A stretch of DNA of 34,608 nt, taken from the NCBI GenBank assembly GCA_019414645.1, contig DXLP01000023.1, forward strand, positions 1 to 34,608. The letters run 5' to 3'. This document shows, piece after piece, positions 1-34,608 of the stretch (position 1 is its first letter; the number at the start of each line of letters is the position of its first letter). The position numbers were made by a program, and so were the translations under genes. The notes below the pieces were generated by a model, which had not been told where the DNA came from, made no database searches, and saw only the letters and a program-made list of their open reading frames with translations. The stretch comes from Collinsella sp. (GTDB taxonomy: Bacteria; Actinomycetota; Coriobacteriia; Coriobacteriales; Coriobacteriaceae).

Positions 1-3
1 TAA

Positions 4-1110
4 TTAGCACGTCTCACCCATGCTCACCACCTTGGCTCGATCAAGCAGGTCATCGGTAAAATACCCCAGGTTGGTCGTGGTTATGACCGTCTGGATATCA
101 TCGCCGATCAGCCGCAGAAAAGCGCCGCGACGCTCGCCGTCGAGCTCGCTCATCACGTCGTCCAAAAGCAGCAGTGGGGCGGTGCCCAGGACATCGCGAG
201 CCACGGCCACCTCCGCCACCTTCCAGGCCAAAACCAACGTCCGCTGCTGACCTTGGCTGGCAAATGAACGGGCGGATCGACCCGCCACGGCAAACTCAAT
301 CTCATCGCGATGCGGTCCCACCAACGTCACGCCGCGGCGAATTTCCTCGTCGGCGTGCTCATCAAGGGCAGCCAGCATGCGCTCGTACGCCCAGTCCTTC
401 AGCTCTTCGCGATCCTCGACCTGGGGCAAATCCCCCAGCGTGGACGTATAGGTCACGTTGGCGGCCTCGCCGGACGCCACTTGCCCGTAGGCAGTGTGCA
501 CATGGCCCGCCAGCCGGTCGAGCAGGGCCAACCGGTGCACGAGCAGGGCCGAGCCCGCGCGGGCAATCGAATCGTTCCACGCGCCGAGCATCTCGCGGCA
601 GCACCAGGCCTCCTTGAGCAAGGCGTTACGCTGGGTCACGCAGCGCCCATAGGTGCTCGCAAGATCGGCATAGCGTGCGCTCAGTTGCATGCCAAAGTCA
701 TCGAGGGCGGCACGGCGCACACTGGCGCCTCGCTTAACCATGTCCAGATGGTCGGGGCAAAACAGCACGCTCGGCAGGACCCCGCGCACACCGGCGGCAG
801 AGCATCTCTTGCCGTTGCGGCTAAACGAGCGCTTACCGTCCTCCGCGCTCAATCCCATATCAAGCACGCGGCCGTCGCCCTCGAGCCTCAGCTCAACCTT
901 GCACGAGTCCGCGCCGTCATGGACGAGCTCGGCGGCGGTCGGATGCCTAAACGAGGCGCCGCTCGTCAGCAGCTGCAGCGCCTCTATGAGATTGGTCTTT
1001 CCCGCCGCGTTGGGTCCCGCAAGTATCGTCACGCCCTCGTCCAGGGCAAGGCGATAGCTATCGAAGCTGCGGTAGTGCGCGACGGAAAGATCGCGGGCGA
1101 ACATGGTCAT
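4..1110 (-). CDS. recF: DNA replication/repair protein RecF
   Basis: RecF is an SMC-like ATPase that binds gapped DNA and helps RecO/RecR load RecA. The 368-residue product begins MTMFARDLSVAHYRSF. It carries a Walker A motif GPNAAGKTNLIEAL near residues 29-42 and, near the C-terminus, a Walker B/D-loop stretch (LLLLDDVMSELDGERR), preceded by the signature-like FASQGQQRT. The frame is open further upstream into dnaN, but that extension is Arg/Ser-rich shadow sequence. The family N-terminus fits the ATG at 1110; the ATG at 1104 is an alternative. The start lies 10 bp after the dnaN stop with no clear Shine-Dalgarno, so translational coupling to dnaN is likely (inference). The stop TAA is at 4-6, so the gene is complete at the window edge. 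Confidence 0.96.
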   Translation of the reverse strand: MTMFARDLSVAHYRSFDSYRLALDEGVTILAGPNAAGKTNLIEALQLLTSGASFRHPTAAELVHDGADSCKVELRLEGDGRVLDMGLSAEDGKRSFSRNGKRCSAAGVRGVLPSVLFCPDHLDMVKRGASVRRAALDDFGMQLSARYADLASTYGRCVTQRNALLKEAWCCREMLGAWNDSIARAGSALLVHRLALLDRLAGHVHTAYGQVASGEAANVTYTSTLGDLPQVEDREELKDWAYERMLAALDEHADEEIRRGVTLVGPHRDEIEFAVAGRSARSFASQGQQRTLVLAWKVAEVAVARDVLGTAPLLLLDDVMSELDGERRGAFLRLIGDDIQTVITTTNLGYFTDDLLDRAKVVSMGETC

Positions 1111-1120
1111 AGGGCAGTTG

Positions 1121-2224
1121 CTAGATGCGGACCGGCATGACCAGGTACAGGTAGTTGATCTTGTCGTAGGACTTGAAGATGCCCGCCTGCGAGTAGCTCT
1201 TGAGCTCCAGCGTGATCTCCTTCTCCTTGGACAGGGCATTGAGGCACCCGAAGATGTAGTGGTAGTTGAAGGCGATGGTGCCCGACTCGCCCTCGGCCTC
1301 GACATCGATCGTCTCCTGCGCAAGGTCCTGGTCATTGGAAATGGAGGACAGGCCCATCTGCCCGTTCTCGACATCGATCTCGAACTTGACGGCGGGGTTG
1401 GCGCTCGCGATAACGGCCACGCGCTTGAGGGCGGCGTTAAAGGCGGCGACGTCGATCTTGACGCTCGTCACGCACGAATCGGGGATGAGCTGCTTGTAGT
1501 TGGGGTACACGCCCTCGATGCGGCGCGACACGTAGGTGGTGTTGCCGGCCTCAAAGACGACCTGGGTGTCGGTAGCCCCGATCATGATGGTCGCCTGGCT
1601 GGCCATGATGTTCAGCGCGTCGTTAAAGGCGTCGGCCGGAACGTTGAGTTCAAAGGAGCCCTCGAGGGTTGAGGTCTCGACCTGCGTATCGCACACGGCC
1701 AAGCGGAAGGAATCGGTCGCCACCAGGCGTACGGTGTTGTTCTCGACCTTCATGTGCACGCCGCCCAGGATGGGGCGAGCCTTGTCGGTCGAGGTGACGC
1801 GCCACACGCGGCCGACCATTTCGGACAAGATATCGGTCGGCAGTTCCACGGCGCTCTCGATGGCATAGGCCGGAAACTCGGGGAAGTCATTGGCATCGAG
1901 CGTGTTCAGGCGGAAAGAGCTCTTCTCACAACCAATCAGCACCTGGCGCTCGGACAGCTCAAAGGTGACCGGGGCATCGGGGAGGGTCTTGGTGATATTG
2001 GAGAGCATCTTACAAGGGATAACCATCTCGCCCTCTTCTTCGACATGTGCCGCGATGCGATGACGGATCGAGATGGTGTAGTTAGAGGTCTGGAATTCCA
2101 AGATGCCGTCTTGCGCCTTGACGAGCACGCCCGACAGGATGGGAAGGGTAGATGCCGAAGCGACGCCCTTCATAACGACGCCGATGGCTTGTGTAAGCGA
2201 GCTCTGGCTGACGGTGAACTTCAT
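1121..2224 (-). CDS. dnaN: DNA polymerase III subunit beta (sliding clamp)
   Basis: This is the ring-shaped processivity clamp of the replicative polymerase. The 367-residue length is normal for the family. Three repeated clamp folds are expected; recognisable stretches are the N-terminal MKFTVSQSSLTQAI, the central NDFPEFPA region and the C-terminal LYLVMPVRI, where the usual MPMR-type ending is VMPVRI. The ATG start is preceded on the minus strand by AAAGG about 9-10 bases upstream. The gene follows the putative origin spacer and precedes recF by 10 bp. It may have its own promoter in the AT-rich spacer, but I could not define one. Confidence 0.97.
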   Translation of the reverse strand: MKFTVSQSSLTQAIGVVMKGVASASTLPILSGVLVKAQDGILEFQTSNYTISIRHRIAAHVEEEGEMVIPCKMLSNITKTLPDAPVTFELSERQVLIGCEKSSFRLNTLDANDFPEFPAYAIESAVELPTDILSEMVGRVWRVTSTDKARPILGGVHMKVENNTVRLVATDSFRLAVCDTQVETSTLEGSFELNVPADAFNDALNIMASQATIMIGATDTQVVFEAGNTTYVSRRIEGVYPNYKQLIPDSCVTSVKIDVAAFNAALKRVAVIASANPAVKFEIDVENGQMGLSSISNDQDLAQETIDVEAEGESGTIAFNYHYIFGCLNALSKEKEITLELKSYSQAGIFKSYDKINYLYLVMPVRI

Positions 2225-2462
2225 CTTTTAATACCTTTCTATAGATATAAATATCTTAATAATAGTAATAGCACTGACGAAACTGTTGATTACTCCCAAA
2301 GACGCAGGTCAGACCCAGAAAGAGAATCGACAGCAACCTGTGTGCAACAGGGGTGGTTTTCCACGTTCAAAACCTGCGCAAAACTTTTCATCACCGCGGG
2401 TTGGGTTTTAGACACCTTATGCCCGTGGTTTCGACAAGTTTTCAACAGGTGTCTCTATTTCC
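2225..2462. other. Putative oriC segment in the dnaA-dnaN spacer
   Basis: This 238-bp spacer has an AT-rich part at about 2226-2272 next to dnaN. Within it, 2257-2271 reads TAATAATAGTAATAG, five consecutive triplets of the DnaA-trio form [T/A]A[G/A]. On the dnaA side are DnaA-box-like nonamers: TGTTGATTA at 2284-2292 (reverse complement TAATCAACA), TTTTCCACG at 2357-2365 and TTTTCAACA at 2439-2447, all near the TTWTNCACA consensus. Trio strand and nearest-box orientation agree with the arrangement described for Bacillus subtilis. Calling this oriC is inference from position, composition and motifs; the GC-skew switch point was not computed. Confidence 0.65.
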
Positions 2463-4187
2463 CTACGAGCGCAGTGTAATTTTATCGCGCAGCGATTTGA
2501 GGTCTTCGGTGACGGTACGGTCTTCCTGGATCATCTTCTGGACCTTTTTGTAGCTCGTGCTGACGGTCGAGTGGTTGCGGTTGCCAAATTCGGCGCCCAC
2601 CGCCGTGGTCGTCATCTCGCACATCTCGATGGCCAGGTAGATAGCGATATGGCGTGCTTTGGCGATATTGGCGTTGCGACGCGGGCCGATGAGCTCCTCG
2701 TGCGTCACGCCGTACTGCTCTTCGATGACGGACTGAACCGTCTGGACGTTGATCTTTTTGGCCGATGTGTCGAAGTACTGGCTGGCGATGGCGTCGATAT
2801 CGTCAAAGGTGAGCTCCCCGCCCTCGCGCTCGCGGTCGCCCGCCTCGCCGGCGCAGCGCTCGCAAAAGCTCTCGAGTTCGCGGATGTTGGTGCCCGAGAC
2901 CTCGGCCATGTGTTTAAAGTGCTCGTCGGTCAGGTGTCCGCCGTCGCCCCCATAGGCCGCCAGCAGCGAGTCGTCGCCTGCCTCGGGAGCGGCGACGATG
3001 GTGTTCTCGTAATAGCGCTGCAAGATCTTGTATTTCATCTCGTAGCTGGGCTCTGCGACCAGGCAGAGCATGCCGGCGTTGAAGCGGCTGGTCAGACGCT
3101 CGTCCATGCTCAGGTCCTTGGGGGCACGGTCTGCCGCGATGACGACCTTCTTGTTGTTGCGGATGAACTCGTCCATGAGCTGGAAAAAGTAGTCCACGCT
3201 CGCGCGCTTGCCGATGATGTTTTGGATGTCATCGATGATGAGCACGTCCACGCCGTGGTACGCCTGCATGATGGGGGCGTTGCTCTTCTTTTGGCGGTCG
3301 AACTCGGTCATCAGGTCGTCCAGATATGCCTGGGAGTTGGCATACTTGACCTTGATCTCGGGCGACTTCTCGGCGAGCTCGTTTTTGATGGCAAGCAGCA
3401 GGTGCGTCTTGCCCAGGCCCGATTTGCCGTAGATGAACAGTGATGTGCATGTGCCGCGCTCGTCCGCGAGGGCGGCAAACTTGAGTGCCGAGCGATAGGC
3501 ATGGCTGTTTTCGGGGCCGTAGACAAAGTTCTCAAAGGTAAATTTTGAGTTCGCGGCGAGCGGGGCTCCATCCGTATTCTGCTCGGCCGGCACGGTCGGC
3601 GCCGGTATGGGTGAAGCGGGGGTCGCAGCTTGCGTGGATTTAGTCGGCGCTCCGCCCTTCATCTGGTTCATCATGCGACGAAAATCATCGGCCGAGAGCG
3701 TGTTCTTGATTGCAATGCCCGAATCCGCGCCCGCCGCTGCGTCGTGAGCGATAGGCATGTGCGTGACGGGTGCGTTCGTTGACGTCGCCGCCGCGGTCGG
3801 CAACGGTGCCATGGTTTCACGGGAAACATCGCTGTGCTGGTGCTCGATTGTCGGCACGTCGCCTGCGGAGGTCGGTGCCGCCGGGGAAGCGGCGGGAGCC
3901 GTGGCGGGCGCCGTCGCGGCAGCGGATTCCGTTGCGGCGCCTTGCGGTGCCACGATGTCGAGCGCGATCGGTGCAAAGGCGATTTCTTCCAGATAGGCCT
4001 CAATAGTCGGCTGATGCTTTTTGAGCTGCGCGATGGCAAAGCGCGAGGGGGCCTCGATCGTGAGCGTATCTTCGGTCAGGCTTATGGCCCGCGATTGCCC
4101 CAGCATGTTGATGAGGCGTGCATCTTGGCCGTCGCGCTGGCAAAAGGCGATGGCATCCCCCAGGATGATGCTTGCTTCCTCGTCCAC
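2463..4187 (-). CDS. dnaA: Chromosomal replication initiator protein DnaA
   Basis: DnaA is the AAA+ initiator that binds DnaA boxes and melts the origin. At 574 residues it is long for the family (often about 450) because domain II, roughly residues 80-212, is an Ala/Pro/Thr-rich linker. The AAA+ part starts near SKFTFENFVYG and has Walker A GKSGLGKT (about 254-261) and Walker B VLIIDDIQ. The arginine-finger region DERLTSRF and the C-terminal DNA-binding signature GAEFGNRNHSTVSTSY follow. The start is GTG at 4187 with GGGAGA upstream. Only 15 bp separate it from the upstream ATPase gene, suggesting co-transcription. Residues 120-125 (DVSRET) are encoded by a parS-like sequence. Confidence 0.98.
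   Translation of the reverse strand: MDEEASIILGDAIAFCQRDGQDARLINMLGQSRAISLTEDTLTIEAPSRFAIAQLKKHQPTIEAYLEEIAFAPIALDIVAPQGAATESAAATAPATAPAASPAAPTSAGDVPTIEHQHSDVSRETMAPLPTAAATSTNAPVTHMPIAHDAAAGADSGIAIKNTLSADDFRRMMNQMKGGAPTKSTQAATPASPIPAPTVPAEQNTDGAPLAANSKFTFENFVYGPENSHAYRSALKFAALADERGTCTSLFIYGKSGLGKTHLLLAIKNELAEKSPEIKVKYANSQAYLDDLMTEFDRQKKSNAPIMQAYHGVDVLIIDDIQNIIGKRASVDYFFQLMDEFIRNNKKVVIAADRAPKDLSMDERLTSRFNAGMLCLVAEPSYEMKYKILQRYYENTIVAAPEAGDDSLLAAYGGDGGHLTDEHFKHMAEVSGTNIRELESFCERCAGEAGDREREGGELTFDDIDAIASQYFDTSAKKINVQTVQSVIEEQYGVTHEELIGPRRNANIAKARHIAIYLAIEMCEMTTTAVGAEFGNRNHSTVSTSYKKVQKMIQEDRTVTEDLKSLRDKITLRS
3813..3828. other. parS-like 16-mer inside dnaA
   Basis: On the minus strand the bases read TGTTTCCCGTGAAACC, differing from the perfect parS TGTTTCACGTGAAACA at two positions (7 and 16). 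It falls in the dnaA linker and is translated as (D)VSRET, which is the peptide produced when a perfect parS is read in this frame. Whether ParB binds is not known from the sequence. Confidence 0.45.
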
Positions 4188-4202
4188 TGTCTCTCCCGTT
4201 CT

Positions 4203-5627
4203 TTAGCTCTGAGCTCGCACGCGAGCGGCGCCGAGTTCGGTCAGATGGTATTTCTGGCCATGCTTGATGACCAAGCCGGCCTGCGCCAAGTCATTGAGCG
4301 TGCGTGACCAAGTGGGGGCCGAGTTTCCAAACGCCCTCGCCAGATCGGTTGCACCGCACGCTTGATTTTGCGCCAGATAGCCCAGCGCGGCGTTGCCGCG
4401 ATCGCTTACGAACACGTCCGGTTGTGGCTGCACATACTGATTTGCTGCATTAGGATACATCATTTGAGCTGCTGGTTGTTGAGAACTCTGCATCGGCGGC
4501 ATTTGCTGTTGAAAACTTTGAGGCCACTGTTGGTAAGGCTGCAGAGGCATCTGTTGGGCCCAGGGGTTGTACTGCTGCTGCGGCATCTGCTGGTACGGCT
4601 GCTGATATCCCTGCTGGTACTGCTGCGGGAACTGCTGGCCATACCCCAGTGGCGGCATCTGCTGATATGGATATCCCCGTTGGTACGGCTGATAGCCCAT
4701 TTGCTGGCCACCCGGTGCCCCCGTCGCCTGCTGCATTGCTGCTGCATCCTGATCTGCCAGCGGCATGGCCTCTGGCATGTTTGGCGTCATCGACATAGAT
4801 GCCGCCTGGGGCTCTTGTGTGGGAAGCATTCCGGGCTGCTGCATCTGCCCCACGGGGGGCTGCATCTGCTGCGTTGCCATGGGCTGCTGCGCAAAAGCTC
4901 CCGGCAGGGGATATGTGGGCTGCTCCGTCTCGGGCCGCACGGCAGCACCGCGTCCGCCGGCACGCTCGATTTCCTGCACGCGTTTAGGGTTCAGGCTTAC
5001 CGTAACCACGGTGCCGTTGCCCATGTTGTCCTCGATGGATACGGCACCGCCGGCGTTTTCCAAATACTCCTGCACCATGGGAAACCCTGCTCCGGTTCCA
5101 CGGATATAGCGCTTCATCTTGCTGTTTGCGCTGGTAACGCCAAAGTCGAAAGCGCGTTCCTTGTCGTCGATGCCGGGTCCTTGGTCAGCAAAGCGGATGG
5201 TGTCTCCGCCGTCCAGAATCGAGATGATGGGCTCTGCAAAGTGTGCGTGGATAAAGTTTTCGACAATCTCGCGGATGACCATGAGCGAGATATGGCCACC
5301 TTGTTCTTTCATGCACTGGTAGACGGTGTTGGTCGTCTCTTCCAAATACGTGCGGACATCTTGCGGATCGATGACGATCACACGCGGTGTCGACAGCATG
5401 TCGTCATAGACGGCGATGCGCGCGGCGTACATGGCTTTTGGCGCCTGCGTTGTCGTCTGTTCACCTTCGTCACGCTCTTCGCGCACGCCGGTGATGTGCT
5501 CGTTGTCGGGTGCCGGGTCTCCGGAATCGACCATGGTGTAAAAGTCGTCAGACATGCCGCTCGCAATCTTCCAAAAGGTTTCGAACAAATAGTAGCTCAC
5601 CGTGCAATGTTTCTCATCTTTCGACAA
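4203..5627 (-). CDS. GHKL-type ATPase with Q/P/Y-rich linker and winged-helix-like C-terminus, upstream of dnaA
   Basis: I do not recognise a named family for the full protein. Residues about 83-215 resemble a histidine-kinase/anti-sigma-type GHKL ATP-binding domain: N-box REIVENFIHAHF (119-130), G1 box DQGPGI (148-153), G2 GTGAGFPM (177-184) and GNGTVVTVSL (203-212). No phosphoacceptor His domain or transmembrane segment is visible. Residues about 236-403 are low-complexity sequence dominated by Gln, Pro, Met and Tyr. Residues about 405-474 look like a winged helix, with 'LARAFGNSAPTWSRTLNDL' followed by a wing-like 'GLVIKHGQKYHLTELG'. The 5627 start is a TTG; ATG at 5555 (MSDDFYTM) is an alternative, but upstream residues look protein-like. 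It is probably co-transcribed with dnaA. A regulatory role in initiation or dnaA expression is inference. Confidence 0.75.
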   Translation of the reverse strand: MSKDEKHCTVSYYLFETFWKIASGMSDDFYTMVDSGDPAPDNEHITGVREERDEGEQTTTQAPKAMYAARIAVYDDMLSTPRVIVIDPQDVRTYLEETTNTVYQCMKEQGGHISLMVIREIVENFIHAHFAEPIISILDGGDTIRFADQGPGIDDKERAFDFGVTSANSKMKRYIRGTGAGFPMVQEYLENAGGAVSIEDNMGNGTVVTVSLNPKRVQEIERAGGRGAAVRPETEQPTYPLPGAFAQQPMATQQMQPPVGQMQQPGMLPTQEPQAASMSMTPNMPEAMPLADQDAAAMQQATGAPGGQQMGYQPYQRGYPYQQMPPLGYGQQFPQQYQQGYQQPYQQMPQQQYNPWAQQMPLQPYQQWPQSFQQQMPPMQSSQQPAAQMMYPNAANQYVQPQPDVFVSDRGNAALGYLAQNQACGATDLARAFGNSAPTWSRTLNDLAQAGLVIKHGQKYHLTELGAARVRAQS

Positions 5628-5629
5628 AC

Positions 5630-5705
5630 TTTCAAAACCTGTTGAAAACTTTGGAAAACGGACGAAAAGTTCTCAACATTGCCAACATGACCTGTTGAAA
5701 ACTCG
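5630..5705. other. Second cluster of DnaA-box-like sites
   Basis: The segment just upstream of the ATPase gene contains TGTTGAAAA at 5640-5648 and again at 5693-5701, each preceded by ACC. It also has TTCTCAACA at 5670-5678 in the opposite orientation. TGTTGAAAA is the exact reverse complement of the TTTTCAACA at 2439-2447 in the dnaA-dnaN spacer, so the same variant box recurs on both sides of the dnaA region. Assignment as DnaA sites is inference; the sites differ from TTATCCACA at two positions. Confidence 0.5.
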
Positions 5706-5798
5706 ATGAAATATCATGAAAAGTTGCCATGCACCGCTAAATCGAGCTTGGCTTATGGGGGAACCGTGTGAACTGCGCAACCTTTTACCTTTGATTTC

Positions 5799-5828
5799 TT
5801 GACATTTGAACATTGATTTCCCTACAAT
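5799..5828 (+). promoter_or_regulatory. Sigma-70-type promoter for rpmH operon
   Basis: A perfect -35 TTGACA (5799-5804) and a -10 TACAAT (5823-5828) are separated by 18 bp. They lie about 72 bp upstream of the rpmH start. A 7-bp hairpin (GTCCGCG 5855-5861 with CGCGGAC 5866-5872) sits in the resulting leader. Confidence 0.8.
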
Positions 5829-5900
5829 CTTCAAGCTCACGTGTCTATATCTGCGTCCGCGTCCCCGCGGACACTCGAAATGCAGCAGGAGGAACTTAAG

Positions 5901-6035
5901 ATGAAGCGTACGTATCAGCCTAATAAGCGTAAGCGTGCCAAGACCCATGGCTTCCGTGCCCGTATGGCCACTAAGGGTGGTCGTGCCGTGCTCGCCCGTC
6001 GTCGCGCCAAGGGCCGCAAGCGTCTCACTGTCTAG
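5901..6035 (+). CDS. rpmH: 50S ribosomal protein L34
   Basis: L34 is a small, very basic protein of the large ribosomal subunit. The 44-residue product [20 protein letters not shown]... matches the usual length and the conserved N-terminus, with the GFRARM and [13 protein letters not shown] stretches. The frame opens earlier, but ATG 5901 has an ideal AGGAGG (5887-5892) eight bases upstream. It heads the rightward operon rpmH-rnpA-yidD-yidC-khpB and is driven by the consensus promoter at 5799-5828. Confidence 0.99.
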
Positions 6036-6055
6036 CAGCGATACACACATCTCGC

Positions 6056-6394
6056 ATGAAGACTATTAAGTCTCGGCAAGATTTCGAGCATGTGTTCAGT
6101 CAGGGGCGTCGTTTCAATCACCCTCTGATTCGAATGACCATATGTGAATCGGTTGGCGAAGGCGACTCCGGAAGGGTCGCCTTCGTTGGTGCTAAGCGAC
6201 TCGGTTGTGCCGTCGTGCGCAACCGATCTAAGCGTGTGATGCGCGAGGCCGCCCGCAGCTGCGGATTTCCCGTTGCGGGTTATGACATCATCTTGTTTGC
6301 AACTCCCAAGACGAGGGTTTCCTCGCCGCAGGAGATGGACAAGGCGTTGCGTTCGCTTATGAAGCGCGCCGGCGTTGCCGGGGAGGAGCGATGA
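6056..6394 (+). CDS. rnpA: Ribonuclease P protein component
   Basis: RnpA is the protein subunit that assists the RNase P ribozyme in trimming tRNA 5' leaders. The 112-residue product has the [11 protein letters not shown]-terminal region and the basic signature [14 protein letters not shown] (about residues 52-65), which contacts RNA. It starts 20 bp after rpmH, the classical L34-RnpA pairing, and its stop overlaps the start of yidD by four bases. Confidence 0.97.
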
Positions 6395-6615
6395 GCAATC
6401 ACGTTTTGCGACGTGTTGCCATCGCTCCTATTCGCATATATCAACAGGTTATTTCGCCCTTATTGCCTGACGCCTGCATTTATTACCCAACGTGCTCGCA
6501 ATACGCCATCCAGGCGATTGAGAAGCACGGTGTTTTGAGAGGCTGCTGGCTTGCCGTGAGGCGCATCGCTCGTTGCAATCCCCTGCACGTCGGCGGTTAT
6601 GACCCTGTGCCCTAG
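6391..6615 (+). CDS. yidD: Membrane protein insertion efficiency factor YidD
   Basis: YidD is a small membrane-associated protein thought to help YidC-dependent insertion. The 74-residue product has the family core: [20 protein letters not shown] followed by [14 protein letters not shown], with the conserved Cys/Tyr positions and the [17 protein letters not shown] ending. Its ATG overlaps the rnpA stop (ATGA), indicating translational coupling. yidC follows 29 bp later. Confidence 0.97.
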
Positions 6616-6644
6616 CGGGCACTCGCTATCGGAGGAAAACTTAC

Positions 6645-7415
6645 ATGTGGGATTGGATCGTTAACATCCTTTTCGAGCTGCTCAAGCTCATCCAGACCTT
6701 TGCGGTCGACTGGGGCCTGTCCATCATCATCCTGGTGGTCATCATCCGTCTGCTGCTGACGCCGCTCATGCTCAAGTCGACCAAGTCGACGGCTCGCATG
6801 CAGGTGCTGCAGCCCAAGATGCTCGAGATCCAGGAGCGCTATGCCGACGATCCCCAGCGTCAGGCCGAGGAGATGCAGAAGTTCTACAGCGAGAACAAGT
6901 TCAACCCCATGGCTGGCTGTCTGCCGCTGCTGATTCAGATGCCTATCCTGTTCGCCCTGTTTACATTGCTGCGCAACCTGCCGCAGTACTTTAACGACGG
7001 CACGTTCTCGTTCTTCAACATCCTGCCCGACCTGACCACCACGCCGAGTGCTTCCTTTGCCGATGGCTTTATGGTTGCGCTGCCTGCGCTGGTTTGCCTG
7101 ATCCTGTTCGCCGTTCTGACCCTGATTCCGCAGCTCTATATGTCGCGCAACCAGACCGGCCAGCAGGCTCAGAGCATGCGTATGATGGCCGTTGTCATGA
7201 CGGTCATGATGCTTTGGATGGGCTGGAGCCTTCCCGTTGGTGTTCTGCTGTACTACGACGTCTCGTCTGCTTGGCAGGTTATCCAGCAGATTTTTGTGAC
7301 GCAGAAGGTCATCGACAAGGCGAAGGCCGATGAGGAGGAGCGTCTTAAGAACGCTCCGCTGCAGGTTGAGGTCACTCGTCGAGAGAAGAAGCCGCGCCCG
7401 CACAAGAAGAAGTAG
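6645..7415 (+). CDS. yidC: Membrane protein insertase YidC/Oxa1 family
   Basis: YidC inserts and folds inner-membrane proteins with or without SecYEG. At 256 residues this is the short Gram-positive type without the large extracytoplasmic domain. An N-terminal hydrophobic segment is followed by DWGLSIIILVVIIRLLLTPLM, whose Arg is the conserved hydrophilic-groove residue, and a charged cytoplasmic hairpin (about 50-85). Three or four more membrane segments (about 95-230) precede a Lys/Arg-rich tail suited to ribosome contact. No lipobox is visible, unlike SpoIIIJ-type proteins. GGAGG lies upstream of ATG 6645. Confidence 0.95.
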   Translation: MWDWIVNILFELLKLIQTFAVDWGLSIIILVVIIRLLLTPLMLKSTKSTARMQVLQPKMLEIQERYADDPQRQAEEMQKFYSENKFNPMAGCLPLLIQMPILFALFTLLRNLPQYFNDGTFSFFNILPDLTTTPSASFADGFMVALPALVCLILFAVLTLIPQLYMSRNQTGQQAQSMRMMAVVMTVMMLWMGWSLPVGVLLYYDVSSAWQVIQQIFVTQKVIDKAKADEEERLKNAPLQVEVTRREKKPRPHKKK

Positions 7416-7432
7416 TGGGATATCAATCTTAT

Positions 7433-7444
7433 TTAGGTACCTAA
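7433..7444. repeat. 12-bp palindrome TTAGGTACCTAA, copy 1
   Basis: A perfect palindrome in the short yidC-khpB spacer, six bases before the khpB Shine-Dalgarno. With the following C it forms a 13-base exact match to 10937-10949, the only other copy I found. The TTAGG/CCTAA arms recall DtxR-family operators, but the spacing differs from the known consensus. Confidence 0.6.
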
Positions 7445-7459
7445 CTTTTGGAGTACGTT

Positions 7460-8029
7460 ATGTCTGAAGAGATCATCGAGGATATGCTTGAGGAGGTTGC
7501 CCCGCAGGTCGCGGGCGATTATCCCGAGATTGCACAGCGCTACAAGGCTGGTGAAGAGCTGACCGATGAGGAGCTCGACACCATTGCCGATGTTGCTATT
7601 TCCATCCTGCGTTCCATCCTTTCGCACTTCGATGCCGCCAACTCTCCTATCGATGAGTATGAGGGCGACGAAGGTGAGCTGATTTTGGATGTAACGGCTC
7701 CCGACCTTGCTGTTCTCATTGGCCGTCATGGTCGCACCCTTGATGCCCTTCAGGTTATGTTCTCTTTGCTGGTGAGCCGCAAACTTGGCTTTAGGTATCC
7801 GGTTGTAGTGGACGTCGAGGGATACAAGAGCCGCCGTCAGGACAAGGTTGCCTCCATGGCTCAGTCTGCTGCCGAGCGTGCCATTCGCACTCATAAGAGT
7901 GTTTCGCTTCCGCCCATGAATGCCTACGAGCGTCGACTGGTTCACATTGCACTTCGTGGCAATGATGCCGTCGATACTCATTCTGAGGGTTCTGACCCTG
8001 ATCGCCATGTGGTGATTGTTGCTCGATAA
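7460..8029 (+). CDS. khpB: KH/R3H-domain RNA-binding protein KhpB (Jag-like)
   Basis: KhpB/Jag proteins bind RNA, often with KhpA, and influence cell division and envelope synthesis. The 189-residue product has an acidic N-terminal part (about 1-75) instead of a recognisable Jag-N domain. A KH domain follows with the loop LIGRHGRTLDALQ, then an R3H domain (MNAYERRLVHIAL and the downstream DTHSEGSDPDRHVVI). An in-frame TTG at 7448 gives a four-residue extension, but ATG 7460 has GGAG six bases upstream and is preferred. The gene closes the rpmH-yidC operon and is followed by a strong terminator. Confidence 0.92.
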   Translation: MSEEIIEDMLEEVAPQVAGDYPEIAQRYKAGEELTDEELDTIADVAISILRSILSHFDAANSPIDEYEGDEGELILDVTAPDLAVLIGRHGRTLDALQVMFSLLVSRKLGFRYPVVVDVEGYKSRRQDKVASMAQSAAERAIRTHKSVSLPPMNAYERRLVHIALRGNDAVDTHSEGSDPDRHVVIVAR

Positions 8030-8049
8030 TCTACTCGAGTTTATGCTAA

Positions 8050-8079
8050 GGGGACGTGGTTTCCACGTCCCCTTTTTTT
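8050..8079 (+). terminator. Rho-independent terminator after khpB
   Basis: A 10-bp perfect stem (GGGGACGTGG at 8050-8059, CCACGTCCCC at 8063-8072) with a TTT loop is followed by seven T. It ends the rpmH-khpB operon. Confidence 0.93.
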
Positions 8080-8125
8080 GTCAAAAGTTCTCGATACGCT
8101 GATTTTTGTCAGAAAGGAGCTTTCG

Positions 8126-8863
8126 TTGTTAGTACTTACTGATCAGCAAGCTGACGAGATGTTGAGTCGTCTAGCTTTCTATTGCAAAGAGTATTCCTTG
8201 AGCGTAACTGATGTTGAGCTGAGGAAATGTATTCAGCATTTGGATTTGGTTCTAGAAACAAATAAGACAACCAATCTCACCCGTATTCTTAACGTAGAAG
8301 ATGCTGCAGTACTTCATATCCTCGACTCACTTGTTTTGCTCCCCTATATCAACAAGGCTCCTGAGGGAGCTTTGCTCGATATGGGAACAGGTGCGGGCTT
8401 CCCTGGTATTCCATTAACCATAACCACGCATCGTAAAGCTACTTATATTGACTCTGTTGGCAAGAAGGTTGATGCGGTAAATTCCTTTGTCCATGCTCTT
8501 GGATTGAAACATGCCCATGCGGTTCATGATCGTCTTGAAGAATATGCTCGGAGCCATAAGAAGCAGTTCTCTGTTGTAACCGCCCGCGCACTGGCCCCTC
8601 TACCGATTCTTGTTGAATATGCGGCTCCGTATCTGAAGGATGGAGGTCTATTTGTTATAACCAAGGGCAATCCTTCGGATGAGGAGCTTGCTTCCGGCAT
8701 GTCAGCAGCTAAGATTTGCGGCTTCACTTTGCTTCTGAATGACGCAATTGATTTGCCTGAAGGCTTGGGTCACAGGGAGTTCATTGTTCTTAAGAAGAGT
8801 CATCCAGCATCTGTCTCATTGCCTCGTGCAAATGGCGTGGCAAAGAAGAATCCGCTTGCCTAG
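8126..8863 (+). CDS. rsmG: 16S rRNA (guanine-N7)-methyltransferase RsmG
   Basis: RsmG (GidB) methylates a guanine in the 530 loop of 16S rRNA using SAM. The product has the SAM-binding motif LLDMGTGAGFPGIPL, the NLTRI and HILDSL motifs upstream of it, and VTARALAPLPILVEYAAPYL further on. The frame opens at a TTG at 8078, but that codon lies in the T-tract of the preceding terminator. TTG 8126 has AAGGAG six bases upstream and gives a 245-residue protein of normal length, so it is chosen. Base composition is clearly more AT-rich than the genes on either side. The stop is immediately followed by the first parS. Confidence 0.93.
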   Translation: MLVLTDQQADEMLSRLAFYCKEYSLSVTDVELRKCIQHLDLVLETNKTTNLTRILNVEDAAVLHILDSLVLLPYINKAPEGALLDMGTGAGFPGIPLTITTHRKATYIDSVGKKVDAVNSFVHALGLKHAHAVHDRLEEYARSHKKQFSVVTARALAPLPILVEYAAPYLKDGGLFVITKGNPSDEELASGMSAAKICGFTLLLNDAIDLPEGLGHREFIVLKKSHPASVSLPRANGVAKKNPLA

Positions 8864-8864
8864 A

Positions 8865-8880
8865 TGTTTCACGTGAAACA
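8865..8880. other. parS site 1
   Basis: Perfect 16-bp palindrome TGTTTCACGTGAAACA, the canonical ParB-binding site, two bases after the rsmG stop codon. Confidence 0.97.
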
Positions 8881-8903
8881 TAATGGATACTAACAACTTG
8901 CAG

Positions 8904-8919
8904 TGTTTCACGTGAAACA
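8904..8919. other. parS site 2
   Basis: Second perfect TGTTTCACGTGAAACA, in the rsmG-parA spacer, 39 bp from site 1 (start to start). Confidence 0.97.
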
Positions 8920-8942
8920 TGGCGGTTGATATCGATTCGGAA

Positions 8943-8958
8943 TGTTTCACGTGAAACA
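8943..8958. other. parS site 3
   Basis: Third perfect TGTTTCACGTGAAACA, again 39 bp from the previous site and 39 bp before the parA start codon. The regular 39-bp spacing puts the sites close to helically spaced. Binding here could also autoregulate parAB (inference). Confidence 0.97.
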
Positions 8959-8997
8959 TCCTCCGTTTGACAGCTTTAATACACACCAGGAGGGACC

Positions 8998-9798
8998 GTG
9001 GGATTTCGCGACGTTAAGCGTTCTAAGAGCGCAAAAGACACGCGTATCATTGCAATCATCAATCAAAAAGGCGGCGTCGGTAAGTCAACGACGGCCGTAA
9101 ACCTTGCAGCAGCACTGGGTGAGCAGGGTCGTAAGACACTGATTGTCGATTTTGATCCGCAGGGAAACAGCACCAGTGGATTCGGAATTGAAAAAGAAGA
9201 CCTTGATCACTGCATCTATGATGCATTGTTGAATGATGTGCCGGCAGAATCGCTTGTTCTTGATACAAATTGTAAAAAGGTATTCGTTATTCCGGCTACA
9301 ATTCAACTTGCAGGCGCGGAAATTGAGCTCGTAAGCGCAATTGCTCGTGAAACCCGCCTCAAAGATTTGCTTGAGCCGATTCAGGACGAGTTTGACTTTA
9401 TTTTCATTGACTGTCCTCCTTCGCTCGGCCTGCTTACTATCAACGCTTTGACCGCAGCAGACAGCGTTTTGATTCCGATCCAGTGCGAATATTACGCACT
9501 CGAGGGCGTTACGAAGCTGCTTGAGTCAATGAAGATGGTCAAATCACGGCTGAACAAGGGCTTAGACACCTATGGTGTGCTTATGACCATGTATGACTCG
9601 CGTACTTCACTATCGAATCAGGTTGTTGAGGAGGTTCAATCGTACTTTGGTGATAAGGCGTTTAAGACGCTAATCCCCCGTACGGTTAAAATCTCCGAAG
9701 CTCCGTCTTTTGGAGAACCGGTAATTACCTATGCACCTCAAAATAAGGGTGCAAAAGCATATATGAACCTTGCAAAAGAGGTGATCAAGCGTGCCTAG
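8998..9798 (+). CDS. parA: Chromosome-partitioning ATPase ParA (Soj-like)
   Basis: ParA is a deviant Walker-A ATPase that forms DNA-bound dimers and moves or positions ParB-parS complexes. The 266-residue product carries QKGGVGKST (about 23-31), the dimer motif VDFDPQGNST and the Walker B-like FIDCPPSLG. The GTG start at 8998 is supported by AGGAGGG just upstream. parB begins before the stop, with an 8-bp overlap. Three parS sites lie directly upstream. The short N-terminal extension before the Walker motif makes it a chromosomal Soj-type protein rather than a plasmid type with an HTH. Confidence 0.97.
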   Translation: MGFRDVKRSKSAKDTRIIAIINQKGGVGKSTTAVNLAAALGEQGRKTLIVDFDPQGNSTSGFGIEKEDLDHCIYDALLNDVPAESLVLDTNCKKVFVIPATIQLAGAEIELVSAIARETRLKDLLEPIQDEFDFIFIDCPPSLGLLTINALTAADSVLIPIQCEYYALEGVTKLLESMKMVKSRLNKGLDTYGVLMTMYDSRTSLSNQVVEEVQSYFGDKAFKTLIPRTVKISEAPSFGEPVITYAPQNKGAKAYMNLAKEVIKRA

Positions 9799-10696
9799 TG
9801 TAAAGAAACGTGGCGGATTGGGACGTGGACTCAATGCTTTGGTCTCAGAGGCCGAGTATGAGACCGGCGGTTCGGCTGCATCGGCTTCAAATGCCGCATC
9901 TGAAACAAAACTACCTATTGAGGATATCGTTCCCAACCCTAATCAGCCGCGAATTCACTTTAACGAAACTGAACTTCGCGAGTTGAGCGAGTCAATCCAA
10001 GAACATGGCGTTTTGCAGCCGCTTTTGGTTCGCAAACATGGAAACGGCTATGAGATCATCGCTGGTGAGCGTCGTTACCAGGCGTCAAAGCTTGCTGGCC
10101 TTGAAGAATTGCCAGTCATCATTAAAGAGGTAAATGATGAAGAGATGCTGGCTCTTGCTCTTATCGAAAACCTTCAGCGTTCTGATCTGAATCCCGTCGA
10201 AGAGGCTAAGGGCTATCGCCAACTCATTGATGCCAGCGGGATGACCCAGGAGGCATTGTCCAAGGCAGTAAGCAAGTCACGCTCTGCAATTACAAACTCG
10301 CTGCGTCTTCTCGATCTCCCCGAAGTAGTTCAGCAGATGATTTTTGAGGGTAAACTTACTGCTGGTCATGCACGTGCGATTCTTGCAGTTCCCTATGAGG
10401 ACGCGCGTATTCGACTTGCAGAGAAAGTTGTTACAGAGGGCCTTTCCGTAAGAGCGACAGAAAATCTTGCTCCGTTGTTTTCTGCCGGAGAGACACCTAA
10501 GACGCCGAGGCCTGCAACGCCTCAGTCTTTTAAAAAGGCTGCCCGCGTGCTTCGTCAGGTTTTTAATACCAACGTGCGTGTGAAGAGCTCGCGTGGAAAG
10601 AATAAGATTGAGATTGAGTTTAAAGACGAGGAAGAGCTCTCTCGTATTCTTGGCGAAATGATTCAGTTTGATCAAGGAGGCCAAGATGAGGAATAA
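9791..10696 (+). CDS. parB: ParB/Spo0J chromosome-partitioning CTPase
   Basis: ParB binds parS, loads as a CTP-dependent clamp and spreads along DNA. The 301-residue product starts with the ParA-stimulating basic segment KKRGGLGRGLNALV. It continues with the ParB N-domain (IVPNPNQPR, then the CTP-binding GERRYQASKLAGL) and an HTH (MTQEALSKAVSKSRSAITNSLRLL). The C-terminal dimerisation domain ends in KIEIEFKDEEELSRILGEM. The GTG start overlaps the parA stop. Its 3' end overlaps the next small ORF by 11 bp. Confidence 0.97.
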   Translation: MPSVKKRGGLGRGLNALVSEAEYETGGSAASASNAASETKLPIEDIVPNPNQPRIHFNETELRELSESIQEHGVLQPLLVRKHGNGYEIIAGERRYQASKLAGLEELPVIIKEVNDEEMLALALIENLQRSDLNPVEEAKGYRQLIDASGMTQEALSKAVSKSRSAITNSLRLLDLPEVVQQMIFEGKLTAGHARAILAVPYEDARIRLAEKVVTEGLSVRATENLAPLFSAGETPKTPRPATPQSFKKAARVLRQVFNTNVRVKSSRGKNKIEIEFKDEEELSRILGEMIQFDQGGQDEE

Positions 10697-10940
10697 GATT
10701 TTAACAGCGATTGCATTGGTGACGACTGTCGCGGCTGGTGCCTTTGCTGGCTATAGGATCGCTACAGACGATGAACTTCGAGGTCGTTTGCTTCGTAGCG
10801 CGCAAGATATCGTCGATACTTCCAAAAAGAAAATGGATGTTATGACAGAAGATGTTGCCATGCGTACTGCTCAGGTAACGAAGAATCCCAAGATTAATCA
10901 AGGTTGGGTCAGCAACCAATGGGAAAATGTAGGCTATTAG
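10686..10940 (+). CDS. Small single-pass membrane protein coupled to parB
   Basis: No family is recognised with certainty. The 84-residue product has one N-terminal membrane segment (ILTAIALVTTVAAGAFAGY, about residues 5-23). A charged, probably helical part follows (DDELRGRLLRSAQDIVDTSKKK), which loosely recalls YtxH-like proteins. A longer frame exists, but ATG 10686 has AAGGAGG five bases upstream. The start overlaps the end of parB by 11 bp, so translation is likely coupled and the product may act at the membrane together with segregation (inference). The stop codon lies inside the second TTAGGTACCTAA palindrome. Confidence 0.75.
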   Translation: MRNKILTAIALVTTVAAGAFAGYRIATDDELRGRLLRSAQDIVDTSKKKMDVMTEDVAMRTAQVTKNPKINQGWVSNQWENVGY

Positions 10941-10948
10941 GTACCTAA
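10937..10948. repeat. 12-bp palindrome TTAGGTACCTAA, copy 2
   Basis: Exact copy of 7433-7444, overlapping the stop codon of the small membrane protein gene. The two copies bracket khpB-rsmG-parAB and the small gene. Confidence 0.6.
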
Positions 10949-10969
10949 CAATTACTCAGCATATTTTGA

Positions 10970-11010
10970 GGGGTCCTTGTCTGATTCATGAGACAAGGAC
11001 CCCTTATTTT
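10970..11010 (+). terminator. Terminator after the parAB operon
   Basis: A 13-bp perfect stem (GGGGTCCTTGTCT at 10970-10982 and its complement at 10991-11003) with an 8-base loop is followed by TTATTTT. Confidence 0.88.
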
Positions 11011-11065
11011 GGCCGTAAAAATGGGACAGGTAGCAGCTGATTCAAAATTAAGGTCAATAAATGAA

Positions 11066-11100
11066 ACGACCCCGGTTGCATATTCTGTAACCGGGGTCGT
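11066..11100 (-). terminator. Terminator after rlmN
   Basis: A 12-bp perfect stem (ACGACCCCGGTT at 11066-11077, complement at 11089-11100). On the minus strand it is followed by TTTCATTTATT, a T-rich run, so it best serves rlmN. Confidence 0.8.
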
Positions 11101-11104
11101 TCGA

Positions 11105-11120
11105 TGTTTCACATGAAACG
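11105..11120. other. Degenerate parS-like site
   Basis: TGTTTCACATGAAACG differs from perfect parS at two positions (9 and 16). It lies between the rlmN terminator and the rlmN stop. It may be a weak fourth site of the cluster. Confidence 0.5.
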
Positions 11121-11138
11121 TTTTGGGATGCGACTCCC

Positions 11139-12191
11139 CTATGCGTTCTTCTGAACTTTGAAGCGCTGCTTCAGCTGTCCGCAAGCGGCGTCAATATCGC
11201 TACCACGGGAGTTACGAATCGTGGTCTCGATGCCACGGGACTCAAGACGACGCTGAAGATCCTCAACCTTATGAATCGGCGACGGCTTGAGCGGGCTACC
11301 CTCGATGTCGTTAAGCTGAATGAGGTTAACGTGGCACAGCGTTCCCTCGCAGAAGTCGCAGAGCGCCTGCATTTCGGGATTCGTATCGTTGACGCCTTCG
11401 ATCATGGCATACTCATAGGTCGGGCGGCGGCCGGTCTTCTCGGTGTAGAGCTGAAGCGCTTCGTGAAGGCGAAGCAGCGTGTACTTCTTAACACCGGGCA
11501 TGAGCTTATTGCGCGTCGACTGGATGGCGGAATGCAGGGAAACGGCAAGCGTGAACTGCTCGGGGATGTCGGCAAATTTGCGAATACCGGGAATAACGCC
11601 GCTGGTAGAGACGGTGAGGTGACGAGCGCCGATACCGATGCCATCGGGGTCGTTGAGGATTCGCAGCGCCTTGAGAACCTCGTCGTAGTTGGCAAACGGC
11701 TCGCCCTGGCCCATGAAGACAACGCTCGTGGCGCGCTCGCCAAAGTCGTTGGATACATGAAGTACCTGGTCGACGATCTCTTGAGCGGTCAGAGAGCGCT
11801 TGAGGCCGTTGAGACCGGTAGCGCAAAAGGCACAGCCCATGCCACAGCCTGCCTGGGTGGAAACGCAGACGGAAAGCTTGTTACGACGGGGCATGCCGAC
11901 GGTCTCGACGGAAACGCCGTCGTGGTACTCGAGCAGATACTTGCGAGAGCCATCTTTGGAAACCTGCTTGGTGAGTTCAGTCGGCGTGTCAAAGGCGAAA
12001 GCCTCTTTAAGCTGCTCGCGGAAAGCCTTGGGAAGGTTGGTCATATCGTCAAACGAACAAACGTTCTTCTCAAAGACCCATTCGATGAGCTGCTTCGCGC
12101 GGAAGGCGGGCTGGCCAAGCTCGGCCACGAGCTCGCGAATATCGTTTTGGCTCAAGTCGCGAATGTCCTGAGATTTAGTCCTGGGATTCAT
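11139..12191 (-). CDS. rlmN: 23S rRNA/tRNA adenine-C2 methyltransferase RlmN
   Basis: RlmN is a radical-SAM enzyme that methylates C2 of A2503 in 23S rRNA and A37 of some tRNAs. The 350-residue product has the N-terminal helical domain with AFRAKQLIEWVF and the iron-sulphur motif CGMGCAFC. The catalytic VVFMGQGEPFANYDEV and SLHSAI segments follow, and the C-terminal RNSRGSDIDAACGQL holds the methyl-carrying cysteine. The start is ATG 12191 with AAAGG upstream. It is divergently arranged with ddl, the starts being 85 bp apart. Confidence 0.97.
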   Translation of the reverse strand: MNPRTKSQDIRDLSQNDIRELVAELGQPAFRAKQLIEWVFEKNVCSFDDMTNLPKAFREQLKEAFAFDTPTELTKQVSKDGSRKYLLEYHDGVSVETVGMPRRNKLSVCVSTQAGCGMGCAFCATGLNGLKRSLTAQEIVDQVLHVSNDFGERATSVVFMGQGEPFANYDEVLKALRILNDPDGIGIGARHLTVSTSGVIPGIRKFADIPEQFTLAVSLHSAIQSTRNKLMPGVKKYTLLRLHEALQLYTEKTGRRPTYEYAMIEGVNDTNPEMQALCDFCEGTLCHVNLIQLNDIEGSPLKPSPIHKVEDLQRRLESRGIETTIRNSRGSDIDAACGQLKQRFKVQKNA

Positions 12192-12206
12192 GGAAGCCTT
12201 TCGATT

Positions 12207-12236
12207 TTGGGGAAACGTAGGGGGTATCGCTACAAT
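12207..12236 (+). promoter_or_regulatory. Probable promoter for ddl-dinG
   Basis: TTGGGG (12207-12212) and TACAAT (12231-12236) are 18 bp apart, about 40 bp upstream of the ddl start. The -10 is good and the -35 moderate. Confidence 0.5.
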
Positions 12237-12276
12237 ATGGTATCAGCTGCAGAAATTATAGAGGAGGAGTCTGCCC

Positions 12277-13242
12277 ATGCCGGGTAAAAGCCTAGAGAAC
12301 ATGCACGTAGCGGTCTTGGCGGGCGGTCATTCCGCTGAGCGCGAGATCTCGCTCAATTCGGGAAAGAACGTCGTGGTTGCCTTGAAGGAGGCCGGCTACA
12401 CTTCGGTGGAGCTGCTCGACACGGCTGCCGATGATTTTATGGTAACCATGGCGACCGGCGGCTTTGACGTGGCGTTTATCGCCATGCACGGTGCCGGCGG
12501 CGAGGATGGCGCCATGCAGGGCGCCATGGAGACCCTGGGTATCCCCTACACGGCCTCGGGCGTGCTTGCCAGCGCCTGCGGTGCCGACAAGGAGGTCTCT
12601 AAGCTCCTGTACGCCAAGGCGGGCATTCCCATTGCCCCCGGCCTCGCGCTCGAGGTGGGCGATGAAGTCGATATCGATCATATCGTCGAGGTTTGTGGCG
12701 AGCGCTGCTTTGTGAAGCCGGCCGTCAACGGTTCCAGCTATGGCATTTCCCTGGTCCATGAGCCCTCCGAGCTGCCCGCGGCAATCGCCAAGGCGTTTGC
12801 GTACGGCGACAAAGTGCTGGTCGAGAAGTGCATCGAGGGTACCGAGATCACCGTCGGTGTGTACGGCGAGGACGACGTGCGCGCTCTGCCGATTGTCGAG
12901 ATTCGCAAACCCGAGGACTGCGAGTTCTACGATCTGGACGTGAAATATGTCGACCCTACGGACATCCATCGCATTCCGGCGCAGATTTCACCCGAGAATT
13001 ACGCTCGCGCTCAGGAGCTTGCCTGTGCTGCTCACAAGGCCCTCGGTTGCCTGGGTATCTCGCGCAGCGACTTTATCGTGAGTGAGGACGGCCCCGTTAT
13101 CCTCGAGACCAATACCATTCCCGGCATGACCGATACGTCGCTGTATCCGGACGAGATCCGCCACACCGACGACATGACGTTCCCGCAGGTCTGTGACAGC
13201 CTGATTCGTATGGGCCTTCGTCGAGCGGGCATTGCATGCTAA
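12277..13242 (+). CDS. ddl: D-alanine--D-alanine ligase
   Basis: Ddl is the ATP-grasp enzyme that joins two D-Ala residues for peptidoglycan. The 321-residue product shows VAVLAGGHSAEREISL at the N-terminus and the ATP-binding stretches CFVKPAVNGSSYGI and VLVEKCIEGTEITVGV. The omega-loop segment EFYDLDVKYV keeps the Tyr expected for a D-Ala-D-Ala (not D-Ala-D-Lac) enzyme. The metal-binding end is VILETNTIPGMT. ATG 12277 follows GAGGAGGAG. The last 7 bp overlap the start of the DinG-type helicase, so the two are co-translated although functionally unrelated. Confidence 0.95.
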   Translation: MPGKSLENMHVAVLAGGHSAEREISLNSGKNVVVALKEAGYTSVELLDTAADDFMVTMATGGFDVAFIAMHGAGGEDGAMQGAMETLGIPYTASGVLASACGADKEVSKLLYAKAGIPIAPGLALEVGDEVDIDHIVEVCGERCFVKPAVNGSSYGISLVHEPSELPAAIAKAFAYGDKVLVEKCIEGTEITVGVYGEDDVRALPIVEIRKPEDCEFYDLDVKYVDPTDIHRIPAQISPENYARAQELACAAHKALGCLGISRSDFIVSEDGPVILETNTIPGMTDTSLYPDEIRHTDDMTFPQVCDSLIRMGLRRAGIAC

Positions 13243-16130
13243 TCGAGGACGCGGTTTCGTCAGGAACGCCGCAGTTTGTCATCGACTCCTATGCCACGCT
13301 TGCCGAACGCGCCAAAACGCAGTCCTTCGGCCTTATCGAGGAAGATGTGATTGTCCTCGATACCGAGACCACAGGTCTTTCGGTGCAGGACAATGAGCTG
13401 ATCGAGATCTCGGCGGCCCGTCTTTCGGGCCGCGAGGTCGTCGACCGCTTCGATACCTTCGTGCATCCCAAGCAGCTGATTCCCGCCGAGATCACCGAGC
13501 TCACGAGCATTACAAATGCCGATGTGGCAGATGCCCCGTCGGCCGTTGAGGCCGTAGCCGCTCTCGCCGATTTTGTCGGTGGTTGCCCGGTAATCGCACA
13601 TAACGCCACGTTCGACCGCTCGTTTATCGAGTCGGTCAAAGGCGGCGTCAACGTGAGCGATATCTGGATCGATTCGCTGGCGCTGTCGCGCATCGCGCTT
13701 CCGCGCCTGGCATCGCACAAGTTGTCTTTTATGGCCGATCTGTTTGGCTGTGACTCGGTATCACACCGTGCCAATGCCGACGTCGACGCCCTGTGTGGCG
13801 TATGGCGCGTGTTGCTCGTGGCGCTCACCGACTTGCCTCAGGGCCTCATGGCGCGCCTAGCCGACATGCATCCGGATGTGCCTTGGTCCTATCGTCCTAT
13901 CTTCTCATTCTTGGCAGGGCAGAACCCTGGTTCTATCTTCTCTCTCAGCGCCGCTCGTGCTGACGTTCTCAAGGCCGATCGCGCCGACGATCGGGTGGAC
14001 GCCGACGAACTGCCGGTCCTCAAGATGCCGAGTCGTGAGGAGATTGAGGCAGACTATGCGCCAGGTGGCCTGGTCAATCGCATGTATCCCACCTACGAGC
14101 CGCGTGATGAGCAGATCGCGATGGCGCTCGAGGTCCGCGATGCGCTGGTCACGGGCACTCATCGTGTAATTGAGGCGGGCACGGGCGTCGGCAAATCGAT
14201 GGCCTATCTGGTGCCTTTTGCCGAGGCAGCGCGCCGTAACAACATCACGGTTGGTATTGCGACCAAATCGAATAATCTTGCCGACCAGCTCATGTACCAT
14301 GAGCTGCCAAAACTTGCCGAGCAACTGGACGGTGGTCTGTCATTTTGCGCTCTCAAGGGGTATGACCACTATCCATGCCTGCGCAAGCTTGAGCGCATGA
14401 GCCGCGGCCAGGTCGAGATTACCACCAAGCGCGATCCGGCGGACACGCTCACGGCGGTCGCGGTCATTATGGCGTACGTCTGCCAATCAGCCGATGGCGA
14501 CCTCGACTCGCTCGGCATTCGGTGGCGCAGCGTCAACCGCCCCGACTTTACGACGGCCTCGCGCGAGTGTGCTCGTCGCCTCTGCCCGTTTTTCCCTGAT
14601 AAATGTTTGGTCCACGGCGCTCGCCGTCGTGCAGCGCATGCCGACGTGGTGGTCACCAACCATTCCCTGCTGTTCCGCAATGTCGCGGCCGAGGGCAGGA
14701 TTTTACCTCCGATTCGTCATTGGGTAATCGACGAGGCCCATTCCATCGAGCGCGAGGCGCGCCGTCAGTGGGCGCGCGTGGTGTCGGCGGACGAATCACG
14801 CGTTCTGTTTGAGCGCCTGGGTGGCTCGAGCACCGGTGCGCTAAGCCAGGTCTCCCGTGATTTGGCAACCTCCGAGGGCTCTACGCTCTATCTGGGCCTT
14901 ACTGCCAAGGCGACGTCGACGGTTGCGCGCGCGAGCATGGCAATCGCCGACGTGTTCGATGGCGTTCGCGAGCTCGGCCGCCGTGCCCGTGGGGGTTATG
15001 ACAATGCCAATCTATGGATTGGCCCCGAGCTGCGCGAATCTGACGACTGGCATGATTTCTTACAGTCGGCCTACGCTGCCATCGACGTATTGGAACAGGC
15101 TGACAAGAGCGTCGACGCGCTGGTGCAAGCCGTCGCCGCCGACAAGCCCGAGGTTGTTGTCGACCTGGGTGATATCTCGCGCCGCCTGCACGAGCTGGCC
15201 GAGAACCTCAAACTCATCATTGATGGCACCGATGAACACTACGTGTATTCGCTGCAGGTCAATCGCAGGCTGCGTGCCGGCGGAGAGTCAATGACCGCAG
15301 AGCGCATCGACATTGGCGAGGCCTTGGCAACCGAGTGGCTGCCCGAGGTTCACACGGCTATCTTTGCCTCGGCGACCATGACGGTGTCCAAAAGCTTCGA
15401 ACACTTTAACCACGCGGTCGGCCTCGATCGCATCGGCGCTTCAACATCCTCATCGCTGCACTTGGACTCGAGCTACGACTTCGATTCGAACATGGCTGTA
15501 GTCGTTGCGGGCGATATCCCCGATCCGCGCGATCGCGAGAGCTATCTTACGGCGCTCGAGCGCGTGCTGGTCGACGCCCATCTTGCCATGGGCGGATCGG
15601 TGCTCACACTGTTCACCAATCGGCGCGACATGGAAGACCTGTACGCCCGCGTTGAGCCCAAGATGGCCCGTGCGGGTCTGGAGCTCAACTGCCAGCAGCG
15701 CAACTCATCTCCTCGTCGCCTGCGCGATCGGTTTATCAACGAGCCGACTTCATCGCTTTTTGCGCTTAAGGCCTTCTGGGAGGGGTTCGACGCCAGCGGC
15801 GAGACGCTGCGCTGCGTCATCATTCCCAAGCTGCCGTTCTCGAGTCCCACGGACCCGCTCTCGTGCGAGCGCAACCTGCGCGAAGACCGCGCTTGGGCGC
15901 GCTATTCGCTGCCCGAGGCGGTGCTCGAGGTCAAGCAGGCGGCCGGCCGCCTTATCCGCTCGTCGACCGATTGCGGCGTGCTGATTCTGGCCGACCCGCG
16001 CCTGGTGACGAAGGGCTACGGAAAGAAGTTCTTAACGTCGCTGCCCACGAGCTCCTACCAGCGCATCGAATCGGCGCAGATCGGGCACTATCTGCAACTG
16101 TGGCGCGCACGCCACGAGCGGCGGCGCTAA
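13236..16130 (+). CDS. dinG: DinG-type helicase with N-terminal DEDDh exonuclease domain
   Basis: The 964-residue protein joins a PolC-epsilon-like 3'-5' exonuclease to an XPD/DinG superfamily-2 helicase, the arrangement of Bacillus DinG. Exonuclease: LDTETTGL (D42, E44), IAHNATFDRSF, and HRANADVDAL with the final His/Asp. Helicase: Walker A EAGTGVGKSMAYL (about 313-325), DEAH at about 499-502, and C-terminal motifs AFWEGFDASGETL and QAAGRLIRSSTDCGVL. Cysteines between Walker A and DEAH (including CLRKL and CPFFPDKC) could hold a 4Fe-4S cluster as in XPD/DinG proteins. Bacillus DinG lacks that cluster, so this is noteworthy if confirmed. The start overlaps ddl; the stop overlaps the convergent WYL gene by 4 bp. 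Confidence 0.92.
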   Translation: MLIEDAVSSGTPQFVIDSYATLAERAKTQSFGLIEEDVIVLDTETTGLSVQDNELIEISAARLSGREVVDRFDTFVHPKQLIPAEITELTSITNADVADAPSAVEAVAALADFVGGCPVIAHNATFDRSFIESVKGGVNVSDIWIDSLALSRIALPRLASHKLSFMADLFGCDSVSHRANADVDALCGVWRVLLVALTDLPQGLMARLADMHPDVPWSYRPIFSFLAGQNPGSIFSLSAARADVLKADRADDRVDADELPVLKMPSREEIEADYAPGGLVNRMYPTYEPRDEQIAMALEVRDALVTGTHRVIEAGTGVGKSMAYLVPFAEAARRNNITVGIATKSNNLADQLMYHELPKLAEQLDGGLSFCALKGYDHYPCLRKLERMSRGQVEITTKRDPADTLTAVAVIMAYVCQSADGDLDSLGIRWRSVNRPDFTTASRECARRLCPFFPDKCLVHGARRRAAHADVVVTNHSLLFRNVAAEGRILPPIRHWVIDEAHSIEREARRQWARVVSADESRVLFERLGGSSTGALSQVSRDLATSEGSTLYLGLTAKATSTVARASMAIADVFDGVRELGRRARGGYDNANLWIGPELRESDDWHDFLQSAYAAIDVLEQADKSVDALVQAVAADKPEVVVDLGDISRRLHELAENLKLIIDGTDEHYVYSLQVNRRLRAGGESMTAERIDIGEALATEWLPEVHTAIFASATMTVSKSFEHFNHAVGLDRIGASTSSSLHLDSSYDFDSNMAVVVAGDIPDPRDRESYLTALERVLVDAHLAMGGSVLTLFTNRRDMEDLYARVEPKMARAGLELNCQQRNSSPRRLRDRFINEPTSSLFALKAFWEGFDASGETLRCVIIPKLPFSSPTDPLSCERNLREDRAWARYSLPEAVLEVKQAAGRLIRSSTDCGVLILADPRLVTKGYGKKFLTSLPTSSYQRIESAQIGHYLQLWRARHERRR

Positions 16131-17044
16131 AGCGGACAGACGAGGGTTTTTGCCATATCGCACAGGCGCTTTGACAGGGCGGGGTCATCCAAGATGCGGA
16201 TGGCTCCGCCCGCTGCGATTACCTGGCTCAGTAGCCAACGCTCGGAGCCGTAATGCACAGTTACCGTTGCCATGTCTGCCCCGCCGCGCTCGATTAGGGT
16301 GATGCCGGCCCAGTCCAGATGCTCCGCCATATCGAATGGCATCAAGAGCTTTGCGCTGCGCTGCGTCCGGGCAAGGGAATCGTGGAGGGATGCGACGTCC
16401 GGTGTGTGAGGCACGACGGAGTCTTCCGTCAAGGCGAGTCCCTCGATTTTATCCATGCGATAGGTGCGCTGCTCATCGACTGTGATGTCCCAGGCAATCA
16501 GGTATGTTTGGTCGCCGTTTGCCGTAATGCGCAAGGGGTCGACCAGACGCTCGCGTGGCCGTGCATCGTCCATCGAGCGATATGAGATGCGGCAGCGAAC
16601 GCCGTCCTGAATGGCACAGCTCAGCTGCTGCCAGTGCGACCCGTGGTTGACGGTGTCAAAGACGCGCTGGTTATAGCCGAGCTCTTCGGGTAGAAGGGCG
16701 TGTCGAATCCGAGCTGCCGTCTGCGGCTCGATCCCCAACGATTCAAGTTCGTGGTTGAGCACAGCGCCCTCGGCTGCACTCAAGCGCAACGGTAGCACAC
16801 GCCCGGCGTCACCAGTGAGGACCACACGCTCGCCGTGGCATTCGCAGATGATGCGCGCACCAGATTCTCGGTCCGCGAGCGTCGAGACGATCTCGAGAAT
16901 CTCGTCGAGCGATACTCCCGTGATGTCAAAGCGGCCGCAAATCTCGGTTCGTGTCATGCCGCTCTCGCCGGCGGCGTAGAGGGCCTCCATGATGTCGATG
17001 GCGCGCGAGAGTCTCTGCTCGCTGGTGAGTTTACGCACGGGCAT
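16127..17044 (-). CDS. WYL-domain transcriptional regulator, PafC-like (second of pair)
   Basis: The 305-residue protein has an N-terminal winged-helix-like part (RLSRAIDIMEALYAAGESGMTR, about 8-75). A WYL domain follows around residues 140-225 (CRISYRSMDDARPRERLVDPLRITANGDQTYLIAWD) with a C-terminal WCX-like extension. Actinobacterial PafB and PafC are adjacent WYL proteins that form a DNA-damage-responsive activator; the tandem, overlapping arrangement here fits that pair. ATG 17044 is chosen; the frame also allows TTG 17065. Either start lies inside the 3' end of the upstream WYL gene. It converges on the DinG-type helicase gene. Confidence 0.82.
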   Translation of the reverse strand: MPVRKLTSEQRLSRAIDIMEALYAAGESGMTRTEICGRFDITGVSLDEILEIVSTLADRESGARIICECHGERVVLTGDAGRVLPLRLSAAEGAVLNHELESLGIEPQTAARIRHALLPEELGYNQRVFDTVNHGSHWQQLSCAIQDGVRCRISYRSMDDARPRERLVDPLRITANGDQTYLIAWDITVDEQRTYRMDKIEGLALTEDSVVPHTPDVASLHDSLARTQRSAKLLMPFDMAEHLDWAGITLIERGGADMATVTVHYGSERWLLSQVIAAGGAIRILDDPALSKRLCDMAKTLVCPL

Positions 17045-18053
17045 ACTCGTGCACCGTCCTTTCAATGAGGTGGTTCCACGCCTGCTTGAGCGATTTGGGG
17101 GCCATGGGCCTCATGCCGTCCATGGCGTGGGCCATGCAAAATGAGGCGGCGGCTTCAAGGTCGCGCACGTCAACGGTCCAGATCCATCCCGCATCGGTGT
17201 GTGTGAGCTCACCTCGCCCGCGCGTGAGGCCGTTGATCATATCGATCTGCGTCTGAGGGGCGAACGAGAACGTGGCTGCAACGGGCGGTCGGTCGGCGAA
17301 ATCGAATTCAAAGAACAGATAGTCGTTGAGATTGAAGTCCGCAGGGATGGCGTAGGCCTTCGAAGGACGCCATGCGCGAACGATACGGTCGCAGCGGAAT
17401 GTCCTGATGTCGTCGGTGACATTGTCGAGGCCGCAGAAGTACGCCACGCCCTCGCGTTCGAACATGCCGTAGACACAGACGGTACGTTCTTTCTGCTCGC
17501 CGCGTCCGTTCTGATATAAAAATCGCAGCGCGCATCGCTCGGCAAAGGCGCTCCATACCGCATCGACGGTGGGAGAGCGGCGGATCGGTACTTCGTCCAC
17601 CGTCGTCCTGCCGGTGAGGTAGGCAATTTTGGAGCGAATATCGGCAAGCGGCGCGGCAAAGGTGGAAGAGCCGGCCGCTAGCGTCTGGTCGATGGCGTTG
17701 AGTAGGATATCGGCGTCGTCTGCGGTGATGAGGCCGCCTGCAGCAAACGTGTGCTCGCGGTCGATTGTCCACGAGCTTTCCTCGGTCTCCTGCGCACCGG
17801 CGGGGCGAACCTCCTTGATTAAGATGCCACGCTCGAGCAGTTTGTCACGATCGCGCCGAAACTTGCGCTTATCCGAGTCGATATTGCCCGAGCCATATCC
17901 CAGGTCAGAATCCAAGACGATCTGCTCGGTCGTCAGCGGTTCGGGGGAGCTGTTGAGCACAAAGAAAAGATTGAGGATGCGCTGAGCCGTTTTATCGAAA
18001 CCGGGCTCCGAATTCCCCTTTTTAATTGTCGCGGTCGCGTCGCTTGCCGTCAT
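17031..18053 (-). CDS. WYL-domain transcriptional regulator, PafB-like (first of pair)
   Basis: The 340-residue protein has an N-terminal HTH region (TAQRILNLFFVLNSSPEPLTTEQIV, then a predicted wing with DKRKFRRDRDKLLERGI, about 20-85). A WYL-like domain spans roughly residues 170-260 (AFAERCALRFLYQN ... GVAYFCGLDNVTDDIRTFRCDRI), with a C-terminal extension after it. It overlaps the second WYL gene by about 14 bp, or 35 bp with the longer start. The divergent intergenic region with the M28-like gene is about 200 bp. PafBC-like function is inference from architecture and pairing; the founding family also sits near proteasome genes, which are not seen here. Confidence 0.82.
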   Translation of the reverse strand: MTASDATATIKKGNSEPGFDKTAQRILNLFFVLNSSPEPLTTEQIVLDSDLGYGSGNIDSDKRKFRRDRDKLLERGILIKEVRPAGAQETEESSWTIDREHTFAAGGLITADDADILLNAIDQTLAAGSSTFAAPLADIRSKIAYLTGRTTVDEVPIRRSPTVDAVWSAFAERCALRFLYQNGRGEQKERTVCVYGMFEREGVAYFCGLDNVTDDIRTFRCDRIVRAWRPSKAYAIPADFNLNDYLFFEFDFADRPPVAATFSFAPQTQIDMINGLTRGRGELTHTDAGWIWTVDVRDLEAAASFCMAHAMDGMRPMAPKSLKQAWNHLIERTVHEYARA

Positions 18054-18251
18054 AGAGTCCTCGCGTGAGAAGGTGGTTTGCTGCCATGATTTTAGTCCGA
18101 TATGGAGATTAGGCTATATCCTTGTCCGCTCGAGGCGTTAAGATGGCCCGAATTCGGTCGTTTGCGCTCGCTCGGGGTATACTTTCGACTATATACGGTT
18201 CTAATGTGCATGCATTGGGCCTATTTGTCGGATTATGGATGTGGAGCGCAC

Positions 18252-21200
18252 ATGGCGAACACCCAGAACTATATTAACCACCTGCTGCAGAACACCGGCA
18301 TTACGCCGGCATGCAGCGAAGAAGAGCGCTTGGCTGCCGAGGATATCGCTCAGATCTTCCGCAACCACGGCTTTGACCCCGAGGTTCAGGAGTTCAATGC
18401 CCCGGCGCCCAGTAGATTGGCATTTGCCGTTACCGGTATTCTTGCGTTTGCCGGCGCCCTGCTGATGGGCATCGGCGGCGGTATCGGCTTGGTCGGCACC
18501 TTGCTGGCCATTGTCGGCGCCGTTCTTTACGTGCTCGAGCGCACGGGCCACCCCGTGGTTTCGCGCCTGGGCAAGACGGGCGTGAGCCAAAATGTCATCG
18601 CCTACCACAAGGCCTCGGGCCCGCTCGCGTCTCCGCGCAACCGCCCGGTGGTCGTTGTCGCACACTACGACTCTCCCCGTGCTGAGCTGCTCGCCCGCGA
18701 GCCCTATGCTTCGTATCGTGCGCTCATCGCCAAGCTGTTGCCCGTTGCCACGATTGCCCCTGCTGCCGTTGCCATCCTGCGTATCCTGCCGCTCCCCGGC
18801 GCGCTCAAGGTTCTGCTGTGGATTGTCGCGATCCTCGCTTCCCTCGTTGCACTTGCCAACGCGGCAAACATCATCTCTAACCGCCACGTTCTTCCCTATA
18901 CGTCCGGCGCGGTGTGCAACAAGTCTTCTGTCGCCGCTATGCTCGGCGTTATGGACAACGTTGCTCCCTTCCAGGGCGAGAACGAGTTTCCCGACGATGT
19001 TCCGTTCGATACCTATTTTGGGGAGCAGAAACGTCGTGCCGAGGAAATGGCGCGCGCGGCGGCGGAGTATGCCGCGGCCCAGCAGCAAAACGACTACGGC
19101 AACACCATCGAGTACGAAGAGCCTACCTACGCCGAGGACGAGTTCGGTCAGCCGATTGCTCCCGACGCTCAAACCGAGCCCGAACAGGGCGAGGCTTTTG
19201 ACGAGCAGATTGAGGGCTTTGAGGGTGCGTCTGCCGACGAGACGCTGATTGGCGCCATCGTGCCCGAGGATCAGAATCAGGCTGTCCAGGCCGAAGAGTT
19301 CAATGACGAGGTTCCCGCTGCTGAGCCGGCGGAGGAGCCTGCCGCGGCCGAGCCCGAGCCCAAGCTCTATCGCAACGCCGCCGGCAACATTCGCTTTGGT
19401 TCGGATGCCATCCGTGCACTCGGAATGCTTCCCGAGTCCTGCACGCTCGATTACGAGGAGGGCGAGGAGCCGACGTTTGAGCCCGAGCCTGCGCCCGTTG
19501 TCACTGCGGATGATGAGTCTGCCGCGGTTACCGCTGCCGTTGCCGAGCCCGAGGCGGTGTCCGCGATCGATCCCGCGGCAGGACTGGACATTTTGGCTCC
19601 CGCCGCGCCGGCGCAAGACGTTGCGGACGAGTCTGACGACGATTACGTTGAACAGCCGAGGCGCGTGTCTTACGAGAGCGATACTGATTTCTCTGCCGAG
19701 ATTCCCGCGGCAACGCCCCATGCCGATATTGCATCCGCGTTCTCTTCGATTGGCGCCAGCGCTTCCAGCTTCTTTAAGGGTGCGCTTGCAAAGGGCAGGA
19801 AATTTGTCGACGATTTCGAGGAGAAGCGCGCTGCCGCACGCGAGGCTGCCGAGCAGGAGGCTATCGCTCAGCAGCAGGCAGCCGAGGCGGCACGTGAGCG
19901 CGCGGCGCAAGAGTTCGAGCAGAACGAGGCTATGCAGTCCGGGCCCGTCGACGCTGCCGAAGCTACGACGTCCTTTGAGTCCCAGCAACCGACGTCAGCG
20001 GATGTTGTTGAGGCAACAACGTCTTTCGAGGCTCAGCAGCACGTCGATAGCACCATGTCGTTTGATGCCGCGCAGTTCGATTCCACGATAACGTTTGAAA
20101 AGCAAGGCACCGCAATTGCCGAGCCCCTTCCTGTTTCCGATGAGCAGGGCGACGCGGCAGACGATGACGAGCCCATTGATGCTGCCGAAATCCAAGATGC
20201 CGCCGAGGACGAGTCCGTCGAGGCCAACTCTGACGAAGAGCAATACGCGGCAGCCGATCAAGGTGATTCGACCGAGGTCGAGCAGGAGGAAGTGCCTGCG
20301 GTTTCCGAGACTCCCGAGACGGATGAGTCGAGGCCTTACTCCACGCAGATTTTCACCATGCCGACCCCGAGTGGTTCCGGTGCCACGGTTGCCAATGTCG
20401 CTCCCACCCAGGACGAAACGGTCGATTCCCTTATGGCCCAGATTTCCTCCCAGGCATCGCCGCGTCCGCAGATGAATGTTCCCGATCCGGCGTCGGCACC
20501 GTCGCCTGCACCTTCCTCGTCTCCGCTGGCTTCGGTCCCCGATCCGTCGCTGCCGTCTATGAAGCAGGCAAACGTTGCGTCTCGCACGTCGCTGTTCGAC
20601 CTTCCCGATCCCTCTGCCCAGGTCAACGACCCCTTTGCTACTGCCCAGGGTACCGAACCCACATCGGCACCCGTTGCGCCTTCTATGCCCGTTGCGTCGG
20701 GCGCGCAGCCGATCGAGACCATTTCGGCTCCCGCCCCGGCGGCACCCAAGTCTCGCAAACGCGGCCTGGGTGGCCTGTTCGGTCGTAAAAGGAAAAACGA
20801 GCAGGACAGCATGAGTGATTGGCTGGGCGTCGAAGACGATTACGATGCCAAGAAGTCCGGTCGCGGTATCGGTTCGTGGGATAACTTCGAGGACGATAAC
20901 GATGGCTGGAAGGGCGGCGCTACGTCTTCCGATGGCGCTTCTTCCGAAGATATGCTCTCGGCTGTCGCCTCTATGGGCGATGATGAGCTGCTCGGTCACG
21001 ATATCTGGTTTGTGGCAACGGGCGCCTCGGATTGTGATGGCGCCGGCATGAAGGCCTTCTTGGCTTCGCATCGCGATAAACTCCGCGGCGTATTCTTCAT
21101 CAATCTTGAATCCGTCGGCGCCGGTAGGCTTTCGGTGGTGACGGTCGAGGGCGAACAGCAGCTGCTCAAGGGCGATCGCCGCATCATGAACCTGGTCAGC

Positions 21201-21428
21201 AAGGTGTGCAAGTCGTTCCATGTCGATTGTGGCGCGCTCGAGATGCCCTATGCCAAGACCGATGCCTATGCCGCGCTCGAGGCGAGCCGCCGAGCCCTCA
21301 CCATCGCCGGCGTGGACGGCACGCGTCTGGCTTGCGCTCGTACCGAGGACGACCTGCCCCACAATGTCAACCCGACGAACATTGCCACGGTATCCGAGGT
21401 CGTGACCGAGGTTATCCGCCGTTCGTAG
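18252..21428 (+). CDS. Membrane protein with split, probably degenerate M28-peptidase fold and long acidic insertion
   Basis: The 1058-residue product starts at ATG 18252 (GGAG upstream); the open frame reaches 18102 without support. Residues about 1-50 and 125-250 resemble the first half of an M28 zinc-peptidase fold (VVVVAHYDSPRAE with H138/D140; SGAVCNKSSVAAMLG). Hydrophobic segments lie at about 52-98 and 160-205. Residues about 245-900 are a disordered-looking, Ala/Glu/Asp/Pro-rich insertion ending in a basic RKRGLGGLFGRKRK patch. Residues about 905-1058 resemble the second half (DIWFVATGASDCDGAG, GVFFINLESVGAG, LPHNVNPTN). The bridging Asp appears as C222 and the catalytic Glu-Glu as S926-D927, so peptidase activity is doubtful. 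Function unknown. Confidence 0.75.
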   Translation: MANTQNYINHLLQNTGITPACSEEERLAAEDIAQIFRNHGFDPEVQEFNAPAPSRLAFAVTGILAFAGALLMGIGGGIGLVGTLLAIVGAVLYVLERTGHPVVSRLGKTGVSQNVIAYHKASGPLASPRNRPVVVVAHYDSPRAELLAREPYASYRALIAKLLPVATIAPAAVAILRILPLPGALKVLLWIVAILASLVALANAANIISNRHVLPYTSGAVCNKSSVAAMLGVMDNVAPFQGENEFPDDVPFDTYFGEQKRRAEEMARAAAEYAAAQQQNDYGNTIEYEEPTYAEDEFGQPIAPDAQTEPEQGEAFDEQIEGFEGASADETLIGAIVPEDQNQAVQAEEFNDEVPAAEPAEEPAAAEPEPKLYRNAAGNIRFGSDAIRALGMLPESCTLDYEEGEEPTFEPEPAPVVTADDESAAVTAAVAEPEAVSAIDPAAGLDILAPAAPAQDVADESDDDYVEQPRRVSYESDTDFSAEIPAATPHADIASAFSSIGASASSFFKGALAKGRKFVDDFEEKRAAAREAAEQEAIAQQQAAEAARERAAQEFEQNEAMQSGPVDAAEATTSFESQQPTSADVVEATTSFEAQQHVDSTMSFDAAQFDSTITFEKQGTAIAEPLPVSDEQGDAADDDEPIDAAEIQDAAEDESVEANSDEEQYAAADQGDSTEVEQEEVPAVSETPETDESRPYSTQIFTMPTPSGSGATVANVAPTQDETVDSLMAQISSQASPRPQMNVPDPASAPSPAPSSSPLASVPDPSLPSMKQANVASRTSLFDLPDPSAQVNDPFATAQGTEPTSAPVAPSMPVASGAQPIETISAPAPAAPKSRKRGLGGLFGRKRKNEQDSMSDWLGVEDDYDAKKSGRGIGSWDNFEDDNDGWKGGATSSDGASSEDMLSAVASMGDDELLGHDIWFVATGASDCDGAGMKAFLASHRDKLRGVFFINLESVGAGRLSVVTVEGEQQLLKGDRRIMNLVSKVCKSFHVDCGALEMPYAKTDAYAALEASRRALTIAGVDGTRLACARTEDDLPHNVNPTNIATVSEVVTEVIRRS

Positions 21429-21449
21429 ACGGAGCTCTAAGGAGTCAAC

Positions 21450-21668
21450 GTGTTTTCGTATATTAAGCGCCATTGGCCTGTCTACGTGATTTTGACCTTG
21501 ATTGCCATTGCGTTAGGATTTGGGGCTGCCTACATCGTGGGTGCAAAGGGCTCGACCCCCGCCTCCGCAATCAGCGAAGAGGTGGAGCAAGAACAGAGTA
21601 CGGGTGCCGATGGGATTCCTGAGTCCGAGCAGGCAATCGTTGATGGTGGATCTTCGTCTGCAGAGTAG
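21450..21668 (+). CDS. Small single-pass membrane protein
   Basis: Unrecognised 72-residue protein: a short basic start (MFSYIKRHWP), one membrane segment (VYVILTLIAIALGFGAAYIVG, about 11-31) and an acidic Ser/Glu-rich tail. The GTG start at 21450 has AAGGAG five bases before it. It follows the M28-like gene by 21 bp and is closed by a terminator, so the two form an operon and may act together at the membrane (inference). Confidence 0.75.
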   Translation: MFSYIKRHWPVYVILTLIAIALGFGAAYIVGAKGSTPASAISEEVEQEQSTGADGIPESEQAIVDGGSSSAE

Positions 21669-21690
21669 ATACGGCGATTTACATGATTGA

Positions 21691-21728
21691 AAGCGGGCGA
21701 GCCAGGGGACTGGCTCGCCCGCTTTTTC
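21691..21728 (+). terminator. Terminator, probably bidirectional
   Basis: A 15-bp stem (AAGCGGGCGAGCCAG at 21691-21705 and its complement at 21710-21724) with a GGGA loop is followed by TTT and C. It ends the M28-like operon and lies just beyond the stop of the convergent adhesin gene. Confidence 0.9.
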
Positions 21729-21734
21729 ATCGCG

Positions 21735-24700
21735 CTAGCGCTTCTTTGGGGTCGACCTAAGGCGAGCGAACCATAGGGCTGCGGCACCCGAGGTCAGGAG
21801 CGCGGTGATGCAAGCGGCGATGGGAACTGATCCTGTTGCCGGTAGGTCCTGCAGTAGGGTACAGCGTTGAATGACACGGTCCTCGTCATGTGACTCAAGT
21901 TTATCGCCGCCGCCGTTGCGGCAAAGATCGACGCGTGCGCTGTTGGTGAGTGCGGTTTGGGGCGTATAAGCCGACGTCGCCTGCATGTGCACGATTGCGC
22001 CCCGAGCGTCTGTGCCAAGGATTGCTTTGGCATCGTCAAGGTCGTCGTGCTCATCTTTGAGATCATCGCGGGTCCAAGAATCCGCATCGCTTCGAGTCGT
22101 AAAGCCGGCGGCTACCGCACCGTATTCAATTCGAATGCCCGTTACGACGGTATTGGGTGTAAGGTCGAGCTCTTCCGTCTCGAGTGTGGTGGATTCCGTG
22201 GTCGAGACATCCGCCTTCCAGAGGCGCCAGCCGTCGTAATCGACGAGGCGACAGTCCTCACCAAGGCTCTCTTTTACTTCGTCGGACTCAAGCCAAGGAT
22301 TTTCGTGTCCATCGTCAAGTGTCGCGTTCGCCGGTTCATCGACGTCTGTCGAGTCCAACGGCGTCGTGCGATACCACACGTTGCACAGACCGTTGAGGTC
22401 GCCGATGGCGACGGGGGTTTCGATTGAGACGAATCTCGCCGTATCGTCCTCGGCACACTCAAGATCATCGGTAATTGTGAACTCATCAACCCAGGTAGTT
22501 GAATCGTTTCGAGCGTCGATGGTATAGGAGAAAAGCCCATCCGTATTGGTTTGCATCGCGGCACGGTTTTTACCATCGCCGTTAGCCAACAGGCCCTTTT
22601 CGATAGGTTGGACAAGTTCCTGACGCTTGTCGACCTGCCCCTTGATCTCGATGGGCGCATCCTTCATCGCGACGGATTGGACTTCTCCCGTATCCTTTAT
22701 TTCAAACGTTATCTCCTCGGCAAGGTCATAGGTCCGCGGAGACATCATTTCGCGCAACGAGTAGGTGCCGGGTGCAAGATGTTCGACGCGGTGTGGCTTG
22801 TCGGATGAGGTCCAGGAGTCTATTTCGGTTTTATCGGGACCATATAAGGCGAGCTGTGCGCCTTCCACTTCCTGCTCACCGCTTGCATCGACCTTGGAGA
22901 TATCAACCTTGGTGTAATCGTCGGATACGTTAAGCCGTGCTTCTACAACGGGTGTTTTCTGGTCGGCATAAGTAAGGTCGACAATATGGGTTGTCTGATC
23001 GAGCAAGAAGCCTGCCGGCGCTTGAGTCTCGACAACCTCGTAGCGTGCGGTGCCAGATCCCAGTGGGAGGTTGCCCGCGCGTGCTTCTCCAGTTTCATCC
23101 GTCGTGACGGTCGCGACAGTCTCACCGTCGAGCGCGGCAATGCTACCGTCGGGGCGCACGATATCACCCGAGGCACGGATCTCAAAGACGGCGCCCGCGA
23201 GGCTGCTGCCGTCTATGGCATCGGTTTTAACGATCCTGATGTTTCCGGTCGCGGCGTGGTCATAATACGAGGCGATTGCAACGGGCGTTAGGTTCATGTC
23301 GGCGGGTATGTTTACCTCGATCTCTTCGCCGACAAGATAGGGCTCTTTGGCCGAGGTTTCGCGTACATAATAGGTGCCCGGCACGAGCGATTCGGGCAGT
23401 GTGACGGTCCCGGTCGCGTCAGTCGTAAAGGTGTCCATTACGTTATGTGCTGGATACCAGCAAGTTTGTGAGACAGGTTCGTGATTGCTGTCGAGGAGTT
23501 GGAAGGTGAATCCGGCTAGGGGAACAGAAGCGCCTGTTTGGGCATCGCGTTTTACAATCTGGAGATGCGTCGACAGAGCGTGGTTGTCCACGATATATTG
23601 AAGCTCGGCGCCGTCGGAAATCTGATTGGCCCCGACGGTCCATTCCCCTGCACGTTTAAAACCCTCGGGGACGGTTTCCGGAACCTCGCGAACCGTGTAG
23701 CCGGCACGGTCGTATGGGACGGCTCCGTGGACACCGGCGGGTCGCTTGCCTGCGCCGAACCATGCTTCGGGCTGATCTTTGGTGGAGGCAAAGCCATAGA
23801 TGTTTGTGATCAGTGTGCCAACAACCTGCTGAGAGCTGTTGCTGACAACCTCAAAGACAACACCACCCGCCGGCTGCTCCAGGCCGGATTGGTCGCTATT
23901 GCCGTAATCCTTGAATTTGGAAATCTCAAGGTTAAACGCAATGGGGATATCGGAAACGCGAGACTCGATCTCGACCACGCCTGAATCGCCGAGCTGGTCG
24001 GCTCCAACGGTATAGGTCCAGCTGTCGTTGGATGGCAGGTAGCCCTCGGGGGCTTTTGATTCGTAGATGGTAAAGGTTCCTAAGGGGACATCGGCGAGGG
24101 CGGCCCGACCGCTTTCGTCGGTCGTGAGGATTTGTGCCCATCCAGGGGTTGATTGCGACACACACGTGAACTCTGCTCCTGCGAGTGAAGATCCCACCTG
24201 GGGGCCGGCATTCGTCGCGGCATCGAGTTTTACGATACGCAGGTTGATGGTGCCGGGCTGTTCATCAATGGCGACCCGCCCGCCGTCATTCCCCGTGGTA
24301 AAGGCAATACGATCGTGGCGGGGGACATAGCCGGCCGGCGCCTTCGTTTCAACTAGGTAGTATGCCGTGTTGGGCAGAAGTGTTGCTTGCGCTCGACCGT
24401 TGCTGTCCATCTTGATGGTGCCGACACGCGCGCCGCTGGCGCTCTCAAAAATATCGAATGTTGCCCCGGTAAACTGATAGGTATTGTTTCCGCTGGTAAT
24501 AACGGTGTTAGCAGACTGCTTTTGGAAGGAAACAGAGACCGCCGGCAGTACATAGAGCATGTCTTGACGTTTGCTGCCGCCCGATACGGCCCCTAGATAG
24601 CGTCGCGCGCGGTGCGGAGCGGCTTTGATGCTTCCTGATTTTGCGCTGTCGTGGAGCCACCGCGCAGCCGCCACGACTTCATTGTCGGCGGTAAAGTGTC

Positions 24701-25166
24701 CGCTCTTGGTTTTACCCTGAGCGGTCGTGTAGGAGTAGGTGCCGTCGACATGGGTAGTGCCGTTGAGCATCCATACGGCAAGCTGGGTGGCGGCGCGGGC
24801 GCGATCGGGTGAAAGATGGTAACCGCCAAACGACGTGGCGGTAGGATATCCGTGACAAACGATTGCCGCGAACTCGTCGTCGAGCCACACCCAGCCTTGA
24901 TCAAAGTTGAGCCATGGGCCGCCCGGCTTGGTGGGGCCGGGGCGCTCCTGGTTCATGCAGTAGGCAATCGAGGCGTCTTGAGCTTCATACTTGCCGATGA
25001 AGAAGGGCCCACAATCATCGCTAATAGTGCGGAAGCCGAGCTGGTCGTAGCCATCGACGGCAAATGCGGCTCCCGGTGCCAGGCAGCCGAAAAGCAGGAA
25101 GAGGAGCAGGAGCAGCGGACCTGTTGCAATTGCGCTGTGGACAGAGTGCGTGGGTGCGTTGGACAT
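21735..25166 (-). CDS. LPXTG surface adhesin with thioester domain and SpaA/Cna-B-like repeats
   Basis: The 1143-residue protein has a signal peptide (hydrophobic core LLLLLFLLFGCLAPGAAFA, cleavage near 36). A thioester-type domain follows, with Cys70 in IAYCMN and Gln128 in the TQLAVW motif; such domains can bond covalently to host surfaces. Six SpaA/Cna-B-like domains lie at about 210-840. They show recurring NLRIVKLDA-type starts and E-containing YxVxETxAPxGY-type ends, which suggest Lys-Asn/Asp isopeptide cross-links. A further domain (about 850-1100) precedes LPATG at 1108-1112, a membrane segment and a basic tail, the sortase signal. No sortase gene is in the window. ATG 25166 has AAGGAG upstream. 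It is convergent with the M28-like operon. Confidence 0.92.
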   Translation of the reverse strand: MSNAPTHSVHSAIATGPLLLLLFLLFGCLAPGAAFAVDGYDQLGFRTISDDCGPFFIGKYEAQDASIAYCMNQERPGPTKPGGPWLNFDQGWVWLDDEFAAIVCHGYPTATSFGGYHLSPDRARAATQLAVWMLNGTTHVDGTYSYTTAQGKTKSGHFTADNEVVAAARWLHDSAKSGSIKAAPHRARRYLGAVSGGSKRQDMLYVLPAVSVSFQKQSANTVITSGNNTYQFTGATFDIFESASGARVGTIKMDSNGRAQATLLPNTAYYLVETKAPAGYVPRHDRIAFTTGNDGGRVAIDEQPGTINLRIVKLDAATNAGPQVGSSLAGAEFTCVSQSTPGWAQILTTDESGRAALADVPLGTFTIYESKAPEGYLPSNDSWTYTVGADQLGDSGVVEIESRVSDIPIAFNLEISKFKDYGNSDQSGLEQPAGGVVFEVVSNSSQQVVGTLITNIYGFASTKDQPEAWFGAGKRPAGVHGAVPYDRAGYTVREVPETVPEGFKRAGEWTVGANQISDGAELQYIVDNHALSTHLQIVKRDAQTGASVPLAGFTFQLLDSNHEPVSQTCWYPAHNVMDTFTTDATGTVTLPESLVPGTYYVRETSAKEPYLVGEEIEVNIPADMNLTPVAIASYYDHAATGNIRIVKTDAIDGSSLAGAVFEIRASGDIVRPDGSIAALDGETVATVTTDETGEARAGNLPLGSGTARYEVVETQAPAGFLLDQTTHIVDLTYADQKTPVVEARLNVSDDYTKVDISKVDASGEQEVEGAQLALYGPDKTEIDSWTSSDKPHRVEHLAPGTYSLREMMSPRTYDLAEEITFEIKDTGEVQSVAMKDAPIEIKGQVDKRQELVQPIEKGLLANGDGKNRAAMQTNTDGLFSYTIDARNDSTTWVDEFTITDDLECAEDDTARFVSIETPVAIGDLNGLCNVWYRTTPLDSTDVDEPANATLDDGHENPWLESDEVKESLGEDCRLVDYDGWRLWKADVSTTESTTLETEELDLTPNTVVTGIRIEYGAVAAGFTTRSDADSWTRDDLKDEHDDLDDAKAILGTDARGAIVHMQATSAYTPQTALTNSARVDLCRNGGGDKLESHDEDRVIQRCTLLQDLPATGSVPIAACITALLTSGAAALWFARLRSTPKKR

Positions 25167-25180
25167 GGCTGCTCCTTATC

Positions 25181-25199
25181 CCTCGTGCGCCGCACGGGG
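25181..25199 (-). promoter_or_regulatory. Hairpin in the adhesin 5' leader
   Basis: CGTGC (25184-25188) and GCACG (25192-25196) form a stem extended by C/G pairs, ending directly before the adhesin ribosome-binding site. It could affect translation; nothing more specific is supported. Confidence 0.35.
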
Positions 25200-25420
25200 A
25201 GGCTGCGACGCGTAGGATGAGGCTACCCCCGAGGTTCATGCGGGTAAGTACCGGAGCCTGACCAAAAGCTTGCCCAATTCCTGACAAATTGAGCTCAAAT
25301 ACAACAATCAAGCAAAAGTGCAGGTAGAAGATAGGGAGAACAGGAGGTTAAAGGTCCTCGTCTCCACAATTGACGCGATTTTCAAACGAATCTCCACAGC
25401 TAAAACAAGCATCGCCACCC
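25200..25420. other. Adhesin-tRNA-Gly spacer without a recognised gene
   Basis: The rest of the spacer between the adhesin gene and tRNA-Gly is about 220 bp and moderately AT-rich on its right side. It should hold the adhesin promoter on the minus strand, but I found no convincing -35/-10 pair. No ORF here looks real. Confidence 0.5.
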
Positions 25421-25450
25421 TTGTATCGAACAAGACAACCGCGTTATACT
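25421..25450 (+). promoter_or_regulatory. Probable tRNA-Gly promoter
   Basis: TTGTAT (25421-25426) and TATACT (25445-25450) are 18 bp apart and end 13 bp before the mature tRNA. Confidence 0.55.
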
Positions 25451-25463
25451 AGCCAACACACAA

Positions 25464-25538
25464 GCGGGCATCGCCAAGTGGTAAGGCATCAGCTTCCCAA
25501 GCTGACACTCGCGGGTTCGAGTCCCGTTGCCCGCTCCA
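25464..25538 (+). tRNA. tRNA-Gly (anticodon CCC)
   Basis: The acceptor arms GCGGGCA (25464-25470) and TGCCCGC (25528-25534) pair fully. The anticodon arm CAGCT...AGCTG encloses TTCCCAA with anticodon CCC. The T-arm is CGGGTTCGAGTCCCG (25512-25526). Discriminator T is followed by an encoded CCA (25536-25538). Its 3' end is copied three times downstream. Confidence 0.97.
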
Positions 25539-25549
25539 TTCGAATTTCA

Positions 25550-25581
25550 GGCACGGTAACGTTTCGTTACCGTGCCTTTTT
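25550..25581 (+). terminator. Terminator after tRNA-Gly
   Basis: An 11-bp perfect stem (GGCACGGTAAC at 25550-25560, complement at 25566-25576) with a GTTTC loop is followed by TTTTTC. Confidence 0.93.
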
Positions 25582-25592
25582 CAATAAAGTGC

Positions 25593-25607
25593 CGGGACTC
25601 GAACCCG
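25593..25607 (-). repeat. Inverted 15-bp copy of the tRNA-Gly T-arm
   Basis: CGGGACTCGAACCCG is the exact reverse complement of the tRNA-Gly T-arm at 25512-25526. On the minus strand the surrounding bases look like a T-arm within an otherwise unrecognisable tRNA remnant. A GAA-loop hairpin follows at 25627-25643 (TAAACGC / GCGTTTA). Confidence 0.6.
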
Positions 25608-25672
25608 ACAGGGTGCGAGCGTTAAATAAACGCGAAGCGTTTATAGCGAGCAGGCAAGGTCGCCGATAGGCG

Positions 25673-25729
25673 GCCGCAGCCGGTGCGGATTTGCGAAGCA
25701 AATACGCGGACGTCCCGTTGCCCGCTCCA
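25673..25729 (+). repeat. tRNA-3'-end stem-loop module, copy 1
   Basis: 57-bp unit: GCCGCAGCCGGTGCG lead, a 10-bp hairpin with GAA loop (arms 25685-25694 and 25698-25707, one mismatch), then GTCCCGTTGCCCGCTCCA (25712-25729), identical to the last 18 bases of tRNA-Gly. It is followed by a CCGAG/CTCGG inverted repeat (25730-25734, 25745-25749). Confidence 0.8.
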
Positions 25730-25802
25730 CCGAGCGCGGGAGAACTCGGGACGGCCAATTCAACAAAGTTTTCCCCATCGTCTCCGTGAATCCGAGGAGA
25801 TC

Positions 25803-25859
25803 GCCGCAGCCGGTGCGCGTCCGCGACGCGGGCGCGCGGATGTCCCGTTGCCCGCTCCA
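25803..25859 (+). repeat. tRNA-3'-end stem-loop module, copy 2
   Basis: Same 57-bp unit 130 bp downstream of copy 1. The hairpin arms (25815-25824 and 25828-25837) have changed sequence but still pair (TCC opposite GGG where copy 1 has TTT opposite AAA). The loop is GAC. It ends in the same 18-base tRNA-Gly 3' end. Confidence 0.8.
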
Positions 25860-25933
25860 TCGAGTACGGGGGACCTCGGGAACGTCGGGTCCAACCCGCT
25901 GTGCCCGTGCGTGTGCGCGGACCGGGTCTGCCG

Positions 25934-25990
25934 ACCGCAGCCGGTGCGTATTTGCGAAGCAAATGCGCAGACGTCCTCATGGTCGCTCCA
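25934..25990 (+). repeat. tRNA-3'-end stem-loop module, copy 3 (diverged end)
   Basis: Third 57-bp unit, 131 bp after copy 2. The hairpin (arms 25946-25955 and 25959-25968, GAA loop) pairs along all 10 positions with one G-T. The end reads GTCCTCATGGTCGCTCCA, a diverged form of the tRNA 3' end. Confidence 0.75.
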
Positions 25991-26092
25991 ATTCCAAAAT
26001 GTTAGGTTAATGCCTACTGCCCATACTTGCACCTGCGCACGGTACAATGGTTGGGTTACGACCAACGTGCCAATAACCAAAAAGGAGCCGCT

Positions 26093-27439
26093 ATGATCGA
26101 TCGCTATACCCGCCCGGAGATGGGACACATCTTCTCCCTCGAGAACAAGTACGCCATTTGGCAGGAGATCGAGGTTCTGGCCTGCGAGGCCCAGGCGGAG
26201 CTCGGCAAGATCGGTATTTCCAAAGACGAGGCCCAGTGGATCCGCGACCATGCCAACTTTGAGAAGGCGAAGGTCGATGAGATCGAGGAAGTCACGCGCC
26301 ATGACGTCATTGCCTTTCTGACCAACATGAAGGAATACATCGATGCCGATGTTCCCGAGGGCGACCCCAAGCCCAGCCGCTGGGTTCACTATGGCATGAC
26401 CAGCTCCGATCTGGGCGACACGGCCCTGTGCTACCAGCTCACCCAGGCCTGCGACCTGATCATCGAGGATGTCAAGAAGCTCGGCGAGATTTGCAAGCGT
26501 CGTGCCTTCGAGGAGCGCAACACGCTCTGCGCCGGCCGTACTCATGGCATCCATGCCGAGCCGATGACCTTTGGCATGAAGTTTGGCTCTTGGGCCTGGG
26601 AGCTCAAGCGCGATCTGGATCGTCTTGAGGACGCCCGCAAGAACGTTGCCTTCGGTGCTATCTCGGGCGCTGTCGGCACGTACAGCTCCATCGAGCCGTT
26701 CGTCGAGGAGTACGTCTGCGAGCACCTGGGCCTGGTTCACGACCCGCTGTCCACGCAGGTTATCAGCCGCGACCATCACGCCTATCTCGCCGGCGTTCTT
26801 GCCACCACTGCGGCCACCTGCGAGCGCATCGCTACCGAGGTTCGCAATCTGCAGAAGACTGATACGCTCGAGGCCGAGGAGCCGTTCCGTAAGGGCCAAA
26901 AGGGCAGCTCAGCCATGCCACACAAGCGCAACCCCATCACCATGGAGAAGGTCTGCGGCCTGTCGCGCGTCGTGAAGGCCAACGCGCAGGTTGCCTTCGA
27001 CAACGTCGCCCTGTGGCACGAGCGTGACATTTCGCACTCCTCTGCCGAGCGCGTCGCCCAGGCCGATAGCTTCATCGCGCTCGACCACATGTTCCAGTGC
27101 CTCATTCGCGTTATCGACGGCCTGCAGCTGTACCCTGCCCGCATGATGGCCAACCTCAATAAGACCCGCGGCCTCATCTTCTCCTCCAAGGTGCTGCTCG
27201 CCCTCGTCGACACGGGCATCACCCGCGAGGACGCGTACGCCATTGTGCAGGAGAACGCCATGGCAACCTGGCACGAGGTACAGGATTGTGTCTCCGGCCC
27301 TACCTTTAAGGAGCGTCTCGAGGCTGACCCGCGCTGCACCGTCAGCCAGGAAAAGCTCGACGAGATCTTTGATCCGTGGGACTTCCTCACCCGTATCGAC
27401 ACGGTCTTTGATCGTCTGGAGCAGCTGAGCTTCGAGTAG
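26093..27439 (+). CDS. purB: Adenylosuccinate lyase
   Basis: PurB removes fumarate from SAICAR and from adenylosuccinate in purine synthesis. The 448-residue product has the superfamily signature GSSAMPHKRNP and the catalytic-His regions THGIHAEPMTFG and HYGMTSSDLGDT. ATG 26093 is preceded by AAAGGAG; the frame extends to 26027 without a ribosome-binding site. A possible -10 TACAAT lies at 26043-26048, without a good -35. The tRNA-derived repeat array ends about 100 bp upstream. purC lies 4 kb further on, in the same direction but separated by unrelated genes. Confidence 0.97.
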   Translation: MIDRYTRPEMGHIFSLENKYAIWQEIEVLACEAQAELGKIGISKDEAQWIRDHANFEKAKVDEIEEVTRHDVIAFLTNMKEYIDADVPEGDPKPSRWVHYGMTSSDLGDTALCYQLTQACDLIIEDVKKLGEICKRRAFEERNTLCAGRTHGIHAEPMTFGMKFGSWAWELKRDLDRLEDARKNVAFGAISGAVGTYSSIEPFVEEYVCEHLGLVHDPLSTQVISRDHHAYLAGVLATTAATCERIATEVRNLQKTDTLEAEEPFRKGQKGSSAMPHKRNPITMEKVCGLSRVVKANAQVAFDNVALWHERDISHSSAERVAQADSFIALDHMFQCLIRVIDGLQLYPARMMANLNKTRGLIFSSKVLLALVDTGITREDAYAIVQENAMATWHEVQDCVSGPTFKERLEADPRCTVSQEKLDEIFDPWDFLTRIDTVFDRLEQLSFE

Positions 27440-27465
27440 GTTCGGGCATAACGTTAGCTTTTTAG

Positions 27466-27503
27466 GGCGCTTTGCTGGTAATGTGTGTTGCCGGCAAAGC
27501 GCC
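27466..27503 (+). terminator. Hairpin after purB without T-tract
   Basis: A 13-bp stem (GGCGCTTTGC at 27466-27475 extended by TGG, complement at 27491-27503) has a 12-base loop. No T-run follows on either strand, so it may stabilise the purB 3' end or terminate weakly. Confidence 0.45.
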
Positions 27504-27567
27504 TCGTTGCATTTAGGGAAAGACGGGGATAATAGTCGTCTCGAATAACATTCTGAGAGGGGATCGC

Positions 27568-27831
27568 ATGATTTCGTTTGATTACAAGCCTCAGGGCGTG
27601 TGTGCTCGCAATATTCACCTTGACCTTTCCGATGACGGCAACAAGGTGATGGGCGTTGAATTTACCGGCGGCTGCGACGGCAATCTCAAGGCTATCTCCA
27701 AGCTGGTCGAGGGCGCTCCTGCCGATCGCGTAATCGAGGTTCTCGCCGGTAATACCTGCGGTATGAAAAAGACCTCCTGCGCCGACCAGCTTACACGCGC
27801 TATCGAGGCCGCTCGCACCGAGATCGCCTAA
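27568..27831 (+). CDS. TSCPD-domain protein (TIGR03905-like)
   Basis: The 87-residue product has conserved cysteines in GVCARNIHLDL, FTGGCDGNLKAIS, NTCGMKKTSC and the TSC(P/A)D-type motif TSCADQL. This matches the small TSCPD family also found at the end of class II ribonucleotide reductases, of unknown independent role. ATG 27568 has GAGGGG upstream. Its stop codon shares a base with the ATG of the Tat lipoprotein (TAATG), so the two are translationally coupled. Confidence 0.85.
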   Translation: MISFDYKPQGVCARNIHLDLSDDGNKVMGVEFTGGCDGNLKAISKLVEGAPADRVIEVLAGNTCGMKKTSCADQLTRAIEAARTEIA

Positions 27832-29042
27832 TGGGTATCGCCGATCACATCAAGAACGGAATATCGCGTCGCGGCTTTGTACTCGGTGGGGCTGCCGCGG
27901 GCGCTGCCACGGTGCTTGCCGGATGCTCGAAAAAAACGGGCACCAGCGATGATGCCGCCGGCGAGCCGCAGGTTATCAAGGATGATTCCAAAATCATCTC
28001 GATTACGGATGAGTACGAGGCAGTCGACATCGATCTTGAGCCGGCGGCGTCGTGGACGCTGCCTCTGGGTACGCTGCTGTACTACTGCGACGGCGATTAC
28101 GCCGCGGCAATGATGGCGCCCGCATCGGCACTGCACGCCAACACGCTCGGTGTGCTCAACCTGGGCGATGGCTCGCTTACCACATTAATCGAGGATCCTA
28201 TCGAGGGCACGGGATATGCATTCTACGATGTCCGTGCCGGCGACGGCGTATTCGCGTGGGTTGAGATGAACTTTGCCAATTCATCGTGGAAGCTCTACGC
28301 TCAAAATCTGTCGGGCGCTTCGCTCTCTGGCGACGTGGTTGAGCTCGATCGAGGTGGCAAGGACTACGATCCGCCGCTGTTTACGGCGTTCGGGGCATCA
28401 GTCATCTGGTATAAAATGCCTTCGGCAGGCGGCAATAAAACGAGTAGTGATTCGTTTTGCTATCGTCGCTCGCTTGATGAATCCAAGGCCGAGGTAATTT
28501 GGAAATCGACGGGCCGCTTTGCATCGGCCCCGCGCGCGAGCGACGGCATTTTGACCATCTCGCCGCGTGTCCGCAACGACGAGGGCGTCTACTACGGCAT
28601 AACGGCAATCGATCTGACCGACGGCAACAACACCAAACGTGCCCAGCTAGTCCTTCCCTCGTCAGTCTCGCCTTTCGAGGCCGTATATATGGGCGATACC
28701 TTCGTGTTTTCTATCGAGGCGGCCTATAGTGGCGTGGGCAGCCTGGGCAATATGGGCACATATATCGGTAATGAGGGAGGGCCGTACCTCTTCCTGTCCC
28801 GCGAGCCGCTCGCATGTGCGGCTGGCAAGAAGAATAAATACCTTGTTAAGGTACAGGCGTCGCATTTCCTGATCGACACCTCTGCCAAGACCTATGGCTC
28901 GCTGCTGTCGCCCGACCGCGCTTTGGAGTATGGCGATTATCCAGCTACGGCGGGAAAATCGGACTCATTCCTTACGTACGCCACGGTGCGCAACAGCCAG
29001 GGTATACCAGAGACGGTCACTGCACGTCTATTCTCTCTTTAA
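27831..29042 (+). CDS. Tat-exported lipoprotein, possible beta-propeller
   Basis: The 403-residue product begins with a twin-arginine signal (ISRRGFVLGG) followed by a lipobox LAGC with Cys32 as probable lipidation site. It is therefore folded before export and anchored to the membrane. The remainder is rich in short Gly/Asp/Trp beta-type segments (for example GYAFYDVRAGDGVFAWVEM and YGITAIDLTDGN), which suggests a beta-propeller-like fold; this is inference. No catalytic motif was seen. It is coupled to the TSCPD gene upstream and lies ahead of a two-component system. Confidence 0.82.
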   Translation: MGIADHIKNGISRRGFVLGGAAAGAATVLAGCSKKTGTSDDAAGEPQVIKDDSKIISITDEYEAVDIDLEPAASWTLPLGTLLYYCDGDYAAAMMAPASALHANTLGVLNLGDGSLTTLIEDPIEGTGYAFYDVRAGDGVFAWVEMNFANSSWKLYAQNLSGASLSGDVVELDRGGKDYDPPLFTAFGASVIWYKMPSAGGNKTSSDSFCYRRSLDESKAEVIWKSTGRFASAPRASDGILTISPRVRNDEGVYYGITAIDLTDGNNTKRAQLVLPSSVSPFEAVYMGDTFVFSIEAAYSGVGSLGNMGTYIGNEGGPYLFLSREPLACAAGKKNKYLVKVQASHFLIDTSAKTYGSLLSPDRALEYGDYPATAGKSDSFLTYATVRNSQGIPETVTARLFSL

Positions 29043-29101
29043 GCTTAGAGGGGTTAAAAAGGCGCCAACAGGGGAATAAACGCGTTGTAATTGTGAGTAC
29101 C

Positions 29102-29140
29102 GCCCGCCGAGCTGCCGCGTCATAGCGGCATCCGGCGGGC
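29102..29140 (+). other. Long hairpin between lipoprotein and response regulator genes
   Basis: Outer arms GCCCGCCG (29102-29109) and CGGCGGGC (29133-29140) and inner arms TGCCGC (29113-29118) and GCGGCA (29125-29130) form a bulged stem. No T-tract follows; role as terminator or leader structure is open. Confidence 0.5.
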
Positions 29141-29195
29141 TCAGGTGCGTTAAAATGGGCTTGTTCTTAGCTAATTGAGACAGGGGGGCCGTGTT

Positions 29196-29918
29196 ATGGC
29201 TTCAGATGCAAAAAAGATTCTGCTGGTCGAGGATGAGAAGGCAATCCGTGACGCCGTCGCTGCCTATCTCGAGCGCGAAGGCTACTGGGTTGTGGGCGTC
29301 GGCGACGGCCAGTCCGCGATCGAGGAGTTCGAGAAGCATCAGTTCGACCTGGTCGTGCTCGACCTTATGCTCCCCAAGATTCCCGGCGAGCGCGTTTGCC
29401 GCACCATTCGCGATACCTCGGATGTCCCCATCATCATGCTGACGGCTAAGGGCGAGATCGAGGACCGTATTATCGGTCTTGAGCTCGGCGCCGACGACTA
29501 TCTGATTAAGCCGTTCTCGCCGCGCGAGCTCGTCGCCCGCGTTCGCGCTCTGTTCCGCCGTGCCCATCAGGCCGACGAGCCCGCCGTCGAGGTACTCGAC
29601 TTCGGCGATCTGGTCATCGATATCTCGGGCCACAAGATCTTGGTCGAGGGCAAGGAAGTCGATCTGACGGCTTCCGAGTTCAAGCTGCTCACCACACTTG
29701 CCCGTCATCCCGGCCGTGTGTATAACCGCATGGAGCTGGTCGAGAAAGTGCTCGGGTATGACTTTGAGGGCTATGAGCGCACCATCGATAGCCACGTGAA
29801 GAATCTTCGCGCCAAGCTGGGCGATGATCCCAAGAAGCCCAAGTGGCTCTACACCGTCCATGGTGTCGGCTATCGCTTCGAGGCTCCGGCCAAGACCGAT
29901 AAGTCGGACGAGAAATAG
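29196..29918 (+). CDS. OmpR/PhoB-family response regulator
   Basis: The 240-residue product has a receiver domain with acidic residues E13/D14, phospho-acceptor D56 in VVLDLMLP, T83 and K105 (LIKPFSP). A C-terminal winged helix follows (LTASEFKLLTTLARHPGRV ... TIDSHVKNLRAKLGDDPKKPKWLYTVHGVGYRF). ATG 29196 follows AGGGGGG; an in-frame upstream extension to 29175 is not needed. The partner kinase begins 11 bp after the stop, so the pair is an operon. Targets are unknown. Confidence 0.95.
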   Translation: MASDAKKILLVEDEKAIRDAVAAYLEREGYWVVGVGDGQSAIEEFEKHQFDLVVLDLMLPKIPGERVCRTIRDTSDVPIIMLTAKGEIEDRIIGLELGADDYLIKPFSPRELVARVRALFRRAHQADEPAVEVLDFGDLVIDISGHKILVEGKEVDLTASEFKLLTTLARHPGRVYNRMELVEKVLGYDFEGYERTIDSHVKNLRAKLGDDPKKPKWLYTVHGVGYRFEAPAKTDKSDEK

Positions 29919-29929
29919 GGAAATCACAT

Positions 29930-31495
29930 ATGACACCTGCGCGCTTTGAAATCGGACAAAAGCACAAGCAGGAGAGCGAGGCGGGTTCCAAGGCTAGTTG
30001 GAACACGCCTCGTTCCGATTCACGGCCAACGATGAGCTATCCCTCGCGCATGGCACTTGCTTTTGCTCTGACATCGCTCATGACGGTATTGGTGCTGGTG
30101 GGCGTTGTCTCTGTTGTGTGGGGCACGGTCTTTTCGGATTACACACGCTCCAATATCGTCGAAATCGCAAATTCCGCTGCCGAGAAGTTGGCGACCTCAT
30201 ATGAGGAAAACGGCTCTTGGACCGCGGGAGAACTGCGCACGGTCGCAACGTCGAGTTTGGTTTCCGACGATCTGGGCATGCAGGTCGTCAATAAAAAGGG
30301 TGTGATCGTTTATGACGATTCCTGGCCCTCGGCAAGCGCCACCGCCGATGTACGCGAAAACCAGGCTACGACCGACGACACGAGCGGCAAGAGGGCATCG
30401 CATAGCCCGGTCTCGTCTGCTCCAACCGACTCCGATAGCGTTGCTAACGTCGAGATTGTAACGTCTTCCGGCGAGCATGTCGGACAGGTAAAGCTGTGGG
30501 CCATCGGCTCCGACGCTCTGCTCACCAAGGCGGACTCTGCGTTTAGGGAGAAGACCTTTAACGCCATGGCCCTCGCCGCGGTTGTTGCAATCTGCATTTC
30601 GGTCGTTATCGGATCGCTCGTGTCGCGCATGCTCACCAAACCGATTCATCGCATCACCAGTACCGCAAAGCAAATCCGTGACGGCGACCTGTCGGCTCGC
30701 ACGGGGCTGCGCGGTGATGACGAGATCGATCAGCTGGGTGAGACCTTCGATGAGATGGCCACCTCGCTCGAGAAGGATATGAAACACGAGAAGCGCCTGA
30801 CCTCGGATGTCGCACACGAGCTGCGCACGCCGCTTATGGCGATGCTTGCGACGGTCGAGGCCATGCAGGACGGCGTGTATCCCACCGACGATGAGCATTT
30901 GGAGACCGTTGCTTCCGAGACGCGTCGCCTGGCTCGTCTGGTGCAGCAGATGCTCGACCTGTCGCGCATGGAAAACAGCACGGCTCCGCTCAACCTTGAG
31001 CCGGTGGACATGGTTCCTTTCGTGCGATCGATTGTGAACGGCCAGGAGCGTCTGTTTGCCGACCGCGATCTGCGCCTGCGTTTTGCGGACGAGACCCAGG
31101 GTCACGACGATGTCGTCGAAGCCGATCCCGACATGATCACGCAATGTGTTATCAACCTCATGAGCAACGCCATGCGCTACACCCCCGAGGGCGGTTGGGT
31201 CGTGGTGTCGGTGCTCAGTGACCGCAAGCACGTCAGCATTGCCGTTTCTGATACCGGTATCGGTATTGCCAAGGACGATCTGTCGCGTATCTTCGGACGA
31301 TTTTGGCGCGCCGATGCCAGCCGCGCCCGCGAAGCCGGCGGCCTGGGCGTTGGCCTCGCCGTGACCAAGCAGATCGTCGAGCGTCACCATGGCTACATAT
31401 CCGTGGAGTCGGAGCTTGAAAAGGGTACGACTTTTACAATTCATCTGCCCCGCGAGCACACGGCAGACGCGGCATCTACTACAATGGAACACTAG
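29930..31495 (+). CDS. Membrane sensor histidine kinase
   Basis: The 521-residue kinase has TM1 at about 41-66, an extracytoplasmic sensor of about 140 residues, TM2 at about 211-233 and HAMP at about 234-288. The dimerisation box is SDVAHELRTP with phospho-acceptor His296. The ATPase domain has the N-box NLMSNAMRYTPEGG, G1 DTGIGI, the F-box IFGRFWRAD and G2 GGLGVGLA. The sensor contains a Ser/Thr/Asp-rich, probably flexible stretch (about 132-172) and no known ligand fold I recognise. It pairs with the regulator immediately upstream. Confidence 0.95.
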   Translation: MTPARFEIGQKHKQESEAGSKASWNTPRSDSRPTMSYPSRMALAFALTSLMTVLVLVGVVSVVWGTVFSDYTRSNIVEIANSAAEKLATSYEENGSWTAGELRTVATSSLVSDDLGMQVVNKKGVIVYDDSWPSASATADVRENQATTDDTSGKRASHSPVSSAPTDSDSVANVEIVTSSGEHVGQVKLWAIGSDALLTKADSAFREKTFNAMALAAVVAICISVVIGSLVSRMLTKPIHRITSTAKQIRDGDLSARTGLRGDDEIDQLGETFDEMATSLEKDMKHEKRLTSDVAHELRTPLMAMLATVEAMQDGVYPTDDEHLETVASETRRLARLVQQMLDLSRMENSTAPLNLEPVDMVPFVRSIVNGQERLFADRDLRLRFADETQGHDDVVEADPDMITQCVINLMSNAMRYTPEGGWVVVSVLSDRKHVSIAVSDTGIGIAKDDLSRIFGRFWRADASRAREAGGLGVGLAVTKQIVERHHGYISVESELEKGTTFTIHLPREHTADAASTTMEH

Positions 31496-31553
31496 CTTTT
31501 CGCTATTCGGTGAAGGAGGGGCCGCGTCCCTGCCGCTCCGAGTTTGCGAAAAC

Positions 31554-31576
31554 ATGCGGGAAAGAACCCGCATTTC
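31554..31576 (+). terminator. Weak terminator or leader hairpin before purC
   Basis: A 7-bp stem (ATGCGGG at 31554-31560, CCCGCAT at 31567-31573) with an AAAGAA loop is followed by TTCT. It lies 15 bp before the purC ribosome-binding site. Confidence 0.45.
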
Positions 31577-31604
31577 TGTCGTATTTAGGTAAGGAGTGAC
31601 TCAC

Positions 31605-32492
31605 GTGACAACGATGGAGCGTCGTCCGGATTCCCGTGGCAAGGTTCGTGATATTTACGATGCCGGTGAAAACCTGCTGATGGTCGCCACCGACCGCATT
31701 TCTGCGTTTGACTTCATTCTTCCCGACGAGATTCCGTTTAAGGGAGAGGTACTCAATCGCATCTCGGCATTCTGGTTCGATAAGTTTGCCGACATCGTCC
31801 CCAACCATCTCGTTTCCATCGACCCGGCGGATTTCCCCGAGGAGTTTGCTGAGTATCGTGACTACCTCGCTGGCCGCGCCATGCTGGTTAAGAAGGCCCA
31901 GACGATTCCTATCGAGTGCATCGTCCGCGGCTATCTGACCGGTTCGGGCAAGAAGACCTACGACGAGAACGGCACCGTCTGCGGCATCCAGCTGCCTGAG
32001 GGCCTGACCGAGGCTTCCAAGCTTCCTGAGCCGCTGTTCACGCCGTCCACGAAGGCCGAGATCGGTGACCACGACGAGAACATCTCGTTTGAGCGTTGCT
32101 GCGAGATCGTGGGCGAGGACATCGCCACGCAGATTCGTGACCTTTCCCTCAAGATCTACAAGGCTGCCGCCGAGTACGCCGCGACCCGTGGCATCATCAT
32201 TGCCGACACCAAGTTCGAGTTTGGTGTTATTGATGGCAAGGTCACGCTGATCGACGAGTGCCTCACGCCCGACTCCAGCCGTTTCTGGCCTGCTGCCAGC
32301 TACGAGGAGGGCAAGATCCAGCCTAGCTACGACAAGCAATTCGTCCGCAATTGGCTCAAGGCCAACTGGGATATGACGGGGGAGACCCCGCACCTGCCCG
32401 CCGAGGTCATCGATGGCACGTCCGAGCGCTATCGCGAGGCCTTCCAGATCATCACGGGCTCCCAGTTCACAAGCATGAAGGAGAACGCATAA
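31605..32492 (+). CDS. purC: Phosphoribosylaminoimidazole-succinocarboxamide synthase
   Basis: PurC joins aspartate to CAIR to give SAICAR, the substrate of PurB. The 295-residue product has RGKVRDIYD, ATDRISAFDFILPDEIPFKGEVL, ECIVRGYLTGSGKKTY and the metal-site segment LIDECLTPDSSRFWP. GTG 31605 is chosen because AAGGAG (31591-31596) lies eight bases upstream; ATG 31614 and an earlier GTG are alternatives. It is directly followed by a small membrane protein gene starting on the next base after the stop. Confidence 0.96.
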   Translation: MTTMERRPDSRGKVRDIYDAGENLLMVATDRISAFDFILPDEIPFKGEVLNRISAFWFDKFADIVPNHLVSIDPADFPEEFAEYRDYLAGRAMLVKKAQTIPIECIVRGYLTGSGKKTYDENGTVCGIQLPEGLTEASKLPEPLFTPSTKAEIGDHDENISFERCCEIVGEDIATQIRDLSLKIYKAAAEYAATRGIIIADTKFEFGVIDGKVTLIDECLTPDSSRFWPAASYEEGKIQPSYDKQFVRNWLKANWDMTGETPHLPAEVIDGTSERYREAFQIITGSQFTSMKENA

Positions 32493-33068
32493 GTGAGTAC
32501 CCGTAGCGCCACGAACAAGCGCACGCAATCCCACGAAGTTACCGGGGTTGCGCGCAAGTCTGCCGCATCTGCTAAGCCCGCCCGCCAAGCAGCGAGCTCC
32601 GTTCGCGTCGTGCCGGCTTCGTCTAAGGCACGCCGCAAAGAGCTCGAGAAGGGCGAGAACCTCGAGGGCCTCTCTAAAGAGGAGAAGCGCGCCCGCAAGG
32701 CCAAGCAGCGCGCCAAGGAGGACCGCATCTATACGGTGTCGAATATCCTCCTCAAGCAGGACGAGGACTACACCAAGCGCCGTCGCATCTGGTGGATTGT
32801 GCTCGCCATTGGCATGGTGCTCGTCGTGGCAATTTGGGCCTCGCTGTACTTCGCTCCCGCTGGCATGGTGTCCAGCCCTGTCCAGATGGTCGGCATCGTT
32901 TTGTCCTATGTCATCATCCTAGGTGACTTTATCTACGACTTCGCTCGTATTCGTCCCTTGCGCAACATGTACCGCGCGCAGGCCGAGGGCATGTCCGAGA
33001 ACAAGCTCAACGCTCTTATCGAGCGCGCAGCTGCCGAGGAGGACAAGAAGGACTCCAAGAAGAAGTAG
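32493..33068 (+). CDS. Two-pass membrane protein with charged N-terminus
   Basis: Unrecognised 191-residue protein. Residues 1-95 are highly charged, Lys/Arg/Ala-rich and probably helical or disordered (EEKRARKAKQRAKEDR). Two membrane segments follow (IWWIVLAIGMVLVVAIWASLY, about 100-120, and MVGIVLSYVIILGDFIYDF, about 131-149). The tail is Lys/Glu-rich. GTG 32493 abuts the purC stop and uses the AAGGAG at the end of purC, so expression is coupled to purC although no functional link is evident. Confidence 0.8.
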   Translation: MSTRSATNKRTQSHEVTGVARKSAASAKPARQAASSVRVVPASSKARRKELEKGENLEGLSKEEKRARKAKQRAKEDRIYTVSNILLKQDEDYTKRRRIWWIVLAIGMVLVVAIWASLYFAPAGMVSSPVQMVGIVLSYVIILGDFIYDFARIRPLRNMYRAQAEGMSENKLNALIERAAAEEDKKDSKKK

Positions 33069-33100
33069 CGTTTGCATACATACTTATCGCTAAGATATAA

Positions 33101-33130
33101 GGCGCGTCGTTTTTGCGGCGCGCCCTTTTA
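33101..33130 (+). terminator. Terminator after the purC operon
   Basis: A 9-bp stem (GGCGCGTCG at 33101-33109, CGGCGCGCC at 33116-33124) with a T-rich loop is followed by CTTTT. Confidence 0.82.
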
Positions 33131-33157
33131 CTGTTCTATAGATAGATGGAGTGGCAC

Positions 33158-34438
33158 ATGATTCGAGCTGCCCTGACGGTCGAAGAGGCCCTGGAGGGTA
33201 TGAAGTCCCTGGAGCCCAAGATTAAAAACTATGCGCGCCTGGTTGTCCGCAAGGGCGTAAACGTTAAGCCCGGCCAGGAAGTCGTCGTTCAGTCTCCGGT
33301 TGAGTGTGCGCCGTTTGCGCGCGTGGTGGTCGCGGAGGCCTATGCTGCCGGCGCCGGCCACGTGACGGTCATCTGGGCCGATGATGCCGTGACGAGGCTC
33401 ACGTACGAGCATGTCGAGAAAAGCTATTTTGAGCAGACGCCCGAGTGGAAGCGCCTGCAGCTGGATTCCCTGGCCCAGGACGGTGCCTGCTTTATCTTTA
33501 TCGAGGGTGCGGACCCCGCCGCCCTTAAGGGCATCGATCCCGCTAAGCCCGCTGCAGCTTCTAAGGCAAAGAACACGCAGTGCAAAGTTTTCCGCCGTGG
33601 ACTGGATTACAACATCAATCCGTGGTGCATCGCCGGCGCTCCGGTCGTGGCTTGGGCGCGCGAGGTGTTCCCGGGAGACGCCGATGAGGTTGCAATCTAT
33701 AAGCTGTGGAATGCGATTCTGCACACCGCTCGCGCCGATGGCCAGGACCCAGAGAGCGACTGGGAGCTCCACGACGCCGCATTCGAAAAGAACCTGCGTT
33801 TCCTGAACGACAATCGTTTCGACTGCCTGCATTACACCGCGGCAAATGGAACCGATCTGATGATTGGCATGACGAAGGGTCACGAGTGGGCCGGCGGCAA
33901 GGGCAAGACGCCCGATGGGCACCCCTTCTTCCCCAACATTCCCACCGAGGAAGTCTTCACTTCGCCCGATCGCATGCGCGCCGACGGTATCGTGTACTCG
34001 GCCATGCCGCTCATCCACCACGGCAATAAGGTCGACGATTTTTGGATTAAGTTCGAGGGCGGCCGCGTGGTGGACTACGACGCCCGCGTGGGCAAGGCAA
34101 CGCTTGCAAGTATCATCGATACGGACGAGGGCGCTGCTCACCTGGGAGAGGTCGCGCTCATTTCCAAGAACACGCCGATCCGCGAAAGTGGTGTTCTGTT
34201 CTACGATACGCTCTATGACGAGAACGCTAGCTGCCATCTCGCGCTAGGTGTCGGTTTCCCCGAATGCATCGAGGGTGGGTACGACATGTCCAAGGAGGAG
34301 CTCCTGGAGCATGGTGTTAACGTCTCGAGCACGCACGTCGATTTTATGATCGGCACGGACGACATCGATATTACGGGCATTACGCCTGATGGACGTGAAG
34401 TTGTGATTTTCCAGAACGGCCAATGGAGTTGGGAATAG
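33158..34438 (+). CDS. M29-family aminopeptidase
   Basis: The 426-residue product resembles thermophilic M29 aminopeptidases (AmpS/PepS-like), cytosolic metal-dependent exopeptidases. Recognisable parts are the N-terminal YARLVVRKGVNVKPGQEVVVQSP, the metal-site region FFPNIPTEEVFTSPDRMRADG, a later GAAHLGEVALISKNTPI, and CHLALGVGFPE and THVDFMIGT near the end. ATG 33158 has GGAG six bases upstream; ATG 33146 is an alternative. The gene stands alone between two terminator/promoter signals, and the tRNA-Lys promoter begins inside its last codons. Confidence 0.92.
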   Translation: MIRAALTVEEALEGMKSLEPKIKNYARLVVRKGVNVKPGQEVVVQSPVECAPFARVVVAEAYAAGAGHVTVIWADDAVTRLTYEHVEKSYFEQTPEWKRLQLDSLAQDGACFIFIEGADPAALKGIDPAKPAAASKAKNTQCKVFRRGLDYNINPWCIAGAPVVAWAREVFPGDADEVAIYKLWNAILHTARADGQDPESDWELHDAAFEKNLRFLNDNRFDCLHYTAANGTDLMIGMTKGHEWAGGKGKTPDGHPFFPNIPTEEVFTSPDRMRADGIVYSAMPLIHHGNKVDDFWIKFEGGRVVDYDARVGKATLASIIDTDEGAAHLGEVALISKNTPIRESGVLFYDTLYDENASCHLALGVGFPECIEGGYDMSKEELLEHGVNVSSTHVDFMIGTDDIDITGITPDGREVVIFQNGQWSWE

Positions 34439-34457
34439 TCCCAGACCGTGGTACAAT
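34429..34457 (+). promoter_or_regulatory. Promoter for tRNA-Lys
   Basis: TTGGGA (34429-34434) and TACAAT (34452-34457) with a 17-bp spacer; the -35 overlaps the end of the aminopeptidase gene. Confidence 0.65.
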
Positions 34458-34466
34458 GCCACTCGC

Positions 34467-34539
34467 GGGCCGTTAGCTCAGCTGGCAGAGCAGGGGACTT
34501 TTAATCCCAAGGTCCAGGGTTCGAACCCCTGACGGCCCA
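34467..34539 (+). tRNA. tRNA-Lys (anticodon UUU)
   Basis: Acceptor arms GGGCCGT and ACGGCCC pair fully. The D-arm is TTAGCTCAGCTGGCAGAGC, the anticodon loop CTTTTAA gives anticodon TTT, and the T-arm is CAGGGTTCGAACCCCTG. Discriminator A (34539) is followed by CCCA, so an exact CCA directly after it is not encoded. Nothing is recognised in the last 69 bases of the window. Confidence 0.96.
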
Positions 34540-34608
34540 CCCAAAGATTGTTGGGCTTATAGGACAAAATGTGTGTCCACGTTGGGGGCATCGGCGCAGG
34601 TCGATGCC

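Follow-up and report, generated by a model that had tools for sequence, protein, structure and literature searches.

Short folded repeats with tRNA-copied ends behind tRNA genes of Collinsella and other bacteria: an RtT-like candidate family

The tRNA-Gly locus and its array

The DNA analyzed here (the window, 34,608 nucleotides of a Collinsella contig, all of it referred to by its own positions) carries a tRNA-Gly gene that is followed, on the same strand, by three units, of which the first (25539-25729) is intact and the other two are decayed. The features of this array are as follows.

25464..25538 (+): tRNA-Gly(ccc), the host gene, CCA encoded (ARAGORN and Rfam)
25549..25577 (+): terminator-like hairpin (13 pairs) and then T5, located in the spacer that separates the tRNA from the element (consensus scan)
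25593..25607 (+): left end of unit 1, CGGGACTCGAACCCG, the reverse complement of the tRNA-Gly T-arm (inverted repeat I2)
25608..25711 (+): core of unit 1 with hairpins P2-P5 (structure hand-set on alignment A1)
25604-25606/25611-25613 (+): pairs of P2
25615-25620/25646-25651 (+): outer P3, with tandem G.A
25626-25633/25637-25644 (+): inner P3
25653-25655/25679-25681 and 25658-25664/25669-25675 (+): P4
25685-25694/25698-25707 (+): P5
25712..25729 (+): right end of unit 1, repeating the final 18 nt of tRNA-Gly in direct orientation
25744..25859 (+): unit 2, decayed, with an exact tRNA tail copy at 25842-25859 (model R1)
25866..25990 (+): unit 3, decayed, with a diverged tail copy at 25973-25990 (model R1)

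A unit is thus built from a spacer, which here contains the tRNA terminator, the local T-arm copied in inverted orientation, a core of about 100 nt with four hairpins and a direct copy of the tail, that is, of the last 18 to 23 nt of the gene. The left end (25593-25607) can pair with the copied tail, its first 6 nt forming helix P1 with 25712-25717, and the 18- to 19-nt tail of tRNA-Gly occurs at 25521, 25712, and 25842. The original prediction, which was made from the sequence of the window, described three 57-bp modules. These repeats were recovered at 25673, 25803, and 25934, with spacings of 130 and 131, with hairpins as it gave them and with a tRNA tail that is identical in copies 1 and 2 (25712 and 25842) and diverged in copy 3 (25973-25990). 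The array is therefore real, but the 57-bp module turned out to be just the 3' third of a larger unit of about 190 bp, which begins at the end of the tRNA and closes with the copied tail and whose inverted T-arm on the left had been missed. Likewise, copies 2 and 3 are present, but they are decayed whole units, which had gone unnoticed: their matches to model R1 scored 29.7 bits (25744-25849) and 34.6 bits (25866-25980), compared to 146.5 bits for unit 1 (25590-25719).

The scan that detected the terminator-like hairpin gave 3 matches in the region against 1.3 expected, and the consensus scan for a sigma-70-type promoter gave no match in the window region. No integrase was found among the ten large ORFs of the window tested with Pfam, in agreement with the prediction that none is nearby. 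A tRNA-mimicking RNA had also been proposed; understood as a cloverleaf, this was not borne out, since neither ARAGORN nor the Rfam tRNA model called a tRNA on the window element and both reported true tRNAs only, while an RNA carrying a tRNA tail is possible.

Elsewhere in the window, tRNA-Lys(ttt) lies at the very end (34467-34541), and the remaining 67 nt contain no left end. A 1,143-aa protein with SpaA repeats and a thioester domain according to Pfam (21735-25166, minus strand) looks like a surface adhesin or pilin, and a 403-aa ORF (27831-29042, plus strand) had no Pfam match at an E value of 1e-5. Since Pfam identified DnaA (2463-4187, minus strand) and a ParA-type ATPase (8998-9798, plus strand), the window is probably near the replication origin. 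The closest of the compared genomes, G001, had 94% of the window's sampled words in common with it.

A repeat behind many tRNA genes

The window unit belongs to a widespread family of RtT-like repeats of about 110 to 150 nt, which are structured, non-coding and tethered to tRNA genes. DNA matches were found in 31 of the 43 genomes of the genus, and the matches in many genomes, these 31 included, ruled out a chance or private duplication. Within the order, 51 of the 120 genomes searched had matches to model R1 (33 of the 90 good-quality ones); under stricter filters, R1 matched in 13 of 396 genomes of the phylum, a single one of which (G317) lies outside the order. Matches to R3 were present in 16 of 39 genomes of the class, and matches to R2 in 2 of 41 genomes of the phylum.

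The host genes comprise about 30 kinds of tRNA gene as well as tmRNA, and the element lies just 3' of the gene on the same strand. R1 gave 69 hits in 57 loci, 65 of which were examined (two duplicate loci and two weak second hits were dropped). A tRNA or tmRNA was called upstream on the same strand for 60 of these, the other five being a tmRNA recognized by eye (L095), hits close to contig ends (L075 and two in L107), and L082, whose upstream gene is, by eye, a probable tRNA-Sec. All 17 model hits in the single-contig genome G003 were behind tRNA or tmRNA genes, three of them at tRNA-Arg and two at tRNA-Gly. In twenty stretches from the genus, units in the sense of the gene followed tRNA-Leu(cag), Leu(taa), Arg(acg), Glu(ttc), Gly(gcc), Gly(tcc), Ser(gct), and tmRNA; at the tmRNA loci L032, L037, L043, and L047, the right copy was below the 18-nt test length. 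Beyond the right tail copy in these stretches, the local terminator was often repeated and a second, prematurely ending unit came next.

Arrays of units are short, and those of L032, L033, L036, L043, L047, L050, L103, and L104 tended to end in a second unit cut in its left third, several of the cuts being near the loop of the P3 hairpin. The last repeat of the tyrT array of Escherichia coli is fractional, and the cut-off ends of these arrays recall it.

A DNA pattern scan of titled genomes gave 80 matches in 77 stretches, from Collinsella and from other taxa, namely, Ruminiclostridium cellobioparum, R. hungatei, and Hornefia, with further assemblies named Emergencia, Anaerovorax, Family XIII, Peptostreptococcaceae, and Propionibacteriaceae. 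Judged by this pattern, the family is also present in Clostridia and in other Actinomycetota. A tRNA or tmRNA was called on the same strand within 600 nt for 59 of the 80 matches, and its last 16 nt recurred with at most 2 mismatches in 41 of them; the 18 without recurrence were cut-off second units, left-only remnants, decayed copies or cases where none was found. The other 21 matches had no tRNA call in the batch run, and by eye a tRNA tail was seen upstream in 18 and was absent in L176, L190, and L202. R2, which was built without the pattern-scan loci, recovered 39 of 41 such loci at an E value of ≤0.001. Thirteen more loci, including a place already known (L242, the same as L124), gave an exact recurrence of the tail in 10 cases, one with 2 mismatches in L244 and none in L243, while L249 had no called tRNA.

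Fold, fitted ends and spread

Forty-eight elements were extracted, and 26 of them were aligned, the others being omitted as redundant or divergent. RNAalifold returned a poor consensus on the mixed 48-element alignment, and the structure was set by hand on the 26; in this alignment, rows that close in a gap had their right ends one column off, and a pair proposed for columns 14-27 did not pair and was dropped before model building. In the resulting structure, P1, made from the two tRNA-derived ends, closes a conserved core of hairpins P2 to P5. The outer part of P3 is GCGAGC/GCGAGC, with tandem G.A, in 22 of the 26 elements and GCGGGC/GCCCGC in 4.

Covariation was scored on model-fitted alignments, which lean to the structure of the model and in which kinship of the sequences inflates the shuffle tests: in the R1 set (104 matches, 102 of them distinct, from 86 sources), 91.0% of the cells paired compared to 70.4% after shuffling, 42 of 43 pairs showed two-sided changes, and the covariation score was 0.489 against 0.146 for shuffled alignments and 0.045 to 0.077 for slid partners; in a wider set that includes Clostridia (91 matches, 90 distinct), the values were 89.3% of cells paired, 42 of 43 pairs changed on both sides, and a score of 0.569 against 0.153 after shuffling. 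Covariation in the fold is very strong. Within the core helices, G.T cells outnumbered A.C cells by 92 to 16 (61 to 15 without the richest pair), and loops were of the GNRA type in at least 45 of 90 P2 hairpins and of the GNA type in at least 56 of 90 P5 hairpins. This excess of G-U (G.T) over A.C, together with the loop types, suggests that the structured form is single-stranded and has the sense of the tRNA, which would most simply be RNA. The plus strand folded lower than the minus strand in 46 of the 48 elements; for the window copy, folding energy gave no strand difference (z of -2.86 and -2.79, respectively).

Both ends reproduce the 3' tail of the host gene itself, the left one inverted and the right one direct, and both usually fit. 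We examined 190 distinct tRNA or tmRNA contexts, a biased sample because most loci had been fetched for carrying the element, and found the last 15 nt of the gene again 70 to 320 nt downstream in 115 of them and no such copy in the other 75. The duplication started 18 to 23 nt before the gene end in 104 of the 115 (the other 11 being repeats of whole tRNAs), and its far border lay no more than 1 nt from the gene end in 60 cases and beyond it in the rest. The tail is thus duplicated from the T-loop onward, so that the tRNA stays intact. Where the tRNA does not encode CCA, the copy stopped at the gene stop in L140 and L148 and ran on in L164.

In 73 of 96 elements, the left 7 nt agreed fully with the T-loop complement of the local gene, whereas 2,000 shufflings gave 18.8 such elements on average and at most 29 (the anchor was lacking in 3 of 99 elements, one at a tmRNA and two of them E. 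coli RtT units, which had been left out beforehand). In the collapsed set, 49 of 69 fitted, against a shuffled mean of 11.5 and a maximum of 20; some T-loops were mis-cut where CCA is not encoded, an error that works against the fit. The left stem fitted less well, with 336 of 470 matches compared to 285 after shuffling (maximum, 308). Across 16 Collinsella tRNA-Gly loci, mean identity was 0.92 in the core and 0.945 in the right copy, as opposed to 0.78 in the spacer and 0.72 downstream, and the left end was invariant, although the search pattern almost required it. The covariation and the locally fitting ends strongly support the proposal that both the tRNA end and the fold are maintained. 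An exception to the fit was L109 (genome G083), where the right tail matches a tRNA-Ser(gct)-type gene and not its own tRNA-Ser(cga), possibly as the trace of an exchange between tRNA loci.

Near-identical cores with different ends occurred within single genomes. In G101, cores about 97% identical were found at three different tRNAs, with related spacers and each with its own tail (one mismatch in L103). Two tRNAs of G108 carry cores that are 97% identical, and the T-loop complements of these copies differ as their tRNAs do (ATTTG versus ACTCG). The cores of G087 were on average about 92% identical, each with its local tail, and in G098, G087, and G122 the cores were alike (pairs up to 0.94 to 0.96), with spacers and both ends local; cores at the same tRNA in different genomes of the family to which G101, G108, and G087 belong had a mean identity of 70% (3 pairs only). 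Collinsella cores track the tRNA (mean of 0.79 between genomes) rather than the genome (0.64 to 0.73 within), suggesting that spread there is old or rare.

Whole units also differ between relatives. At an orthologous tRNA-Arg, G003 and G002 are distinguished by a clean filled/empty difference of 191 bp, with 97.3% identity over the 294 other positions. At tRNA-Lys(ttt), G001 has only a cut-off left end, and in G003 such an end is accompanied by a unit. Left-only remnants, consisting of the inverted T-arm without core or right copy, were seen in L255 (G001, tRNA-Lys), L023 (G013, tRNA-Gly), and L183 and are apparently contracted arrays. Recombination between repeats would explain the filled/empty pairs, as gain or as loss. 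Judging from the 191-bp pair and from near-identical cores with local ends at different tRNAs, there is spread, gain or loss of whole units in this family.

Origin of the units and likeness to known systems

With confidence somewhat above even, we read the units as short, structured, tRNA-tethered mobile elements, probably non-autonomous and mostly selfish. Homology to the T-loop and 3' end of a further tRNA gene would let such an element enter it, by ectopic recombination, by template switching or with the help of an enzyme acting in trans, and entry would duplicate the local tail and leave the tRNA whole. The left end would then be refitted, either by template switching between the inverted repeats, an idea for the upkeep of RNA stems found in PMC8794818, or by selection for P1. 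The predicted fold may be kept because the left end, when present in a read-through or co-transcript, could otherwise pair with the tRNA itself and must be hidden. No transposase, integrase or reverse transcriptase was tied to the family among the ten window ORFs searched. Against mobility, the cores of Collinsella track the tRNA, long retention and strong covariation would suit a host function as well, the left stem is only partly fitted, the tail of L109 is mismatched, and 75 of the 190 contexts have no copy.

A host-functional RNA is the chief competing possibility, which we rate as rather unlikely. It would be transcribed with or after the tRNA, like rtT in the tyrT operon of E. coli, and would either affect tRNA processing or termination in cis or serve in trans as a small RNA, with ends that have to fit the tRNA. 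The strong covariation, the wobble bias of the sense strand, the GNRA loops and the constant orientation in the tRNA's sense would all suit it, as would the report in PMC4986893 that two RtT-family RNAs encoded close to Actinobacillus tRNA genes gave Northern signals, along with the modulating effect of rtT on the stringent response that it cites. By eye, no obvious terminator is present in the G101 spacer, and in L068 one follows the right copy, which makes co-transcription plausible there. In the window, however, a terminator-like hairpin separates tRNA and element, no sigma-70-type promoter was matched, and two units are decayed. The distribution is patchy even within the order (51 of 120 genomes), whole units are present or absent between close relatives, and in some genomes spread is recent.

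Remnants of phages or integrative and conjugative elements (ICEs), which would have recombined at T-loop att sites and lost their interior, are improbable. The accretion at a tRNA attachment site envisaged in the original prediction holds in that the tail copy starts in the T-loop, about half of the copies extend no further than the gene itself, as an att core does, and the tRNA is preserved whole. It falls short in that one conserved folded core with an inverted tail copy sits at about 30 tRNA types, and no integrase was found among the tested ORFs of the window; moreover, near-identical cores with different, locally fitting tails in one genome are unexplained by recombination at a fixed att site. 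We give very little credence to a device acting at the DNA level, such as decoy tail copies that divert integrases from the tRNA gene: the tail copy is often exact, as this would have it, but the inverted left end, the conserved core and the excess of G.T over A.C are left unexplained. A chance or private decayed duplication at one locus has next to no probability, for despite the decay of units 2 and 3 in the window, it is refuted by a family with many genomes, covariation and locally fitted ends. Casposon-like insertion, reverse transcription, an RNase P guide, and a tRNA primer-binding site are further conceivable readings. Among the three options originally offered, a REP-like dispersed family fits best, given the distribution over many genomes and many tRNAs. 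Going beyond the mobile elements favored here, we tentatively consider, at somewhat less than even confidence, a cross-phylum class of mobile RNA-structured elements that would have tRNA genes as homes, take both ends from the tail of each host and move by tail homology or through an RNA intermediate, with the E. coli tyrT repeats as one stranded member.

To our knowledge, the repeats behind E. coli tyrT have long been without a full explanation. Their anatomy is now seen in a large family with many host tRNAs, filled/empty pairs, fresh-looking spread and strong covariation, which makes it testable how units move, how both ends come to fit a new tRNA and whether the RNA has a role. The family would provide a natural case for template switching in the maintenance of RNA stems, as conceived in PMC8794818, and the regions 3' of tRNA genes in Coriobacteriia and some Clostridia would have to be annotated differently. 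In gut bacteria, many tRNA genes are thus followed by a short folded repeat whose ends are an inverted and a direct copy of the end of that same tRNA, and such repeats seem to have passed from one tRNA gene to another.

In E. coli MG1655, RtT RNA (RF00391) forms a tandem array of four units behind tyrT/tyrV. These units begin with the inverted T-arm/acceptor of tRNA-Tyr (the loop being imperfect, by eye) and end with its tail and CCA, the same anatomy as described here, and the tandem G.A motif in P3 of the present family has a counterpart in RtT, according to PMC7657543. The Rfam RtT model gave no match in the window, in any of 11 related genomes (the E. coli control being positive) or in 7 loci up to an E value of 5, which ruled out filing the family under this model, and R1 did not match the E. 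coli RtT locus at E values up to 1. R2 and R3 were not trained on RtT. In an unfiltered search of a 1.4-kb E. coli locus (L052), R3 placed the four RtT units first, with E values of 6e-4, 0.002, 0.006, and 0.01 and the next hit at 0.28, and R2 also ranked them first (0.003 to 0.005); the four are repeats of each other and thus not independent, and we regard this similarity as marginal and suggestive. The present family is RtT-like and not a member of RF00391. In contrast to E. coli RtT, its units occur at many tRNAs per genome and in two other phyla, have ends refitted to each tRNA and differ largely in spacers and cores. PMC4986893 links RtT-family RNAs to several tRNA operons, so that occurrence at multiple tRNAs is not wholly new for RtT. 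A literature search that covered few subscription journals returned no paper describing a family of refitted units behind many tRNAs; parts of the family may be among the 3,161 candidate structured RNAs from gut metagenomes presented in PMC8040213.

With elements that integrate into tRNA genes and leave att repeats, many copies have in common a direct repeat from T-loop to gene end and an intact gene. The unit of about 190 bp is, however, too short for an integrase gene and has an inverted tail copy at its left, and here the tail varies by locus while the core is constant. REP/BIME sequences are marked by a REP consensus and by a RAYT transposase in the genome. Like the present units, they are dispersed, intergenic, hairpin-rich and presumably non-autonomous. 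PMC2965389 places RtT-like elements of Enterobacteria among the BIMEs. What sets the present family apart from REP/BIME is that its place, behind tRNAs, and its strand are fixed and that its ends are derived from the tRNA.
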